DNA of 64,000 nucleotides, taken from positions 6,076,001 through 6,140,000 of the forward strand of contig NZ_CP108070.1 in the NCBI RefSeq assembly GCF_036178845.1, read 5' to 3'. The DNA is from Streptomyces sp. NBC_00271 (GTDB taxonomy: Bacteria; Actinomycetota; Actinomycetes; Streptomycetales; Streptomycetaceae). Both the position numbers and the translations under genes were made by a program. The notes beneath the pieces were generated by a model, which had not been told where the DNA came from, did no database searches, and was given only the letters and a program-made list of their open reading frames with translations. Below, piece by piece: positions 1 through 64,000 of the stretch; within the stretch, counting starts at the first letter, position 1, and every line of letters starts with the position of its first letter.

Positions 1-2
1 CG

Positions 3-890
3 CAGGGCCCGCAGGACCAGGGGCATCAGGACGCCCAGGCCCTGCCCACCTGCTACCGGCATCCGGATCGTGAAACCGGCGTGCGCTGCACCCGCTGCGA
101 GCGCCCCATCTGCCCCGAGTGCATGATCAGTGCCTCCGTGGGCTTCCAGTGCCCCGAGTGCGTCCGCGCCGGCTCCGGTACGGGCCACGCGCCGTCCGCC
201 TCGCAGCCCCGCACCCTCGCGGGCGGCACCATCGCCGCGGACCCCCGGCTCGTCACCAAGATCCTGATCGGGCTCAACCTCGCCGTCTTCCTGGTCCAGC
301 GGTCGGTGGGCGACGGCTTCACCGACCGCTTCTACCTCATCGGTCACGCGTACATCCCGCTGCTCGGCTCGGCCGAGGGCGTCGCCGAGGGCCAGTGGTA
401 CCGCATGCTGACGGCGATGTTCCTGCACGGCAGCTATGTCCACATCCTGTTCAACATGCTCAGCCTGTGGTGGATCGGCGGCCCCCTGGAAGCGGCCCTC
501 GGCCGTGCCCGCTATCTCACCCTCTACTTCGTCTCGGGCCTCGCGGGCAGCGCACTCAGCTACTTCCTCGTCGCCCCGGAAAAGGCCTCACTCGGCGCCT
601 CCGGCGCGATCTTCGGCCTCTTCGGCGCGACCGCCGTCCTGATGCGCCGGCTCAACTACGACATGCGGCCCGTGATCGCCCTGCTGGTGATCAACCTGAT
701 CTTCACCTTCGGGTGGAGCAACATCGCCTGGCAGGCCCACATCGGCGGACTCGTCGGTGGTGTCGTCGTCGGTTACGCCATGGTCCACGCCCCGCGCGAG
801 CGACGGGCCCTGATCCAGTACGGGGTGTGTGCCGTGGTCCTGGCCGCGGTGGTCGTCGCGACGCTGGTCAGGACGGCTCAGCTCACCTGA
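3..890 (+). CDS. Rhomboid family intramembrane serine protease (5' end outside window)
   Basis: The frame is open to the left edge, so the start codon lies before the window; an internal GTG at 81 is not the start because family-like sequence (CYRHPDRETGVRCTRCERPI) continues upstream of it. That cysteine/histidine-rich N-terminus is a B-box-type zinc-binding module. The rest is a polytopic membrane domain with the rhomboid catalytic Ser in GASGAIFG and the catalytic His in AWQAHIGG, plus the HGSYVHILFNM loop typical of the family. It should cleave transmembrane segments of membrane proteins; the substrate is unknown. It precedes crgA and faces it convergently, as in other Streptomyces origin-proximal regions. 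Only the first few residues are missing, so the protein is probably functional. Confidence 0.93.
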   Translation, partial: QGPQDQGHQDAQALPTCYRHPDRETGVRCTRCERPICPECMISASVGFQCPECVRAGSGTGHAPSASQPRTLAGGTIAADPRLVTKILIGLNLAVFLVQRSVGDGFTDRFYLIGHAYIPLLGSAEGVAEGQWYRMLTAMFLHGSYVHILFNMLSLWWIGGPLEAALGRARYLTLYFVSGLAGSALSYFLVAPEKASLGASGAIFGLFGATAVLMRRLNYDMRPVIALLVINLIFTFGWSNIAWQAHIGGLVGGVVVGYAMVHAPRERRALIQYGVCAVVLAAVVVATLVRTAQLT

Positions 891-930
891 GGTACCGCTC
901 GGCTCACCCGAGAAGCCTGGGAGAGCTGTG

Positions 931-1143
931 TTGTCCACAGACCGTGGTGGATCTTGTGCACGCTGTGTGGGAACAGCTGTGCCCCCTGTCGCTGACCCGA
1001 GTTTTCGCAGGTCGGACAGGGGGCGAACAGGTTTGCGGATCCCGGTAGGTCAGTCACACCGGCGTCAACCCCGGATGAGTTATCCACAGATCGTCTTAGT
1101 TTTCCACCTGTGGAAAACTCTTGTGGATAACTCAGTGGATAAC
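931..1143. promoter_or_regulatory. Cluster of DnaA-box-like 9-mers
   Basis: The gap between the convergent rhomboid and crgA genes holds TTGTCCACA (931-939), TTATCCACA (1080-1088), its reverse complement TGTGGATAA (1122-1130) and a one-mismatch copy (1134-1142). Between them lies a perfect inverted repeat with 10-bp arms AGTTTTCCAC/GTGGAAAACT (1098-1107/1110-1119). The first matches the known Streptomyces DnaA box consensus exactly. Neither dnaA nor dnaN is in the window, so this is not oriC itself; a DnaA-binding or titration site is the likely role. Confidence 0.7.
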
Positions 1144-1154
1144 CCTGGGCAGAG

Positions 1155-1409
1155 CTACTTCCACTGCGTGGAGACGCCGAATCCCGCCGCGATGAAGCCG
1201 AAGCCGACCACGATGTTCCAGTTGCCGAGGGCGTCGATGGGCAGCGAGCCGTCCGTCACGTAGAAGATGACGATCCAGGCGAGGCCGATGAGGAACATGG
1301 CCAGCATGACGGGTGCGACCCAGCCGCGGCTGGTCAGCTTGATGTTGGTCGCCTGCTTCGCCGGGGGCGGCGTGTAGTCGGCCTTCTTGCGGATACGTGA
1401 CTTCGGCAC
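1155..1409 (-). CDS. crgA: Cell division protein CrgA
   Basis: A small protein of 84 residues with two transmembrane segments ([20 protein letters not shown], and a second around [16 protein letters not shown]) and the basic N-terminus [15 protein letters not shown] that marks CrgA. In Streptomyces CrgA sits in the membrane and coordinates FtsZ-ring formation and sporulation septation with growth. I chose the GTG at 1409 because an AGGAGAG ribosome-binding site lies just upstream and the protein then begins at the conserved PKSRIRKK. Longer in-frame extensions have no family similarity. Its neighbours (DUF881, sortases, the pknB operon) match the conserved context of crgA near the origin. Confidence 0.95.
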
Positions 1410-1551
1410 GAGGGTCTCTCCTGTCGATGCGCTGCGTGGCCGCGCAGGGAACTGGGGCGGGCTCCGGGGCAGCGTACAAGGGGACACTGAGCGCTCCCCC
1501 GGGCGTCCGTTAGCGTAGTGCTTCCGCGGCGCCGAAGGAGATAAGGGTACG

Positions 1552-2331
1552 TTGAGCAATTCTGCCGACTCCCCCGGGACGGGTTCGAGTCCTGCCGTTA
1601 CGCGCCGTTTCCGGCCCGTACGTGTACTCACCGTCGCCGTCTTCGCGCTCGCCGGGCTGATTTTCTTCACCAGCTTCAACACGGCCAAGGGCACCAATAT
1701 TCGCACGGACGCGTCGTTGCTGAAGCTCTCCGACCTCATCCAGGAGCGCAGCCACAAGAACGCGTCGCTGGACGAGTCCAACGGCGTCCTGCGTGACGAG
1801 GTCGACACGCTCGCCGGGCGGGAGAACGGCGGCAGCGAGGCCGACACCGCCAAGCTCGCCGCGCTGGAGAAGAACACCGGCACCCAGAAGCTCAAGGGCA
1901 AGGCCGTCACGGTCACCCTCAATGACGCACCGCCGAACGCCACGGCCAAGCTGCCCGGCTACCCCGAGCCACAGCCCGATTACCTGGTTATCCACCAGCA
2001 GGACCTGCAGGCCGTGGTGAACGCCCTGTGGCTGGGTGGCGCCCAGGGCATCAAGGTGATGGACCAGCGGCTGATCTCCACCAGCGCCGTGCGCTGCGTC
2101 GGAAACACCCTGATCCTCCAGGGCCGGGTCTACTCGCCCCCGTACAAGATCACCGCGATCGGTGACCCCCAGAAGCTCCAGAAGGCCCTCGCCGACTCTC
2201 CGGCGATCCAGAACTACATGGTGTACGTCAACGTCTACGGGCTCGGCTGGAAAGTCGAGGAGAACGGGACGGTGACTCTTCCCGGCTACTCGGGCACAGT
2301 GGATCTCCACTACGCAAAACCTGTGGAGTAG
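1552..2331 (+). CDS. DUF881 family membrane-anchored protein
   Basis: 259 residues with a TTG start preceded by AAGGAG. A single transmembrane helix lies near the N-terminus ([20 protein letters not shown]), followed by a short coiled-coil-like region (residues about 60-110) and a DUF881 domain whose core contains [18 protein letters not shown] and [14 protein letters not shown]881 proteins are widespread in Gram-positive bacteria and have a mostly extracytoplasmic domain of unknown biochemical function, often next to division or wall genes. The stop codon overlaps the next GTG start (TAGTG), indicating translational coupling with the downstream sortase. No catalytic residues can be assigned. 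Confidence 0.9.
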
Positions 2332-3122
2332 TGGCTGAAGCAGCTGCCGCTGGGGGTCCCGTGTCGGTGCGAGTGCTCGTCCGGACAGTGAGCGAACTGT
2401 GCATCACCATCGGCACGCTCATCGTGCTCTTCGTGGTCTACGTCCTGTTCTGGACGGGCGTGAAGGCCGACAGCGAGATGAACCACCAGATCGACCAGCT
2501 CCAGAAGCAGTGGTCGAAGGGATCGGTCGCGCAGCGGTCGAAGGCGCCTCCGAGCAGCCCGACCACCACCCCGACCACCACCCCGGCAACCGGGAACCCG
2601 AAGACGCCGACGGCGAGAACGACCGAGAGCCCGAAGGCCCCGGGCCCCTACGCCTACGGCAAGCCCTTCGCGGTGATGTATATCCCCCGTCTTGGTTTCA
2701 CGTGGAACAAGCCCGTACTCGAAGGCACCGGCACGAGCGTCCTGCAGAAGGGGCTCGGCCACTACCGGGGGACGGCCCAGCTCGGGCAGGAGGGGAACTT
2801 CGCCGTCGCGGGGCACCGGCGCACGTACGGCGACCCGTTCAAGGACTTTCCCCAGCTGCGCAGGGGGGACGCGGTGGTGCTGACCGACGGGACGACCTGG
2901 TTCACGTATCGGATCGACAAAGGCCCCTACAAAACAGTGCCCACGGACGTTGAGGTGATCGATCCTGTGCCACGTAAGTCCGGGTACACGGCTCCGGGCC
3001 GCTATCTCACGCTGACCACGTGCGATCCGGAGTGGGGACACAGCCATCGGCTGATCGTCTGGGCCCACCTGGATTCCACGCAGCCCGTGGAGGCCGGGAA
3101 ACCTCAGGCGCTACGCCGTTAG
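2331..3122 (+). CDS. Class E sortase (first of three)
   Basis: 263 residues: an N-terminal membrane anchor (ELCITIGTLIVLFVVYVLFW), a Pro/Thr-rich linker, and a sortase beta-barrel. The catalytic triad is visible as His in AVAGHRRTYG, Cys in TLTTCDP and Arg in SHRLIVWAHL. Class E sortases of high-GC Gram-positives join surface proteins with an LAxTG-type signal to peptidoglycan. Three paralogues are interleaved here with a small membrane protein and an amidotransferase, all on the plus strand with overlapping or near-abutting genes. The GTG start overlaps the preceding stop. No LAxTG substrate gene is evident in the window. Confidence 0.9.
   Translation: MAEAAAAGGPVSVRVLVRTVSELCITIGTLIVLFVVYVLFWTGVKADSEMNHQIDQLQKQWSKGSVAQRSKAPPSSPTTTPTTTPATGNPKTPTARTTESPKAPGPYAYGKPFAVMYIPRLGFTWNKPVLEGTGTSVLQKGLGHYRGTAQLGQEGNFAVAGHRRTYGDPFKDFPQLRRGDAVVLTDGTTWFTYRIDKGPYKTVPTDVEVIDPVPRKSGYTAPGRYLTLTTCDPEWGHSHRLIVWAHLDSTQPVEAGKPQALRR
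2695..2708. promoter_or_regulatory. parS-like site with one mismatch, inside a sortase gene
   Basis: GTTTCACGTGGAAC differs from the Streptomyces parS palindrome GTTTCACGTGAAAC at one base. ParB sites near Streptomyces oriC are commonly slightly degenerate and often lie inside genes. ParB binding is inferred from the sequence alone. Confidence 0.5.
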
Positions 3123-3195
3123 TCTGGTCCCGTACGGCGTGGGTCCGATGGTGTAGGGCGTGGCTCTGGTGCCGTGATGCGACGGAAGGGACAGC

Positions 3196-3357
3196 ATGTA
3201 CGGCTTCATCTGGCGGCATTTGCCGGGTAACGCATGGGTGAAGGCGCTGATCTCACTCGTGCTCGTCCTCGCGGTGGTCTACGTACTCTTCCAGTACGTC
3301 TTCCCGTGGGCCGAACCGCTGCTCCCCTTCAACGATGTGACGGTGGACAACCAGTGA
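3196..3357 (+). CDS. Small membrane protein of the sortase operon (53 aa)
   Basis: A 53-residue reading frame from ATG 3196, with GGAAGGGACAG upstream, beginning MYGFIWRHLPGN. One transmembrane helix (WVKALISLVLVLAVVYVLFQ) is followed by a short polar tail ending in DVTVDNQ. Its stop overlaps the GTG start of the next gene (GTGA), which supports both its reality and coupled translation. Small proteins like this recur at this position in streptomycete sortase E loci; no function is known. It is too short for many gene finders and is easily missed. Confidence 0.85.
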   Translation: MYGFIWRHLPGNAWVKALISLVLVLAVVYVLFQYVFPWAEPLLPFNDVTVDNQ

Positions 3358-3992
3358 GCGCGCGGATTCTCGTCGTCGACAACTACGACAGCTTCGTCTT
3401 CAACCTGGTCCAGTACCTGTACCAGCTCGGCGCCGAGTGCGAGGTGCTGCGCAACGACGAGGTCTCGACCGCGCACGCCCAGGACGGATTCGACGGCGTA
3501 CTGCTGTCACCCGGCCCCGGCGCTCCCGAGCAGGCCGGCGTCTGCGTCGACATGGTCCGCCACTGCGCGGACACGGGCGTCCCCGTCTTCGGCGTCTGCC
3601 TCGGCATGCAGTCGATGCAGGTGGCGTACGGCGGTGTCGTGGACCGGGCGCCCGAGCTGCTGCACGGCAAGACGTCGTTGGTGGAGCACGAGGGCAGAGG
3701 GGTCTTCGACGGACTGCCGTCCCCCTTCACCGCGACCCGCTACCACTCGCTGGCCGCCGAGCCGGAGACCGTCCCGGCCGAGCTGGAGGTCACCGCCCGT
3801 ACCCACGACGGGATCATCATGGGGCTGCGCCACCGTGAACTCCCGGTCGAGGGTGTGCAGTTCCATCCCGAGTCGGTGCTGACCGAGCACGGTCACCGGA
3901 TGCTCGCCAACTGGTTGGTGGAGTGCGGCGACCAGGGTGCCGTGGCGAGGTCGGTGGGGCTCGCCCCGGTGGTGGGCAGGGCCACGGCGTGA
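3354..3992 (+). CDS. Class I glutamine amidotransferase, anthranilate/aminodeoxychorismate synthase component II type
   Basis: 212 residues from a GTG that overlaps the preceding stop. The N-terminus ILVVDNYDSFVFNLVQYL, the oxyanion region SPGPGAPEQAG, the nucleophile in VFGVCLGMQSMQ and the His-Glu pair in VQFHPESVLTEHG form a complete glutamine amidotransferase triad of the TrpG/PabA family. The enzyme hydrolyses glutamine and passes ammonia to a chorismate-using partner (TrpE or PabB). No component I gene is adjacent; it lies instead between sortase genes with overlapping ends, a conserved but unexplained placement in Streptomyces. I cannot tell from the sequence whether it serves tryptophan or folate synthesis. 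Confidence 0.9.
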   Translation: MSARILVVDNYDSFVFNLVQYLYQLGAECEVLRNDEVSTAHAQDGFDGVLLSPGPGAPEQAGVCVDMVRHCADTGVPVFGVCLGMQSMQVAYGGVVDRAPELLHGKTSLVEHEGRGVFDGLPSPFTATRYHSLAAEPETVPAELEVTARTHDGIIMGLRHRELPVEGVQFHPESVLTEHGHRMLANWLVECGDQGAVARSVGLAPVVGRATA

Positions 3993-5260
3993 CCGCCCTG
4001 CGCCCCGAGCGCGAGTCCGGCGCCGCCTACGGCGGCACCGGAGACGACGGGTCCTCGTACGGGCAGCAGCCGTACGGGGGACCCGGCGCGTTCGAGGCCG
4101 CGGTCGAGCAGCTCGCGGATCCGCTCACCGATCCGCTGCCGGGCCAGGAGTGGTCCGGTCAGGGACAGCACCAGTACGCCGCGGACGGCCCCGAGGGGTA
4201 CGCGCCCGACTGGCAGGGGGTGCCCGGAGGTGCGCAGGATCCTGCTCCCGCCTACGGCGCACCGCCCACCAGACCCATGCCCGTGTACGCCGAACCGGTC
4301 GTCGCGGCCCCGAAGCTGGACGACGAGACCGTGGCGCTGCGCGCCTCGGAGATCTCCGAGGCGCGGCGCAGGGCCGAGCAGTTGGCGGGTCGGGCCACGA
4401 ACGAGGGGATGCCCGCTCCCGGGGGCCGTGCGGCGCGGCGCAAGGCGGCGCGGCGCCACGGGCGCCACGGAGGGGCTCAGGAGCCCCAGGAGTCCCCGGG
4501 TGCCCAGGAGTCGGTGGAGTCGGCGGAGAGGGCCGCTGAGGCCCCGCTGAGCCGTGTTCAGGCCCGGCGGGCGGCGCGCGCGCGGAAGCCGGGTGCGGCC
4601 GTCCTCGTCAGCCGGCTGATCGGCGAGGTGTTCATCACCACCGGCGTCCTGATGCTGCTGTTCGTGACCTACCAGTTGTGGTGGTCGAACGTGCGGGCGC
4701 ACCAGCAGGCGGGCAGTGCCGCGCACCACCTCCAGGAGGACTGGGCGAGCGGCAAGCGGAGTCCGGGGACGTTCGAGCCTGGGCAGGGTTTCGCCATCCT
4801 GCACATCCCGAAGCTGGACGTGGTCGCTCCGATCGCCGAGGGCACCAGCAAGTCGAAGGTCCTCGACCGCGGAATGGTGGGTCACTACGGCGAGGGAGCC
4901 CTGAAGACGGCGATGCCGGACGCCAAGACCGGCAACTTCGGTCTCGCGGGGCACCGCAACACGCACGGAGAACCGTTCCGGTACATCAACCGGCTCAAGC
5001 CCGGCGACTCCATCGTGGTCGAGACCCAGGACGACTACTTCGTCTACAAGATGACGTCGATCCTGCCGGTGACGTCCCCGTCGAACACGAAGGTGCTGGA
5101 TCCGATCCCCCAGGGGTCCGGTTTCACGGCGCCGGGCCGCTACATCACACTGACCACCTGCACGCCGGAATTCACCAGCAAGTACCGCATGATCGTGTGG
5201 GGCAAGATGGTCGAGGAACGCCCGCGCAGCAAGGGCAAGCCGGACGCGCTCCTCGGATAG
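3989..5260 (+). CDS. Class E sortase with long N-terminal extension (second of three)
   Basis: 423 residues from GTG 3989, which overlaps the stop of the amidotransferase (GTGA). The first ~200 residues are Gly/Pro/Tyr- and then Ala/Arg/Glu-rich, probably disordered and cytoplasmic. They are followed by a membrane helix (RLIGEVFITTGVLMLLFVTY) and a class E sortase domain. Catalytic residues: His in GLAGHRNTHG, Cys in TLTTCTP, Arg in KYRMIVWGK. The long cytoplasmic tail distinguishes it from its two paralogues. A start upstream of 3989 would lie within the amidotransferase and encodes nothing conserved. Confidence 0.88.
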   Translation: MTALRPERESGAAYGGTGDDGSSYGQQPYGGPGAFEAAVEQLADPLTDPLPGQEWSGQGQHQYAADGPEGYAPDWQGVPGGAQDPAPAYGAPPTRPMPVYAEPVVAAPKLDDETVALRASEISEARRRAEQLAGRATNEGMPAPGGRAARRKAARRHGRHGGAQEPQESPGAQESVESAERAAEAPLSRVQARRAARARKPGAAVLVSRLIGEVFITTGVLMLLFVTYQLWWSNVRAHQQAGSAAHHLQEDWASGKRSPGTFEPGQGFAILHIPKLDVVAPIAEGTSKSKVLDRGMVGHYGEGALKTAMPDAKTGNFGLAGHRNTHGEPFRYINRLKPGDSIVVETQDDYFVYKMTSILPVTSPSNTKVLDPIPQGSGFTAPGRYITLTTCTPEFTSKYRMIVWGKMVEERPRSKGKPDALLG

Positions 5261-5322
5261 GAGCCCCGTCGGGCACCAGCACGTGAGACAACCTGAGACA
5301 GACCAGACGGGGCAGATGCACA

Positions 5323-6075
5323 GTGGCAGCGAGGACCGACCACGACGAGCGCGCCGAGGCCGACGCCGACGCCGAAACGGCCGCTCCGAAGCGTCGTGGG
5401 GCGAGCAAGATCGCGATGGCGGTCAGCATCCTGGGTGAACTCCTCATCACCGCGGGCCTGGTGCTCGGCCTGTTCGTCGTCTACTCGCTGTGGTGGACGA
5501 ACGTCGTCGCGGACCGCAAGGCCGACAAGCAGGGTGACAAGGTCCGCGACAACTGGGCCCAGGACAAGAGCGGCCCGGGTGCGCTGGACACCAAGGACGG
5601 CATCGGCTTTTTGCACGTTCCGTCCATGAAGAACGGCGAGGTGCTGGTCGAGAAGGGCACCTCCACGAAGGTCCTCAACGACGGTGTCGCCGGCTACTAC
5701 ATCGACCCCGTCAAGGCGACGCTGCCGATGACCGACAAGACGGGCAACTTCACGCTCGCCGCCCACCGCGACGGCCACGGCGCCAAGTTCCACAACATCG
5801 ACAAGATAAAGAAGGGCGACCCGATCGTCTTCGAGACCAAGGACGACTGGTACGTCTACAAGGTCTTCTCGATCCTCCCGGAGACCTCGAAGTACAACGT
5901 CAAGGTCCTCCAGTCGCTCCCGAAGCAGTCGGGCAAGACGAAGCCGGGCCACTACATCACCCTGACGACCTGCACGCCGGTCTACACGTCGGAGTACCGC
6001 TACATCGTGTGGGGCGAGCTGGAGCGCGTGCAGAAGGTGGACAGCGCGCGCACGCCGCCGAAGGAACTGGGCTGA
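5323..6075 (+). CDS. Class E sortase (third of three)
   Basis: 250 residues from a GTG start. Short charged N-terminus, one membrane helix (VSILGELLITAGLVLGLFVV), then the sortase fold with His in LAAHRDGHG, Cys in TLTTCTP and Arg in EYRYIVWGEL. It is closest to the second sortase by eye (shared VYSLWWTNV/TYQLWWSNV after the helix) and probably arose by duplication. It ends the plus-strand operon, followed by a strong bidirectional hairpin before the convergent pknB. Confidence 0.9.
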   Translation: MAARTDHDERAEADADAETAAPKRRGASKIAMAVSILGELLITAGLVLGLFVVYSLWWTNVVADRKADKQGDKVRDNWAQDKSGPGALDTKDGIGFLHVPSMKNGEVLVEKGTSTKVLNDGVAGYYIDPVKATLPMTDKTGNFTLAAHRDGHGAKFHNIDKIKKGDPIVFETKDDWYVYKVFSILPETSKYNVKVLQSLPKQSGKTKPGHYITLTTCTPVYTSEYRYIVWGELERVQKVDSARTPPKELG

Positions 6076-6105
6076 GGCGGGCCGGTCAAACGACTCGACC
6101 GAACG

Positions 6106-6159
6106 CGAACGAACTGTGCCCCGCCCGGGAGGATTCCCGGGCGGGGCACAGTTCGTTCG
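6106..6159. terminator. Long perfect hairpin between sortase and pknB
   Basis: Two perfectly complementary 25-nt arms (6106-6130 and 6135-6159, core TGTGCCCCGCCCGGGA) enclose a GGAT loop between convergent genes. This fits a bidirectional terminator for the sortase operon and the pknB operon. Confidence 0.85.
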
Positions 6160-6180
6160 ACCGCTGTTCCAACCGCTGCG

Positions 6181-8184
6181 TCAGCCTCCGGTGAGACCGC
6201 CGAAGCCGTTGCCGCCGTTGTTGTTGCCGCCGTTGTTGCCGAAGCTTTGGGTGGTGAGGGTGATCGTCGTGGCGTTCGGGTCTGCCTGCGTTCCCGCCGC
6301 AGGGTCCTGGTTGATGACGAACGCGTTGTCGCTCGAATCGCTGCCGTCGGCGAACTGGATGTTGTTGAAGCCGTTCTGCTGCAGGATCTGCTTGGCCTGC
6401 TGGACGGTCTTGCCGAAGACGCTCGGGACCTGCTTCTGCTGGGCCTGCGCCTTGCCGATCTGGATGTTCACGCTGGAGTTCTTGTCGGCCGAGCTGCCGA
6501 TCGCCGGAACGGTCGAGACGACCTTGCCGGCCTGGTTCGGGTCGGCCACGTCGATCTCGGTGCAGTTGCCGACCAGGTTGTTGGCCGTCATCGCGGCCTT
6601 GGCCTCGTCACACGACTTGCCGGTGACGTCCGGGACCGTGGCCTTCTCGGCGGCCTTGGCGATGGTGAGGGTGATCGTCGATCCCTTCTCCACCTCCTTG
6701 CCGAGCGGCAGGGACTGCTCCAGGACGGTGTCCGGGGTCTCCGTGGATTCCTGGGCCTTCGTCTTGACCTCGAACTGGTAGCCGTCGCCCTGGAGGATCG
6801 TCTTGGCGTCGTCCAGGCTCTTGCCGAGGACACTGGGCACCGCGACCTTGGGCGCTCCCGTGGACACCACCAGGCTGATGGTGTCGCCCTTGGTGGCCTT
6901 CACGCCCGCCTTGGGGTCCTGGTCGCAGACGTTGCCCGTCTTCTCGTTCTCGCAGGGTTTCTTGGTGATCGAAACCTTCAGCTCGGCGTTGGTGGCCAGC
7001 TGGGTGGCTTCCTTCTGCGACTGGCTGACGAGGTTGGGCACGGTGACGCTGTTGTTGCTCACCCCGCCGCCCCCGAACATCCACTTCCCGATCAGGATCG
7101 CGCCGACCAGGACCAGCACACCCGCCACGACCAGCAAGATCGTCGAGGTGTTCGACTTCTTCTGCTGGCGGCGGCGGGCCGGGCGGTCGTCGTAGTTGTT
7201 GTAGCCGTAGCCGCCCTCGTCCGGGTTCATCGGGGGCAGCATGGACGTGGCCTGGGCGTCCGAGGAGCGCAGTGCCGTGGTGGCCTGGTCGTCCGGGTAG
7301 CCGCCGTAGCCCACGGAGCCCATGGCGGCCGTGGCGGCGACGGGCTGGCCGTCGAGGCAGGCCTCGATGTCCTGGCGCATCTCGTCGGCGGACTGATAGC
7401 GGTAGTCCGGGTCCTTGACCAGTGCCTTCAGGACGATCGCGTCCATCTCGGGCGTGATCTCGGGATCGAAGACCGATGGCGGCTGCGGCTCCTCGCGTAC
7501 GTGCTGGTACGCCACCGCGACCGGGGAGTCGCCCACGAACGGCGGACGCACGGTCAACAGCTCGTAGAGGAGGCAGCCGGTCGAGTAGAGGTCCGAGCGC
7601 GCGTCGACCTGCTCGCCCTTCGCCTGCTCCGGGGAGAGGTACTGGGCGGTGCCGATGACCGCGGCGGTCTGCGTCATCGTCATGCCGGAGTCACCCATGG
7701 CGCGGGCGATACCGAAGTCCATGACCTTGACCTGGCCGTTGCGCGTCAGCATGACGTTCGCCGGCTTGATGTCGCGGTGGACGATTCCGGCGCGGTGCGA
7801 GTACTCGAGGGCCTGGAGGATGCCGATGGTCATCTCCATGGACCGCTCGGGGAGCAGTCTGCGGCCCGAGTGCAGCAGCTCGCGCAGCGTGGACCCGTCG
7901 ACGTACTCCATCACGATGTACGGGATGGAGATGCCCTCGATGTAGTCCTCACCCGTGTCGTACACGGCGACGATCGCGGGATGGTTGAGCGAGGCGGCCG
8001 ACTGGGCCTCCCGGCGGAACCGGGCCTGGAACGACGGATCGCGTGCGAGGTCGGCTCGCAGCGTCTTCACCGCCACGGTGCGGCCGAGCCGGGTGTCATG
8101 GGCGAGATGTACCTCCGCCATGCCACCACGACCGAGCACCTGGCCCAGCTCGTACCGGCCGCCGAGGCGACGCGGCTCTTCCAT
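6181..8184 (-). CDS. pknB: PASTA-domain serine/threonine protein kinase PknB
   Basis: 667 residues. Residues about 10-275 form a Hanks-type kinase: GRGGMAEV P-loop, Lys in VAVKTL, HRDIKPANV catalytic loop, DFG in KVMDFGIA and the GTAQYLSPEQA activation end. A single membrane helix (ILLVVAGVLVLVGAILIGKW) follows, then four extracytoplasmic PASTA repeats starting VPNLVSQS, VPSVLGKS, VPDVTGKS and VPSVFGKT, and a Gly/Asn-rich tail. PknB-type kinases sense muropeptides or lipid II and phosphorylate division and wall proteins. It is the last gene of the fhaA-fhaB-pstP-SEDS-pbpA-pknB operon, with its antagonist phosphatase in the same transcript. Confidence 0.96.
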   Translation of the reverse strand: MEEPRRLGGRYELGQVLGRGGMAEVHLAHDTRLGRTVAVKTLRADLARDPSFQARFRREAQSAASLNHPAIVAVYDTGEDYIEGISIPYIVMEYVDGSTLRELLHSGRRLLPERSMEMTIGILQALEYSHRAGIVHRDIKPANVMLTRNGQVKVMDFGIARAMGDSGMTMTQTAAVIGTAQYLSPEQAKGEQVDARSDLYSTGCLLYELLTVRPPFVGDSPVAVAYQHVREEPQPPSVFDPEITPEMDAIVLKALVKDPDYRYQSADEMRQDIEACLDGQPVAATAAMGSVGYGGYPDDQATTALRSSDAQATSMLPPMNPDEGGYGYNNYDDRPARRRQQKKSNTSTILLVVAGVLVLVGAILIGKWMFGGGGVSNNSVTVPNLVSQSQKEATQLATNAELKVSITKKPCENEKTGNVCDQDPKAGVKATKGDTISLVVSTGAPKVAVPSVLGKSLDDAKTILQGDGYQFEVKTKAQESTETPDTVLEQSLPLGKEVEKGSTITLTIAKAAEKATVPDVTGKSCDEAKAAMTANNLVGNCTEIDVADPNQAGKVVSTVPAIGSSADKNSSVNIQIGKAQAQQKQVPSVFGKTVQQAKQILQQNGFNNIQFADGSDSSDNAFVINQDPAAGTQADPNATTITLTTQSFGNNGGNNNGGNGFGGLTGG

Positions 8185-8354
8185 AGCTACCTACCAGCCC
8201 TCTCCGTCGGTCCCGACCGCACACTTGTGTGGTCCGGCGGTGTGCCGTCCGGGCATACCGTACCCGGCTCGGCTTCTGTGACCTGGCCAAGCCCGTCACC
8301 CGATACAGGACCGGTATCGCAACGTGCACCGATGTGAAGGGGACGTGACAGGGG

Positions 8355-9839
8355 TCACTTCTTGCTGTCGATGACTGCCTTCATCACGCTCCTCGCGATG
8401 GGGGCGGCGAGACCACCACCGGAGATGTCGTCCCGGTTGGCGCTCTCGTCCTCGACCACCACGGCGACGGCGACCGGAGAGCTGCCGTCGGCGAGCTTCG
8501 CGTACGAGATGAACCAGGCATAGGGGTTCTCGCTGTTGGCGACGCCGTGCTGGGCGGTGCCGGTCTTGCCACCGACGGTGACGCCGGGGATCTGCGCCTT
8601 GGTACCCGTGCCCTCCTTGACGACCGTCTCCATCATCGACTGCAGGATCTGGGCGTTGTCCTTCGAGAGCGGCTCGCTCATCTTCTGCGGCTCGGTCTGC
8701 GAGATGACGTCCAGGCTCGGGGCCTGCAGCTTGTCGACCATGTACGGCTTCATCAGGGTGCCGTCATTGGCGACGGCGGAGGCCACCATGGCCATCTGCA
8801 GCGGGGTCGCGGCGGTCTCGAACTGGCCGATGGAGCTGAGCGCGGTCTGCGGCTTGTCCATCGACTTGGGGAAGACGGAGGCGTTCGAGCGGACCGGCGT
8901 GAATTGCTCGGCGTTGAAGCCGAACTTCTCGGCCTCCGACAGCATCTTGTCCTTGCCGAGGTCGGCGCCGATCTTGCCGAAGACGGTGTTGCAGGAGTAG
9001 CGGAGCGCGATGCGCATGCTCGCGTCCTTGCAGGGGATGCTGCCCTCGTTCTTCAGCTCGGTCTTGGTGTTCGGCAGGGTGTACGGCAGCGGCGAGTTCG
9101 TCTTCTGGTCCGCGGACGTGTACAGCCCGTTCTGCAGCGCCGCGGCCGCGGTGACCACCTTGAAGGTGGAGCCGGGCGGGTAGGTCTCGCGCAGCGCCCG
9201 GTTGAGCGTCGGGTCGTCGGGGTTGTTCTTCTTCTGCAGCTTCGTCCACGCCTTGCTGTCGACGCTCGACGAGTTCCCGGCGAAGGTCGACGGGTCGTAC
9301 GACGGGGTGGAGGCGAGGGCGAGGATCGCGCCGGTCTCCGGGTCGATCGCGGCGACGGCGCCCTTGCCCTGCTTCAGCAGGCCCTGGTACGCGGCCTTCT
9401 GCGCGGCGGCGTTGAGGGTGGTGACGACGTTGCCGCCCTGCTTCTTCTTACCCGTGATCATGTCGAGGGTGTTGCGGAAGAAGAGCCGGTCGTCGTTGCC
9501 GGTGAGGATGCCGTCTTCGATGCTCTCCAGCTGGGTGGCGCCGAAGGCCTGGGAGGCGTACCCGGTGACGGGGGCCCACATCGCGCCGTCCTTGTAGGTG
9601 CGCTTGTACTCGAAGTCGTTGATGCCGCTCTTCGCCGACTTGGTGGCTCCGGTGATCGGGTTGCCGTCGACGATGATGTCGCCGCGCGGGGTGGCGTACC
9701 GCTCGATGGCGACGCGGCGGTTGAGCGTGTCGGTCCGCAGGCTGTCGGCCTGGACGTACTGGATGTAGTTGTCGCGGATGAGCAGGGCGAGGACGAGGAG
9801 TCCGCAGAAGATCGCGATCCGGCGCAGGGGCTTGTTCAC
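8355..9839 (-). CDS. pbpA: Class B penicillin-binding protein PbpA
   Basis: 494 residues from a GTG at 9839 that overlaps the stop of the upstream SEDS gene (GTGA). N-terminal signal anchor (IAIFCGLLVLALLI), dimerisation/linker region, then a transpeptidase domain with the SxxK motif in YPPGSTFKVV, SxN in YSCNTVFG and KTG in VGGKTGTAQ. The enzyme crosslinks peptidoglycan outside the membrane and works with the glycosyltransferase encoded just before it. Its size and place match PbpA of actinobacteria, which acts in division or septation. A longer upstream frame is inside the SEDS gene and is spurious. Confidence 0.95.
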   Translation of the reverse strand: MNKPLRRIAIFCGLLVLALLIRDNYIQYVQADSLRTDTLNRRVAIERYATPRGDIIVDGNPITGATKSAKSGINDFEYKRTYKDGAMWAPVTGYASQAFGATQLESIEDGILTGNDDRLFFRNTLDMITGKKKQGGNVVTTLNAAAQKAAYQGLLKQGKGAVAAIDPETGAILALASTPSYDPSTFAGNSSSVDSKAWTKLQKKNNPDDPTLNRALRETYPPGSTFKVVTAAAALQNGLYTSADQKTNSPLPYTLPNTKTELKNEGSIPCKDASMRIALRYSCNTVFGKIGADLGKDKMLSEAEKFGFNAEQFTPVRSNASVFPKSMDKPQTALSSIGQFETAATPLQMAMVASAVANDGTLMKPYMVDKLQAPSLDVISQTEPQKMSEPLSKDNAQILQSMMETVVKEGTGTKAQIPGVTVGGKTGTAQHGVANSENPYAWFISYAKLADGSSPVAVAVVVEDESANRDDISGGGLAAPIARSVMKAVIDSKK

Positions 9840-11284
9840 GGGCGGACCACCTGGGTCATCTCGGCGTCGGGGCTGGGTGCGGGTGCGGGGGCCGGGCGGC
9901 GGGCGGTGTCGCTGATTCTGATGAGGATGCCCATCAGCGCCCAGTTGGCGATGACGGAGGAGCCTCCGTAGGCCACGAACGGCATCGTCATACCGGTGAG
10001 GGGGATCAGGCCCATGACGCCGCCCGCGACGACGAAGACCTGGAGCGCGAAGCCGCCGGAGAGACCGACGGCGAGGAGCTTGCCGAACGGGTCGCGGGCC
10101 GCGAGCGCCGTACGGATGCCGCGCTCCACGATCAGGCCGTAGATGACCAGGATCGCCATGATCCCCGCCAGGCCCAGTTCCTCGCCGAAGCTGGCGAGGA
10201 TGAAGTCGGAGTTGGCGGCGAACCGGATGAGTTCGGAGTGGCCCTGTCCCCATCCGGTGCCGAGCGTGCCGCCGGAGCCGAAGGCCCACAGGGCCTGCAT
10301 GGCCTGCTCGGAGTGGAGGATGCCGTCGTGGGTTCCGGCCTGGCTGAGCTTGTACTCGTGCAGCGGGTTGAGCCAGGCCTGGACACGCGTCTGGATGTGC
10401 GGTTCGAAGCTCGCCACGCCCACGGCGCCGACCGCCGACATCAGCAGACCGAAGACGATCCAGCTGGTCCGCTCCGTGGCGACGTACAGCATGATCACGA
10501 ACATGCCGAAGAACAGCAGCGAGGTACCGAGGTCGGTCTCGAAGACCAGGATCAGGATGGAGACGAACCAGACGACCAGGATCGGGCCGAGGTCGCGGCC
10601 GCGCGGCAGGTAGAGGCCCATGAAACGGCGGCTGGCGAGGGCCAGCGCGTCGCGCTTCACCATGAGGTAGCCGGCGAAGAAGACCGCGAGGATGATCTTC
10701 GCGAACTCACCGGGCTGGAGGGTGCCAAGACCGGGGATCGAGATCCAGATCTTGGCGCCGTAGATGTTGGCGCCGAGACCGGGGACCAGCGGCAGCAGGA
10801 GCAGGATCAGCGCGCCGAACATGGAGATGTAGGTGTAGCGCTGCAGGACGCGGTGGTCCTTCAGGAAGATCAGCACGGCGACGAACAGACCGATGCCCAG
10901 CGCGGTGTACATCAGCTGGCGGGGCGCCGCCTGGGCGAAGTTGGGCAGCGACTGGAGCAGCTTGGACTGGTCGAGGCGCCAGATCATCACCAGGCCGAGG
11001 CCGTTGAGCAGCGTCGCCAGCGGCAGCAGCAGCGGGTCGGCGTACGGCGCGAACTTGCGGACGCCGAGATGCGCGACGCCCGCGATCAGGCCGAGGCCGA
11101 GGCCGTAGCTCAGCAGGCCGGCCGGCACCTTCTCATCGATGGCCAGGCCCACGTTGGCGTACGCGAAGACCGGGATGAGAACGGCGAACACCAGCAGCGC
11201 CAACTCGGTGTTGCGGCGGCTCGGTGTGCCGATCGAACCGATGGTCGATGTGTGGTGCGTCGGCGTGTTCGTACTACTGCTCAT
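9836..11284 (-). CDS. SEDS family peptidoglycan glycosyltransferase (RodA/FtsW type)
   Basis: 482 residues with about ten to twelve membrane helices. The SEDS signature is present: the catalytic Asp in FETDLGTSLLFF, QPGEFAKI in an early loop, and the C-terminal PLTGMTMPFVAYGGSS. These enzymes polymerise lipid II into glycan strands paired with a class B PBP, here the overlapping pbpA. The annotation FtsW or RodA is ambiguous for this locus; the pbpA-pknB context resembles the mycobacterial rodA-pbpA pair. The Pro/Ala-rich C-terminal tail is cytoplasmic. Confidence 0.94.
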   Translation of the reverse strand: MSSSTNTPTHHTSTIGSIGTPSRRNTELALLVFAVLIPVFAYANVGLAIDEKVPAGLLSYGLGLGLIAGVAHLGVRKFAPYADPLLLPLATLLNGLGLVMIWRLDQSKLLQSLPNFAQAAPRQLMYTALGIGLFVAVLIFLKDHRVLQRYTYISMFGALILLLLPLVPGLGANIYGAKIWISIPGLGTLQPGEFAKIILAVFFAGYLMVKRDALALASRRFMGLYLPRGRDLGPILVVWFVSILILVFETDLGTSLLFFGMFVIMLYVATERTSWIVFGLLMSAVGAVGVASFEPHIQTRVQAWLNPLHEYKLSQAGTHDGILHSEQAMQALWAFGSGGTLGTGWGQGHSELIRFAANSDFILASFGEELGLAGIMAILVIYGLIVERGIRTALAARDPFGKLLAVGLSGGFALQVFVVAGGVMGLIPLTGMTMPFVAYGGSSVIANWALMGILIRISDTARRPAPAPAPSPDAEMTQVVRP

Positions 11285-11310
11285 GGTGTGACAGGGCCCC
11301 TCACGGCTTC

Positions 11311-12867
11311 TTACTGCTTACCGCACAGCGAGACCAGCTTCTGCTCCTCGTCGGAGAGGCTGGGGCCGGGTGTGGGAGTGGGTGCGGCGGATGTGGACGG
11401 TTTCGAAGACGGTGCCGAGCTCGATGGGTTCGGCGTCGCGGACGGGCTGGACGTGGCCTTGGACGTCAGAGAGGTGGATGTGGTTCCCGTGGTTCCACCT
11501 GCCTGGCCCGTGCCGGTCTTCGCGTTGTTCTGGCTGTCGACGGTGCGGCGCTCGGCGTCCTTCTTGCACGCGGAGGCCTGTGTGGCGAGCTCGCTGATCT
11601 TCTTCTGGGCGTTCTGGAGGCCGCCCTCCGCGATCGTCGCCTTGACCTGCTTCTGCTGGTACGGCGGCAGGTACTTGAGTTCGATCTCGGGGTGATCCTT
11701 CTCCACCTTCGAGAGCGAGACCCAGGCCAGGTCCTGGCTGATCCCGCGGTACAGCGCGACGTGCTCGTCCTGGGTGCCGACGTAGTACTGCGTCTGCGTC
11801 CACCGGTAGCCGCCGTACAGACCGCCGCCGATGACGGCGAGGGCCAGCGTGGTGTAAAGGGATCTCTTCAGCCACTTGCGTCCGGCGCTCGGCTTGACGA
11901 AGTCCTCGTCGGAGTAGTCGCCGTAGCCGCCCGTCGAGACGTAACCGGTGGTGTCGCCACTGCCGGGCGGGCCGAACTCGCCGCCACCGCCCTGTCCGGG
12001 CACCGGACGGCCGAGGCTGGAGGCGCGGCCCGCGGGGGTCTGCATGGCGCCGTTGTCGTGCAGCTGGTGCTGGTGCTGGTTCTCGGCGACCGCGCCGACC
12101 ACGACCGGGGTGTCGGAGAGCTGTGCGGCGAGGGTGTCGCCGGAGTCGATGTCGAGGACGTCGGCGACGATGACGGTGATGTTGTCGGGGCCGCCGCCGC
12201 GCAGCGCGAGCTCGATGAGGTTCTGGACGGTCTCCTGCGGGCCCTGGTAGCTGGCGAGCGTGTCCTCCATCGTCTGATGGGAGACGACGCCGGACAGGCC
12301 GTCGGAGCAGATCAAGTAGCGGTCGCCGGCGCGGACTTCGCGGATGGAGAGGTCCGGCTCGACGTGGTCGCCGCTGCCCAGCGCGCGCATCAGGAGGGAG
12401 CGCTGCGGGTGGGTGGTGGCTTCCTCTTCGGTGATGCGGCCCTCGTCGACGAGGCGCTGCACCCACGTGTGGTCCTGGGTGATCTGCGTGAGGACGCCGT
12501 CACGCAGGAGGTACGCGCGCGAGTCGCCGACGTGCACGAGGCCGAGGCGCTGACCGGTCCACAGGAGTGCGGTGAGGGTGGTCCCCATGCCCTCCAGCTG
12601 GGGGTCCTCCTCGACCATCATCCGCAGCTGATCGTTGGCACGCTGCACGGCGGTGCCCAGCGAGGTGAGGATGTCGGAGCCCGGGACGTCGTCGTCGAGC
12701 GCGACGATGGTGGAGATCACCTCGGAGGAGGCGACCTCACCGGCGGCCTGGCCGCCCATGCCGTCGGCGATCGCGAGTAGGCGGGGACCGGCGTAACCGG
12801 AGTCCTCGTTGCCCTCGCGGATCATGCCTTTGTGCGATCCGGCGGCGAAGCGCAGTGACAGACTCAT
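11311..12867 (-). CDS. pstP: PP2C-family Ser/Thr protein phosphatase PstP
   Basis: 518 residues from ATG 12867 (GAGGTG upstream; protein begins MSLSLRFAAGSHKG). A GTG at 12912 is an alternative start. The PPM metal-binding motifs are clear: REGNEDSGY, LLAIADGMGGQAAGE, VHVGDSRAYL, LICSDGLSG and GGPDNITVIV. After the catalytic domain (about 1-235) come a variable linker, a membrane helix (SLYTTLALAVIGGGLYGGY) and an extracytoplasmic region with a Ser/Thr/Pro-rich tail. It reverses phosphorylation by PknB and related kinases. Its operon position between fhaB and the SEDS gene is the classic actinobacterial arrangement. Confidence 0.95.
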   Translation of the reverse strand: MSLSLRFAAGSHKGMIREGNEDSGYAGPRLLAIADGMGGQAAGEVASSEVISTIVALDDDVPGSDILTSLGTAVQRANDQLRMMVEEDPQLEGMGTTLTALLWTGQRLGLVHVGDSRAYLLRDGVLTQITQDHTWVQRLVDEGRITEEEATTHPQRSLLMRALGSGDHVEPDLSIREVRAGDRYLICSDGLSGVVSHQTMEDTLASYQGPQETVQNLIELALRGGGPDNITVIVADVLDIDSGDTLAAQLSDTPVVVGAVAENQHQHQLHDNGAMQTPAGRASSLGRPVPGQGGGGEFGPPGSGDTTGYVSTGGYGDYSDEDFVKPSAGRKWLKRSLYTTLALAVIGGGLYGGYRWTQTQYYVGTQDEHVALYRGISQDLAWVSLSKVEKDHPEIELKYLPPYQQKQVKATIAEGGLQNAQKKISELATQASACKKDAERRTVDSQNNAKTGTGQAGGTTGTTSTSLTSKATSSPSATPNPSSSAPSSKPSTSAAPTPTPGPSLSDEEQKLVSLCGKQ

Positions 12868-12987
12868 GCGCACCTCGCCCGTCGGCTCCGGGTACATCCG
12901 CACGGTGCCCACCCTCCGGTCGGGAGCGCGCCGCGGTCCGTCGTGTGGACCGCTGCTGCGTGCTCGCTCCGCTCGCTCATTGTCGTA

Positions 12988-13518
12988 CTACTTCCGCAGC
13001 TCGATGACGGTCTTGCCGATGCGGATCGGCGCGCCCAGCGGAACGGGCGTGGGAGTCGTCAGTCGGCTCCGGTCGAGATACGTGCCATTGGTGGAGCCGA
13101 GGTCCTCGACGATCCACTGGCCGTCCCGGTCCGGGTAGATCCTGGCATGGCGGCTGGACGCGTAGTCGTCGTCCAGCACGATGGTGCTGTCGTGCGCGCG
13201 GCCCAGGGTGATGGTCTGCCCCTGCAGCGCGACGGTCGTTCCCGTGAGAGTGCCCTCGGAGACGACCAGCTTGGTGGGGGCGCCGCGGCGCTGTCGGCCA
13301 CCGCCGCCGCTCGGCGGCGCCGCCTGCTGCTGGCGCTGCGGAGGTGGTGTGGTTTGGCGCGCGGCCTGCTGCGGCCTGGAGGCGTCCCTGCGCGAGCCGC
13401 GCTGTGTGACGCGCGTTCCGAACAGGTCGCTGCGGATGACCTGCACGGCCACGATCACGAACAGCCACAGTACGGCCAGGAAACCCAGCCGCATGACCGT
13501 GAGGGTCAGCTCTGACAT
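12988..13518 (-). CDS. fhaB: FHA-domain membrane protein FhaB (FipA-like)
   Basis: 176 residues from ATG 13518. One N-terminal membrane helix (LGFLAVLWLFVIVAVQVI), a Gln/Pro/Arg-rich linker, and a C-terminal forkhead-associated domain with the phosphothreonine-binding residues in LGRAHDSTIVL, SSRHARIYPD and LGSTNGTYLD. FHA domains dock phosphothreonine on kinases and their targets; FhaB proteins recruit division or wall enzymes in response to PknB activity. It lies 10 bp downstream of fhaA. Confidence 0.94.
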   Translation of the reverse strand: MSELTLTVMRLGFLAVLWLFVIVAVQVIRSDLFGTRVTQRGSRRDASRPQQAARQTTPPPQRQQQAAPPSGGGGRQRRGAPTKLVVSEGTLTGTTVALQGQTITLGRAHDSTIVLDDDYASSRHARIYPDRDGQWIVEDLGSTNGTYLDRSRLTTPTPVPLGAPIRIGKTVIELRK

Positions 13519-13528
13519 TGCCCCCGCT

Positions 13529-14386
13529 TCACCCTTCGGCTTGCCGGTAAATGATGGTGGTGCTGCCCACGACGATCCGCGAGCCGTCGCGGAGCGTAGC
13601 GCGGGTGGTGTGCTGCCCGTCCACCACGATGCCGTTGGTGGACCCGAGATCCTGGATCGTCGAGGGCGTTCCGGTCCGGATCTCACAGTGCCGGCGCGAT
13701 ACGCCGGGGTCGTCGATCCGCACGTCGGCTTCGGTGCTGCGACCCAGCACCAGCGTCGGGCGGGAGATCTGATGGCGGGCGCCATTGACCTCGATCCAGT
13801 GCCGCATGCGGCCGCCGGCTGCCGGGCCCGGAGCCGCGCCGGGCCGTGAGCCCATCGGCGAGGGGCCGGGGCGCACGCCGGGCGGCGGCGCGGACGGCAT
13901 CGGGGGAGCGCCCGTGGGACCCGCGCTCGGTGCGGCTGCCGGATAGCCGTAGCCACCGGGTCGGCCGGGGGGCGGGCCCGCCGGGGCGCGCTCGGGTGCC
14001 TGCTGGTCGGTGGAGGAGGCGAGCGTACGGCTGCGCACCCGGTAGAGACCGGTGTCGAGGTCGTCCGCCTTCTCCAGGTGGACCTTGATGGGTCCCATGA
14101 AGGTGTAGCGCTGCTGCTTGGCGTAGTCGCGCACCATCCCGGCGAGCTCGTCGCCGAGCTGGCCGGAGTAGGGGCTGAGGCGCTCGAAGTCCGGCGTGCT
14201 CAGCTCCACGATGAAGTCGTTGGGTACGACGGTCCGGTCGCGGTTCCAGATCGTGGCGTTGTTGTCGCACTCGCGCTGCAGTGCTCCGGCGATCTCCACG
14301 GGCTGGACCTCGGACTTGAACACCTTGGCGAAGGTGCCGTTGACCAGACCTTCGAGACGCTGCTCGAACTTCTTCAGGACTCCCAT
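13529..14386 (-). CDS. fhaA: FHA-domain protein FhaA with DUF3662 N-terminus
   Basis: 285 residues from ATG 14386, where GGAGGAGGTG precedes MGVLKKFEQRLEG. Residues 1-~120 match the DUF3662 domain (VNGTFAKVFKSEVQPVEIAGAL); a Pro/Gly-rich linker (about 130-190) leads to a C-terminal FHA domain with LGRSTEADVRI, VSRRHCEIR and LGSTNGIVVDG. FhaA interacts with phosphorylated PknB and with the MurJ/MviN lipid II flippase complex in mycobacteria. It is the first gene of the six-gene minus-strand operon, so the promoter should lie in the ~500-bp gap to its right. Confidence 0.94.
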   Translation of the reverse strand: MGVLKKFEQRLEGLVNGTFAKVFKSEVQPVEIAGALQRECDNNATIWNRDRTVVPNDFIVELSTPDFERLSPYSGQLGDELAGMVRDYAKQQRYTFMGPIKVHLEKADDLDTGLYRVRSRTLASSTDQQAPERAPAGPPPGRPGGYGYPAAAPSAGPTGAPPMPSAPPPGVRPGPSPMGSRPGAAPGPAAGGRMRHWIEVNGARHQISRPTLVLGRSTEADVRIDDPGVSRRHCEIRTGTPSTIQDLGSTNGIVVDGQHTTRATLRDGSRIVVGSTTIIYRQAEG

Positions 14387-14884
14387 GGGGCACCTCCTCC
14401 TTCGTGACCGTCCTGGTTCTGCCTGCTGTCCATGTCGTACTGCGTACGGCCCACCGTGTCCCACGGCCTGCCGTAGTCGTCCTGGTCCTGCTGGTACTGC
14501 TTACTGATCGTATCCACGCGTCGGGAAATCGGCTGGTTCCCCCTGTCGGCCCTGTCGACGGGTGTCGACGCCTTCCGAAGTCCCTTCCCGGAGTTCCCTC
14601 CGGGGCTCCTCTTCGAACACTTCCCGGCACTACTCCTGCCAAGGATCGTAGAGGCGACCCGAGACCAGTGTCCCGCACCTGACTGTGCACCCTGTCCTGC
14701 TCCTGGGGAGATGGCCTGGACCGGTACGAGGTTGATACGTGAACCGGTTAGGCCTGAGACGTGCGGTGCCGGCGGGGCCCGTGGCCGTGGAAAGGGATGT
14801 GATTCCACCCCGGACAGCGTGCTAATCTTCTGCATGTCGACAGGCGCTCGCACCACTTGGTGAGAGACCGAAGACACACCCAAT
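14387..14884. other. Intergenic region: promoter area of fhaA operon and tRNA-Leu
   Basis: About 500 bp with no convincing gene. Open frames here lack ribosome-binding sites and family similarity. It must hold the minus-strand promoter of the fhaA-pknB operon and the plus-strand promoter of the tRNA. A TAATCT hexamer (about 14822) ahead of the tRNA is a possible -10, but I see no clear -35. Confidence 0.5.
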
Positions 14885-14971
14885 GCGCGGGTGGCGGAAT
14901 AGGCAGACGCGCTGGATTCAGGTTCCAGTGCCCGCAAGGGCGTGGGGGTTCAACTCCCCCCTCGCGCACCA
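14885..14971 (+). tRNA. tRNA-Leu, anticodon CAG
   Basis: An 87-nt cloverleaf of class II type. The acceptor stem pairs GCGCGGG with CTCGCGC (one G-U), the anticodon stem CTGGA/TCCAG encloses loop TTCAGGT with anticodon CAG, there is a long variable arm (GCCCGCAAGGGCGT), and the T loop is GTTCAA. A genomically encoded CCA ends it at 14969-14971. It marks the last clearly conserved core gene before the polyketide cluster. Confidence 0.97.
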
Positions 14972-14974
14972 GCG

Positions 14975-15008
14975 AAAAGGGCTCATCGTCAAGACGATGG
15001 GCCCTTTT
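14975..15008 (+). terminator. Terminator of tRNA-Leu
   Basis: Hairpin of 16-nt arms (AAAAGGGCTCATCGTC / GACGATGGGCCCTTTT) with an AA loop, one T-G wobble and a terminal T run, starting 4 nt after the tRNA. Confidence 0.85.
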
Positions 15009-15105
15009 CCATGTCTCCGGTACGGGTCCGGGGGCGAGCCGGGGTGGGGTTGGCCGGGGTGCCGGTCGGAGTGTGTTCTGTCTCTCAGTTTTCCTCGGGC
15101 GGGGC

Positions 15106-16311
15106 TCAGGGGTGTCTGCGCAGGGGCAGATGGATCTCCAGCAGGGTGCCGGTGGGGGTGCCCGGGGTGATGCCGGTCCGGCCGCCGAGGTCCTCGACGC
15201 GGTCGGTGAGGGAGCGCAGGGCCCGCGCGGAATCGGCGGAGCCGGCGGAGCCCGCCGCGGGGCCGTGGCCGTCGTCGGTCACCTTCGCGTACAGCCAGCG
15301 CCTGGTGATGCGTACGACGGTGTCCACGCGGCGCGCGCCCGAGCGGGCCAGGCGGTCGCGCAGGGCCTCGCGCAGAGCGAGGAAGGTCTCCTCCCGGTGC
15401 CGCTCGGAGAGGGTCCACTCGTCACCGATGACCTCGACGGAGGCCTGGACACGGCGGCCGTCGCGGGGACGGGGGCCCGCGAGGAAGGCCTCCAGGGCCT
15501 CGCGCAGGGGCGGCAGGTCGGCGCGGTGGCGCACGCCGTCGATGAGCGCCTGGTTCTCCCTGGCCGCGGCGGCCAGTGCGCTTTGGGCGGTGGCGAGGTG
15601 GGCCGCGACGACGCCGGGAGAGTCAGGCGTGGGTGAGCCGGTCCTGACGGGAGCGCAGGTCGCGGCGGCGTCGAGGCTGAGTCGGGCGAGGGACAGGGCG
15701 CCGCCCAGTTCGTCGTGCAGCTGCCGGGCCAGCCGGCGGCGCTCGCCGCGGCCGTCGTCGCCGGACCACATGCCCTCCCCTGCCTCCCGGACGACCTCGC
15801 CGAGGCGCCGGACGACCGCGACCGCGCGGGGCAGCGCGCTCTCGTGGTGCGCGATGCCGTTCTCCAGGACGTGCAGGAGGGCGCACTCGAGGAGCAGGGC
15901 GACCGCGGCGGCCACCTGGTGCGGGGAGGCGGCGGGCGGGGCGATGGGGATGGGTGCGGGGGTGGTGTCCGCGGCGCGGGCCAGGGCGGTGCGGGCGAAC
16001 TCCGTCAGCGTGGTGAGCAGGGTGGGCACTTCCGCCTCGGCGGGGGCGAGTGCGGTGGGGAGGCGGGCGGCGAAGCGGTCCAGGACGGCGCCGGTCTCCC
16101 AGGACCCCAGGGTGGTGGTGGACGACATGAGGGGGGAGTGGCCCGGGCGGGACGACATCCGGGCCGCCGCGCGGACCAGGCCCTCGTGCAGGGCTTCGCC
16201 GAATCCACTGCCGACCAGGGGGATGGCCGCGGTGACAGCGGAGACCGGGCTGGTCGGTGAGGTCGGCGCTGTCGTGGAGGTGGGCGCGGTGGGGGCGGTC
16301 GTGCTGCTCAT
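15106..16311 (-). CDS. Orphan histidine-kinase-like regulator (HisKA_3 type, degenerate ATPase domain)
   Basis: 401 residues from ATG 16311, which has GAGGAGT five bases upstream; longer frames run through a promoter/operator. The middle has a HisKA_3 dimerisation motif with a potential phospho-His (RRLARQLHDELGGALSLARL). The C-terminus resembles a HATPase_c domain (FLALREALRDRL, VTDDGHGP, GTLLEIHLPL), but the usual N-box Asn appears replaced. No membrane helix or sensor domain and no adjacent NarL-type response regulator are seen. It is transcribed from a promoter whose 24-bp core is identical to that of the cluster's OmpR-type regulator (16374-16397 versus 19389-19412), so it belongs to the cluster's regulatory block. 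Catalytic activity is uncertain. Confidence 0.75.
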   Translation of the reverse strand: MSSTTAPTAPTSTTAPTSPTSPVSAVTAAIPLVGSGFGEALHEGLVRAAARMSSRPGHSPLMSSTTTLGSWETGAVLDRFAARLPTALAPAEAEVPTLLTTLTEFARTALARAADTTPAPIPIAPPAASPHQVAAAVALLLECALLHVLENGIAHHESALPRAVAVVRRLGEVVREAGEGMWSGDDGRGERRRLARQLHDELGGALSLARLSLDAAATCAPVRTGSPTPDSPGVVAAHLATAQSALAAAARENQALIDGVRHRADLPPLREALEAFLAGPRPRDGRRVQASVEVIGDEWTLSERHREETFLALREALRDRLARSGARRVDTVVRITRRWLYAKVTDDGHGPAAGSAGSADSARALRSLTDRVEDLGGRTGITPGTPTGTLLEIHLPLRRHP

Positions 16312-16373
16312 CGGACTCCTCGACGCTCGGGTGACGCTTGGGTGCCGGGGCAACGTGGCCATCGCCAACGTAA

Positions 16374-16397
16374 CAAACAGACTTGTCTGATTGTCAA
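16374..16397 (-). promoter_or_regulatory. Promoter and palindromic operator upstream of the kinase-like gene
   Basis: On the minus strand a perfect -35 TTGACA is followed by the palindrome core ACAGACTTGTCTGA (plus-strand 16377-16390) lying where the -35/-10 spacer would be. The 24-bp block is repeated exactly at 19389-19412. The arrangement suggests repression by a TetR protein of the butyrolactone-receptor family. Confidence 0.75.
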
Positions 16398-16527
16398 GAG
16401 TGGACGGGCGTTCCGGATGGGGTGTGGTCACGGGATCGCCCGGCCGTCAAGAGTCCGTCCATGGGTAAGAGCTGCAGGATTTATGGGGATTGAATGGAGG
16501 TCCGGGTTCACGGGGCTGTCGACTAAA

Positions 16528-16541
16528 ACAGGCATGGTTGT
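16528..16541. promoter_or_regulatory. Weak copy of the palindromic operator upstream of the first TetR gene
   Basis: ACAGGCATGGTTGT matches the best operator in the window (ACAGACATGTCTGT) at 11 of 14 positions and sits about 80 bp before the TetR start. It may mediate autoregulation; the match is imperfect. Confidence 0.35.
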
Positions 16542-16622
16542 ATGATTCCGGTTGTTGCTGGCGCCTTCGGGGCACCCGCGCGCTCCTTCATGCCAAGAGC
16601 AGGAATAGGCAGGTGCAGCCTG

Positions 16623-17228
16623 ATGCAGACCCGGTCCGAACAGACCCGTCAGGCTCTCGTCCGTGCCGCGGCGGAACTGATAGCGAACGGCCGGCTCTCC
16701 GATGCGGGACTGGTCAACATCTGTCGCCGGGCCGGGGTGAGCCGGGGGGCTCTCTATCACCACTTCTCCTCCACCGCGGAGTTGACGGCCGCGGTGTACG
16801 AGCAGGCGCACGAGCGGGTCGTCGCGCTGATGGACGAGGCCTTCGAGGGGCCCGTGGAGGATGCCCCGGAGCGCCTCCTGGTCGCCCTGTGCGAGGCGTT
16901 GCGTACGGAGGAACTGGTCCGGGCCGGCATACAGCTGGCGGTGGACGGGTCGGCGGACCCGCCTCGGTTGCGTGACGACGTACTGGCATTGGTGCGCAGG
17001 CGCGTGGTCGACGCGCACCGGGACGTCGTGCCGGCGCCGGAGGATCTGGCCGACCTGGCGGTGGTGGTGGCCGCGGGGCTGGAGTCGCTCGGGCACACGG
17101 ACGCGGAGTGGTGGGACCCCAAGACGTCCAAGCGGTTGTGGGTGTTGCTGCGCCCGTTGTTCTCGTTGGCCGGGGAGGGGCTGGCGGGAGAGGAACGACG
17201 GGTGGGGAGCGGGTCCGAGGCGGGCTGA
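16623..17228 (+). CDS. TetR-family regulator, pseudo-butyrolactone-receptor type (JadR2-like)
   Basis: 201 residues from ATG 16623 (protein MQTRSEQTRQALV). The N-terminal helix-turn-helix is typical of TetR proteins of antibiotic butyrolactone systems (ICRRAGVSRGALYHHFSSTAEL). The C-terminal ligand domain is variable. Upstream in-frame starts at 16542 and 16590 lack family similarity. JadR2 and related pseudo-receptors repress the pathway activator and release DNA on binding the antibiotic or stress ligands rather than butyrolactones. Placement beside a second TetR, an OmpR-type activator and an AfsA gene mirrors jadomycin-type regulatory islands. Assigning it as pseudo-receptor rather than true receptor is inference. 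Confidence 0.8.
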   Translation: MQTRSEQTRQALVRAAAELIANGRLSDAGLVNICRRAGVSRGALYHHFSSTAELTAAVYEQAHERVVALMDEAFEGPVEDAPERLLVALCEALRTEELVRAGIQLAVDGSADPPRLRDDVLALVRRRVVDAHRDVVPAPEDLADLAVVVAAGLESLGHTDAEWWDPKTSKRLWVLLRPLFSLAGEGLAGEERRVGSGSEAG

Positions 17229-17681
17229 GTTCGGCAGCGGGGGTGAGGGCGGGCCTCCGCGGTCTCCTCAAGGTCCCGCGTCCTGGGCGGAGTTGGCCTG
17301 AGGGCCGGTGCGCGGAACTCGGCAGGGCTTGGGTACGCGGCCCAGGACCCGGGGGACACCGGCCCCGTCCGGCAGGCGGGAGAGGGCTGGAGCCCGGGTG
17401 TGGGTGGAGCCCTCGGTGTCCAGAGGTCGGTTGCGGGGCGGTGCCTGTGAACGGGACGGCATGAGAAGGGGACCCGTGGCATGTGAAGGGGCCCCGTGGT
17501 GGGGGGCTTGGCCCGGGTGAGGTGTCGGGCTCGGGTCCGTCACGGGTGAGGCGGCCCCGCCCGGGAGTTCGCGTTCGGGGCGCCGTGTGTTGTTCGGCAG
17601 GCGGTGCGGGGCGCGGTGCAGGGTGGGGGCAGGGCGCGGGGCTCGGTTGTGGGACTCGGGTGTGAAGGTGCCGGGCGGGGG
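17229..17681. other. Intergenic region between convergent TetR genes
   Basis: About 450 bp of very GC-rich sequence. Several open frames exist on both strands, but none has a plausible ribosome-binding site or recognisable protein. A 20-bp imperfect tandem pair lies at about 17461-17500 (AAGGGG(A/C)CCCGTGG in both units). It may be a gene remnant or a terminator area; I see no feature I can name. Confidence 0.4.
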
Positions 17682-18302
17682 TCAGGCCGTCTCGCGGGCC
17701 GGCGGCGGGATGGTGCGGAGGCGGCCGAGCATGCCGGGCGTGGCCAGGCCGGGCAGCATGAAGCGCCAGAACGCACCGATGCGTTCCGGCAGGTCCTCGC
17801 GGTTGCTGTAGACCTGGGACATCAACTGCAGGCCGGTGAAGGCGCCGACGATGGTCGACGTGGCTTCCTGGATGTCCACGCCCGGCAGGATCTCGCCCTG
17901 CTCCTCGGCCTGCCGCAGCAGAGCGAGTATGGCGGCGCCGGACTGCTCGTACGCCGTCTGCGGCGGCCGCGAGAACGACGTCTGCTCGACGGCGAGCCGC
18001 ACGCTGGCCCGTAGCACCGGATCGCGCTGGAGACGCTGGGCGAACTCCAGGGTGAGGTCGATGACGGCCTGGAGCTTCACCGCCTGGTCCGGCACCACCA
18101 GCGCCTCGCTGTGCGCGGTCACGAGGGCCACGGCGATCGCTTCCTTGGAGGGGAAGTGGTGGTAAAGCGCTCCTCGAGTGAGGCCCGTCCGGGCCAGGAT
18201 GTCGTTGGTGCTCGCCGCGTCGTAGCCGCGCTCGTCGAACACGCGGGCCGCGGACTCCAGGATCGAGTGCCTCGACCTCGTCCCGCGCTCTTGTGTGGCC
18301 AT
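17682..18302 (-). CDS. Gamma-butyrolactone receptor-family TetR repressor (ArpA/ScbR/JadR3-like)
   Basis: 206 residues beginning MATQERGTRSRHSILE. The DNA-binding domain (VFDERGYDAASTNDILARTG, then LTRGALYHHFPSKEAIAVAL) and the C-terminal half (GEILPGVDIQEATSTIVGAF, LQLMSQVYSNREDLPERIG, MLPGLATPGMLGRL) follow the ArpA/ScbR pattern closely. Such proteins repress their own gene, the synthase gene and pathway regulators until a butyrolactone or butenolide binds. A palindromic operator (18335-18348) lies directly upstream. The only Trp is near the C-terminus (AFWRF); no Trp occupies the region where ArpA has its ligand-critical W119, so ligand specificity may differ. The partner synthase is probably the AfsA gene at 19794. 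Confidence 0.85.
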   Translation of the reverse strand: MATQERGTRSRHSILESAARVFDERGYDAASTNDILARTGLTRGALYHHFPSKEAIAVALVTAHSEALVVPDQAVKLQAVIDLTLEFAQRLQRDPVLRASVRLAVEQTSFSRPPQTAYEQSGAAILALLRQAEEQGEILPGVDIQEATSTIVGAFTGLQLMSQVYSNREDLPERIGAFWRFMLPGLATPGMLGRLRTIPPPARETA

Positions 18303-18334
18303 ACCAGGTCCTTGCTCTCGCCCACTGGAATTTT

Positions 18335-18348
18335 ACCGACTGGTCTGT
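18335..18348 (-). promoter_or_regulatory. Palindromic operator upstream of the butyrolactone-receptor gene
   Basis: ACCGACTGGTCTGT, a variant of the operator shared with 16377, 19392 and 19686. On the minus strand it is followed by TAAAAT, a possible -10, so binding would block the promoter of the receptor gene itself. Confidence 0.65.
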
Positions 18349-18524
18349 ATTGTATCGGCAAGGCGGCACGCCGCCAGTACGCGGGAGTATTTGCTTCCGG
18401 TTTGGCTCGATTTTCGGTCGGTCCTCGGCCGTTCACCGAGTGCTTCTCAAGCGGACCTCGAGTGGTCTTCAAGTGGCCCCTCAAGCGGCTTTTGCGTGGT
18501 CTTCATACGGCCTGCGGGTGCCGC

Positions 18525-19319
18525 TCAGGGGTGGCCGAGCCGAAAACCGACACCGCGTACGGTGATGATCCAACTGCTCGAACCGAGCTTGCCGCGCAGG
18601 CTGCTGACGTGGGTGTCGATGGTGCGCCCGCGGTGGGACCAGGTGTCGTCCCAGACCTGCGCCATGAGCTGGCGTCGCGGCATGACGGTGCCGGGCTGCG
18701 AGGCCAGTAAGTGCAGCAGGTCGAACTCCTTGCGGGTCAGGTCCACCGGCTTCCCGTGCAGCGTGGCCACCCGGGTGCCGACGTCGATGCGCAGCGGCCC
18801 GTGGGTGATGACCTGGGCGGCGGCGGGCTGTTGACGCACCCGGCGCATCACCGCCTCCATCCGGGCCAGCAACTCGCGGAAGCCGTACGGCTTGACCAGG
18901 TAGTCGTCCGAGCCGGCCTGCAGTCCGAGCACCCTGTCGAGCTCGGAGCCGCGCGCGGTGACGGCGATGACCGGGGTGTCGCAGACCGCTCGGATGCCCC
19001 GGCACACCTCGAGCCCGTCCAGGTCGGGCAGGTCCAGGTCGAGCAGGAGGAGATCGGCATCGCGGTGCGCCTGGAGCGCCTTGGTGCCGGTGGCCACGCT
19101 CTGCGCGGCGTACCCCTGCCGCAGCAGGCCCTGGACGAGGGAGTCGGCGGCCCTGACGTCGTTTTCTACGACCAGGACGCGCAGTGCGCCGGCCGGGGGG
19201 CCGGGGTGGTCGGCGGCCGTCTGTGGGGCAACGGCCCGCCCGGGCTGGGGAATCGTGGGGCGGTGCGGAAGATTGCGCTGCGATCGGGCGTCGAGTAGAT
19301 CCACGGCTTGCCGATTCAT
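18525..19319 (-). CDS. Atypical OmpR-family response regulator, cluster activator (JadR1-like); contains a TTA codon
   Basis: 264 residues from ATG 19319 with AGGAGGAG upstream. After a ~45-residue non-conserved N-terminus comes a receiver domain (LRVLVVEND...) and a winged-helix output domain ending STHRGR-type SHRGRTIDTHVSSLRGKLG. The acidic pair is Glu52-Asn53 instead of two acidic residues; Asp94, Thr in AVTARG and Lys in LVKPY remain. JadR1-type atypical regulators activate angucycline genes and are inactivated by the end product instead of by dephosphorylation; that role is inferred here. A TTA leucine codon at 18708-18710 makes translation dependent on bldA tRNA. Its promoter carries the shared operator at 19389-19412. 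No SARP activator is present in the window. Confidence 0.85.
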   Translation of the reverse strand: MNRQAVDLLDARSQRNLPHRPTIPQPGRAVAPQTAADHPGPPAGALRVLVVENDVRAADSLVQGLLRQGYAAQSVATGTKALQAHRDADLLLLDLDLPDLDGLEVCRGIRAVCDTPVIAVTARGSELDRVLGLQAGSDDYLVKPYGFRELLARMEAVMRRVRQQPAAAQVITHGPLRIDVGTRVATLHGKPVDLTRKEFDLLHLLASQPGTVMPRRQLMAQVWDDTWSHRGRTIDTHVSSLRGKLGSSSWIITVRGVGFRLGHP

Positions 19320-19388
19320 CTGCTCCTCCTGAGGCACAGTCTCGTCATCACGGAACGGACTGCTGAACTCTCACAATGAGGACGATAG

Positions 19389-19412
19389 CAAACAGACTTG
19401 TCTGATTGTCAA
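19389..19412 (-). promoter_or_regulatory. Promoter and palindromic operator of the OmpR-type regulator
   Basis: Minus-strand TTGACA followed by core ACAGACTTGTCTGA (plus-strand 19392-19405) and, about 18 bp on, CTATCG as possible -10. The 24-bp block is identical to 16374-16397. Confidence 0.75.
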
Positions 19413-19685
19413 CGCGTTCGAAATCCCCCGCGCGTCGGTCCGTACCTTTTCCAATCTACCCATGTTGACCTGCGTGTATGTGGAGAGACTCAACGCTTCA
19501 AGGTCATGTTTCCGGCAGGTTGCGGTCGGGGTGGACCTCCTTGTCCTGCGTGTGTCCTTGGCGCTAACCATGCAGGTCTGCACGGTTTGTAAGATCGGGC
19601 GTCCCCGGTGGCGCAATCGTGCTGTATCGGCCCGTAGCGGCGGCTCATCGCTCGAAGGATGCTAAAGCTTTACTTGAAAAACCGA

Positions 19686-19699
19686 ACAGACATGTCTGT
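19686..19699 (+). promoter_or_regulatory. Perfect palindromic operator upstream of afsA
   Basis: ACAGACATGTCTGT is a perfect 14-bp palindrome. TTGAAA lies upstream and TATCTT overlaps its right side, so it sits in the afsA promoter. Confidence 0.75.
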
Positions 19700-19793
19700 A
19701 TCTTGTGTGGGCGAGAGAACGTCGGCCACGGGGGGTGGCTGCCGGCGGTACGGATTGCTGCCCCCTGCTCGGAAACAGACAGGAGTGCCGTAC

Positions 19794-20888
19794 ATGTCGT
19801 ACACCACCTCCACCCGTGTGTCCGTCGAAGACGACGTCGCGACGGTGGGCACCAGCGCCTCACGAACCGCCTCACGACCCGCTGCCCGAACCGCTGTTCA
19901 ACCCGCCGTTCAGACCTCTGCCCAGGCCTCTGCCCAAGCCTCCGTTCAGACCGCCACGCGAACTCTGACGCCGCGGCTGACCACGACGGTTCCGCGCGAG
20001 TACGTCCATCGCGCCGCCGTCTCGGAGGTGTTGCTGACCGGCTGGGAGGCCGCCGCCGAGCCAGCCGGACCCGACCCGGACGAATTCGCGGTCAGCGCCC
20101 AATGGCCGCGCAGCCACTCCTTCTTCACCCAGTCCGGCGGCTACCAGGACCCGATGCTCCTGATCGAGTCCGTCCGCCAGATCGGTTCCCTGCTCGCGCA
20201 CGCGGAGTTCGGCGTCCCCTTCGGGCACCAGTTCCTGATGTGGGACATGTTCTTCAGCACCTCCCCCGAACTCCTCGTCGCGGACGCCGTCCCCACGGAG
20301 GTCGAACTGCGCACGGTCTGCCGCGACATCGTCCGCAGGGGCCGGGTGCTCGGCGGTATGCGCTACGACGTCACCGTGCTGCGCGACGGAAGGGCGCTGG
20401 CCACCGCCGGCGCCGCGTTCAGCTGCACCAGTCCCGCCGTCCACCGCAGGCTGCGCGCCGGCCGGCCCACCACCACCGACCGCGTCGTGCCGCCCGCGAT
20501 CGACCCGGCCGCGGTGGGCCACGCCGACGACCGGCACGTGCTGCTCGCCGAGCCCGGATCGGCCTCCGGCAGCGGCGACCGCTGGGAACTGCGCGTCGAC
20601 ACCGCCCATCCCACCTTCTTCGACCACCCCGTCGATCACATACCGGGCATGGTCCTGCTGGAAGCCGCCCGGCAGGCCGGCCTCGTGTCGACCGGGATGC
20701 CGGACGCCCTCCTGCTGGGTCTCAAGAGCAACTTCGCGCGCTACGCCGAGTTCGACGCGCCCTGCTGGATCGAGCCGCAGGCCGAACCGCACGGTACGGA
20801 GGGCGGCGTACTGGTGCGGGTGCGCGGTACGCAGCACGCTGAGACCGTCTTCACCGCCGAGCTCGTCCTGAGCCCGCGCGGCCGCTGA
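19794..20888 (+). CDS. AfsA-type butyrolactone/butenolide synthase
   Basis: 364 residues from ATG 19794 (AGGAG at 8-9 bp). After a Thr/Ala/Gln-rich leader (about residues 20-60, with an imperfect repeat AQASAQASVQ) come two AfsA hotdog-fold repeats: the first around YVHRAAVSEVLLTGW and HSFFTQSGGYQDPMLLIESV, the second around HPTFFDHPVDHIPGMVLLEA. Family enzymes condense a beta-ketoacyl chain with dihydroxyacetone phosphate, the first committed step to gamma-butyrolactone or methylenomycin-furan/butenolide signals. An operator of the receptor type precedes it and an epimerase-family reductase follows, the usual signal-synthesis pair. Confidence 0.93.
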   Translation: MSYTTSTRVSVEDDVATVGTSASRTASRPAARTAVQPAVQTSAQASAQASVQTATRTLTPRLTTTVPREYVHRAAVSEVLLTGWEAAAEPAGPDPDEFAVSAQWPRSHSFFTQSGGYQDPMLLIESVRQIGSLLAHAEFGVPFGHQFLMWDMFFSTSPELLVADAVPTEVELRTVCRDIVRRGRVLGGMRYDVTVLRDGRALATAGAAFSCTSPAVHRRLRAGRPTTTDRVVPPAIDPAAVGHADDRHVLLAEPGSASGSGDRWELRVDTAHPTFFDHPVDHIPGMVLLEAARQAGLVSTGMPDALLLGLKSNFARYAEFDAPCWIEPQAEPHGTEGGVLVRVRGTQHAETVFTAELVLSPRGR

Positions 20889-20944
20889 GCCCGCGCATCC
20901 TCCGTACGCCTGGGAGATCGTCCCCATCCCGAGGAGACAGACCC

Positions 20945-21904
20945 GTGCCCACCATCCTGATCACCGGCGCCGCCGGCTTCGTCGGCGGACACGTCATCCG
21001 TGAAGCGGCCCGGTACCGGGCCGACTTGAGGCTCATGTCCCATCGCAGTCCCCTGCTCGGCTCCGGTCCCCCGACCCAGGAGGGTCCTGCGGGCCATGAC
21101 GGTGCTCGCGTCGTTCGGGCCGATCTGACCGACCCCGCGTCCTTGCGCGGGGTGTGCGACGGCGTCGACGTCCTGATCCACTGCGCCTCGCGGATCGGCG
21201 GCGGCGTCGAGGCCAACGAGGCCGTCAACGCCCGTGGCACGGCGGCGCTCGTCGAGGAAGCGCGCCGCGCGGGGGTTGCGCGCATCGTCCAGCTGAGCAC
21301 CGCGTCCGTCTACGGCCGTGGCACCTTCCGCGGCGCCCGGCCCGAAGAACTGCGCCGCAACCCGGGCTCGCCCACGTCGCGCACCCGGGCCGCGGCCGAG
21401 GACACCGTTCTCGCGGCCGGCGGTGTCGTCCTGCGCCCGCACCTGGTGTACGGGGAGGGCGACAGGTGGGTGGTGCCCGGCCTGACCCGGATGCTGCGCG
21501 TGCTGCCCGGCACGGTGGAGGGCTGGCCCGCCCGGAGCTCCGTGATCGCCGTACCCGAACTGGCCGCGCTGCTGGTGGCCAGCGCGCTCGCTCCCGCCGC
21601 CGACCTGACCGCCTCCATCTACCACGCCACCCACCCGGAGCCCCTCCCCGTGGACACTCTTCTGCGGGCGGTCGCCGAGTGCACCGGGGCCGACCGGCCT
21701 GACCGGGAACTGACCGTCGACCGAGCCCGGGCGGTCCTGGCCGAGAACGGCGTACCTCCGTCCGGACTCGACATGTTCACCACCGACCACGTCTTCGACA
21801 GCACCCCGCTCTGGTCCGACCTGCGTCGCGCACCCGGCGCCGGTTTCGACACCGATTTCCCCCTCGCGGCGCCCTGGTACCGCAAGGCCCTGCGGGACGG
21901 TTGA
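20945..21904 (+). CDS. NAD-dependent epimerase/reductase of the signal-synthesis pair (JadW2-like)
   Basis: 319 residues from a GTG start with AGGAGACAG upstream. Extended short-chain dehydrogenase with the Rossmann motif GAAGFVGGHVI at the N-terminus and the substrate region QLSTASVYGRGTF; the classical YxxxK catalytic pair is not obvious at the expected place (RTRAAAEDTVL), which argues for an atypical reductase or epimerase. In butyrolactone loci such genes lie next to afsA and reduce or modify the signal intermediate. It lies 56 bp after afsA on the same strand and is followed by a terminator hairpin. Confidence 0.8.
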   Translation: MPTILITGAAGFVGGHVIREAARYRADLRLMSHRSPLLGSGPPTQEGPAGHDGARVVRADLTDPASLRGVCDGVDVLIHCASRIGGGVEANEAVNARGTAALVEEARRAGVARIVQLSTASVYGRGTFRGARPEELRRNPGSPTSRTRAAAEDTVLAAGGVVLRPHLVYGEGDRWVVPGLTRMLRVLPGTVEGWPARSSVIAVPELAALLVASALAPAADLTASIYHATHPEPLPVDTLLRAVAECTGADRPDRELTVDRARAVLAENGVPPSGLDMFTTDHVFDSTPLWSDLRRAPGAGFDTDFPLAAPWYRKALRDG

Positions 21905-21961
21905 CCGGGGACGAGCCCGGGAGCTCGACCGGCCACGTGGTTGATCTGCCACGTGGTCGAC

Positions 21962-21985
21962 CGTCCCGCGAAACCCCGCGGGACG
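21962..21985 (+). terminator. Hairpin after the epimerase gene
   Basis: Perfect 9-bp arms CGTCCCGCG/CGCGGGACG around AAACCC, 57 bp after the stop. It separates the signalling genes from the biosynthetic operon. Confidence 0.6.
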
Positions 21986-21997
21986 TTGTGAAGCGCC

Positions 21998-22078
21998 TCC
22001 CGAACCCCTCCCGAACGCCGCTCCGGAACGCCGTCCCGGAACCCTCCCGAACGCCGTCCCGGAACGCCTCCGAACGCC
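21998..22078. repeat. Imperfect tandem repeats in the gap before the biotin carboxylase gene
   Basis: Several imperfect units built on CCGGAACGCC / CCCGAACGCC occur in a row. The whole 21905-22314 gap holds this repeat, the hairpin at 21962 and presumably the promoter of the main biosynthetic operon; I see no gene in it. Confidence 0.5.
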
Positions 22079-22314
22079 CCCCGATCGTCCCTAGAAATTC
22101 TCTGCGGAATGGCGCATTCCTTTTCTTTCCGGACCCGGTGGATCCGTCCGCCGGGTCCGGCTATTTGACGGAGGTCTGACCTTCCTCTTTCCTCTTCCGG
22201 TAAGTACTGCCCCGGGTCTGCGGATTCTGACCCAGTTCTGCAACGGACCGTATTGAAGGGGAAGTGCGCACTCGAACAGTCTTGTGGCTCCGAGCGGAGT
22301 CTGGGAGGTTCATC

Positions 22315-24090
22315 GTGCGCAAGGTGCTCATCGCCAACCGTGGCGAAATCGCTGTCCGCGTGGCCCGGGCGTGCCGGGATGCCGGGATCGCGAGCGTTGC
22401 CGTGTATGCGGAACCAGACAGGGACGCGTCGCATGTCCGGGCGGCGGACGAGGCGTTCGCTTTGGGCGGTGACACCCCCGCCACCAGCTACCTGGACATC
22501 GCCAAGGTCCTCCAGGCCGCCAAGGACTCCGGCGCGGACGCCATCCACCCGGGCTACGGCTTCCTGTCGGAGAACGCCGAGTTCGCCCAGGCGGTCCTGG
22601 ACGCCGGCCTGACCTGGATCGGCCCGCCTCCGCAGGCCATCCGCGACCTCGGCGACAAGGTCGCCGCCCGCCACATCGCCCAGCGCGCCGGCGCCCCCCT
22701 CGTCGCGGGCACCCCCGACCCGGTGAACGGCGCCGACGAGGTCGTCGCCTTCGCCAAGGAGCACGGGCTGCCGATCGCGATCAAGGCCGCCTTCGGCGGC
22801 GGCGGACGCGGCCTGAAGGTCGCCCGCACCCTCGAAGAGGTCCCCGAGCTCTACGACTCCGCCGTGCGTGAGGCGGTCGCCGCGTTCGGCCGCGGCGAGT
22901 GCTTCGTCGAGCGCTACCTCGACAAGCCCCGCCACGTCGAGACCCAGTGCCTGGCCGACACCCACGGCAACGTCGTCGTCGTCTCCACCCGCGACTGCTC
23001 CCTCCAGCGCCGCCACCAGAAACTGGTGGAAGAGGCCCCCGCGCCGTTCCTGTCGGACGCCCAGGTGGCGGAGCTGTACTCCTCCTCCAAGGCGATCCTC
23101 AAGGAGGCCGGTTACGTCGGCGCCGGCACCGTGGAGTTCCTCGTCGGCATGGACGGCACGATCTCCTTCCTCGAGGTCAACACCCGCCTCCAGGTCGAGC
23201 ACCCCGTCACCGAGGAAGTCGCCGGCATCGACCTCGTCCGCGAGATGTTCCGCATCGCCGACGGCGAGGAACTCGGCTACGGCGACCCCGCCCTGCGCGG
23301 CCACTCCTTCGAGTTCCGCATCAACGGCGAAGACCCCGGCCGGGGTTTCCTCCCGGCCCCCGGCACGGTCTCCACCTTCGCGCCGCCCTCCGGCCCCGGC
23401 GTCCGCCTGGACGCGGGTGTGCAGTGCGGCAGCGTGATCGGTCCGGCCTGGGACTCCCTGCTCGCCAAGCTGATCGTCACCGGCGCCACCCGCGAGCAGG
23501 CGCTCCAGCGCGCCGCCCGCGCCCTCGAGGAGTTCGAGATCGGCGGGATGGCCACCGCGCTTCCTTTCCACCGCGCGGTCGTCAAGGATCCGGCCTTCGC
23601 CCCCGAACTGACCGGCTCCGCCGACCCGTTCACGGTCCACACCCGCTGGATCGAGACCGAGTTCGCCAATGACATCCCGGCCTTCACCCACCCCGCCGAG
23701 GTGGCGGAGGCGGAGGGCGAGCCGGGCCGCGAGTCCGTCGTCGTCGAGGTCGGCGGCAAGCGCCTCGAGGTCTCGCTGCCGTCCTCGCTGGGCATGTCCC
23801 TGGCCCGCACCGGCCTCGCGGCCGGCGCCAAGCCCAAGCGCCGCGCGGCGAGGAGGTCGGGCCCGGTCGCCTCCGGTGACACGCTCGCCTCGCCCATGCA
23901 GGGCACGATCGTCAAGGTCGCGGTCGAGGAGGGCCAGGAGGTCAAGGAGGGCGACCTCGTCGTCGTCCTGGAGGCCATGAAGATGGAACAGCCCCTCAAC
24001 GCCCACCGCTCGGGGATCGTCAAGAGCCTCACCGCCGAAGTGGGCGCGTCCGTCGCCGCGGGCGCCGCCATGTGCGAAATCACCAGCTGA
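22315..24090 (+). CDS. Acyl-CoA carboxylase alpha subunit: biotin carboxylase fused to biotin carrier (JadJ-like)
   Basis: 591 residues from GTG 22315 (GGGAGG upstream; protein [20 protein letters not shown]). Residues 1-450 form the biotin carboxylase with the glycine-rich ATP loop [12 protein letters not shown] and [11 protein letters not shown]; the C-terminus is a biotinyl domain with the acceptor Lys556 in LEAMKMEQP. Together with the carboxyltransferase (35285) and epsilon subunit (36868) it makes malonyl-CoA for the polyketide synthase. A dedicated copy at the head of the operon is a hallmark of jadomycin/kinamycin-type clusters. The frame extends upstream to 22264 but without similarity. 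Confidence 0.93.
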
Positions 24091-24150
24091 ATTCCCCGGC
24101 AGTCCCCAGTATTCCCTGGCGGTCTCCAGTATTCCCCGGCATTTTCCAGC
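24091..24150. repeat. Three tandem 20-bp repeats directly after the biotin carboxylase stop
   Basis: Units at 24091, 24111 and 24131 follow ATTCCC(C/T)GGC....CCAG(T/C). The array starts at the base after the stop codon and lies in the 185-bp gap before the cyclase. Confidence 0.75.
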
Positions 24151-24275
24151 GCAATTCTGAACCGGTCTGACAATTCCCTGACACGGGGAATATTGAAACC
24201 GCTCGTACCGCCCAAGATACTGAATATGAGCTTTCGTCAACTGTTGTGTGGTGGGCCCCGAGGAGAGGGAAACGT

Positions 24276-24605
24276 ATGTACAGCACGCTGATTGTGGCTC
24301 GGATGGATCCCGGGTCGAGCGTCGACGTCGCGAAGATTTTCGGTGATTTCGACGACACGGAAATGCCGCACCGCATGGGCACGCGCCGGCGCCAGCTCTT
24401 CCAGTACCGGGGTCTGTACTTCCACCTCCAGGACTTCGACGCGGACAACGGCGGCGAGCTGATCCAGCACGCCCGGCACGACCCCCGCTTCATACAGATC
24501 AGCGAGGACCTGAAGCCGTTCATCGAGGCGTACGACCCGGCCACCTGGCGCTCCCCGGCCGACGCGATGGCCACACGCTTCTACAACTGGGAGGCGTCCG
24601 CGTGA
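24276..24605 (+). CDS. Polyketide cyclase, TcmI/JadI family
   Basis: 109 residues from ATG 24276 (AGGAGAGGG upstream), protein [15 protein letters not shown]. It matches the Cyclase_polyket family of small dimeric ferredoxin-like enzymes by [31 protein letters not shown] and the C-terminal FYNWEA. These proteins fold the poly-beta-ketone and close late rings, in angucyclines the angular fourth ring. The stop overlaps the KS-alpha GTG start (GTGA), giving the typical cyclase-KS-KS order. Confidence 0.93.
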
Positions 24606-25873
24606 CCGGCCGACGAGTTGTCATCACCGGTATCGAGGTGCTCGCCCCCGGTGGTGTCGGGGCGAAGAACTTCTGGAACCTGCTGAGCGAGGGCCGTACG
24701 GCCACCCGCCGCATCACGTTCTTCGACCCCAGCCCGTTCCGTTCCCGGGTCGCCGCCGAGATCGACTTCGATCCCGCGGAGCACGGGCTGCGCCCGCAGG
24801 AGATACGCCGGATGGACCGCGCCGCGCAGTTCGCGGTGGTCGCGGCCCGTGGTGCGGTCGCCGACAGCGGTATCGACATCGACGCCTACGACCCGTACCG
24901 GGTCGGCGTCACCATCGGCAGCGCGGTCGGCGCGACCATGGGTCTGGACGAGGAGTACAACGTCGTCAGCGACGGCGGCCGGCTCCACCTGGTCGACCAC
25001 GCCTACACGGCCCCGCACCTGTACAACTACCTGGTCCCCAGCTCCTTCGCGGCCGAGGTCGCGTGGGCCGTGGGCGCGCAGGGCCCCAACACGGTGGTCT
25101 CCACGGGCTGTACGTCCGGCATCGACTCGGTCGGGCACGCCGTGGAGCTGCTCCGCGAGGGCTCGGCGGACGTCATGATCACGGGTTCGTCCGACGCCCC
25201 GATCTCGCCGATCACGATGGCGTGCTTCGACGCGATCAAGGCGACGACGCCCCGGGACGACGTACCCGAGCGTGCCTCGCGCCCCTTCGACGGGACCCGC
25301 AACGGGTTCGTCCTCGGGGAGGGTGCCGCCGTGTTCGTCCTGGAGGAGCTGGAGAGCGCCAAGCGGCGCGGCGCACACATCTACGCCGAGATCGCGGGCT
25401 ATGCGACGCGCTCGAACGCGTACCACATGACGGGTCTGCGTCCGGACGGGGCGGAGATGGCCGAGGCCATCACGGTCGCGCTCGACGAGGCCAGGATGAA
25501 CGCGACCGAGATCGACTACATCAACGCGCACGGCTCGGGCACCAAGCAGAACGACCGCCACGAGACCGAGGCGTTCAAGCGGAGCCTGGGCGACCACGCC
25601 TACCGGACCCCGGTCAGCTCGATCAAGTCGATGGTCGGGCACTCGCTCGGCGCGATCGGCTCCATCGAGATCGCCGCGTCCGCGCTGGCGATGGAGAACC
25701 ACGTCGTGCCGCCCACGGCCAACCTCACCACCCCCGACCCCAAGTGCGACCTCGACTACGTGCCGCTGGTCGCCCGTGAGCAGCTCACCGACGCGGTGCT
25801 CACGGTCGGCAGCGGCTTCGGGGGATTCCAGAGCGCCATGGTGCTGGCGCGTCCCGAGAGGAGCGTGGCATGA
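24602..25873 (+). CDS. Type II polyketide ketosynthase alpha subunit
   Basis: 423 residues. Thiolase-fold condensing enzyme with the nucleophile Cys170 in [14 protein letters not shown] and catalytic His in [12 protein letters not shown] and [12 protein letters not shown]. It catalyses Claisen condensations of malonyl-ACP to build the aromatic polyketide chain with its KS-beta partner. Start and stop overlap both neighbours (GTGA at the start, ATGA with KS-beta), ensuring stoichiometric translation. Length and order cyclase-KSalpha-KSbeta-ACP match angucycline minimal synthases. Confidence 0.97.
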
Positions 25874-27084
25874 CCACCACGGTGGTAGTGACCGGTCTGG
25901 GCATCGCCGCCCCCAACGGACTGGGCACACAGGACTACTGGGCCGCCACCCGGACCGGCAAGAACGGCATCGGGCGGGTCACCCGCTTCGACCCGTCCTC
26001 CTACCCCTCGACCCTCGCGGGCGAGGTGCCCGGCTTCGTCGCCGCGGACGTGCTGCCGAGCCGGCTGCTGCCGCAGACCGACCACATGACCCGGATGGCG
26101 CTGGTCGCCGCCGAGTGGGCGCTCGCGGACGCGGGCATCGACCCCAAGGAACTGCCCGAGTACGACATGGGCGTCGTCACGGCCAGTTCCTCGGGCGGCT
26201 TCGAGTTCGGACAGGGCGAGCTGGAGAAGCTGTGGAGCCAGGGCAGCCAGTACGTGTCCGCGTACCAGTCCTTCGCCTGGTTCTACGCCGTCAACAGCGG
26301 CCAGATATCCATCCGCAACGGGCTCAAGGGCCCCAGCGGCGTCATCGTCAGTGACGAGGCCGGCGGTCTCGACGCGGTGGCGCACGGCCGGCGGCTCATC
26401 CGCAAGGGCACCCCGATGATCGTCTCCGGGGGCGTCGACGCGTCGATCTGCCCCTGGGGCTGGGTGGCGCAGATGGCCGGCGACCGGCTGAGCACCAGCG
26501 ACGAGCCGACCCGTGCCTACCTGCCCTTCGACGCCGACGCGGCCGGTTACGTACCGGGCGAGGGCGGCGCCATCCTGATCATGGAGTCGGTCGAGTCGGC
26601 GTGCGAGCGCGGCGCCAAGATCTACGGCGAGATCGCGGGCTACGGCTCGACGTTCGACCCGCGGCCCGGCAGCGACCGCGAGCCCGCCCTGCGCAAGGCG
26701 ATCGAACTCGCCCTCGCCGACGCGGGCACCGCCCCCGAGGACGTCGACGTGGTCTTCGCGGACGCGGCGGGCGTGCCGGAGCTGGACCGTGTCGAGGCCG
26801 ACGCGATCTCGGCGGTCTTCGGGGTCCGGGGTGTCCCGGTCACCGCGCCCAAGACGATGACGGGCCGGCTGTACTCCGGCGCGGCCCCGCTCGACGTCGC
26901 CACCGCGCTGCTGGCCATCGAGGAGGGCCTCATCCCTCCGACGGTCCACATCAACCCCGACGAGGAGTACGGCCTCGACCTGGTCCTCAACCAGTCGCGC
27001 ACCGCCCAGGTGCGCACCGCCCTGGTCCTGGCCCGCGGTTACGGCGGCTTCAACTCGGCCGTCGTGGTCCGCGCCGTCGACTGA
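25870..27084 (+). CDS. Type II polyketide ketosynthase beta subunit (chain length factor), Gln-to-Glu at active site
   Basis: 404 residues, homologous to KS-alpha but lacking the nucleophilic Cys. In most chain length factors that site is Gln in a EQAGG-type motif; here it is Glu163 in [13 protein letters not shown] (codon GAG at 26356-26358). The beta subunit fixes chain length and decarboxylates malonyl-ACP to prime the chain. The C-terminal region ([32 protein letters not shown]) is intact, so this is not a decayed gene. The expected product class is decaketide from cluster context, which sequence alone cannot prove. Confidence 0.95.
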
Positions 27085-27157
27085 CCGGCACCCCCTGCCC
27101 CCCACACCCCCAAGACCCCCGACTGAACGATCCATTTCGACCTGGGAAGGAACCCAC

Positions 27158-27433
27158 GTGTCCACTTCGGAATTCACCCTGGACGACCTGCGCCGCATCC
27201 TCCAGGAGGGCGCCGGTGTCGACGAGGGCGTCGACCTCGACGGCGACATCCTCGACGAGCCGTTCGAAGTCCTCGGCTACGAGTCGCTGGCGCTCCTGGA
27301 GACCGGCAGCCGTATCGAGCGCGAGTACGGGATCGTCCTCGACGAGGACCTGCTGACCGACGCCGACACCCCGCGCGCCCTCATCGAGGCCGTGAACCAG
27401 CAGTTCGGCGCCGACGAGCCCGCCGCCGCCTGA
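27158..27433 (+). CDS. Acyl carrier protein of the type II synthase
   Basis: 91 residues from a GTG, GGAAGGA upstream. Four-helix carrier with phosphopantetheine attachment Ser43 in VLGYESLALLETGSRI, a variant of the usual DSL motif (ESL). It holds the growing chain for the ketosynthases, ketoreductase and cyclases. It must be activated by a phosphopantetheinyl transferase; a Sfp-type enzyme is encoded at 37327-38133. Confidence 0.96.
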   Translation: MSTSEFTLDDLRRILQEGAGVDEGVDLDGDILDEPFEVLGYESLALLETGSRIEREYGIVLDEDLLTDADTPRALIEAVNQQFGADEPAAA

Positions 27434-27558
27434 CGCCCGACGGCGTTCCCGGACCGGGCGAAACCTTTCACCTGACCTCGTGACCTCGTCCGGTCCGGCT
27501 CCGCCGCAGCCCCGCAGAAGCAAGCGCCATCCCGCAGAACAAGAGGGAGAGGAAGCAC

Positions 27559-28344
27559 ATGTCAACGCTGGAAAAGCGGGTCGCTCTCATATCGGGGGCC
27601 ACCAGCGGCATCGGCCTCGCGTCCGCGCGGGCGCTGGCCGCGGCCGGCCACCGTGTGTTCATCGGCGCCCGCAGCGCGGACAACGTCGCCGAGACCGTCA
27701 AGATCCTCCAGGAGGAGGGCATCGACGCCGACGGCACGGTCCTCGACGTCCGCGACCCCGCCTCGGTCGGCGCCTTCGTGCAGGCCGCGGTCGACCGCTT
27801 CGGCACCGTCGACGTCCTGGTCAACAACGCCGGCCGGTCCGGTGGCGGCGTCACCGCCGACATCGAGGACGAGCTGTGGACCGATGTCATCGACACCAAC
27901 CTCAACAGCGTGTTCCGGCTGACGCGGGAGGTGCTCAACACCGGCGGCATGCGCCACAAGAGCCGTGGCCGCATCATCAACATCGCCTCCACGGCCGGCA
28001 AGCAGGGCGTGGTCCTGGGAGCCCCCTACTCCGCCTCGAAGCACGGCGTGGTCGGTTTCACCAAGGCCCTCGGCAATGAGCTGGCCCCCACCGGCATCAC
28101 CGTGAACGCCGTCTGCCCGGGCTATGTCGAGACGCCGATGGCCCAGCGCGTGCGCGCCGGATACGCGGCCGCCTACGACACCTCCGAGGACGCCATCCTC
28201 GAGAAGTTCCAGGCCAAGATCCCGCTCGGCCGCTACTCCACCCCCGAGGAGGTCGCCGGCATGGTCGCCTACCTCGCCTCCGACACGGCCGCCTCGGTCA
28301 CCGCTCAGGCCATCAACGTCTGCGGCGGACTCGGCAACTTCTGA
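27559..28344 (+). CDS. Polyketide C-9 ketoreductase (SDR)
   Basis: 261 residues. Classical short-chain dehydrogenase: cofactor motif SGATSGIGLA, NNAGRSGGGV, catalytic Ser in NIASTAGKQG and YSASKHGVVGF with Tyr and Lys. The end NVCGGLGNF is typical of actIII-like reductases of type II synthases. It reduces the C-9 carbonyl of the nascent chain with NADPH, directing the first ring closure. AGAGGAAG lies before ATG 27559. Confidence 0.95.
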   Translation: MSTLEKRVALISGATSGIGLASARALAAAGHRVFIGARSADNVAETVKILQEEGIDADGTVLDVRDPASVGAFVQAAVDRFGTVDVLVNNAGRSGGGVTADIEDELWTDVIDTNLNSVFRLTREVLNTGGMRHKSRGRIINIASTAGKQGVVLGAPYSASKHGVVGFTKALGNELAPTGITVNAVCPGYVETPMAQRVRAGYAAAYDTSEDAILEKFQAKIPLGRYSTPEEVAGMVAYLASDTAASVTAQAINVCGGLGNF

Positions 28345-28394
28345 GCACCCCCACCGACCGGCAGCCCGTACCCAGCCATGGAGAAGAAAGCGTC

Positions 28395-29330
28395 ATGACG
28401 ACCCGTGAGGTAGAGCACGAGATCACGATCGCCGCGCCCGCACCGGCCGTGTACCGGCTGCTGGCGGAGGTCACCAACTGGCCCCGGATCTTCCCGCCCA
28501 CCATCCACGTGGACCGCGTGGAGCACGACGGCTCCCAGGAGCGGATACGGATCTGGGCCACCGCCAACGGCGAGGCCAAGAACTGGACCTCGCGCCGCGA
28601 ACTGGACCCCGAGGCCCTGCGCATCACCTTCCGCCAGGAGGTGACCGCCCCGCCGGTCGCCGCGATGGGCGGCACCTGGATCATCGAGCCGCTCGGCGAG
28701 AACGCCTCCCGGGTACGGCTGCTGCACGACTACCGCGCCGTCGACGACGACCCGCACGACCTCCTGTGGATCGACCAGGCCGTCGACAAGAACAGCCGTT
28801 CCGAGCTGGCCGCGCTGAAGAAGAACGTCGAGTTCGCGCACGCGGCGGAGGAGGTGACCTTCTCCTTCGAGGACACCGTCTACGTCGACGGTTCGGCGAA
28901 GGACGTGTACGCCTTCATCAACGAGGCGAACCTGTGGTCGGAGCGTCTGCCGCACGTGGCGACGGTCCGTCTGGAAGAGGACACCGTGGGACTCCAGACC
29001 CTGGAGATGGACACCCGGGCCAAGGACGGCTCCGTCCACACCACCAAGTCCTACCGGGTGACCTTCCCCCACCAGCGCATCGCGTACAAGCAGGTCACCC
29101 TGCCCGCGCTGATGACCCTCCACACCGGCCACTGGACCTTCCAGGACACCGACCAGGGCGTCGCGGCCACCTCCCAGCACACCGTCACCCTCAACACGGA
29201 CAACATCGAGAGCATCCTCGGCTGCGGGGCCACCGTCGCCGACGCCCGCGAGTACGTCCACACGGCCCTGTCCACCAACAGCCGAGCCACCCTCACCCAC
29301 GCCAAGGCCTTCGCAGAGAACAGGCGTTGA
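28395..29330 (+). CDS. Di-domain aromatase/cyclase (first copy)
   Basis: 311 residues in two SRPBCC/START-like halves: residues 1-150 (TREVEHEITIAAPAPAVYRL, WPRIFPPTIHVD) and 155-311 (FEDTVYVDGSAKDVYAFINE). Di-domain enzymes of this type close and aromatise the first ring of reduced polyketides. The C-terminal half is identical at DNA level over 278 bp to the gene at 38130-39083, while the N-terminal halves differ; gene conversion is the best explanation. It is followed after 2 bp by a flavin monooxygenase gene. Confidence 0.93.
   Translation: MTTREVEHEITIAAPAPAVYRLLAEVTNWPRIFPPTIHVDRVEHDGSQERIRIWATANGEAKNWTSRRELDPEALRITFRQEVTAPPVAAMGGTWIIEPLGENASRVRLLHDYRAVDDDPHDLLWIDQAVDKNSRSELAALKKNVEFAHAAEEVTFSFEDTVYVDGSAKDVYAFINEANLWSERLPHVATVRLEEDTVGLQTLEMDTRAKDGSVHTTKSYRVTFPHQRIAYKQVTLPALMTLHTGHWTFQDTDQGVAATSQHTVTLNTDNIESILGCGATVADAREYVHTALSTNSRATLTHAKAFAENRR
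28910..29187 (+). repeat. 278-bp perfect inverted repeat, copy 1
   Basis: Every base matches the reverse complement of 38273-38550 in my line-by-line comparison. The tract lies inside the C-terminal half of the first aromatase/cyclase; flanking sequence is similar but diverged. Confidence 0.95.
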
Positions 29331-29332
29331 CG

Positions 29333-30853
29333 ATGACGACGGACCATCAGGACACCGACACGGCCATCCTGGACACCGACGTCCTCGTGGTCGGAGCGGG
29401 CCCCGCCGGGCTGATGCTCGCCACCGAGCTGAGGCTGGGCGGCGCCGAGGTGGTCGTCGTCGACCAGCGCCCCGGCCCGACCACCGAATCCCGGGCCTCC
29501 ACCCTGCACGCCCGCACGATGGAGATCCTCGACTCCCGCGGGCTGCTGAACGAGCTCGGTACGCCGCCGTGCGAGCCGCGCGGTCACTTCGGCGGCGTAC
29601 CGCTGGACCTGACGCTGCCCAGCTCGCACCCCGGGCAGTGGAAGGTCGCGCAGACCCGCACCGAGGAGCTGCTGCAGCGGCGGGCCGCCGAGCTGGGCGC
29701 CGATCTCCGGCGCCGGCACCAGCTGCTGTCCCTCACGGCGGAGGACGGGGTGGAGGCCGAGGCCATCGGTCCCTACGGTCCCGTCCGCATCCGGGCCCGC
29801 TACCTGGTCGGCTGCGACGGCGAGGACAGCACCGTACGGCGCCTGGTCCGGGCCCCCTTCCCGGGCCGGGACGCCGCACGCGAACTGCTGCGCGCCGACG
29901 TCTGCGGCGTCGAGGTCGCCGACCGGCGCTTCCAGCGCCTGGAGCACGGGCTCGCCATCGCCGCCACCCGCGAGGGGGTGACCCGGGTGATGGTCCACGA
30001 GTTCGGGCGCCCCGCCGCCGAACGCGGCGGCGCCGAGCCGGACTTCGCGGAGGTCACCGACGTCTGGAAGCGCGTCACCGGCGAGGACATCAGCCAGGGC
30101 ACCCCGCTGTGGGTCAACGCCTTCGGCGACGCCAACCGGCAGCTCGCCCACTACCGGCACGGTCGCGTCCTGTTCGCCGGGGACGCGGCGCACCGGCAGA
30201 TGCCGAGCGGCGGACAGGCCCTCAACCTGGGCGTCCAGGACGCCTTCAACCTCGGCTGGAAGCTCGCCGCCGTCGTCGGCGGCAGCGCGGGCGAGGACCT
30301 CCTCGACACCTACCACTCCGAGCGCCACACCGTGGGCCGCCAGGTCCTCGCGAACATCCGGGCCCAGGTCGAGCTGCTGCTCGGCGGCCCGGAGGTCGAA
30401 CCCGCCCGCGCCCTGCTCACCGAACTCGTCGCCCTGGACGGCGTACGGCAGCATCTCGCCGGGATGATCAGCGGCCTCGGCATCCGGTACGACGTCGAGG
30501 GCCCCGAGATCCACTCCGCCGCACACCCGCTGCTCGGGCGGCGGTTGCCGGACGTGTGGCTGGAGCCCGCGGAGGGCGGCGCGCGGCGCCGTACGACCGA
30601 ACTGTTGCGCACCGGTCGCGGGTTGCTGCTGTCCCTGGACGGGGACGGCGCCCCGGCGCTGCGCGCGACGGCGGCTCCCTGGTCGGACCGGGTCGCCTTC
30701 GTCGCCGACCGCCCCGTGGCCGGCGGCCCGCTGTCGGCCGGGCAGACCCTGCTGGTCCGCCCCGACGGCTATGTGGCCTGGGCCGGTTCCGGTGCGGCCG
30801 GTCTGGCGCGGGCGCTGACCCGCTGGTTCGGCACCGCGGCCGCCGACGACTGA
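29333..30853 (+). CDS. FAD-dependent aromatic monooxygenase (PgaE/JadF-like)
   Basis: 506 residues from ATG 29333. Group A flavoprotein hydroxylase: FAD motif VVGAGPAGLMLATELRLGG near residue 20, DG motif in LVGCDGEDSTVRR, and FAGDAAHRQMPSGGQALNLG. A C-terminal thioredoxin-like extension ends in LVRPDGYVAW. In angucycline pathways the oxygenase directly after the aromatase/cyclase hydroxylates C-12 and C-12b and sets up ring B. In canonical enzymes the motif is GDAAHxxxPxGGQGxNxG; here GQA replaces GQG. Two paralogues occur in the window (31051 and 45487). Confidence 0.9.
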   Translation: MTTDHQDTDTAILDTDVLVVGAGPAGLMLATELRLGGAEVVVVDQRPGPTTESRASTLHARTMEILDSRGLLNELGTPPCEPRGHFGGVPLDLTLPSSHPGQWKVAQTRTEELLQRRAAELGADLRRRHQLLSLTAEDGVEAEAIGPYGPVRIRARYLVGCDGEDSTVRRLVRAPFPGRDAARELLRADVCGVEVADRRFQRLEHGLAIAATREGVTRVMVHEFGRPAAERGGAEPDFAEVTDVWKRVTGEDISQGTPLWVNAFGDANRQLAHYRHGRVLFAGDAAHRQMPSGGQALNLGVQDAFNLGWKLAAVVGGSAGEDLLDTYHSERHTVGRQVLANIRAQVELLLGGPEVEPARALLTELVALDGVRQHLAGMISGLGIRYDVEGPEIHSAAHPLLGRRLPDVWLEPAEGGARRRTTELLRTGRGLLLSLDGDGAPALRATAAPWSDRVAFVADRPVAGGPLSAGQTLLVRPDGYVAWAGSGAAGLARALTRWFGTAAADD

Positions 30854-31050
30854 GTACGACCAAGGACGGCGTACGACCGCACGGCCCGTCACGGACAAGC
30901 CCAGGCGCACGCACAGCCACAGGCAAAGGCACGGCACGGCAGGGCACGGACAAGCTCACGCACACGCACGGACCAGCACACGCACAGCTGAGGCACCGCA
31001 CGTCACCCACCGATGCGACGCGCGCCCGGGCGCGCGAGGAGAGGACACCC

Positions 31051-32526
31051 ATGGACGCGCAGATGGACGCGGACGTCATCGTCGTCGGCGCCGGCCCGGC
31101 CGGGCTGATGCTGGCCGGGGAACTGCGGCTGGGCGGGGTGAGCGTCATCGTCGCCGAGCGGCTGGCGCGGCCCACCGGACAGTCGCGCGGGCTCGGGTTC
31201 ACCGCCCGCGCCATGGAGTCCTTCGACCAGCGCGGTCTCGTCCCGCGCTTCGGCGGGCTGGAGAAGAGCCCGATGGGCCACTTCGGCGGGGTGCAGTTCG
31301 ACTACACCGTGCTGGAGGACGCCCACTTCGGGGCCCGCGGCGTCCCCCAGTCCCAGACGGAGGCGGTTCTGGAGGAGTGGGCGGGCGAGCTCGGCGCGGA
31401 CATCCGGCGGGGCTGGGAGTTCCTGGCGCTGGAGCAGGACGGGACCGGGGTCACCGTCACCGTGGCCGCGCCCGACGGCGAGCGCACGCTGCGCGCCGCG
31501 TACCTGGTGGGCGCCGACGGCGGGCACAGCCCGGTGCGCAAGGCCGCGGGCTTCGACTTCCCCGGTACGCCCGCCACCCGCGGCATGTATCTCGCGGATG
31601 TCGTCGGCTGCGAGATCCCGCCGCGCTTCCTGGGCGAGCGGCTGCCCGGCGGCATGGTGATGGCCGCGCCGCTGAAGGAGGGCGTGGACCGGATCATCGT
31701 GTGTGAGCACGGCACCCCGCCGGCCGACCGCAGTGAGACCCCGGAGTTCGCCGAAGTGGCGGCGGCCTGGGAGCGGTTGACGGGTGAGGACATCTCCGGC
31801 GGCGGCGCGGACTGGGTCAGCTCCTTCACGGATGCCACCCGCCAGGTCACCGAGTACCGGCGCGGGCGGGTGCTGCTCGTCGGCGACGCCGCGCACATCC
31901 ATCTGCCGGCCGGCGGCCAGGGACTGAGCACCGGTGTCCAGGACGCGGTCAACCTCGGCTGGAAGCTCGCGGCGACCGTCCAGGGCCGGGCTCCCGAGGG
32001 ACTGCTCGACACCTACCACGACGAGCGTCACGCGGTCGGCGCGCGGCTGCTGATGAACACCAAGGCACAGGGCACGGTCTTCCTCGGCGGCCCCGAGTCC
32101 CAGCCGCTGCGTGATCTGTTCGCCGAGCTCATCGGCCTCGATTCGGTCAAGCGGCACCTCGCCGGGGTGGTCAGCCACCTCGACGTCCGCTACGACCTCG
32201 GAGGCGCCGGGGACTCGCTGGTCGGGCGCAGGTTGCCGCCGCGGGCGCTGAACACCGCCGCCGGCGAGGTCCGTACGCCCGAACTCCTCCACGCCGCCCA
32301 GGGCGTGCTGCTCGACCTCGCCGACGACTCCGTACTGCGCGAGGCGGCTGCCCGCTGGAAGGACCGCGTCACCGTCGTCACCGGCACCCCGCAGGACCCG
32401 GCCGCGTTCGGCGGCGCCGCCGCGGTGCTGGTCCGCCCCGACGGCTATGTGGCCTGGGCGGACACCGGTTCGGCGGAGCTGTGCGCGACGCTGCGCCGCT
32501 GGTTCGGCGCACCCGAAGCCCGCTGA
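31051..32526 (+). CDS. FAD-dependent aromatic monooxygenase (PgaE/JadH-like)
   Basis: 491 residues from ATG 31051 with GAGGAGAGG upstream. Same architecture as the preceding oxygenase: VVGAGPAGLMLAGELRLGG, LVGADGGHSPVRKAAG, GDAAHIHLPAGGQGLSTG and LVRPDGYVAWADTG. Its active region is closer to the gene at 45487 (shared SRGLGFTARAMESFDQRG-type segment) than to its neighbour. It likely performs a further hydroxylation or dehydration on the angucyclinone. The 200-bp gap before it is rich in CACGCAC-like short repeats and holds no gene. Confidence 0.9.
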   Translation: MDAQMDADVIVVGAGPAGLMLAGELRLGGVSVIVAERLARPTGQSRGLGFTARAMESFDQRGLVPRFGGLEKSPMGHFGGVQFDYTVLEDAHFGARGVPQSQTEAVLEEWAGELGADIRRGWEFLALEQDGTGVTVTVAAPDGERTLRAAYLVGADGGHSPVRKAAGFDFPGTPATRGMYLADVVGCEIPPRFLGERLPGGMVMAAPLKEGVDRIIVCEHGTPPADRSETPEFAEVAAAWERLTGEDISGGGADWVSSFTDATRQVTEYRRGRVLLVGDAAHIHLPAGGQGLSTGVQDAVNLGWKLAATVQGRAPEGLLDTYHDERHAVGARLLMNTKAQGTVFLGGPESQPLRDLFAELIGLDSVKRHLAGVVSHLDVRYDLGGAGDSLVGRRLPPRALNTAAGEVRTPELLHAAQGVLLDLADDSVLREAAARWKDRVTVVTGTPQDPAAFGGAAAVLVRPDGYVAWADTGSAELCATLRRWFGAPEAR

Positions 32527-32611
32527 GAGCCACCACCGGCAACCGCTCCGCACGAGAGCACCCACACGAAAGCACGAACACGCAAGCACGAACACGAGAG
32601 GAAGTACCCCA

Positions 32612-33562
32612 GTGAGCGTTCCCACGGTCGAGACCATCCCCTCGTCCGTACCCGGTCCGGCCATGCCCTCGATGTCCCCGGGTGTGCGCCCCGTCGCCCT
32701 GGCGGCCGGTGACGTCACGCTCTCCGCGCTGATCGCCCAACCCTCCGGGCCGCCGCGGGCCACGGTCGTCGCGGTGCACGGGGGAGGAATGAGCGCCGGG
32801 TACTTCGACGGGCAGGCCCACCCCGACGTCTCCCTGCTCGCCCTCGGCGCCCGGCTCGGCTACACCATGGTCGCCGTCGACCGGCCCGGCTACGGGCTGT
32901 CCGCCGCGGACGCCCCGAGCGGTCAGACCCTGGCCGAGCAGTCAGCGGCGCTGCACGCGGCACTGCGGCACCTGGCCGGCCGCGCCGAGACGGGCGCCGG
33001 GGTGTTCCTGCTCGCGCACTCCTTCGGCGGCAAGCTCGCCCTGACGTACGCCGCCTGCCAGGCCGGCGATCCGGATCCGGCCGTACCGCCGCTGCTCGGG
33101 CTCGACATCTCCGGGCTCGGCCGGGACTACGCGGTCGACCACCCGGAGGGCGGCCCCGACCCGCACCAGCACCGGCACTGGAAGCGGAACTGGGGTGCCC
33201 TGCGCTTCTACCCGCCGAACACCTTCCGCGAGGCCGAGGGCCTGGTCGCCCCGATGCCCCCGCGCGAGCAGGCCGAGGCACTCCAGTGGCCGCGGCGGTT
33301 CCCGGTCGCGGCGGCGGCCGTGCAGGTCCCGGTGCGGCTGACGTTCGCCGAGCAGGAACTGTGGTGGCACCACGACGAGGACACCGTCGCCGACCTCGCC
33401 GCGCACTTCGCCTCGGCGCCGTCCGCAGCCGTCGACCGTCAGCCCGGTGCCGGGCACAACATCAGCCTCGGCTGGGCCGCCCGCACCTACCACCTGCGCG
33501 CGTTCGCGTTCTTCGAGGAATGCCTCGCGCGCCGGTCCGCGGGCGCGTCCGTGACGCCCTGA
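32612..33562 (+). CDS. Alpha/beta-fold hydrolase
   Basis: 316 residues from GTG 32612 (GAGAGGAAG upstream). Oxyanion-hole HGGGMSAGYFD, nucleophile elbow LLAHSFGGKLAL with Ser, and catalytic His in PGAGHNISLG; the acid residue is probably in the TFAEQELWW segment. Substrate is unknown: candidates are an ester or thioester of the polyketide, or an epoxide as handled by hydrolases of the kinamycin pathway. A tandem 14-bp repeat (AAGCACGAACACG at 32570 and 32584) lies just before its ribosome-binding site. Confidence 0.8.
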   Translation: MSVPTVETIPSSVPGPAMPSMSPGVRPVALAAGDVTLSALIAQPSGPPRATVVAVHGGGMSAGYFDGQAHPDVSLLALGARLGYTMVAVDRPGYGLSAADAPSGQTLAEQSAALHAALRHLAGRAETGAGVFLLAHSFGGKLALTYAACQAGDPDPAVPPLLGLDISGLGRDYAVDHPEGGPDPHQHRHWKRNWGALRFYPPNTFREAEGLVAPMPPREQAEALQWPRRFPVAAAAVQVPVRLTFAEQELWWHHDEDTVADLAAHFASAPSAAVDRQPGAGHNISLGWAARTYHLRAFAFFEECLARRSAGASVTP

Positions 33563-33566
33563 TGCC

Positions 33567-34931
33567 ATGACGACCACACGGCCCGGCGCCAGGGACACGA
33601 CGAAGAGGGCGAGGCGGGGAAGGAGGGGCAGGTCGGCCGCGGGCGTCGGCAGCCGTCGTACGCCCTTCCGGTCTCTGTCCGTGCGCAACTTCCGGCTCTT
33701 CGCGGCCGGCCAGGTCGTCTCGGTCGCGGGCACCTGGATGATGGTCACCGCCCAGGACTGGCTGGTGCTCTCCCTGACGGGGGACTCCGGCACGGCCCTG
33801 GGCACCGTGACCGCGCTCCAGTTCACCCCACTGCTGCTGTTCACGCTGTACGGCGGCCGGCTCGCCGACCGCCACGACAAGCGGCTGCTGCTCACCCTCG
33901 CCAACCTGGTCTCCGGCGCCCTCGCGCTGGCACTCTCCGTACTCGTCCTGGCCGGCTCCGCCCAGCTGTGGCAGCTGTATCTGTTCGCGCTGGGCCTCGG
34001 CACCGTCAACGCGGTCGAGGTGCCCACCCGGATGGCGTTCGTCAGCGAGATGGTCGGCCCCGAACTGCTGCCCAACGCCTCGGCGCTCAGCGCCGCCTAC
34101 TTCAACACCGCCCGCGTGGTGGGTCCCGCCCTCGCCGGACTGCTGATCAGCGCGGTCGGCGCGGGGACGGCCATGCTGATCAACGCGGTCAGCTATCTCG
34201 CCACCGTGACCGGGCTGCGGCTGATGCGCCCGGGGGAACTCCTGCGCACGGCCCCGCCGGAGCGCGGGGTCAAGGTGGTCGACGGGCTGCGGTACGTGCG
34301 CGGGCACCCTGACCTGTTCGTGCCGCTGGCGCTGGTCGCCGTGGTCGGCCTGTTCGGCTTCAACTTCCAGCTCACCCTGCCGCTGCTCGCCAAGACCGTC
34401 TTCCACTCGGGCGCGACCGCGTTCGGGCTGCTGACCACGGCGTTCGCCGCCGGTTCGCTGCTCGGCGCGTTCGCCTCCACCGTGCGCAGCGCCCGCCCGG
34501 CCGCCCTGACCGTCACCGCCTCCGCACTCGCCTTCGGGCTCCTCGAGACGGCGGCAGGCTGGTCGCCCACCTACGCGTGGGCGGCCCTGCTGCTGTTTCT
34601 GACCGGCTTCGCCACCCTCTACTTCGCCCAAGCCGCCAACCACCGCATCCAGTTGGGCAGCGACGCCGCCTATCGCGGCCGGGTGATGGCGCTCTACACG
34701 CTCATCCTGCAAGGACTCACCCCACTCGGCGCCCTCCTCGTGGGCTGGCTCACCGTCCGTCACGGTGCGCGCTCCGGCCTGTACGTGGGAGGGCTCGCCT
34801 CGTCGGCGGCGGCGCTCGCGGTGCTGCTCGCGGGGCGCACACGTCGATTCCTTCCCAGCCATCGGCCGGAACCGGCACTCCTCGGGCCCGGCCCTCTCCC
34901 TGAAAGGCAGCCCCATGAGTCCCCTGAGTGA
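33567..34931 (+). CDS. Major facilitator superfamily exporter (MFS_3, EntS-like)
   Basis: 454 residues, about 12 membrane helices after a basic N-terminus. Signature NFRLFAAGQVVSVAGTWMM and the A-like motif in YGGRLADRHDKRLLL mark the MFS_3 group, which exports small molecules by proton antiport. A starting point 4 bp after the hydrolase and a 17-bp overlap with the next gene indicate one operon. It likely exports the product or an intermediate; a second, 14-helix exporter is encoded at 43315. Confidence 0.88.
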   Translation: MTTTRPGARDTTKRARRGRRGRSAAGVGSRRTPFRSLSVRNFRLFAAGQVVSVAGTWMMVTAQDWLVLSLTGDSGTALGTVTALQFTPLLLFTLYGGRLADRHDKRLLLTLANLVSGALALALSVLVLAGSAQLWQLYLFALGLGTVNAVEVPTRMAFVSEMVGPELLPNASALSAAYFNTARVVGPALAGLLISAVGAGTAMLINAVSYLATVTGLRLMRPGELLRTAPPERGVKVVDGLRYVRGHPDLFVPLALVAVVGLFGFNFQLTLPLLAKTVFHSGATAFGLLTTAFAAGSLLGAFASTVRSARPAALTVTASALAFGLLETAAGWSPTYAWAALLLFLTGFATLYFAQAANHRIQLGSDAAYRGRVMALYTLILQGLTPLGALLVGWLTVRHGARSGLYVGGLASSAAALAVLLAGRTRRFLPSHRPEPALLGPGPLPERQPHESPE

Positions 34932-35229
34932 CGACACCCCGTGCAGTTGGCTCGACCGGCTCCCGGACCCGGTCCAGCTGCGCGCCATGCCCCCCGACGC
35001 ACGAGCCCGCACCATCGGCCACTGCCTGCGCCTCGAACTGCACGACCTGCTCGCGGTCCCGCCGGGGCACCGGCTCTCGCCCGGTCTGCCGTTGCGCGGC
35101 CAGGGCCTGGACCCGCTCGACGCCCTGCACCTGGGGCGCCGGATCCGGCGCGCCCTCGACGCCGAGGTGCCCGCCGAGGTGCTGCGGGAGAGCACCGTCG
35201 GCGAACTGACCGCGTTGCTCGCCCGCTGA
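34915..35229 (+). CDS. Degenerate acyl-carrier-like protein lacking the phosphopantetheine serine
   Basis: 104 residues from ATG 34915, with AAAGG upstream inside the end of the exporter gene. The C-terminal 75 residues follow the ACP pattern: LSPGLPLRGQGLDPLDAL, then HLGRRIRRAL, then ESTVGELTALL. At the place of the attachment Ser in (L)GxDSLxAxxL there is Pro67 (codon CCG at 35113-35115). Surrounding ACP positions, reading frame and codon usage are intact, so it looks maintained, not decaying. It cannot carry a phosphopantetheine arm there. A structural, targeting or regulatory role with the synthase or carboxylase is possible; I know no characterised equivalent in angucycline clusters. A non-ACP small helical protein is the alternative. 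Confidence 0.7.
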   Translation: MSPLSDDTPCSWLDRLPDPVQLRAMPPDARARTIGHCLRLELHDLLAVPPGHRLSPGLPLRGQGLDPLDALHLGRRIRRALDAEVPAEVLRESTVGELTALLAR

Positions 35230-35284
35230 CCGAACCGTCGTTCCTCTTGATCCACTTTGATCCACTTGAATGGGAGATCCGTAC

Positions 35285-36853
35285 ATGGAGCCCGCGATAC
35301 CCATCGAACTGGGCGGCCGGCTGATGGAGCTGGCCGAACGCAAGGACATCGCCCGTGCCGGGCAGGACCCGAAGGCGACCGAACGACAGCACGCCAAGGG
35401 CAAGCTGACCGCTCACGAGCGCATCGAACTACTGCTGGACAAGGGCAGCTTCCAGGAGGTCGAACCGCTGCGCCGGCACCGTGCGACCGGCTTCGGCCTG
35501 GAGGCCAAGAAGCCCTACGGCGACGGTGTGATCACCGGCTGGGGCACGGTCGAGGGCCGTACGGTCTTCGTCTACGCCCATGACTTCCGTGTCTTCGGCG
35601 GCGCGCTGGGCGAGGCCCACGCCTGCAAGATCCACAAAATCATGGACATGGCCATCGCCGCCGGGGCGCCGCTGGTGTCGCTCAACGACGGTGCGGGCGC
35701 CCGCATCCAGGAGGGTGTCTCCGCGCTCGCCGGGTACGGCGGCATCTTCCAGCGCAACACCCGGGCCTCCGGTGTCATCCCGCAGATCAGCGTGATGCTC
35801 GGCCCGTGCGCGGGTGGCGCGGCGTACTCGCCCGCCCTGACCGACTTCATCTTCGCCGTCCGGGACATCTCGCAGATGTTCATCACCGGGCCCGACGTGG
35901 TCCGCGCGGTCACCGGCGAGGAGATCAGCCAGAACGGGCTCGGCGGGGCCGATGTGCACGGCGCTGTCTCGGGAGTGGCGCACTTCGTCCACGACGACGA
36001 GGAGAGCTGCCTCGCCGAGGTGCGCTATCTGCTGTCGCTGCTGCCGTCCAACAACCGCGAGCTGCCGCCCCGGCACGTCAGCGGCGACCCGGGCGACCGG
36101 TCCGGGGACGTGCTGCTCGACCTGGTGCCGCACGACGGCAACCGTTCGTACGACATGCGCGGGGTCGTCGAGGAACTCGTCGACGACGGCGACTACGTGG
36201 AGGTGCACGCGGGCTGGGCGCCGAACATCGTCTGCGCCCTGGCCCGGATCGACGGTCACACCGTCGGCATCGTCGCCAACCAGCCGGCCGCCATGGCGGG
36301 TGTCCTGGACATCAAGGCGAGCGAGAAGGCCGCGCGGTTCGTGCAGTTCTGCGACTCCTTCAACATCCCGCTGGTCACGCTGGTCGACGTGCCCGGCTTC
36401 CTGCCCGGCGTGGACCAGGAGCACGAGGGCATCATCCGGCGCGGCGCCAAGCTGCTGTACGCGTACTGCAACGCGACCGTGCCGCGGGTCTCCGTGGTGC
36501 TGCGCAAGGCGTACGGCGGCGCGTACATCGTGATGGACTCCCGCTCCATAGGCGCCGACATCGCGCTGGCCTGGCCGACCAACGAGATCGCGGTCATGGG
36601 TGCCGAGGGGGCCGCCAACGTGGTCTTCCGGCGGGAGATCGCGGCCGCGGACGACCCCGACGCGATGCGTCAAGAGAAAATCGACCAGTACAAGGAGGAG
36701 CTGGTCCACCCTTACTACGCCGCCGAACGCGGGCTGGTCGACGACGTCATCGACCCGCGCGAGACCCGGGCGGTCCTGGCCCGTTCGCTCGCCATGCTCG
36801 CGGCCAAGCACGCCGAGCTGCCGCGCCGCAAGCACGGCAACCCGCCCCAGTGA
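35285..36853 (+). CDS. Acyl-CoA carboxylase beta subunit (carboxyltransferase)
   Basis: 522 residues from ATG 35285 (GGGAG at the right distance; an ATG at 35270 is less well placed). Crotonase-fold carboxyltransferase with two halves: ARIQEGVSALAGYGGIFQRN and GPCAGGAAYSPALTDF in the first, LVDVPGFLPGVDQEHEGIIRR and RKAYGGAYIVM in the second. It transfers CO2 from biotin to acetyl-CoA or propionyl-CoA. With the alpha subunit (22315) and epsilon (36868) it completes an in-cluster carboxylase, supplying malonyl-CoA extender units. Confidence 0.94.
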   Translation: MEPAIPIELGGRLMELAERKDIARAGQDPKATERQHAKGKLTAHERIELLLDKGSFQEVEPLRRHRATGFGLEAKKPYGDGVITGWGTVEGRTVFVYAHDFRVFGGALGEAHACKIHKIMDMAIAAGAPLVSLNDGAGARIQEGVSALAGYGGIFQRNTRASGVIPQISVMLGPCAGGAAYSPALTDFIFAVRDISQMFITGPDVVRAVTGEEISQNGLGGADVHGAVSGVAHFVHDDEESCLAEVRYLLSLLPSNNRELPPRHVSGDPGDRSGDVLLDLVPHDGNRSYDMRGVVEELVDDGDYVEVHAGWAPNIVCALARIDGHTVGIVANQPAAMAGVLDIKASEKAARFVQFCDSFNIPLVTLVDVPGFLPGVDQEHEGIIRRGAKLLYAYCNATVPRVSVVLRKAYGGAYIVMDSRSIGADIALAWPTNEIAVMGAEGAANVVFRREIAAADDPDAMRQEKIDQYKEELVHPYYAAERGLVDDVIDPRETRAVLARSLAMLAAKHAELPRRKHGNPPQ

Positions 36854-36867
36854 GCAGGGAGGAAACC

Positions 36868-37170
36868 ATGAGCATCCAGCGCCCCGCCCTTGTCCCCGTT
36901 CCCGATCCCGTTCCCGCCCCCGATCCCGTATCCGAACCGGCGGCCGGTCCCGTCTGCGAACCCGCGGCCGGTCCGCTTTTCCGGATCGAGCGCGGCTGCC
37001 CCTCCCCGGAGGAGCTGGCCGCGCTGACCGCGGTACTGATGGCCGTCACCGCGGGCCCCGGCGTCGCACCCGACGACACGGCCCGCAAGCACCAGGTCGT
37101 CGCCCTGTGGCGCCGCCCCGAACGCGTCACCGGCTTCGACGGCCCCCGCACCTGGCGAGCGGCGGCCTGA
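36868..37170 (+). CDS. Acyl-CoA carboxylase epsilon subunit
   Basis: 100 residues from ATG 36868 with GGGAGGAAA upstream, 14 bp after the beta subunit. A Pro/Val/Asp-rich repeat (PVPDPVPAPDPVSEP) is followed by the family core FRIERGCPSPEELAALTAVL and a C-terminal WRRPERV...RTWRAA. Epsilon subunits of streptomycete carboxylases bind and stimulate the beta subunit. A terminator hairpin follows. Confidence 0.85.
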   Translation: MSIQRPALVPVPDPVPAPDPVSEPAAGPVCEPAAGPLFRIERGCPSPEELAALTAVLMAVTAGPGVAPDDTARKHQVVALWRRPERVTGFDGPRTWRAAA

Positions 37171-37200
37171 GCCGGGCCCTTCGGGGGAAGAAACAGGCCG

Positions 37201-37238
37201 AAGGGGCCGGAGAGTTCACAGGAACTCTCCGGCCCCTT
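37201..37238. terminator. Hairpin between convergent epsilon subunit and PPTase genes
   Basis: Perfect 16-bp arms AAGGGGCCGGAGAGTT/AACTCTCCGGCCCCTT with a six-base loop, between genes that converge; probably bidirectional. Confidence 0.85.
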
Positions 37239-37326
37239 GGCCGTGCCCCCTCAGGGGCGTGGGGAACCGCGCGACCAGCCCAGGACAACCCGCACCCTGA
37301 GGCCGACCCGCAGTCCCCCCATCTCC

Positions 37327-38133
37327 TCAGCGCTCCAGATCCCCGTGCTGAGCGGGATCCCGGAGCATCGACCGCAGCCCCGGTTCCATCTCCACAAGAC
37401 GCTCCACCGCATCCGGGGCGTACAGATAGGCGGTGGGCACGGCGCGAAGGGCGACGGGCCGATCCCCCGCCCCGGCCAGCGCCACCGCCGCGATGTGGGT
37501 GGAACACAGGGGCAGGTTGCCCACCACCCAGCCCGTCGGCCGCTCGGCCAGTCCCGCCTCACCGAGGTAGTCGAGGTCGGCCCCCCGGGTCAGCCCGGTG
37601 CCCAGCCCCTTCAGATACGCCTCCTTCCGTGTCCACAGGCGGCCGAAGGCCATGGTCCGTTCGTGCTCGGGAATCTTCTCGAGCTCCTCACGCTCGGCCG
37701 GATGCAGCGCCGGCAGACACGCCTCGGCGGTCTGGGGCGACGGCAGCCGTTGGACGTCGGCGCCCACCCGCGACTCCGCCACCACCACGATCGCCAGGCC
37801 GTGGCTGTGCGAGAGCGAGAACTGGGGGGCGCCGCCGGGCACGCCGAGCACCACGGGCCGGCCGTGGCGTTCACCGTTGCCGTTGTACCGCTCGCCGGCG
37901 AGGTTGAGCCGGCTCGGTTCGATGCCGGTGTAACCGGCGAGGACCCGGCGCAGTCCCACGTGCGCCGCGGCGTACATCTGGCGGTCGTCGGGGCGACGGT
38001 AGGAGTCGGCCCGACCTCTCTCGTACGCGTCGAGCTCGTCGTACGGGACGTCACGCGGCGAGTCGGGCGGCGGCAGCAGCCACACGTCCAACTCCCCTCG
38101 CGCTACGGCGAGCCGGCGCACCGTCGGGGTCAA
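37327..38133 (-). CDS. Sfp-type 4'-phosphopantetheinyl transferase (JadM-like)
   Basis: 268 residues from TTG 38133, whose TTGA overlaps the stop of the upstream aromatase gene. Family motifs: FSLSHSHGLAIVVVA, VGADVQ (the Mg-binding Asp; the usual following Glu is Gln), and GRLWTRKEAYLKGLG. It transfers the phosphopantetheine arm of CoA to Ser43 of the cluster ACP. Translational coupling to the second aromatase/cyclase is unusual for a PPTase. Dedicated PPTases occur in jadomycin and kinamycin clusters. Confidence 0.92.
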   Translation of the reverse strand: MTPTVRRLAVARGELDVWLLPPPDSPRDVPYDELDAYERGRADSYRRPDDRQMYAAAHVGLRRVLAGYTGIEPSRLNLAGERYNGNGERHGRPVVLGVPGGAPQFSLSHSHGLAIVVVAESRVGADVQRLPSPQTAEACLPALHPAEREELEKIPEHERTMAFGRLWTRKEAYLKGLGTGLTRGADLDYLGEAGLAERPTGWVVGNLPLCSTHIAAVALAGAGDRPVALRAVPTAYLYAPDAVERLVEMEPGLRSMLRDPAQHGDLER

Positions 38134-39083
38134 CGGCGGCCCTCCGCGTGAGCCTTGGCATGGTTCAGGGTGGCCAGGCTGTTGGTGGACAGGGCGGTGT
38201 GGACGTACTCGCGCGCGTCGGCGACGGTGGCGGTGTCACCGAGGATGCGGGCGATGTTGTCCGTGTTGAGACTGACGGTGTGCTGGGAGGTGGCCGCGAC
38301 GCCCTGGTCGGTGTCCTGGAAGGTCCAGTGGCCGGTGTGGAGGGTCATCAGCGCGGGCAGGGTGACCTGCTTGTACGCGATGCGCTGGTGGGGGAAGGTC
38401 ACCCGGTAGGACTTGGTGGTGTGGACGGAGCCGTCCTTGGCCCGGGTGTCCATCTCCAGGGTCTGGAGTCCCACGGTGTCCTCTTCCAGACGGACCGTCG
38501 CCACGTGCGGCAGACGCTCCGACCACAGGTTCGCCTCGTTGATGAAGGCGAACAGGTCCTTGGCGGACCCGTCGACGTAGACGGTGTCCTCGAACGAGAA
38601 CGTCAACTCGGCTTCGGCGTATTCGCGTTCCGCGTTCTCCTTCAGCGCCGCGAGTTCCGCGACGGCACTCCGGTCGATCTCGGCGCCGATCCGGTCCAGG
38701 GCCCCGGCGTCGTCGTCGGCGGCCCGGAACTCGTGCAGCAGCCGTACCCGGGAGGCGTTCTCCCCGAGCGGTTCGACGAGCCAGGCGCCGCCGAGGCCGG
38801 CGACGGGGGACGCGGTGACCAGGTGCTGGAAGTTGACCCGCAGCGTGGCGGGTTCGACGATCCGGCGCAGCGGACGGCAGCGCGGTTCGCCCGCCGCGGT
38901 CGGTGCGGTCTCCCAGATCGTCAGCCGTTCCTCGCCCTCGGGAGCCTCCTCGTGCTCGACGTGGATGACCGAGGGGAAGATCCGTGGCCAGTTCCCGACC
39001 TCGGCGATCAGCCGGTGGACGGTGTCCGCCGGGACCGCGATGTTGATCTCGTGCGCGACTTGGCGCATGCCCGGGTGTTCCAT
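38130..39083 (-). CDS. Di-domain aromatase/cyclase (second copy)
   Basis: 317 residues from ATG 39083 (GAGGAGA upstream); ATG 39068 is an alternative. Same two-domain SRPBCC architecture as the gene at 28395. The first half is clearly diverged (RQVAHEINIAVPADTVHRLI versus TREVEHEITIAAPAPAVYRL), whereas the second half is identical over 278 bp of DNA. Both genes appear intact. Angucycline clusters usually need one such enzyme, so this copy may act on another ring or another substrate, or be redundant. The longer frame upstream to 39242 has no family similarity. Confidence 0.92.
   Translation of the reverse strand: MEHPGMRQVAHEINIAVPADTVHRLIAEVGNWPRIFPSVIHVEHEEAPEGEERLTIWETAPTAAGEPRCRPLRRIVEPATLRVNFQHLVTASPVAGLGGAWLVEPLGENASRVRLLHEFRAADDDAGALDRIGAEIDRSAVAELAALKENAEREYAEAELTFSFEDTVYVDGSAKDLFAFINEANLWSERLPHVATVRLEEDTVGLQTLEMDTRAKDGSVHTTKSYRVTFPHQRIAYKQVTLPALMTLHTGHWTFQDTDQGVAATSQHTVSLNTDNIARILGDTATVADAREYVHTALSTNSLATLNHAKAHAEGRR
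38273..38550 (-). repeat. 278-bp perfect inverted repeat, copy 2
   Basis: Reverse complement of 28910-29187 without a mismatch. It lies 9.1 kb away in opposite orientation, so recombination between copies would invert the intervening genes. Confidence 0.95.
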
Positions 39084-39153
39084 GCGTGCTGTCTCCTCGT
39101 CCTGGTGTGGCGCGCGGGGGCGGGACGGGAACGGGAACGTGACGGACAGAAAA

Positions 39154-39186
39154 GCCGCTGCCGGGTGGGGGATTCCCGGCAGCGGC
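39154..39186 (-). terminator. Hairpin between the ABM oxygenase and second aromatase genes
   Basis: Perfect 12-bp arms GCCGCTGCCGGG/CCCGGCAGCGGC with a 9-nt loop, in the 304-bp gap 39084-39387. It would end the minus-strand oxygenase transcript. The gap also contains a parS site and presumably the promoter of the second aromatase gene. Confidence 0.65.
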
Positions 39187-39311
39187 CAGCCAGTGGGGAT
39201 GGGAACGCGCCCGTGCGTCCGCGTCCGTGCGCGATCTGTCATACGTGCTTCGGTTGTGCGTGGGTCTGCCGTGCGGGCGGGGCTGCCATGTCTTCAGAGC
39301 TGCCGTGCGGG

Positions 39312-39327
39312 TGTTTCACGTGAAACA
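39312..39327. promoter_or_regulatory. Perfect parS centromere site (ParB binding)
   Basis: TGTTTCACGTGAAACA, a perfect 16-bp palindrome containing the bacterial parS core GTTTCACGTGAAAC. Streptomyces carry about twenty such sites around oriC for ParB-driven segregation. It lies between two cluster genes, just below the 3' end of the ABM oxygenase gene. Confidence 0.92.
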
Positions 39328-39387
39328 ACGTGCAGACCCGGTGGCGGGCCGGCCGCCGCCCGACCGGTCGGCCCGCCACCGGGTGGC

Positions 39388-40083
39388 TCACTCGCCCGCG
39401 GCGCGGGTGTGGACGACCTGGTAGGTGTTCTCGTCCTGCCAGGTCTGGAGCGCGGCGACGCGGGCGTCGACCTTCTGGCGCTCCGGGGAGCGCTCACCCT
39501 GCGGCACGGAGCGGAAGGCGTCGTACGCCTCCTTGCTGTCCCACTGGGAGTAGACGACGACGAACTTGCCCTCGATGCCGCGGGCACGCAGGCCGCGCAG
39601 CACCGTGTGGGTGCGGTAGCCGGGGACGTCGACCAGCCACGTCTGGGACTCGCCCAGGGCGTCGATCAGGTCCTCCTGGTTCTCCGGCAGAACGCCGAAC
39701 AGCTCGATGGCCGTGTAGTCGTCGCGGGACGGGGAGATCTCGGTGACGCCGCCCAGCTCCGGCTTCTGCTGCGTGAAGGCGATCTCGTTCTGGAGCAGAC
39801 GGATCGAGGTGGTGATCTCACCGAAGAGCGGGAGGGTGCGGTGCTTGAACTCCTCACCGGCGTAACGGCTCTCCAGGTCCTCGGTGCTGCGCCACTGGAT
39901 GAAGTTGGCCGTTCCCGGCTTGTCCTGCCCGGCGTGGACCGTGCTGGATATCCAGCCCTCGTAGGCCGCCGTGTCGACGATCTGGCGCATCGCGGCGAGC
40001 AGCTTGACCTGCTTCTCGGCGGCGTCGGTCGAGAACAGGTTGAGAACGGTCAGGTGCTGACCATCGGCTGCGATCTTCGGCAT
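39388..40083 (-). CDS. Two-domain ABM oxygenase, ring-B-opening type (AlpJ/JadG/GilOII-like)
   Basis: 231 residues from ATG 40083. Two antibiotic-biosynthesis-monooxygenase (ferredoxin-like) domains in tandem: residues 10-110 (LTVLNLFSTDAAEKQVKLLA, ANFIQWRSTEDLESRY) and 120-225 (YTAIELFGVLPENQEDLIDA, VVYSQWDSKEAYDAF). The tandem form and length fit the AlpJ/JadG/GilOII group, which uses reduced flavin to cleave ring B of dehydrorabelomycin on the way to kinamycin, jadomycin and gilvocarcin. A flavin reductase that could feed it is encoded at 42165. If correct, the product is a ring-B-opened or contracted angucycline. The assignment rests on domain layout and context; single-domain quinone-forming ABM enzymes are the alternative. 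Confidence 0.75.
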   Translation of the reverse strand: MPKIAADGQHLTVLNLFSTDAAEKQVKLLAAMRQIVDTAAYEGWISSTVHAGQDKPGTANFIQWRSTEDLESRYAGEEFKHRTLPLFGEITTSIRLLQNEIAFTQQKPELGGVTEISPSRDDYTAIELFGVLPENQEDLIDALGESQTWLVDVPGYRTHTVLRGLRARGIEGKFVVVYSQWDSKEAYDAFRSVPQGERSPERQKVDARVAALQTWQDENTYQVVHTRAAGE

Positions 40084-40114
40084 TCTCTCGTCTCTTCCGT
40101 TCGAGGAAATGGGA

Positions 40115-40174
40115 GTGCGAATGGAGGTGCGAATGAAGGTGCGGGTGGAGCTACGAATGGAGCTACGAATGCAG
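40115..40174. repeat. Five tandem 12-bp repeats upstream of the ABM oxygenase
   Basis: Units GTGCGAATGGAG, GTGCGAATGAAG, GTGCGGGTGGAG, CTACGAATGGAG and CTACGAATGCAG follow without gaps in the divergent gap 40084-40331, in the leader of the ABM gene. Confidence 0.85.
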
Positions 40175-40331
40175 CATGGCAAGAAGATCTGCCCATGTGA
40201 AAGGGTCGGCACTTCAGGATTGGCAGCGCTTTTGTCAATTGTTCGAGGGCGGTGTCAGATCTTTCTCAACTTCGTCAGGGCTGTGAAAAGCGGCCTTGGT
40301 TGCCGATTGGCGTGGGCGCCATGCTCGGGTA

Positions 40332-40778
40332 ATGCAGTCAGGCCCGGAAGTATTAGAGATATCCACTCTCCTTGACCGGTACCTCATCGGTCTCGACGAC
40401 GACGAACTCGACGACGCGTGGGCGCGGGGGCTCTTCACGAAGGACGCCTTGGTCGAGTTCCCCATGAGCCGGCACGAGGGCCTCGACGGACTCGCCGGCT
40501 ACCACCGTGACGCGCTGGCGGCCTTCGCCGCCACCCAGCACCTCGGCTCGCCCGCGGTCGTCGACCTCGACGACGCCGGTGAACGGGCCGTGCTGCGCGC
40601 CAACCTCGTCTCGACGCATGTGCACCACCCCGACGCGGCGGACGGGCCCCTGTTCCAGGTCGGCACCCTCGCGACCGGCGAAGCCCGCCGCGCCGCGGAG
40701 GGCTGGCGGCTCTCCTCACTGACCTTCCGCGTGCTGTGGACCCGCGGCACCCCGCCCCGACCCCGGGAGCCCCAATGA
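40332..40778 (+). CDS. SnoaL/NTF2-like protein
   Basis: 148 residues from ATG 40332. NTF2-like cone fold signature: an N-terminal helix LEISTLLDRYLIGLDDDELDDAW, then LFTKDALVEFPMSRHEGLDG and a strand region RAVLRANLVSTHVHHPD. SnoaL-like proteins in aromatic polyketide clusters act as cyclases, hydroxylases or accessory folding enzymes; this one could be any of these. The stop overlaps the next ATG (ATGA), so it is coupled to the antiporter gene. Confidence 0.75.
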   Translation: MQSGPEVLEISTLLDRYLIGLDDDELDDAWARGLFTKDALVEFPMSRHEGLDGLAGYHRDALAAFAATQHLGSPAVVDLDDAGERAVLRANLVSTHVHHPDAADGPLFQVGTLATGEARRAAEGWRLSSLTFRVLWTRGTPPRPREPQ

Positions 40779-42085
40779 CGACGCTGGCGGCGGCCAGTCC
40801 CCAGGACATGAAACTCGCGATCATGCTTGCCGACATCGGCGTGGTGCTCGTGGCCGGCGCCGCACTCGGCCGGCTCGCGCAGAAGCTGCGTCAGCCGATG
40901 GTGGTCGGCGAGATCACCGCGGGCATCCTGCTCGGCCCGAGCGTCCTCGGCCTACTGCCGGGGAACCCCACCGAGCGTCTCTTCCCCGCCGACGTACGGC
41001 CGTTGCTGTCCGCGGTCTCCCAGGTCGGTCTGATCCTGTTCATGTTCGTGGTCGGCTGGGAGTTCGAGAAGCGCCTGATCAGGCCGCACGCCCGGCTCGC
41101 CGCGGGCGTCTCGCTCTCGTCGATCGCGATGGCCTTCGGCCTCGGGGTGGCGCTGGCCCCGTTCCTGTACGACGAGCACTCCACGGTGGCCGGACACCAC
41201 ATCTCCTTCGTCGCGTTCGCCACCTTCATCGGCACCGCGATGTCGGTGACCGCCTTCCCCGTGCTCGCGCGGATCCTCACCGAGAACAAGCTCCTGGACA
41301 CCCGGGCCGGTTCGCTCTCGCTGGCCAGCGCCGCCATCGACGACCTGCTCGCCTGGTGCCTGCTGGCTTATGTCTCGGCCCTGGTCACGGCGAACGGGAA
41401 CTACTCCGACCTCGCCCGCATCGGTTTCTACAGCGTGCTCTACGTGGCCGGGATGCTGCTGGTCGTACGCCCGCTGGTGGCCCGGCTGGTGTGGCGCTGG
41501 GCGGCCACCGAGCGCTGGTCGGCGCTGCTCGCGGTGTTGTGCGCGGGCGCCCTGACCTCGGCCTGGCTGACCACTTGGATCGGCATCCACGCCATCTTCG
41601 GGGCCTTCCTGTTCGGGTTCGTGATGCCCCGTGAGCCCGCCATGGTCCTCGCGGAGCATCTGCGCAAGCCCATGGATCACGTCAGCGTCGTGCTGCTTCC
41701 GGTCTTCTTCATCGTCACCGGGCTCGGCGTGGACCTCGGTGCGCTCACCGCCGGCGACGTCGTCGCGCTCGTCGCGATCATCGTCGTGGCCTGCACCGGC
41801 AAGCTGGTCGGCGCCATCCTTCCGGCGCGGCTGGCCGGGTTCTCCTGGCGTGAGTCGAAGGACCTGGGGCTGCTGATGAACACCCGGGGTCTGACCGAAC
41901 TCATCATCCTCAACGCGGCCGTCAGCCTGGGCGTGCTCGACACCCGCATGTTCACGATGCTCGTGATCATGGCGCTGGTCACGACGGCGATGGCGGGTCC
42001 GCTGCTGTCCAGGCGTCGTCCGGCGCCGGCTGTCGTGCCCGAGCCGTCCGAGCCGTCCGAGACCCCGGCTTCACGCGCGGCCTGA
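40775..42085 (+). CDS. Cation/proton antiporter, CPA2 (KefB/NapA-like)
   Basis: 436 residues from ATG 40775. About 12 membrane helices with conserved segments QPMVVGEITAGILLGPSVLG, SVTAFPVLARILTEN and SAAIDDLLAWCLLAY, where the Asp pair is the ion-binding site. CPA2 transporters exchange Na+ or K+ for H+. In antibiotic clusters they may provide self-resistance or drive efflux. No cytoplasmic TrkA domain is present. Confidence 0.88.
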   Translation: MTTLAAASPQDMKLAIMLADIGVVLVAGAALGRLAQKLRQPMVVGEITAGILLGPSVLGLLPGNPTERLFPADVRPLLSAVSQVGLILFMFVVGWEFEKRLIRPHARLAAGVSLSSIAMAFGLGVALAPFLYDEHSTVAGHHISFVAFATFIGTAMSVTAFPVLARILTENKLLDTRAGSLSLASAAIDDLLAWCLLAYVSALVTANGNYSDLARIGFYSVLYVAGMLLVVRPLVARLVWRWAATERWSALLAVLCAGALTSAWLTTWIGIHAIFGAFLFGFVMPREPAMVLAEHLRKPMDHVSVVLLPVFFIVTGLGVDLGALTAGDVVALVAIIVVACTGKLVGAILPARLAGFSWRESKDLGLLMNTRGLTELIILNAAVSLGVLDTRMFTMLVIMALVTTAMAGPLLSRRRPAPAVVPEPSEPSETPASRAA

Positions 42086-42106
42086 TCAGGAACGCCCCCG
42101 GCACCC

Positions 42107-42145
42107 CCGTAACTCCGTAACCGCGTAACTCCGTAACCCCGTACC
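42107..42145. repeat. Tandem CCGTAAC repeats before the flavin reductase
   Basis: CCGTAACT, CCGTAACCG, CGTAACT, CCGTAACC and CCGTACC follow directly in the 79-bp gap between the antiporter and the flavin reductase. Confidence 0.7.
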
Positions 42146-42164
42146 CGAGAACGAGAGGGCTGTC

Positions 42165-42689
42165 GTGATCCCCGTTTCGCAAGCCATCCCCGAGCAGCTC
42201 GGTCCGGTCGACGGCCGCGCGCTGCGCACCGTGTGCGGACACTTCGCCACCGGTGTCACGGTCATCACCTCGGGCAGCGGCGACAACGCCACGGGCGCCA
42301 CGGTGAACTCCTTCACCTCGGTCTCCCTGGACCCGGCGCTGGTGCTCATCTGCCTGCACGACAACTCCCGGCTGCTGCCCGTGGTCCAGGAGTCCGGCGG
42401 CTTCGTCGTGAACTTCCTGACGCAGCGACAGGAGCCCGTGGCCTGGGCGTTCGCCGGTCGGCGGACGGCCCGGATCGAGGAGGTGCCGCACCACAGGTCT
42501 GTCCTCGACCTGCCGGTGCTCAGCGAGGCACTCGCGCATCTGGAGTGCCGGCTGGTCACCGAGTACGACGGCGGCGACCACACCATCCTGCTGGGCGAGG
42601 TCGTCGGTCTGCGCGCGCCCTCCGAAGCCGAACAGGAGGACCCGCTGATCTTCTTCCAGGGCTCCATGCGGACACCGGCATGGAGCTGA
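42165..42689 (+). CDS. Flavin reductase (HpaC/JadY-like)
   Basis: 174 residues from GTG 42165. Split-barrel FMN-binding reductase: LRTVCGHFATGVTVITSG, TVNSFTSVSLDPALVLICLH, GFVVNFL and the end LIFFQGSMRT. It reduces FMN or FAD with NAD(P)H and releases it. Likely clients in the cluster are the halogenase (47073), which needs FADH2, and the ABM oxygenase (39388), which in related pathways uses reduced flavin. Confidence 0.9.
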   Translation: MIPVSQAIPEQLGPVDGRALRTVCGHFATGVTVITSGSGDNATGATVNSFTSVSLDPALVLICLHDNSRLLPVVQESGGFVVNFLTQRQEPVAWAFAGRRTARIEEVPHHRSVLDLPVLSEALAHLECRLVTEYDGGDHTILLGEVVGLRAPSEAEQEDPLIFFQGSMRTPAWS

Positions 42690-42703
42690 AGGACCTACCA
42701 GGT

Positions 42704-43186
42704 TCAGTGGCGGGCCGCGGCCTGCTCCTCCGCCTCGTCGAACGCCTGCCGCGCCTGCTCCACGAGCGGCAGGTGGCCGGTCGACCAGTCGAAGAGCGAG
42801 GCGAACAGGGGGGCCAGGGTCCGTCCCAGATCGCTGATCTCGTACTCCACCCGGGGCGGCACCTCCGGGTAGTACGTGCGGATCACCAGCCCGTCCCGCT
42901 CCAGCTGACGCAGCCGCTGCGTCAGCACCTTCGGCGTGATGGTGCCGATGTTGCGGTGCAGTTCCACGAAGCGCTGGGTGCCGAAGGCGTTCAGCGTCCA
43001 CAGGATCGGCGTGGTCCAGCGGCTGAACACGATGTCGAGGACCGGGGCGATCGGGCACCTCTGCGGGGTGCCGGCGGCGGCCGCGTGCGCGGCTTCGGGG
43101 CTGGTCACGACCGGCGTGCCGGTCGCGTCGGCGGCGCCGCTCGCGGCCGTACGGCCCTGCGTGGCTGTGTCCTTCATTCCGACCAT
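42704..43186 (-). CDS. HxlR-family transcriptional regulator
   Basis: 160 residues from ATG 43186 (GGAAGG upstream); ATG 43177 is also possible. Winged helix of the HxlR type: RCPIAPVLDIVFSRWTTPIL, FVELHRNIGTITPKVLTQRL, ERDGLVIRTYY and the wing PPRVEYEISDLG. A Cys before the domain (PQRCPIA) is in the place used by quinone- or redox-sensing members. It is divergent from the 14-helix exporter and shares the gap with a palindromic element that recurs at 52328, so it probably controls efflux and the distal NmrA-like gene. Confidence 0.88.
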   Translation of the reverse strand: MVGMKDTATQGRTAASGAADATGTPVVTSPEAAHAAAAGTPQRCPIAPVLDIVFSRWTTPILWTLNAFGTQRFVELHRNIGTITPKVLTQRLRQLERDGLVIRTYYPEVPPRVEYEISDLGRTLAPLFASLFDWSTGHLPLVEQARQAFDEAEEQAAARH

Positions 43187-43201
43187 CACCTTCCGGGAAG
43201 T

Positions 43202-43240
43202 CACTTTCCTCTAGGTACCTACTATACCCAGGATGCTAGC
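43202..43240. promoter_or_regulatory. Putative HxlR operator, copy 1
   Basis: 39 bp that match 52328-52366 at 36 positions, the first 26 exactly. Its centre is the palindrome TAGGTACCTA (43212-43221) followed by CTATAC. It lies directly upstream of the HxlR gene and between it and the exporter; TATAGT on the minus strand could be the regulator's -10. Confidence 0.8.
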
Positions 43241-43314
43241 TTCCAAGAAGCCAGCAAAGCCAGTACCTCCCTGTACGTCCCCGTCCGAGAATCCTCATGC
43301 TCCTAGGGAGTGAC

Positions 43315-44808
43315 ATGTCCATCCAAGAGTCCACCCACAGCCCCGCCAAGGCGGCGGGCGAGTCCGGGCCGGTCCGCCGCCCCGGCCTCATCCTGGCCTT
43401 CCTCTGCCTGGCCGGCTTCATGACCTTCCTCGACGTGTCGATCGTGAACGTCGCCCTGCCGACCATTGAGGACGAGCTCAACATCTCCACCACCGCTCTC
43501 CAGTACGTGGTCACGACCTACGGCATGCTCCTCGGCGGCTTCCTGCTGCTGACCGGCCGGCTCGCCGACACCCTCGGCCGCCGCCGGATGCTGCAGACCG
43601 GTCTGCTCCTGTTCGCCGGTTCCTCTCTGCTCGCCGGTGTCTCGCAGAACGCCGCGATGCTGATCGGCGCCCGCGGTGCCCAGGGCCTGGGGGCCGCGTT
43701 CATCGCCACCGCCGCGCTGAGCCTGCTGACCAACAACTTCGAAGAGGGCGCGGCCCGCAACAAGGCGCTCGGTGCCTGGGGCGCGCTCAGCGGTCTCGCC
43801 GCCGTCGCCGGTGTCACCCTCGGCGGTCTGCTCACCGATGGGCCCGGCTGGCGCTGGATCTTCTTCATCAACGTCCCGATCGGCGTCATCGGCGCCCTGG
43901 TCGCCCCGATGGTCGTCGGCGAGAGCCGCTCCGCCCAGCGCACCAAGTCCTTCGACGTCGCCGGTGCGGTCACCCTCACCGCCGGCCTGGTCCTGCTGAT
44001 CTTCACCCTCGGTCAGACCGTCTCCGACTCCGACGTCCCGACCGGCCGGGTCGTCGGCGGGTTCATCCTCTCCGCGATCCTGCTCGTCTCCTTCATCGTC
44101 ATCGAGCGCCGCGCCAAGGAGCCGCTGATGCCGCTCGGCATCTTCCGCCGCCCCTCGCTGCGCGCCGCCAACGGCATCGCCATCCTGCTGCTCGGCACCT
44201 GCGTCACCCTGTTCTTCTTCGCCAGCCTCTTCATGCAGCAGGTCCTGGACTACTCGGCCGTCAAGACCGGCTTCGCGTACGTGCCGCTCGCGGTGCTCAC
44301 CGCCGTCGGCGCCGGCGTCGCCTCCCAGGTCGTCACCAAGGTCGCCGCCAAGCCCGTCCTGCTGGTCGGCCTCGCGCTCGCCGCGACCGGCATGATGCTG
44401 CTGTGGCGTGCCCCGTCCGACGCCTCCTACCTGACGGACGTACTGCCCGCCTTCGTCCTGATGGGCCTCGGCCTCGGAATGTCCTTCGTCCCGCTGCAGG
44501 TCTCCGCGTTCGCGGGGATCGAGGAGCGCGAGTCGGGTCTGGCCGCCGGTCTCATCAACACCGCCCAGGAAGTCGGCGGCGCGCTCGGCCTCGCGGTCGC
44601 GGCGACCTACGCCTTCCGCCGGGTCGACGAGCTGACGGCCAAGGCCCACGGTGTTCCCGCCCTGGTCCAGGAGGCCCGTACGACCGTCTTCCACGACGCG
44701 TTCCTCGTGGGCGCCTGCTTCGCCGCGGCCGCCTTCGTGGTGACCCTGGTGCTGCTGCCCTTCACCAAGTCCTCCGAGCAGTCCGCGGCCGTCCCCGCGC
44801 ACGCCTGA
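43315..44808 (+). CDS. DHA2 (14-TM) drug exporter of the major facilitator superfamily
   Basis: 497 residues from ATG 43315 (GGGAG upstream). Fourteen predicted helices with family motifs FMTFLDVSIVNVALPTIE, LTGRLADTLGRRRML and GALGLAVAATYAF. EmrB/QacA-type pumps export hydrophobic drugs by proton antiport; this is the likely self-resistance exporter for the aromatic product. Divergent HxlR gene and operator suggest product- or quinone-induced expression. Confidence 0.93.
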   Translation: MSIQESTHSPAKAAGESGPVRRPGLILAFLCLAGFMTFLDVSIVNVALPTIEDELNISTTALQYVVTTYGMLLGGFLLLTGRLADTLGRRRMLQTGLLLFAGSSLLAGVSQNAAMLIGARGAQGLGAAFIATAALSLLTNNFEEGAARNKALGAWGALSGLAAVAGVTLGGLLTDGPGWRWIFFINVPIGVIGALVAPMVVGESRSAQRTKSFDVAGAVTLTAGLVLLIFTLGQTVSDSDVPTGRVVGGFILSAILLVSFIVIERRAKEPLMPLGIFRRPSLRAANGIAILLLGTCVTLFFFASLFMQQVLDYSAVKTGFAYVPLAVLTAVGAGVASQVVTKVAAKPVLLVGLALAATGMMLLWRAPSDASYLTDVLPAFVLMGLGLGMSFVPLQVSAFAGIEERESGLAAGLINTAQEVGGALGLAVAATYAFRRVDELTAKAHGVPALVQEARTTVFHDAFLVGACFAAAAFVVTLVLLPFTKSSEQSAAVPAHA

Positions 44809-44855
44809 CGGCAGACCAGAGACCGAAGTCGGACGACGGAAGAACGGACCCGGCC

Positions 44856-45251
44856 ATGTCCCAACCCCTGCCCCTGTCCGCCGCGGCGGAGGAGTTCCTC
44901 GCCGAGAATGCCCTGTGCACCCTCACCACCCTTCGCCCGGACGGCACGCCGCACGTCGCGCCCGTACGGTTCACCTGGGACGGTGAGGCGGGCCTGGCCC
45001 GGGTGATGACCACGGTGCACCGCCGCAAGTCCCGCAATCTGTTAGCCAGGGCCGGTGGCCGGGCCGCCGTGTGCCAGCTGGTCGGCCCCCGCTGGATCAC
45101 CCTGGAGGGCCCGGCCACCGTCTCCACCGACCCGCCCCGGGTGGTGGAGGGGATGCGCCGCTACGCCAAGCGGTACTGGTCCCAGCCGCCGCAGCCCCCG
45201 GGCCTCGCGGTCATCGAGATCGCGGTCGACCGCGTGATGGGCCTGTACTGA
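44856..45251 (+). CDS. PPOX-class flavin/F420-dependent protein with a TTA codon
   Basis: 131 residues from ATG 44856. Split-barrel pyridoxamine-phosphate-oxidase-like fold: ALCTLTTLRPDGTPHVAPV, RKSRNLLARAG, WITLEGPATVSTDP. Such proteins bind FMN, F420 or haem and act as small reductases; the cofactor cannot be told from sequence. A TTA codon at 45042-45044 makes it bldA-dependent, fitting late secondary metabolism. It is co-directional with the exporter, 47 bp downstream, and ends at a strong terminator. Confidence 0.82.
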   Translation: MSQPLPLSAAAEEFLAENALCTLTTLRPDGTPHVAPVRFTWDGEAGLARVMTTVHRRKSRNLLARAGGRAAVCQLVGPRWITLEGPATVSTDPPRVVEGMRRYAKRYWSQPPQPPGLAVIEIAVDRVMGLY

Positions 45252-45286
45252 ACGGCCCGTACCGAACTCCCGGAGCACATACGGGT

Positions 45287-45323
45287 CGAGAGGGTGCCGG
45301 AAGACGCTTCCGGCACCCTCTCG
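45287..45323 (+). terminator. Terminator after the PPOX gene
   Basis: Perfect 17-bp arms (CGAGAGGGTGCCGGAAG and its complement) with an ACG loop, 35 bp after the stop. Confidence 0.88.
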
Positions 45324-45390
45324 CATGCTCCGCCTGTACCTGCCCGGTACTCGCCACCCGGTACCACGCAGTAGCTGCAGGGCCTCTGAC

Positions 45391-45410
45391 GAACTTGTCA
45401 GAACTTGTCA
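45391..45410 (+). promoter_or_regulatory. Direct repeat GAACTTGTCA in the promoter region of the third monooxygenase
   Basis: GAACTTGTCA occurs twice back to back (45391 and 45401), preceded by TGAC and followed by GAGTTC. Spacing of one helical turn fits a dimeric activator such as an OmpR-type regulator; the link to the regulator at 18525 is only a guess. Confidence 0.4.
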
Positions 45411-45486
45411 GAGTTCTGTATCGACGGCCATTCAGCTTCCCGGGAGCCCTCGGAATACTGGAGAAAACGCCAGCGGGAGAGGGAAT

Positions 45487-46962
45487 ATGGACGCCTTCAA
45501 TGCCGATGTGATCGTTGCCGGAGCGGGGCCCTCGGGTCTCATGCTCGCGGGAGAACTGCGCCTCTCGGGTCTCTCGGTCATCGTGCTCGACCGGCTGGAA
45601 CAGCCGATGCAGCAGTCCCGTGCGCTGGGATTCTCCGCCCGTACGATCGAGGAATTCGGCCAGCGCGGCCTTCTCGAGGATTTCGGTCCGCTGGAGACCA
45701 TACCCGGCGGCCATTTCGGTGGACTCCCCATCGACTACCGCATTGTCGAGGGCGGCAATTTCGGTGTCCGCGGTGTTCCGCAGTCGCGCACCGAGGCCAT
45801 CATCAACAAGTGGGCCGTGGGTCTGGGCGCCGACGTCCGCCGGGGCCACGAGGTCATCGGCCTGACGCAGGACGAGAACGGGGTCCAGGTCGAGGTCGCG
45901 GGCCCGGAGGGCGTCGAGACGCTGCGCGCCGCGTACGTCGTCGGCTGTGACGGCGCCCGCTCCACCGTCCGCCACCTGGCCGGGATCGACTTCCCCGGCG
46001 TCAGCGCCACCATCGAGATGAAGATGGCGGACGTCGCCGGAGTCCAGCTGCGGCTGCGCCCCACCGGTGAGGTCGGCGAGGCCGGCATGGTCGTGGTCCT
46101 GCCGCTCGGCCCGGGCGCCACCCGCGTGGTGGTCTTCGAGCGCGGCGCCGGTGTCCGACCCACCCAGGAGCCGCCCACCTTCGAGGAGGTGGCCGCCGCC
46201 TTCCAGCGGGTGACCGGCGAGGACATCAGCGGTGCCAAGCAGCTGTGGACCAGCTACTTCACCGACGCCAGCCGGCACGCCGCCGAGTACCGCAAGGGCC
46301 GGGTCTTCCTCGCGGGCGACGCCGCCCACATCCACCTGCCGATCGGCGCCCAGGGCATCAGCGCGGGCGTCGGCGACGTGGTCAACCTCGGCTGGAAGCT
46401 CGCCGCCGCGGTCAAGGGGCACGCCCCGGAGGGCCTGCTCGACACCTACCACTCCGAGCGCCACCCGGTCGGCGCCCGCATCGTCTACAACACCCTGGTC
46501 CAGCGCACCCTCTACCTCGGCGGTCCCGAGGCCCAGCCGCTGCGCGACCTGTTCGCGGAACTGGTCCAGATCGAGGACGTACGACGTCACCTCGTCGGCC
46601 TGGTCACCGGCCTGGACATCACCTACAGCGCCGTCGAGGGCGGTCACCCGCTGCTCGGCCGCCGGCTGCCCGACCAGGAACTGCTGGTCGGCGACGAGAA
46701 GACCACCACGTACGAGCTGCTGCACCAGGGCCGCCCGGTCCTCCTCGACCTGCACGACAACGCGGCGCTGCGCGAGGCCGCGGCCGCCTGGTCCGACCGT
46801 GTCGACGTCGTCACGGCCACCCGGCCCGACGCCGCCGCCCCGGCCGCCGACCTCCTCGTACGCCCCGACGGCTACATCGCCTGGGTCGGCACCGACGGTT
46901 CCACGGACGGCCTGACCGACGCGCTCGCCCAGTGGTTCGGCGAGCCCGGCACCGCCGCCTGA
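45487..46962 (+). CDS. FAD-dependent aromatic monooxygenase (third paralogue)
   Basis: 491 residues from ATG 45487 (GGGAGAGGG upstream). VAGAGPSGLMLAGELRLSG, LGFSARTIEEFGQRGLLEDF, VVGCDGARSTVRHLAG, GDAAHIHLPIGAQGISAG and LVRPDGYIAWVGTDG give the same fold as the enzymes at 29333 and 31051. In the flavin motif GGQG is replaced by GAQG. It starts a new plus-strand transcript with the halogenase and oxidase. The third oxygenase suggests extensive oxidative tailoring. Confidence 0.9.
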   Translation: MDAFNADVIVAGAGPSGLMLAGELRLSGLSVIVLDRLEQPMQQSRALGFSARTIEEFGQRGLLEDFGPLETIPGGHFGGLPIDYRIVEGGNFGVRGVPQSRTEAIINKWAVGLGADVRRGHEVIGLTQDENGVQVEVAGPEGVETLRAAYVVGCDGARSTVRHLAGIDFPGVSATIEMKMADVAGVQLRLRPTGEVGEAGMVVVLPLGPGATRVVVFERGAGVRPTQEPPTFEEVAAAFQRVTGEDISGAKQLWTSYFTDASRHAAEYRKGRVFLAGDAAHIHLPIGAQGISAGVGDVVNLGWKLAAAVKGHAPEGLLDTYHSERHPVGARIVYNTLVQRTLYLGGPEAQPLRDLFAELVQIEDVRRHLVGLVTGLDITYSAVEGGHPLLGRRLPDQELLVGDEKTTTYELLHQGRPVLLDLHDNAALREAAAAWSDRVDVVTATRPDAAAPAADLLVRPDGYIAWVGTDGSTDGLTDALAQWFGEPGTAA

Positions 46963-47072
46963 AGCCCCCGGTCGACCAGACCTGTTGATCCGACCTGTTG
47001 ATCCGAATCCCTCCAGTAGGACGCGCGCCACCCATCCGACCCGTCCGTGAAACGAGAAAGAGGAGTGCGGTC

Positions 47073-48773
47073 TTGCCCACCAAGGCTGAGGAAGCGAAGA
47101 AGGCCGACAAGGCCGCCGAGTGGACCGAATGCGACGTAGCCATCCTCGGGTCGGGCCTCGCGGGCTCGATCATGGGAGCGATCCTGGCCCGTCAGGGCGC
47201 GAACGTGGTGCTCATCGACGCAGGTCAGCACCCCAGGTTCGCCGTCGGCGAGTCCCAGAACCCGCAGCTCGTCGAGTGGCTGCACATTCTGGCCGTGCGC
47301 TACGACGTGCCCGAGATCAAGCACATGCTGGACGTGAAGGCGGTCACCGAGCACATCGGCCCGACGCACGGCCGCAAGCAGAGCTTCGGCTTCGTCACGC
47401 ACCGGCCGAACCGCGAGCCGGACCCGCACGAGGCGACGATGTTCGTCATCCCGAAGATGCTCACCGAGGCGGTGCACCTCTTCCGGCAGGACACGGACTC
47501 GCACTACCTGAACGTCGCCGCCAAGTACGGCTGCACGCTCCGCCAGAACTGGTTCGCCACCGACCTCGACGTCGACGACGACGGTGTCACCATCACCGGC
47601 AGGAACGGCGAGGTCTTCCGAGCCAAGTACCTGATCGACGCGAGTGGTTTCCGCTCCCCGCTCGCGCAGAAGTTCGACCTGCGCGAGAACCCGCCCCGGC
47701 ACAAGCACCACGCGCGCTCACTGTTCACGCACTACGTCGGCATCAAGCCGTACGACGACGTGTGCAACTACCCGGAAGCGCTGCGCCCGCCCACCGAGTC
47801 GCCCTTCCACGGCGGCACCCTGCACCACCTCATCGAACGGGGCTGGTTCTGGATCATCCCGTTCGACAACTACAAGGACTCCAAGAACCCGGCCTGCAGT
47901 GTCGGCCTGACCTTCGACGAGCGGCTGTACCCCAAGCCGAAGGACATGACGCCGGACGAGGAGTTCAACCACTACCTCGACATGTACCCGGCGGTGAAGC
48001 GGCAGTTCGAGGGCGCCAAGCGGATCCGCGAGTGGGTCTCCACCGACCGCCTCCAGTACTCCTCCAAGCGCACCATAGGCGCCCGCTGGTGCCTGATGTC
48101 GCACGCGGCCGGTTTCATCGACCCGCTGTACTCGCGCGGCCTGTCCAACACCTTCGAGGTCGTCGACGCCCTCGCCTACCGGATCCTGGACGCCCTGCGC
48201 GAGAACGACTTCACCGAGGAGCGCTTCGAGTACGTGGAGCGCCTGGAGCAGGGGCTCCTGGAGTACAACGACAAGATCGTCAACAGCTCCTACATCGCCT
48301 TCAGCCACTTCCGGCTGTGGAACGCGGTGTTCCGGGTGTGGGCGTGCTTCACCACGCCGGCCACCATGCGCCAGATCATGGCGCGCCAGAACTTCCAGCT
48401 CGACGGTGACGACCGGCACTTCAAGGAGATGGAGAAGGCGCCCTACACCGGCCTGTGGTGGCCGGACAGCCACGCCTTCAAGGTCCTCTTCGACACCACC
48501 GCCGAGACCTGCGAGCGGTACGAGGCGGGCGAGATCGACGGTGACAAGGCCGCGGACATCGTCTTCGAGGCGATCCGCGACTGCGAGTCCGTCAACACGC
48601 CCTTCGGCTGGAAGGGCCCCGAGGACCTCCGGTTCTTCCGGGCCACCACCCCCACGATGATGAAGTTCATGTGGTGGGCCAGCACCTCCGGCCCCAAGGA
48701 GATGCGCGACCTCGGCCGATCGATGCTGGCCGGCGTCGTCAAGCAGGGGGTGCGCGGCCGCAAGGTGTCCTGA
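47073..48773 (+). CDS. FAD-dependent halogenase
   Basis: 566 residues from TTG 47073 with AAGAGGAG upstream; an ATG is absent near the start. FAD motif LGSGLAGS at residues 25-32 and the halogenase signature GWxWxIP as GWFWIIP at 257-263, with VGESQNPQL in the region that aligns with the catalytic-Lys loop of tryptophan halogenases. The size and the segments HARSLFTHYVGIKPY and AAGFIDPLYSRGLSNTFEVV fit phenol/polyketide halogenases acting on free or aromatic substrates. It needs FADH2 (flavin reductase at 42165), oxygen and chloride, making a chlorinated product likely. Substrate position cannot be inferred. Confidence 0.9.
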   Translation: MPTKAEEAKKADKAAEWTECDVAILGSGLAGSIMGAILARQGANVVLIDAGQHPRFAVGESQNPQLVEWLHILAVRYDVPEIKHMLDVKAVTEHIGPTHGRKQSFGFVTHRPNREPDPHEATMFVIPKMLTEAVHLFRQDTDSHYLNVAAKYGCTLRQNWFATDLDVDDDGVTITGRNGEVFRAKYLIDASGFRSPLAQKFDLRENPPRHKHHARSLFTHYVGIKPYDDVCNYPEALRPPTESPFHGGTLHHLIERGWFWIIPFDNYKDSKNPACSVGLTFDERLYPKPKDMTPDEEFNHYLDMYPAVKRQFEGAKRIREWVSTDRLQYSSKRTIGARWCLMSHAAGFIDPLYSRGLSNTFEVVDALAYRILDALRENDFTEERFEYVERLEQGLLEYNDKIVNSSYIAFSHFRLWNAVFRVWACFTTPATMRQIMARQNFQLDGDDRHFKEMEKAPYTGLWWPDSHAFKVLFDTTAETCERYEAGEIDGDKAADIVFEAIRDCESVNTPFGWKGPEDLRFFRATTPTMMKFMWWASTSGPKEMRDLGRSMLAGVVKQGVRGRKVS

Positions 48774-48997
48774 CCCCGGCCCCTCTCGAGGCCTCATCGC
48801 GAGGCACCGCTTCGAAGGCCCGGCCTCCCGGGCCCGTCTCCCGGGCCCGCCTTCACAGAGCCACTTTCCCCCCGGTTCCGGCGCCGGGCCCACCTTCCCC
48901 CCGTGGGCCCGGCGCCGGCCCCCTTGCTCCTCTCTGCACGTCTCCCCCTCACTGATTTCCACCTACATCCACCGTTTCCTAGAACCTTGGGACATCC

Positions 48998-50509
48998 GTG
49001 ATCACTCGTAGAGCACTGATCGGTGCGGGAACCGCCGCCGTCGGCCTGGCCGTCCTGCCCAACAGCCCCGTCTCCGCAGGCTCCTCCGCCCCCTGGAGCA
49101 CCCTCGCCGGCAAGCTCCAGGGACAGCTGGTGCTGCCCACCGACTCCAGCTACGGCGTGGCCAAGCAGCTGGAACTCGGCCAGTTCGACTCGGTCAATCC
49201 GCGGGCCGTCGCGTACTGCGTCAGCTCCTCCGACGTCTCCGTCGCGCTGCGCTTCGCCCAGGACAACGGACTCCCGTCCGCCGTCCGCAGCGGCGGCCAC
49301 AGCTTCGCGGGCTACTCGACCACGCCCGGCCTGATCATCGACGTGTCGCGGCTCAACGCGATCACCGTCGGCAACGGGACCGTCGACATCGGCCCCGGCG
49401 CCAAGAACGTCGAGATACTCAACGCGCTCGCCCCGCACGCCCTGGTGGTCAGCGAGGGCGGCTGCCCCACCGTGTCGGCCGGCGGCTTCCTCCAGGGCGG
49501 CGGATTCGGCTTCCTGACCCGCCCGACCGGCATGGCCTGCGACGCGATCACCTCGGCCGAGGTGGTCCTCGCCGACGGCTGCGTGGTCACCGCCTCGCCG
49601 ACCAGCCACCCCGACCTCTTCTGGGCGATCCGCGGCGGCGGTGGCGGCAACTTCGGTGTCGTCACCCGCTTCACGGTCACCCCGCACGAGGGCGACCAGA
49701 TGGCCATCAGCAACCTGATCTTCCCGTACGACCGCGCGGCCGAGGTGCTGCACGGCGTGGGCCAGTGGCTGGTGGACGCCCCCCGCACCATCGGCGGCGG
49801 CGCCTACCTCGTCCAGGCCGACGCGGCGCCCGGCACCGTACCGGCGCTCAACGTTTTCCTCGCCTCCCGCGGCACCCCGGCCGAACTGGCCTCGGAGGCG
49901 GCGCGGCTGCTGTCGCTGACCGGTGCGGTGACGGCCCGCCAGGACGCGGTCATGACGTACCAGCAGGTCATGATGATGATCTTCGGTTGCAGCACCCTGA
50001 CCCAGGACCAGTGCCAGCGCGCCGGGAAGTCGCCGAGCGGGGTGCTCACCCGGCCGGCCTTCGGTCTGGAGCGGACCCGGCTGGGCAGCGCGCCCTACGC
50101 GCAGAGCGACTGGGCGAGCGTGGTGACGGCCTTCGACGCCGACCGCAAGGCCGGGCAGGCCCGGTACCTCGACTTCCACTTCTTCGGGGGCGCGGCCAAC
50201 GACCCGGCCCGCACCGACACGGCGTACGTGCACCGTGACTCGCTCTTCTCCGTCAACTACCGGGTCCTGATCAACGACCCGGCCCAGGTCACCGCCGAGG
50301 CCACGGCCGTCGCCACGAGCTGGGTGGACCACGGGTTCGACACCATCGACCCGCTGTCCAACGGCGAGACGTACCAGAACTGGATGGACGCGGAGCTGCC
50401 GAACTGGCGGCAGTCGTACTACGCCGAGAACTACGCGCGGCTGAAGGTCGTGAAGGCGAAGTACGACCCGTACCGCTACTTCAAGTTCGCCCAGGGCATC
50501 GGAGCCTGA
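48998..50509 (+). CDS. Tat-exported berberine-bridge-type FAD oxidase
   Basis: 503 residues from GTG 48998. The N-terminus MITRRALIGAGTAAVGLAVL has a twin-arginine signal, implying folding with FAD inside and export. The PCMH-type FAD domain has both bicovalent attachment residues: His101 in RSGGHSFAGYS and Cys156 in EGGCPTVSAGG. The C-terminal BBE segment ends ENYARLKVVKAKYDPYRYFK. Such enzymes perform final oxidations, for example hemiacetal to lactone in gilvocarcin (GilR) or sugar oxidation in aclacinomycin. Here it could form a quinone or lactone outside the cell, the last step after export. Predicted location is the weakest part of this assignment. Confidence 0.87.
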   Translation: MITRRALIGAGTAAVGLAVLPNSPVSAGSSAPWSTLAGKLQGQLVLPTDSSYGVAKQLELGQFDSVNPRAVAYCVSSSDVSVALRFAQDNGLPSAVRSGGHSFAGYSTTPGLIIDVSRLNAITVGNGTVDIGPGAKNVEILNALAPHALVVSEGGCPTVSAGGFLQGGGFGFLTRPTGMACDAITSAEVVLADGCVVTASPTSHPDLFWAIRGGGGGNFGVVTRFTVTPHEGDQMAISNLIFPYDRAAEVLHGVGQWLVDAPRTIGGGAYLVQADAAPGTVPALNVFLASRGTPAELASEAARLLSLTGAVTARQDAVMTYQQVMMMIFGCSTLTQDQCQRAGKSPSGVLTRPAFGLERTRLGSAPYAQSDWASVVTAFDADRKAGQARYLDFHFFGGAANDPARTDTAYVHRDSLFSVNYRVLINDPAQVTAEATAVATSWVDHGFDTIDPLSNGETYQNWMDAELPNWRQSYYAENYARLKVVKAKYDPYRYFKFAQGIGA

Positions 50510-50553
50510 CGCTTCGTGATCCCGGACATTTCTTGAACCCGAACAGAGGGAAA

Positions 50554-50579
50554 GGCCGCCGGATCGGTCTCCGGCGGCC
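50554..50579. terminator. Hairpin between the oxidase and the isomerase-like gene
   Basis: Perfect 10-bp arms GGCCGCCGGA/TCCGGCGGCC with a TCGGTC loop between convergent genes. Confidence 0.75.
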
Positions 50580-50610
50580 CGCCCGCTCGATCGTCTGCCG
50601 CGTCGCCCCG

Positions 50611-51225
50611 TCAGGGACGACGTCCGTACCAGCCCACCAGCTTGTCGATGTCGGGAGCGTCCTCGTGCACCTCCACCACCGGACCGAACGGCACCTGGCC
50701 GCCGCGGGGCTCCGCGGGCACGGCCCGGTGCATGTTGGCCAGCGGCGCGGCGAGCATCTCCGGGTCCCACTCGGGGCTCTGACCGGTCGCCTTCGCCAGG
50801 TCCCAGGCGTGCAGCACGAACTCGTTGGTGTAGATCACCGAGGCGACCACCCCGGGAACCGGGCCCCAGGGCAGACCGATCTGGCGGCCCAGTACGGCCG
50901 GGTCCGACCACACCGCGTCGAACTCCTTCGTCGCCTCCGCCCAGGCCTTCGCCCAGTCGCCGTCGGGGACGTCCTGGGCGAAGTGCGGAACGCTCATGAA
51001 GGAGCCGCCCGCGCCCATGACGGCGACCCGGCGCAGCACGGACACCACGTGGTTGGCCATGTCACGGACCGAGTAGTCGGGACACGGGGTGACGGTGTCG
51101 TACTGCTCGGGGCGCAGCGCGGCGAGCGTACGTCCGGTGAGCTCGACGGCCTTGAACAGGCCGCCACGGGGGTCGGCGGGCGGGTTGGCGGGGGAATTGG
51201 TGCTGTCAGCCATGTCTTGAGTCAT
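50611..51225 (-). CDS. Maleylpyruvate isomerase-like/DinB-fold metal-binding protein
   Basis: 204 residues from ATG 51225 (ATG 51213 is an alternative). Matches the TIGR03086-type mycothiol-dependent family: CPDYSVRDMANHVVSVLRR and NEFVLHAWDLAKATG supply His residues and an acidic residue for one metal ion. Members use mycothiol as thiol cofactor or are of unknown role. In a quinone-producing cluster it may conjugate or isomerise reactive intermediates or serve detoxification. It diverges from the WYL regulator, which probably controls it. Confidence 0.75.
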   Translation of the reverse strand: MTQDMADSTNSPANPPADPRGGLFKAVELTGRTLAALRPEQYDTVTPCPDYSVRDMANHVVSVLRRVAVMGAGGSFMSVPHFAQDVPDGDWAKAWAEATKEFDAVWSDPAVLGRQIGLPWGPVPGVVASVIYTNEFVLHAWDLAKATGQSPEWDPEMLAAPLANMHRAVPAEPRGGQVPFGPVVEVHEDAPDIDKLVGWYGRRP

Positions 51226-51361
51226 GTCTTCATCGTCGAGGTCAAACAGGTCATCTTGTGGCCTATTTCTAAAGCCTCATCAGATCTTGCTGAAAATAGA
51301 TGTATTGGCTCGAAGTATCTCAAAATCTCAGATCTCAACGTCTCGGAGAGGGCCGGTTGTT

Positions 51362-52396
51362 GTGAAGGCTGACCGTCTGGTGGCGACCCTGCTGCTGCTC
51401 CAGGCGCGCGGGCGGGTGACCGTGCGCGAGGTGGCCCAGGAGCTGGAGGTGTCGGAGCGCACCGCGCGCCGCGACCTGGAGGCTCTCACCACCGCCGGTG
51501 TCCCCGTCTACTCGCAGCGCGGCCGGGGCGGTGGCTGGAGTCTGGTCGGCGGCGCCCGCACCGATCTGACCGGTTTCACCTCGCGGGAGATCGGGGCGTT
51601 GTTCCTGGCCGCGGGCCCCTTGTCGGCCTCGCCCGAACTGCGTGCCGCGTTACGGAAGTTGATGCGGGCGGTGCCCGCGCCCATGCGGCCGCACGCCGAG
51701 GCGGCCGCCAAGGCCATCCTCATCGACGGTGTCGACTGGTCGCGCACGGCGGGTGGCGGCGGCCCCCACCAGCACACTCTGGAGCGGGCGGTGCTCGACG
51801 GCGAACAGGTCCGGCTCGGCTACGCCCCTCCCGACCGGGCTCCCGGCGAGCGCACGGTGCACCCGCTCGGCCTGGTCTCGAAGGCCGGCCGCTGGTACCT
51901 CGTCGCCGGTACCGAGGAGGGGCTGCGCACCTTCCGGCTCGGCCGGGTCACCTCCGCGACCAGGACCGGTGAGCCGGTGCGGCGCCCGGAGAATTTCGAT
52001 CTCGCCGCCGCCTGGCGGGAGTTGGCCGCCGAGGTGGAACAGCGGCTGACCGCGGCGACCGTGCGGGCGCGGGCCGACCGCGACGCCCTGCCGGTGCTGC
52101 GGCAACTGCTGGGCGGTCGGCTGCGGACGGGCGAGGCCCAGATCGACGGCCGGGTCGAGTTCACGGCCGACGGTCCTTCGGTCGAGGTGCTCGCCGCGCA
52201 ACTGGCCGGTCTCGGCAGCCGCGTCGAGGTGCTCGATCCTCCGGAGGCGCGGGAGTCGCTCGTACGTCTGGGCCGCTCGCTCACCGCGGTGTACGGCGGG
52301 CGCGGGGAAGAGGCTCGCTTGGATAGCCACTTTCCTCTAGGTACCTACTATACGGAGGATGTTAGCGTCCCTGTCATGGCCGCCAACCACGGATGA
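51362..52396 (+). CDS. HTH-WYL domain transcriptional regulator with a TTA codon
   Basis: 344 residues from GTG 51362 (GGAGAGGG upstream). N-terminal DeoR-like helix-turn-helix (VTVREVAQELEVSERTARRD), a WYL domain (VHPLGLVSKAGRWYLVAGTE, TFRLGRVTSATRTG) and a WCX-type C-terminus. WYL proteins sense ligands and often regulate the divergent gene, here the isomerase-like protein. A TTA codon at 51650-51652 makes it bldA-dependent. Its last codons run through the putative HxlR operator at 52328-52366, so its true end may have been extended by insertion of that element. Confidence 0.85.
   Translation: MKADRLVATLLLLQARGRVTVREVAQELEVSERTARRDLEALTTAGVPVYSQRGRGGGWSLVGGARTDLTGFTSREIGALFLAAGPLSASPELRAALRKLMRAVPAPMRPHAEAAAKAILIDGVDWSRTAGGGGPHQHTLERAVLDGEQVRLGYAPPDRAPGERTVHPLGLVSKAGRWYLVAGTEEGLRTFRLGRVTSATRTGEPVRRPENFDLAAAWRELAAEVEQRLTAATVRARADRDALPVLRQLLGGRLRTGEAQIDGRVEFTADGPSVEVLAAQLAGLGSRVEVLDPPEARESLVRLGRSLTAVYGGRGEEARLDSHFPLGTYYTEDVSVPVMAANHG
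52328..52366. promoter_or_regulatory. Putative HxlR operator, copy 2
   Basis: Matches 43202-43240 at 36 of 39 bases, with the palindrome TAGGTACCTA at 52338-52347. It overlaps the 3' end of the WYL gene and lies about 210 bp upstream of the NmrA-like gene. Confidence 0.78.
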
Positions 52397-52407
52397 CCGG
52401 CGGATTT

Positions 52408-52490
52408 CCCCACCCCGATCCCCACCCCGATCCCCACCCCGATCCCCACGCCGACCCCCACCCCGACCCCCACCCCCCACCCCCACCCCG
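52408..52490. repeat. C-rich tandem repeat, potential G-quadruplex on the minus strand
   Basis: Units CCCCACCCCGAT and variants (CCCCCACCCCGAC) repeat for about 80 bp between the WYL and NmrA-like genes. On the complementary strand this gives many runs of four or five G separated by one or two bases. Confidence 0.85.
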
Positions 52491-52572
52491 CTCTCCACTC
52501 CCCTCCCCACACCGATGCAACTGATGACTGCTGATTACTGGTTCGGATTAACGCACTAGGGAGTTTTTTCTG

Positions 52573-53415
52573 ATGATTGTCGTCACTGGAGCCACCGGAA
52601 ATGTCGGACGTCCGCTGATCGAGGCGCTCGCCGAGGCGGGGGAGCAGGTCGTGGCGGTCTCGCGCCGCCCGCTGCCGTCCCCGACGGACGGTGTCCGCCA
52701 CGCCCAGGCCGACCTCGGCAGCGCCGAGAGCATGCGGCCGGTCCTCGAAGGCGCCGACGCCTTCTTCATCCTGCTCGCCGGCGAACTGCTCGGTTACGGC
52801 GAGGCCGCGACCGACCTGCTGGCCGTCGCCAGGGACGCCGGCGTCAAGCGGGTCGTCCTGCTCTCCTCGCAGATCAACGCCACCCGCCCCGACTCCGCCT
52901 CGCACGGCAGGCTGCGCGAGTTCGAGGAGGCGGTACGCGGCTCGGGCCTCGACTTCACGATCCTGCGCGCGGGCGGATTCGCCTCCAACGCCTTCGCCTG
53001 GGCCGAGTCGGTCCGCGCCGACCGCACGGTCTTCGCCCCGTTCGGTGACGTGGCCCTGCCGGTCGTCGACCCCGCGGACATCGCCGCGGTCGCCGCGGTC
53101 GTCCTGCGCGAGGACGGTCATGCCGGTCGTACGTACGAGGTCACCGGCCCCGAAGCGGTCAGCCCGCGTGCGCAGGCCGAGGTGATCGCCGAGGCCATCG
53201 GTGAGGAAGTGACCTTCGTGGAACTGACCCGCGAGGCCGCCCACACCCACATGGCCCAGTTCATGCCGGAGGACGTCATCCCCGGCACCCTGGACATCCT
53301 CGGCGCCCCGCTCCCCGCCGAACAGCGGGTCAGTCCCGATGTGGAGAAGGTCCTGGGCCGCCCGGCCGCCCCCTTCTCCGGCTGGGTGAGCCGCAGCCTC
53401 CCGGCGTTCAAGTAG
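52573..53415 (+). CDS. NmrA-like NAD(P)-binding oxidoreductase
   Basis: 280 residues from ATG 52573 (no strong Shine-Dalgarno, TAGGGAG upstream). Atypical SDR with GATGNVGRPLIEAL at the N-terminus, then VVAVSRRPLPSPTDGVRHA and VVLLSSQINAT; it lacks the YxxxK pair, as in NmrA/QOR2 proteins that act as redox sensors or quinone reductases. With the azoreductase downstream it suggests a quinone-handling role. The shared HxlR-type element upstream suggests induction together with the exporter. Confidence 0.82.
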   Translation: MIVVTGATGNVGRPLIEALAEAGEQVVAVSRRPLPSPTDGVRHAQADLGSAESMRPVLEGADAFFILLAGELLGYGEAATDLLAVARDAGVKRVVLLSSQINATRPDSASHGRLREFEEAVRGSGLDFTILRAGGFASNAFAWAESVRADRTVFAPFGDVALPVVDPADIAAVAAVVLREDGHAGRTYEVTGPEAVSPRAQAEVIAEAIGEEVTFVELTREAAHTHMAQFMPEDVIPGTLDILGAPLPAEQRVSPDVEKVLGRPAAPFSGWVSRSLPAFK

Positions 53416-53557
53416 CGGGCTCGGCCCACTCGGCCACTCGGCCCGTTCGTCCCCCGGTACCGCCGCCGGATGCCCGCTGTGATCCATCCCCCGCGGCAGT
53501 GGGCATTCGGCGGCCCATGCAGCACAACAGTTCGCATGGGCCCTCGGCCCGTGCGAC

Positions 53558-53596
53558 GCGACGGCCCCGCAGGTCACGAACCTGCGGGGCCGTCGC
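53558..53596. terminator. Terminator between convergent NmrA-like and azoreductase genes
   Basis: Perfect 17-bp arms (GCGACGGCCCCGCAGGT and complement) with a CACGA loop. Confidence 0.88.
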
Positions 53597-53647
53597 CTCA
53601 TGGGGGGTGTACCGAGGCAGGGGCTCATTCGCCCGCCCCCGGAGGGG

Positions 53648-54301
53648 CTAGGCGGCGAAGCGCTCGGCGAACTCCTTGGCCTTCGTGACCGCCTCGTCGA
53701 CGGCCTTGGCGCGGGAGGCCTCGTACATCGGGATCAGGTCGGCCATCGCCGGGTTGTGCGGCGCCATCGTGAGCTCCGGGACGATGACGTGGACGTCCAG
53801 GGCGAGGGTGTCGCGCAGGACCGCCTCCAGGTAGTTCTGGACGTACTCGTAACCCTCGCGCGGGGTGCCCGGAGCGTAGGAGCCGCCGCGGCTGGCGACG
53901 ACCGTGACCGGGGTGCCCTTGATCTTCGAGTCCTCGCTCATGGCGGTACGGCCGATGAGGATCACCTGGTCCAGCCACGCCTTGAGGGTCGAGGGGATCG
54001 TGAAGTTGTACATGGGCGCGCCGATCAGGATCGCGTCCGCCTGCTCCAGCTCCTCTATGAACGTCAGGCGCTCGGCGAAGGCCGCGGCCTGCTCGGGGGT
54101 GTGCGCGTCCGCGGGGGCGAAACCGGCGGTGTGGGCGTCGGCCGTGATGTGCGGGACCGGGTTCACGGCGAGGTCGCGGTAGATCACGGTGCCCTGCGGG
54201 TGCTGCTCCTCCCAGGCCTTGCGGAACGCGTCCGTGACCGTGCGGGAGGCGGAGGCTGCGCCCGGGAAAACGGACGAGTCGACGTGCAGGAGGGTGGCCA
54301 T
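53648..54301 (-). CDS. FMN-dependent NADH:quinone oxidoreductase (azoreductase)
   Basis: 217 residues from ATG 54301. Flavodoxin-like fold with LLHVDSSVFPGAASASRTVT at the FMN phosphate loop, APMYNFTIPSTLKAWLDQVI, and SRGGSYAPGTPREGYEYV near the isoalloxazine. AzoR enzymes reduce quinones by two electrons, preventing redox cycling. It is divergent from an HxlR regulator, the same pairing as azoR1 with yodB in Bacillus, where the regulator senses quinones. Self-protection against the aromatic quinone product is the likely purpose. Confidence 0.9.
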   Translation of the reverse strand: MATLLHVDSSVFPGAASASRTVTDAFRKAWEEQHPQGTVIYRDLAVNPVPHITADAHTAGFAPADAHTPEQAAAFAERLTFIEELEQADAILIGAPMYNFTIPSTLKAWLDQVILIGRTAMSEDSKIKGTPVTVVASRGGSYAPGTPREGYEYVQNYLEAVLRDTLALDVHVIVPELTMAPHNPAMADLIPMYEASRAKAVDEAVTKAKEFAERFAA

Positions 54302-54405
54302 GGGGAATCTCCAGAAGAAGGGGGCGAACTTTTCGTACTGGACTAGAGATAACACAGCTACTTACTTTTTTTCATCCCCCTACGGGAACACAGTACCCTG
54401 GACCC

Positions 54406-54777
54406 ATGCCAGAGCCGGGGACTCACGACGCAGGGCCGTGCCAGAGGGTCGACGACGGCATGGCCCGCGTCTTCCAACTGCTCGGGAAGCGCTGGACCGG
54501 CCTGGTCGTGGCCGTGTTGCTGCCGCACCCCGCGCACTTCGCCGACCTGCGCAGAGCGATCCCCGGCATCAGCGAGCGGATGCTCTCCGACCGCCTCACG
54601 GAACTCGGCGCGGCGGGGCTGGTCGTCCGCGAGGTCGACGAGGGCCCTCCGCTGCGGGTCGTGTACGGCCTGACGGAGGCGGGCGCCGCACTGCAGCCCG
54701 CGCTCCTGGAACTCGGAACCTGGGCGGAGAAGCACCTGCCGGGGAGCCCGCCGTGCCCGGGCGAACTCCGCAAGTGA
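54406..54777 (+). CDS. HxlR-family regulator divergent from the azoreductase
   Basis: 123 residues from ATG 54406. Winged helix: RVFQLLGKRWTGLVVAVLL, RAIPGISERMLSDRLTELG, RVVYGLTEAG. A Cys near the N-terminus (AGPCQRVDD) is in the place of the redox-active Cys of quinone sensors such as YodB. The divergent 104-bp gap contains CTACTTACTTTTTTT (about 54358), loosely similar to the CTACTATA part of the other HxlR element. It probably derepresses the azoreductase on quinone stress. Confidence 0.86.
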   Translation: MPEPGTHDAGPCQRVDDGMARVFQLLGKRWTGLVVAVLLPHPAHFADLRRAIPGISERMLSDRLTELGAAGLVVREVDEGPPLRVVYGLTEAGAALQPALLELGTWAEKHLPGSPPCPGELRK

Positions 54778-54809
54778 CCCTGGACCGGGGCTGATTCACA
54801 GGATCCGGG

Positions 54810-54836
54810 TTTTCCACAGGCTGGGAGTTGTCCACA
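54810..54836. promoter_or_regulatory. DnaA-box-like pair upstream of the DUF2252 gene
   Basis: TTTTCCACA (54810-54818) and TTGTCCACA (54828-54836), 9 bp apart in the same orientation. The second is the consensus Streptomyces DnaA box. Confidence 0.6.
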
Positions 54837-54913
54837 GGGTCTGACGCGTTTCAGCCACCGGCGGTACGGTCATCACGAGTTGATGTTCGTGCGTGACGGG
54901 GGAGGCAATCGGT

Positions 54914-56434
54914 ATGACGGATCTTGGTGCAGCGGATCGGGCGCAGCAGGACCAGCGGAGCCGGCCGGGCGGGCAGGGCCATCAGGACGGACAGGGCCGG
55001 CAGGGCGAGGAAAGCCGCCGGAGCGAACAGGGTCGGCAGGCGTCCAGGGTCTCCGGGGTCTTCGACGTGCGGGGATTCGCGGGCCGGCCCGTGCAGGCCG
55101 CACCCAAGGAAGAGGGCAAGGCGCTGCGCCGACGGGTGCCGCGCGGCGTGCACGCGGAGCTGACCTTCGACGCCGGCCGGCCGGACGCGGTGACCGCCGT
55201 CGAGGAGTCCAACCGCGGCCGGATCCCGGAGCTCACTCCGATACGGGTCGGTAGGATGGCCGCCACCCCCTTCGCCTTCCTGCGCGGTTCGGCCGGCCTC
55301 ATGGCCTACGACCTCGCGCGCACCCCCGCGACCGGCATCGCCGCCCAGATCTGCGGCGACGCCCACGCGGCCAACTTCGGCCTGTACGGAGACGCGCGCG
55401 GCGGCCTGGTCATCGATCTGAACGACTTCGACGAGACGGCACACGGCCCCTGGGAGTGGGACCTCAAGCGCCTCGCCACCTCGCTCGTGCTCGCGGGCCG
55501 GGAGGCGGGCGCGGACGAGGACACCTGCCGCAAGGCCGCCCACGACGCGGTCGGTGCCTACCGACGCACGCAGCGGCTGCTCGCGAAGCTCCCGGTGCTG
55601 GACGCGTGGAACGCCATCGCGGACGAGGAACTCGTCTCCCACGCCGACGCCCACGACCTGCTCGGCACCCTGGAGCGGGTCATGGAGAAGGCGCGGGCCA
55701 ACACCAGCGGACGGTTCGCGGCCAAGTCGACCAAGCCGACGGAGGACGGCAGCCACCGCTTCGTGGACGCGCCTCCGGTGCTGCGCCGGGTACCCGACGC
55801 GGAGGCCGCGGCGGTCGCGGCCTCGCTGGAGCACTACCTGACCACCGTCTCCGAGGACCGCCTCCCCCTCCTCGCCCGGTACGCGGTGCACGACGTCGCC
55901 TTCCGCGTCGTCGGCACCGGCAGCGTCGGCACCCGCTCCTACGTCGTGCTGCTCCTCGACCACCGCGGCGAACCCCTGGTCCTCCAGGTGAAGGAGGCCC
56001 GTGCCTCGGCGCTGCTCCCGCACCTGGCGACGGCCGGCCACGCCATACCGGAGGTGCCGCACGAGGGCCGCCGGGTCGTCCTCGGCCAGAAGCGCATGCA
56101 GGTCGTCAGCGACATCCTGCTCGGCTGGACCACCGTCGAGGGCCGCCCCTTCCAGGTACGCCAGTTCCGCAACCGCAAGGGCAGCGTCGACCCCGCCGCC
56201 CTCGCCGCCGACCAGGTCGACGACTACGCCCGTATGACCGGCGCCCTTCTCGCGCGCGCCCACACCCACACCGCCGACCCCCGCCTCATCGCCGGGTACT
56301 GCGGGAAGAGCGAGGAGTTGGACGAGTCCATCGCCTCGTTCGCCGTGGCCTACGCCGACCGTACGGAGGCGGACCACGCGGAGCTGGTCGCGGCGGTCAG
56401 GGAGGGGCGGCTGGCGGCGGAGCTCGGGGTGTGA
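54914..56434 (+). CDS. DUF2252 protein (kinase-like fold)
   Basis: 506 residues from ATG 54914 with GGGGGAGG nine bases upstream; a GTG at 54893 is an alternative. After a Gln/Gly/Arg-rich leader the DUF2252 domain shows FAFLRGSAGLMAYDL, QICGDAHAANFGLYG and LVIDLNDFDETAHGPWEWD. The GDAHxxNF and DFD elements resemble the catalytic and metal loops of aminoglycoside phosphotransferase-like kinases. No substrate is known. It appears to be the first core gene right of the polyketide cluster. Confidence 0.88.
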   Translation: MTDLGAADRAQQDQRSRPGGQGHQDGQGRQGEESRRSEQGRQASRVSGVFDVRGFAGRPVQAAPKEEGKALRRRVPRGVHAELTFDAGRPDAVTAVEESNRGRIPELTPIRVGRMAATPFAFLRGSAGLMAYDLARTPATGIAAQICGDAHAANFGLYGDARGGLVIDLNDFDETAHGPWEWDLKRLATSLVLAGREAGADEDTCRKAAHDAVGAYRRTQRLLAKLPVLDAWNAIADEELVSHADAHDLLGTLERVMEKARANTSGRFAAKSTKPTEDGSHRFVDAPPVLRRVPDAEAAAVAASLEHYLTTVSEDRLPLLARYAVHDVAFRVVGTGSVGTRSYVVLLLDHRGEPLVLQVKEARASALLPHLATAGHAIPEVPHEGRRVVLGQKRMQVVSDILLGWTTVEGRPFQVRQFRNRKGSVDPAALAADQVDDYARMTGALLARAHTHTADPRLIAGYCGKSEELDESIASFAVAYADRTEADHAELVAAVREGRLAAELGV

Positions 56435-56514
56435 GCCACAAGAGGGACACCGCCGCACCGCCCCGGCCGGGGGAAGGCCGCGAGTCGTGCGGGGCCGTGG
56501 CCTAGTCTGGTCGG

Positions 56515-57414
56515 GTGACGACCCCGGAAGCCGAGCACAGCGAGTCCGACCGTACCCAGGCCGAGGATGCCCGGCCCCAGGGCGCCGGGGATGCGGATGC
56601 CCACGACGAGTCCGCCCCGGAGGCGGCGCCCGAGGCGCAGGCGCGGCCCGAGGAGCGGCTGGAGCGGGCCGTGCGGGCGGCCGAGCAGGCGTTGATCGAG
56701 TTCGAGATCGCCGTGGAGACCTTCCGCGTCGAGGTCGAGAACTTCTCGCGTCTGCACCACCAGAAGCTCGGCCCGATGTACTCGCGGCTCGACGAGCTGG
56801 ACGCGCAGATCGCCGAGGCGGTCGCCGCGCGCACCGGGGACGTGGAGGACATACGCAAGGCGGACGAGGCGCGGGCGCGGGTCATGCCGATGCCCGGGGT
56901 CGAGGAGCTCTTCCACGGCTGGATGGACTCCGAGGGTCTGTTCCCCGAGGCGGTGGCGATGCTGACGGACCAGCCCGTACGCCCCCCGCAGCGCGTACGC
57001 CCCAGCGACGAGGCCCGTCAGCTCTACCGTGAGCTGGTCCGCAAGGCCCACCCCGACCTGGCACAGGACGATGCCGAGCGCAGGCGGCGCGACGAGTTCA
57101 TCGCCCGGGTCAACGCCGCGTACAGCCGTGGCGACGAGCCCCTCCTGCGGGAGCTGTCCGAGGAGTGGGCGGCGGGCCCGGTGCCCGAGGAGTGGAAGCC
57201 GAGTCGCAGCGAGGAGCTCTACGCCCGCCTCGAGTGGCTCGCCCAGCGCAAGGAACTGCTGACCCTGGTCGCCCACGAGCTGGAGGAGAGCGCCATCGGC
57301 GCCATGCTCAAAATGGCTCCGGAGGACCCGGACCAGCTCCTGGACGAGATCGCCGAGCAGCTGCTGGCCCAGGTCGACGAGCGCGAGAAGGAGCTGGCCC
57401 GGCTGGTCGGCTAG
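56515..57414 (+). CDS. J-domain-containing protein
   Basis: 299 residues from a GTG. An acidic, Ala/Glu-rich N-terminus and a coiled coil (residues ~45-120: ERLERAVRAAEQALIEFEIA) precede a J-like domain at about 160-205 with the HPD motif in YRELVRKAHPDLAQD and DEFIARVNAAYSRGD, followed by a second helical region. J domains stimulate DnaK-type ATPases, so this may be a specialised co-chaperone. It lacks the Gly/Phe and zinc regions of DnaJ. Confidence 0.85.
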   Translation: MTTPEAEHSESDRTQAEDARPQGAGDADAHDESAPEAAPEAQARPEERLERAVRAAEQALIEFEIAVETFRVEVENFSRLHHQKLGPMYSRLDELDAQIAEAVAARTGDVEDIRKADEARARVMPMPGVEELFHGWMDSEGLFPEAVAMLTDQPVRPPQRVRPSDEARQLYRELVRKAHPDLAQDDAERRRRDEFIARVNAAYSRGDEPLLRELSEEWAAGPVPEEWKPSRSEELYARLEWLAQRKELLTLVAHELEESAIGAMLKMAPEDPDQLLDEIAEQLLAQVDEREKELARLVG

Positions 57415-57416
57415 GG

Positions 57417-57441
57417 CCTGTCAGGCGGATCAGGTCGCAGG
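57417..57441. repeat. Dispersed palindromic element, copy 1
   Basis: CCTGTCAGGCGGATCAGGTC, closely similar to CCTGTCCGGCGAATCAGGTC at 62554-62573. It directly follows the J-domain gene and could serve as a weak terminator. Confidence 0.6.
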
Positions 57442-57523
57442 AAACGGGCGGTGCCTCATCGACGCCGGTCAGCGGGGCTTGGGGGGCTTTGGGTCGACTG
57501 CGCGGTCGGGTAGCGTCGGGGGC

Positions 57524-57871
57524 ATGAGTTTTGGATCTGGTGTGCCCACGGTCGAGGTCGGGGATCTCGCGGACGGAGACTTCCTGCTGGACGTCCGGGA
57601 GGACGACGAGTGGCAGGCGGGCCATGCCGCGGGGGCGCTGCACATCCCCATCAGTGAGTTCGTCGCACGCTACGGCGAGCTGACCGAGGCGGCGCCGCAG
57701 GACGGCAGGGTCCATGTGATCTGCCGCTCCGGGGGCCGTTCGGCGCAGGTCACGATGTACCTGGTCCAGCAGGGCATCGACGCCGTGAACGTCGACGGTG
57801 GCATGCAGGTCTGGGCCGCCGCCGGCCGCCCGGTCGTGGACGACAAGGGCACCCCCGGCTTCGTGCTGTAG
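57524..57871 (+). CDS. Rhodanese-like sulfurtransferase domain protein
   Basis: 115 residues from ATG 57524. Single rhodanese domain: FLLDVREDDEWQAGHAAGAL, HIPISEFVARYGEL and the active-site loop VICRSGGRSAQV with Cys. Such proteins move sulfane sulfur or act in thiol redox reactions. It stands alone between the J-domain gene and the convergent dehydrogenase. Confidence 0.92.
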   Translation: MSFGSGVPTVEVGDLADGDFLLDVREDDEWQAGHAAGALHIPISEFVARYGELTEAAPQDGRVHVICRSGGRSAQVTMYLVQQGIDAVNVDGGMQVWAAAGRPVVDDKGTPGFVL

Positions 57872-57990
57872 CCACCGGCAGGGCATCCCCGGCTTCGTGC
57901 GGTAGCCACCGGCGAGGGTTCACGCCCGCGCTCGCACCCGCGCCCGCATCCGCCGAGCGGCGTTCATCACCGCTGCCCGGGGCTTGCCCA

Positions 57991-58027
57991 CGCCTGGAGA
58001 GGCGAGGACTCGCCTGGAGAGGCGAGG
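57991..58027. repeat. 17-bp direct repeat downstream of the dehydrogenase gene
   Basis: CGCCTGGAGAGGCGAGG occurs at 57991 and 58011. Each copy can form a small CGCC/GGCG hairpin, so the pair may end the convergent transcripts. Confidence 0.75.
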
Positions 58028-58048
58028 GCGTGCCGTGGGCGTGGGCGT

Positions 58049-59182
58049 TCAGCCCAGGGGATGGGCCGCGAGCAGATCCCCCAGTGCCTCCTCGTGCGCC
58101 GCCGCCGGTCCGAGCGACAGCTCAAGCTGCTTGGCCCAGGCGTGGTACCGGTGCAGCGGGTAGTCGACGTCGGCGCCGAACCCCCCGTGCAGATGCTGCG
58201 CGGTCTGCACGACCCGCCGCACCCCTTCCGACGCCCAGATCTTGGCGACGGCCACGTCCCCGGACGCCGGAAGCGCACCCCCCGCCCCCGTACTGATCCG
58301 CCACGCGGCCTGCCACAGCGTCGCCTCCATCGCCCGCAGGTCGATATAGCGGTCGGCGGCCTGCACGGCGACGGCCTGGAACGTGGCGACCGGGAACCCG
58401 AACTGCTCCCGCTTGCCCGTGTACGCGCTCGTCATCGCGAGCACCCGCTCACCGAGCCCGAGCGCCAGCGCGCACGTCCCGGTGGCCAACAGCTCCCGCA
58501 GCCACTCCCACGCCCCGTCGGCGTCGATGACATCCCGGGCGGTGATCCGCGCGGACTCCAGACGCAGCTCACCGAGCCGTTCCCCGGTCGTGGAGATCTG
58601 CTCGCCGAGGACGACGCCTTCATGAACCCGGGGTACCAGCGCGAGGACGGTCCGGCCGCCGCCCGTGTGCGCGGGTACGACGGTGAAGTCGGCGTACTCC
58701 GCCCACGGAACCGCCGTCTGTACCCCGTCCAGCACCCACGCGTCACCGTCCCGTCGTGCGGTCACGGCGAGTTCGGCCGGGTCGTGCCCGGTCCGCCCGT
58801 TCGCCGCGACGGTCAGCACGACCTCGCCCCGGCCCGCCCGCGCGAGCAGCTCCGCCTTCAACTCCTCGCCGCCGTACGCCTGTACGGCCACCGCCGCCGC
58901 GCTGCTCTCCAGCAACGGCACCCGCGCCAGCACCTTCGCCGCCTCGCGCAGCACCAGACACAGCGCGATCGCGTCCAGGCCCGCCCCGCCGTACTCTGCG
59001 GCGAGCAACAGACTCAACAGATCCGCGTCGGCGAGCTTCGTCCACAGCACCCGGTCGAAGTCGTCGGCGACGGCGCCCGCGGTGATCGCGGGGCTGGGCA
59101 CTCCGTCCGGCGCGACCCCGCCGAACACCGCCTTCGCCGCCTCGACCGCCGCCTGCTGCTCCTCGGTGAAGGTGAAGTCCAC
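58049..59182 (-). CDS. Acyl-CoA dehydrogenase
   Basis: 377 residues from GTG 59182, protein beginning VDFTFTEEQQAAVEAAKAVF. The three-domain acyl-CoA dehydrogenase fold is visible (LLAAEYGGAGLDAIALCLVL, GTCALALGLGERVLAMTSAY, QFGFPVATFQAVAVQAADRY, QTAQHLHGGFGADVDYPLHR). It oxidises an acyl-CoA at alpha-beta with FAD. A KstR-like operator in the divergent promoter region points to sterol or related catabolism, where dehydrogenases work as alpha2beta2 pairs. The partner is not adjacent in the window. Confidence 0.92.
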   Translation of the reverse strand: MDFTFTEEQQAAVEAAKAVFGGVAPDGVPSPAITAGAVADDFDRVLWTKLADADLLSLLLAAEYGGAGLDAIALCLVLREAAKVLARVPLLESSAAAVAVQAYGGEELKAELLARAGRGEVVLTVAANGRTGHDPAELAVTARRDGDAWVLDGVQTAVPWAEYADFTVVPAHTGGGRTVLALVPRVHEGVVLGEQISTTGERLGELRLESARITARDVIDADGAWEWLRELLATGTCALALGLGERVLAMTSAYTGKREQFGFPVATFQAVAVQAADRYIDLRAMEATLWQAAWRISTGAGGALPASGDVAVAKIWASEGVRRVVQTAQHLHGGFGADVDYPLHRYHAWAKQLELSLGPAAAHEEALGDLLAAHPLG

Positions 59183-59247
59183 GTCCCTGTCCTCCCACGC
59201 ACCGATCCACCGACCCGGCGGACACCGGATCTGACGGAGCGTCAAGA

Positions 59248-59261
59248 TAGAACAGGTTCTA
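59248..59261 (-). promoter_or_regulatory. KstR-like operator upstream of the acyl-CoA dehydrogenase
   Basis: TAGAACAGGTTCTA matches the TNNAACNNGTTNNA motif bound by KstR, the TetR repressor of sterol catabolism in actinobacteria. It lies 66 bp before the start codon. Confidence 0.7.
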
Positions 59262-59306
59262 CAAGAAGGGAACGGTGCGGTCGTGGAAGGCCCGACACCT
59301 CGACAG

Positions 59307-59320
59307 ACCGAACGTTCGGT
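59307..59320. promoter_or_regulatory. Perfect palindrome ACCGAACGTTCGGT in the divergent promoter region
   Basis: A 14-bp perfect palindrome of the kind bound by TetR-family regulators, 46 bp from the KstR-like site. The 366-bp gap 59183-59548 also contains a DnaA-box-like pair; no gene is seen in it. Confidence 0.5.
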
Positions 59321-59355
59321 ATTTATCGCCGCATGGCGGGACGGGCGGCCGTAGG

Positions 59356-59375
59356 GTGTCCACCGCTGTGGATAA
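59356..59375. promoter_or_regulatory. DnaA-box-like inverted pair
   Basis: GTGTCCACC (59356-59364) and TGTGGATAA (59367-59375) face each other across two bases. The second is an exact DnaA box in reverse orientation. Confidence 0.55.
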
Positions 59376-59548
59376 CCTCAGGGTCGCTGTTGTGTCGCTG
59401 TTGTGCCCGCTGTGCCGAATGGGGCTGTGCCGGGCGGTCCGGCCTGAGTACCGTTCCCGTGCGCACGCCGCGGTGTGGTGCGCGCGGGCGCCACGGCGCA
59501 GCGCGGTCCGGCGGCAGGAATCGGACCGGGATCGGGAATCGGGGCGGA

Positions 59549-60472
59549 ATGGACGCGTACGACGAGGGCTCGAGGGCCCGGCATCTGCCGGACGGCCCTG
59601 ACGGCTCCCTGCCCGAGGGCCCCGCCTCGGCCGGTCCCACCCCCGACAGCACCCCCTCCACCGACCAGGAATCCATCGGCCAGGAATCCACCGGCCAGGA
59701 ATCCGCTCCCCAGCAACCCGCTTCCCAGGCACCCACCGCTCAGGCACCCGACGCCCTGGCACCCGACCCCCAGGCACCCACCGCCGATCCCCCCGTCCCC
59801 ACCCCTACCCCCACCGGCATAGCCTCCCTCCCCCTCCGCTCCCAGGTTGTCGCCGCCCTCGCCCTCGCGGTCGTCGCGGTTGTCGCCTGTGTGCACCTCG
59901 GCATGGTGTTCCTGCACGTCGCACCCTCGAACACGGTCACCAAGCAGCACGGCCGGGCGATCGACGACTGGATCTACCCGGAGTTCGAGCAGAACTGGAA
60001 GCTCTTCGCCCCCAACCCGCTGCAGCAGAACATCGACGTCCAGGTCCGTGCGCAGGTCCGCGGCGCGGACGGTGGCATCACCGAGACCGGCTGGTACGAC
60101 CTGTCCGCGCTGGACGGCGCGGCGATCGACGGCAATCTGCTGCCGAGCCACACCCAGCAGAACGAACTGCGCCGGGCCTGGGACTTCTACATCGGCACGC
60201 ACGACAACGAGAACCGCCCGGTGGGCCTGCGCGGCGACCTCTCCCAGCGCTATCTGCGCCGGATCGTCGTGCTGCGTCTCGACCGCGAGGGGGCCGGCGG
60301 CAAGGGCGCCGTCGTCGAAGGCGTCCAGGTCCGTTCCCGTACCACCAACGTGCCGCCCCCGAAATGGAGCGAGGAGAAGGTGTCCGACACGCCCGTCCTG
60401 CGCGAGCTGCCCTGGTGGACCGTGCCCGAGGAGGACGTCACGGACGCGCGGACGGAGGCGAGCGCCGGATGA
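59549..60472 (+). CDS. DUF5819 membrane protein, partner of HTTM protein
   Basis: 307 residues from ATG 59549. A low-complexity N-terminus (QESIGQESTGQESA, then Ala/Pro/Gln-rich) precedes one membrane helix (VVAALALAVVAVVACVHLGM) and an extracytoplasmic domain with FEQNWKLFAPNPLQQNIDVQ. The latter segment is typical of DUF5819. The stop overlaps the start of the HTTM gene (ATGA), and the two families are commonly adjacent, implying a complex at the membrane. Function unknown. Confidence 0.85.
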   Translation: MDAYDEGSRARHLPDGPDGSLPEGPASAGPTPDSTPSTDQESIGQESTGQESAPQQPASQAPTAQAPDALAPDPQAPTADPPVPTPTPTGIASLPLRSQVVAALALAVVAVVACVHLGMVFLHVAPSNTVTKQHGRAIDDWIYPEFEQNWKLFAPNPLQQNIDVQVRAQVRGADGGITETGWYDLSALDGAAIDGNLLPSHTQQNELRRAWDFYIGTHDNENRPVGLRGDLSQRYLRRIVVLRLDREGAGGKGAVVEGVQVRSRTTNVPPPKWSEEKVSDTPVLRELPWWTVPEEDVTDARTEASAG

Positions 60473-61698
60473 ACCGCATCGCAGTGTCGCTCTCGCGCGC
60501 TATCGCCCGGGTCACCGACGCCGCCCTCGGCCCGTACCAGACGGCCGTGATCCGCATCGGCTTCGCCGCCACCTGGCTGCTGTTCCTGCTGCGCGAGTTC
60601 CCGCACCGCCAGGAGATGTACGGCCCCGACGGACCGTGGAAGTGGGACCTCGCCCAGCGGCTCGTCGCGGACAACCACGCCTTCACGATCCTGATGTGGT
60701 CCGACAGCCAGGTGTGGTTCGAGACCGTCTACGCCCTCGCCGTCCTCTCCGCTCTCCTGCTGCTGGTGGGCTGGCGGACCCGCACGATGTCCGTGCTGTT
60801 CATGGTCGGCGTGCTCTCGCTGCAGAACCGCAGCATCTTCATGGGGGACGGCGGCGACAACGTCATCCACCTCATGGCGATCTATCTGGTGTTCACGCGC
60901 TGTGGACAGGTGTGGTCGCTGGACGCCCGGCGGGCCCGGCTCGCGCGGGAGGCTCGCGCGCGGGGGGACCTTCCGCGGGCCGGGGCCCAGGACCGGGTCG
61001 GTCTCGTCCTGTGGGCGGCGCTCGGCCTGCTGCTGGCCGCGGCGACGGGCGCGGGGCGGCTCAGCCCCGGCTGGTTGATGATCTTCTGGGGGCTGTGGGC
61101 GGTCCAGGCGCTGTGGTGGGCCGTCGGCCGCCTGGCGCGCACCGCGGAGCCTCGGATCCTGCTCGACGTCATCGCCAACGCCGTGCACAACGCGGCCCTG
61201 CTCGTGATCATGGCCGAGGCGTGTCTGATCTACGCGACCGCCGGCTGGTACAAGATCCAGGGCTCGCGCTGGCAGGACGGCACGGCCGTCTACTACCCGC
61301 TCCACCTGGACTACTTCTCCCCGTGGCCCGCCCTGTCCGACCTGCTGGCCTCACACGGCACGATCGTGATGCTGGTGACCTACGGGACGGTCGCCGTGCA
61401 GGTCGCCTTCCCCTTCACCCTGATCAACCGGCGCGTCAAGAACGTCCTGCTGGCCGCCATGATGACCGAGCACGCCGTGATCGCCGTGGTCCTCGGGCTG
61501 CCGTTCTTCTCGCTCGCGATGATCGCCGCCGACGCGGTGTTCCTGCCGACGTCGTTCCTGCGGCGCCTCGGCGGATGGGCGGCACGCGCGCGGGGACGAC
61601 TGTTCCCGCCCGGCGCCCGCAAGCTGCCGGGCCAGCGCGCTCAGGGGCCGCGCACCTCGGAGCCGGCCGAGGACCCGCACGTAGGCTTCACCGCATGA
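60469..61698 (+). CDS. HTTM-domain membrane protein (vitamin K-dependent carboxylase-like)
   Basis: 409 residues from ATG 60469. Several membrane helices with the horizontally-transferred transmembrane domain pattern: TAVIRIGFAATWLLFLLREF, QNRSIFMGDGGDNVIHLMAI, AGWYKIQGSRWQDGTAVYYP. HTTM proteins are bacterial relatives of vitamin K gamma-carboxylase, but carboxylase activity is not expected in most actinobacteria. Overlaps at both ends (ATGA) place it in one operon with DUF5819 and the methyltransferase. Confidence 0.88.
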   Translation: MNRIAVSLSRAIARVTDAALGPYQTAVIRIGFAATWLLFLLREFPHRQEMYGPDGPWKWDLAQRLVADNHAFTILMWSDSQVWFETVYALAVLSALLLLVGWRTRTMSVLFMVGVLSLQNRSIFMGDGGDNVIHLMAIYLVFTRCGQVWSLDARRARLAREARARGDLPRAGAQDRVGLVLWAALGLLLAAATGAGRLSPGWLMIFWGLWAVQALWWAVGRLARTAEPRILLDVIANAVHNAALLVIMAEACLIYATAGWYKIQGSRWQDGTAVYYPLHLDYFSPWPALSDLLASHGTIVMLVTYGTVAVQVAFPFTLINRRVKNVLLAAMMTEHAVIAVVLGLPFFSLAMIAADAVFLPTSFLRRLGGWAARARGRLFPPGARKLPGQRAQGPRTSEPAEDPHVGFTA

Positions 61699-62501
61699 AG
61701 GACCCCGCAAGCGACCCCACGGACCGTGTGCAGGACCCGGTGGGCGACCGCCGGCAGGACCACGACCCCGTGAGCGCCTGGCACCGCCTCGCCGACACCT
61801 GCGTCCTGCTCGACGGCTTCCACGCCCTCAAGCACGCCGTGCGCTTCCGGGCCGAGGTCCTGGTGGCGGTCACCAGCGACCGGCAGGCGGCGCTCGCCCT
61901 CACCGACGAGCTGGCCCCGGACGTACGCGACAACCTGGACGCCCTCTTGGTGGAGGTCCCGGAGGCCACGTACCGCTCCCTCGTCCCGCGTCCGCACCCG
62001 ACCGCGGTGGCCGCGCTGGCGGTACGTCCCTCCCGCGAGGCCAATCTGCGGGCGCTGGCCCGCACGCCCCGCACCGCCCCCGTGGTCGTCCTCGACCATC
62101 CGCGCAACCTCGGCAACGCCGGCGCCGTGATCCGCCTGGCGGCCGGCTTCGGCGCGACCGGCGTCGTCACCACGGGCACCCTCGACCCCTGGCACCCCAC
62201 GGTGGTGCGGGGCGGGGCGGGCCTGCACTTCGCGACCGCCGTGGAGCGGCTGACGGTGGCCGAGCTGCCGTCCGGGCCGGTGTTCGCCCTCGACCCGGAC
62301 GGCGAGGACATCCGGGGACTCAAGCTCCCGGACGACGCCGTGCTCGCCTTCGGCTCCGAGCGCAGCGGCCTTTCCACCGACCTACGCGCGCGTGCCGACC
62401 ACTTGGTGTCACTCCCGATGCGCCCCCAGGTCTCCAGCTACAACCTGGCGACGAGCGTGGCCATGACCCTGTTCCACTGGAGCGCCCCACAAGGGGGCTA
62501 G
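61695..62501 (+). CDS. SpoU/TrmH-family RNA 2'-O-methyltransferase
   Basis: 268 residues from ATG 61695, overlapping the HTTM stop. N-terminal substrate-binding region (VLLDGFHALKHAVRF) and a C-terminal SPOUT knot: VVLDHPRNLGNAGAVIRLAA, VLAFGSERSGLS and the Motif 3 MRPQVSSYNLATSVAM. It methylates ribose in rRNA or tRNA with S-adenosylmethionine. Some relatives confer ribosome-targeted antibiotic resistance, but nothing here suggests that. Confidence 0.9.
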   Translation: MKDPASDPTDRVQDPVGDRRQDHDPVSAWHRLADTCVLLDGFHALKHAVRFRAEVLVAVTSDRQAALALTDELAPDVRDNLDALLVEVPEATYRSLVPRPHPTAVAALAVRPSREANLRALARTPRTAPVVVLDHPRNLGNAGAVIRLAAGFGATGVVTTGTLDPWHPTVVRGGAGLHFATAVERLTVAELPSGPVFALDPDGEDIRGLKLPDDAVLAFGSERSGLSTDLRARADHLVSLPMRPQVSSYNLATSVAMTLFHWSAPQGG

Positions 62502-62550
62502 GGGTGGGCTAGGGGGTGTCCGGCGGATCACGCCGCAGGCGCGAGGCCTG

Positions 62551-62574
62551 GGACCTGTCCGGCGAATCAGGTCC
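62551..62574. repeat. Dispersed palindromic element, copy 2 (possible terminator)
   Basis: GGACCTG and CAGGTCC flank TCCGGCGAAT between the convergent methyltransferase and PaaN genes; related to 57417-57441. A third, partial version (GTGTCCGGCGGATCACGCC) lies at about 62517. Confidence 0.65.
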
Positions 62575-64000
62575 TAGCGTCGGACCTCCACCACTCGGAA
62601 CCGGTTGGCCACGAAGCCGCCGTCGCACAGCGCGGCGTTCGCCGCCGGGTTGCCGCCCGACCCGTGGAAGTCCGAGAACGCCGCCGTCTGGTTGACGTAC
62701 ACGCCGCCCGTCAGATTCAGGGACAGCTGGGCACACTCCTCCAGACAGGCCTCCCGTACGGCCTCCTCGACGACCTCGTCGGTGGTGTACGCCCCGACGG
62801 TCATCGCCCCCTTCTCCCGGACGGTCCGGCGCAGCAGCTCCACCGCGTCCCCCGCCGAGTCGACCGCGACCGCGAAGGACACCGGTCCGAAGCACTCGTT
62901 CATGTAGGCGGCCTCGTCGTCGGCACCCTCCCAGTACTTCCGGGCACCGTCGAGCTTGACGATCACCGGGGTGCGGACGACCGCGTCCGGGAACTCCGCG
63001 TTGCCCACCTCACGCGACGCGAGGGCGACCTCGCCGAGCCCTGCCGCGGCCTCCAGACGCGCCTTGACGTCCGGGTTCACGATCGCGCCCAGCAGCCCGT
63101 TGGCACGCGCGTCGTCCCCGAGGAGTCCGTCGACCGACCGGGCGAGGTCGGCGACCACCTCGTCGTACGACTTGGAGCCCTCCTCCGTACGGATGCCGTC
63201 GCGGGGGATGAGGAGGTTCTGCGGGGTCGTGCACATCTGGCCGCTGTACAGGGACAAGGAGAAGGCCAGGTTGGACAGCATCCCCTTGTAGTCGTCGGTC
63301 GACTCCACGATCACCGTGTTGACGCCGGCCTTCTCCGTGTAGACCTGCGCCTGGCGGGCGTGGGTCTCCAGCCAGTCGCCGAACGCCGTCGACCCGGTGT
63401 AGTCGATGATCCGGATCTCGGGGCGCACGGCCAGGGTCTTGGCGATGCCCTCCCCGGGCCGCTCGGCGGCCAGCGCCACCAGGTTCGGGTCGAAGCCCGC
63501 CGCGGCGAGCACCTCGCGCGCGACCTGCACGGTGAGCGCGAGCGGCAGCACCGCGCGCGGGTGCGGCTTGACGAGCACGGCGTTACCGGTGGCCAGGGAG
63601 GCGAACAGGCCCGGATAGCCGTTCCACGTCGGGAAGGTGTTGCAGCCGATCATCAGCGCGATACCGCGCGGCACCGGCGTGAACTGCTTGGTCATCGCGA
63701 GCGGGTCGCGCTTGCCCTGGGGCTTGGTCCACTCCGCGGTGTCGGGCGTGCGGACCTGCTCCACATACGCGTACGCCACCGCCTCCAGGCCGCGGTCCTG
63801 CGCGTGCGGGCCGCCCGCCTGGAACGCCATCATGAAGGCCTGGCCGCTGGTGTGCATGACCGCGTGCGCGAACTCGTGCGTGCGGTCGGCGATCCGCTTG
63901 AGGATCTCCAGACAGACCATCGCGCGCATCTCCGCGCCCGCGTCGCGCCAGGCCCGCTGTCCGGCCCGCATGGCGGGCAGCAGCACGTCGACGTCCGCGT
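62574..64000 (-). CDS. paaN: PaaN, phenylacetate-pathway aldehyde dehydrogenase (5' end outside window)
   Basis: About 475 residues visible; the frame is open to the right edge, so the N-terminus is missing. Aldehyde dehydrogenase superfamily of the PaaN type: IGCNTFPTWNGYPGLFASLA, VLVKPHPRAVLPLAL, IDYTGSTAFGDWLETHA, and the catalytic region SLYSGQMCTTPQNLLI with Cys. The C-terminus shows NLTGGVYVNQTAAFSDFHGS. In phenylacetate catabolism it oxidises a ring-opened semialdehyde CoA ester. Its convergent terminator-like element is shared with the methyltransferase gene. Confidence 0.88.
   Translation of the reverse strand, partial: ADVDVLLPAMRAGQRAWRDAGAEMRAMVCLEILKRIADRTHEFAHAVMHTSGQAFMMAFQAGGPHAQDRGLEAVAYAYVEQVRTPDTAEWTKPQGKRDPLAMTKQFTPVPRGIALMIGCNTFPTWNGYPGLFASLATGNAVLVKPHPRAVLPLALTVQVAREVLAAAGFDPNLVALAAERPGEGIAKTLAVRPEIRIIDYTGSTAFGDWLETHARQAQVYTEKAGVNTVIVESTDDYKGMLSNLAFSLSLYSGQMCTTPQNLLIPRDGIRTEEGSKSYDEVVADLARSVDGLLGDDARANGLLGAIVNPDVKARLEAAAGLGEVALASREVGNAEFPDAVVRTPVIVKLDGARKYWEGADDEAAYMNECFGPVSFAVAVDSAGDAVELLRRTVREKGAMTVGAYTTDEVVEEAVREACLEECAQLSLNLTGGVYVNQTAAFSDFHGSGGNPAANAALCDGGFVANRFRVVEVRR

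Follow-up and report, generated by a model that had tools for sequence, protein, structure and literature searches.

The window analysed here is a stretch of 64,000 nucleotides from Streptomyces sp. NBC_00271. The open reading frame (ORF) 34915-35229 (+) encodes a protein of 104 amino acids, referred to as P0001, which was recognized as a Ser-less acyl carrier protein (ACP)-like protein by the Pfam PP-binding domain and by alignment. The place of the phosphopantetheine-bearing serine is occupied by Pro67 (CCG at 35113-35115, +, read from the sequence), in the context GLDPLDALHL. The ATG start lies inside the 3' end of the ORF encoding an MFS exporter (33567-34931, +), the overlap being 17 bases, and is preceded by a likely ribosome binding site, AAAGG, also read from the sequence (34903-34907, +; 8-12 bases 5' of the start). 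GC contents by codon position were of the coding type (0.83/0.52/0.92). The coordinates, frame, length and Pro67 given in an earlier note on this DNA were all confirmed. Counterparts with 95-98 % identity were found in Streptomyces olivochromogenes, Streptomyces diastatochromogenes and Streptomyces sp. NBC_01549, and gene order around them was that of the window across the whole of the fetched stretches. Because relatives 95-98 % identical exist in these three other Streptomyces genomes, ORF 34915-35229 was considered a real gene; a spurious ORF was rejected on the Pfam match, the relatives and the selection described below.

An alpha/beta hydrolase gene (32447-33562, +) precedes the exporter gene. 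The ACP-like gene is followed by genes for the acyl-CoA carboxylase beta subunit, or carboxyltransferase (ACC-beta; 35270-36853, +), and the epsilon subunit (ACC-epsilon; 36976-37170, +, the end being the stop of the frame and the start approximate). A phosphopantetheinyl transferase (PPTase) gene with its catalytic motif kept lies apart from the ACP-like gene (37327-38133, -). KS-alpha and KS-beta, the chain length factor (24602-27084, +), are followed by a type II polyketide synthase (PKS) ACP with Ser43 in the motif GYESL (27158-27433, +). The latter starts 7.76 kb upstream of ORF 34915-35229, close to the 7.6 kb initially given for this true ACP. The cluster is presumably of the angucycline type, a designation based on its gene set (KS, KR, ARO/CYC, FAD monooxygenases and an ABM monooxygenase) and on the general make-up of such clusters. 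Type II ACPs displayed YES(L) in 16 out of 18 matched clusters; of the other two matches, one starts at the Ser and the second fails to reach it. All 91 codons of the type II ACP gene (window 27158-27430; L008:2186-2458; L010:2231-2503) were identical among three species; the ACC-beta and MFS genes of the same species differed at synonymous sites. An AfsA-domain gene of the gamma-butyrolactone type (window 19659-20888) was located at the cluster edge.

P0001 matched the PP-binding family (PF00550) with 32.4 bits, above the cut-off of 20.8 (E 1.1e-7), and is thus homologous to carrier domains. When compared with the PDB, the profile of its family found modular PKS ACPs, among them EryAI (E 5.9e-7; 88 of 98 profile positions covered), and modular type I PKS ACPs (EryAI, mycolactone) were the best sequence relatives of P0001 among solved structures. 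NCBIfam matches were weak, below cut-off, and directed to C-terminal parts of PKS. Judged by its sequence profile, P0001 clearly belongs with ACPs. Unlike the modular PKS ACP domains, it is a separate small protein, encoded in a type II PKS cluster and devoid of the Ser. Carrier proteins owe their carrier function to the attachment Ser. In functional ACPs, this residue stands at the N-terminus of helix II, where P0001 has Pro67; in the predicted model, helix II begins at residue 67. This model also displayed a short helix (residues 19-24) ahead of helix I, and the excerpts of PMC6382882 describe an extra N-terminal helix, H0, in modular PKS ACPs. The model was built from the window and three loci only, so that the alignment was shallow and the model weak; fold comparison gave no clear match, and absence from the VIA-align list excludes no family. 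Neither was P0001 the type II PKS ACP of the cluster, since the acidic ACP expected after KS-beta is encoded by 27158-27433. Its pI of 6.4 contrasts with 4.05 for the type II ACP, and the surface of P0001 therefore differs from that of the latter.

Relatives were gathered by profile searches at E 1e-12 in the genus (21 of 392 genomes), the class (4 of 394) and among the relatives of genome G394 (2 of 61), and at E 1e-14 in the family (20 of 394); these search sets overlap, and the genus, class and family counts include the genome of the window. When the genus was searched again from a different centre, at E 1e-18, 11 out of 333 genomes matched, none of them new. A plasmid search with P0001 covered 72,556 records and yielded 52 matches at E 1, seven of them at E 0.1, including five from Streptomyces. 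Four of these five were close matches, all with ACC-beta and ACC-epsilon genes downstream, with Leu at position 67 in NBC_00239 and Ser in the other three; the fifth, from Streptomyces albogriseolus, lay inside a large PKS-type frame and had Ser. Six weak matches, located in frames of at least 745 amino acids of other genomes (E 8.7e-6 to 2.5e-4), were kept outside the residue count. A first reading of position 67 in 31 loci gave four non-Ser residues, Thr (NBC_01549 again), Leu, Leu and Pro, and a second one in 24 loci, six of them shared with the first, gave three, Pro, Trp and Ala; all remaining loci had Ser.

Adding the window, two further loci of close relatives and the plasmid locus of NBC_00239 to these readings brought the Ser-less copies to 11 genomes, window included; the orthologues with a residue other than Ser that the earlier note proposed to seek do exist. 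The residues were P, T, T, T, L, L, W and A in a clade of eight, P and P in its sister pair, and L in a distant row; one row (G087), next to masked sequence, is fragmentary and comprises 59 residues. A unique mutation was rejected on these 11 genomes. Thr is found in the three nearest relatives (S. olivochromogenes, S. diastatochromogenes and NBC_01549), and the loss of Ser therefore stands even if the Pro of the window were a sequencing error. Such an error at one base, in sequencing or assembly, with Pro read for Thr, is hardly credible as an explanation: its correction gives Thr and not Ser, so that function is not restored, and 11 genomes lack the Ser. Very improbable, too, is continued charging, in which Thr or another residue would take the phosphopantetheine and the Pro of the window would be a recent loss in a single strain; it agrees with Thr in the three nearest relatives, but Leu, Leu, Trp and Ala in the clade and Pro in the sister pair offer no hydroxyl, and no Ser elsewhere (residues 30-104) was conserved across the clade of eight.

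Degenerate carrier domains were not common in the genome of the window, and this candidate was rejected: among 49 PP-binding matches (44 once five pairs with identical translations were merged), Ser was absent only from P0001 and from one duplicated domain. The latter (L086/L087) displayed a second Pro-for-Ser replacement in the context GGHPAAAARL, of the NRPS type by motif, and its two copies of identical translation lie near the two chromosome ends (11688507-11688701 and 243415-243609).

The tree comprised 36 rows: 11 Ser-less rows, 19 Ser-bearing in-group rows and six Ser-bearing rows of a sister group; additional matches, all of them Ser-bearing and most from the sister group, and duplicates of places already represented were left out. 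Eight Ser-less rows grouped in one clade (support 99/94). The GVHP pair joined this clade as sister (94/88), followed by two Ser-bearing rows (90/90), and the last Ser-less row, with Leu, was placed apart on a long branch. Removal of the Ser column left this picture unchanged (98/94, 94/86 and 84/91 for the same three groupings). Ser-less rows were thus nested among Ser-bearing relatives. The fewest changes needed were two for Ser versus non-Ser and seven for the residue itself. Neither a single clade of all 11 Ser-less rows, that is, a single loss (p 0.29), nor a grouping of the GVHP pair with the two Ser-bearing rows (p 0.11) was rejected, the groups in both tests having been chosen after the tree was seen.

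Position 67 was Ser in all 19 Ser-bearing in-group rows and took five residues in the eight rows of the clade, where its variation after the loss was free. Only three out of 69 core columns of this clade reached five residues (44, 67 and 74), and the neighbouring G64, L65, D66 and A70 were invariant. Columns 36, 40 and 45 of helix I were fixed in the Ser-less clade and displayed seven, four and six residues, respectively, in the Ser-bearing rows; the alignment hints that they may form a new contact face, with few independent lineages behind this pattern.

Selection was estimated with a codon model from seven of the eight clade rows over 91 codons, S. diastatochromogenes being left out as near-identical. 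Omega was 0.28 (lnL -1103.3 versus -1128.4 at omega 1), and omega 1 was rejected; the same held for the trio with Leu, Leu and Trp (omega 0.20) and for the close four (0.18). Two Ser-bearing sets gave 0.185 and 0.060, and the neighbouring genes of the close four gave 0.014 (ACC-beta) and 0.168 (MFS). Pairwise NG86 values between subclades were higher (0.60-0.93), probably in part because of strong codon bias, which is accounted for in the codon model. The omega values therefore indicate that the protein was constrained after the loss of Ser, more loosely than its Ser-bearing relatives, and purifying selection continues in the Ser-less clade, as estimated from a small sample. The clade of eight combines a replaced Ser with a protein under selection, as an arm-free ACP of the kind described in Plasmodium would.

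The main rival explanation holds that P0001 is a decaying relic, whose ancestral carrier role is obsolete and whose gene is leaving, kept for now by a tightly packed operon. This appears unlikely: change faster than in Ser-bearing relatives, free drift at the Ser site and the existence of some ACC-beta clusters without the ACP-like gene are all in its favour, but the open frame and core motifs are present in all eight clade members, although pairs differ at up to 51 out of 91 residues, and omega 1 was rejected in the Ser-less clade at values of 0.18-0.28, albeit in a small sample. A carrier domain kept without Ser under purifying selection points to a non-catalytic role. Of the retained, non-catalytic carrier proposed in the earlier note, the retention held and is now accompanied by evidence of selection; the non-catalytic role is what this evidence suggests.

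Gene neighbourhoods frequently followed the order MFS or hydrolase, ACP-like, PPTase, ACC-beta and often ACC-epsilon. ACC-beta lay within the same fetched stretch in all 31 loci, which by itself would suggest it as the partner. Where a gene of the family or its sister group adjoined a PPTase gene in annotated records, the two shared a four-base overlap in six out of six cases. NBC_00335 had the block ACP, PPTase, ACC-beta and ACC-epsilon in common with the others, its remaining neighbours being different. In the Ser-bearing group of G160, G212 and their kin, the in-group gene came after ACC-beta and an NTF2-like gene, and a sister-group ACP was found near the PPTase. In the window and in NBC_00239, the overlap is between the ACP-like gene and the exporter gene instead. 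A PPTase was not found in one of the 31 loci (G102); in the other 30, the PPTase motif was always kept.

Throughout the clade of eight (8/8), the PPTase gene lay beyond ACC-epsilon on the strand opposite to ACC-beta; in each of the remaining 22 loci where a PPTase was found, its gene occupied the strand of ACC-beta. In this clade, loss of Ser therefore accompanies loss of the adjoining PPTase. The PPTases of the clade were themselves monophyletic (100/100), with a long stem of 0.77. The GVHP pair and the lone Leu row still had the PPTase next door; no ketosynthase match was obtained in the fetched stretches of the GVHP pair. As a separate observation, the strongly diverged PPTase of the Ser-less clade (window 37327-38133; L008-L011, L048, L140 and L141) either moved and sped up or was replaced.

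Related ACC-beta genes occurred in 320 plasmid records, nine of which, in a non-random draw, were inspected. Three carried a Ser-bearing ACP and PPTase pair, one an NRPS cluster, and two a PPTase together with different ACP or carrier genes, arranged in another way. The last three were without ACP or PPTase within 5 kb on each side, according to an incomplete gene table, and had no room for an ACP-like gene directly before ACC-beta. Since ACC-beta also occurs without the ACP-like gene, the neighbourhood would point at least equally to the PPTase. The history of PPTase coupling in Ser-bearing relatives favours contacts of the carrier type over the carboxyltransferase specifically; as an argument for the PPTase as a partner, gene coupling is valid for these relatives and not for the clade of eight. 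P0001 might also act as a regulator or decoy, which, unmodified, would occupy the carrier-binding surface of the PPTase or of ACP partners and tune the charging of the real ACP. This was judged improbable: the four-base overlap with the PPTase gene in Ser-bearing relatives (6/6) and the different surface suggested by the pI are consistent with it, but the PPTase is located elsewhere and diverged in the clade of the window.

The explanation given slightly better than even chances is that a modular-PKS-like ACP, once coupled to its PPTase, lost its Ser and survives as an uncharged, non-covalent adaptor between pathway proteins. The ancestor would have been a chargeable stand-alone ACP of this kind, made together with its PPTase, and the attachment Ser would have been lost in an ancestor from which this lineage of Streptomyces clusters descends. 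With the arm no longer needed, the Ser site could drift freely; the protein would have been kept because a second job, holding pathway partners via the carrier fold, needs no arm. The present protein would thus be uncharged, its contacts with other proteins preserving the rest. P0001 is expected to be expressed and to fold, and its candidate partners are the carboxylase, the hydrolase, the ketosynthase pair and the PPTase. The docking role suggested in the earlier note would fit the adaptor; titration of partners and sensing, the other roles named there, would be further candidates.

A comparable protein, mACP of Plasmodium falciparum, is described in the excerpts of PMC8547962 as armless, with Ser replaced by Phe, essential, and binding Isd11-Nfs1. 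The same excerpts report Cys or Gly at this place in the Toxoplasma counterparts, restrict Ser-less homologues to Apicomplexa and, outside the phylum, to only one chromerid, and state that the organelle lost fatty-acid synthesis and PPTase. By this partial description, P0001 resembles mACP in that the attachment Ser was replaced, relatives vary at the site and the protein was kept. Loss of Ser with loss of the adjoining PPTase is likewise reminiscent of what these excerpts report for Plasmodium, the GVHP pair and the Leu row excepted. However, mACP as described there is eukaryotic and mitochondrial, whereas the cluster of the window still has a PPTase and a Ser-bearing ACP. The excerpts of PMC5764310 mention a presumed inactive ACP domain in the modular PKS of phthoxazolin A; to that extent, dead carrier domains within megasynthases are already known. 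Among bacterial polyketide clusters, no stand-alone Ser-less ACP was found in the part of the open-access literature surveyed.

It is conceivable, if on the whole doubtful, that loss of the Ser and of the coupled PPTase, combined with a new face on helix I, turned P0001 and its Ser-less relatives from Streptomyces aromatic polyketide clusters into a bacterial family of uncharged structural subunits tying pathway enzymes together. In that case, ACPs would have a function independent of the arm in bacterial polyketide synthesis, for which no precedent was found in the literature surveyed. A Ser site wandering through Pro, Thr, Leu, Trp and Ala under selection would separate ACP docking from the acyl-carrying role, in a system which is bacterial and has close Ser-bearing relatives for comparison, and arm-independent ACP functions in polyketide synthesis would become testable.

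The gene was at first thought to be without equivalent in characterised angucycline clusters. This was not upheld: Ser-bearing relatives occur in many of them, including the auricin cluster of Streptomyces lavendulae CCM 3239. The latter displays similar surroundings (MFS, ACP, PPTase, ACC-beta and ACC-epsilon) and differs by an acyltransferase gene before ACC-beta. In this strain, a Ser-bearing gene of the sister type lies directly before the PPTase gene, which is followed by the acyltransferase gene. The auricin ACP keeps its Ser (GIGSIS) and resembles the sister group, a comparison made outside the tree. The pair probably corresponds to aur1L and aur1M in the excerpts of PMC10409956, the names having been matched by inference. 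The novelty is the loss of Ser and not the presence of the gene. Attention is thereby drawn to the second, unexplained ACP of many angucycline-type clusters. ACPs of the sister group were found near the PPTase in many such clusters, some of which have two extra ACPs. They displayed GxGSI instead of DSL, some of them with an Asp-rich N-terminal stretch (L054, L050 and kin; L155:2773-3135; L156:3530-4000; L162:2783-3145).
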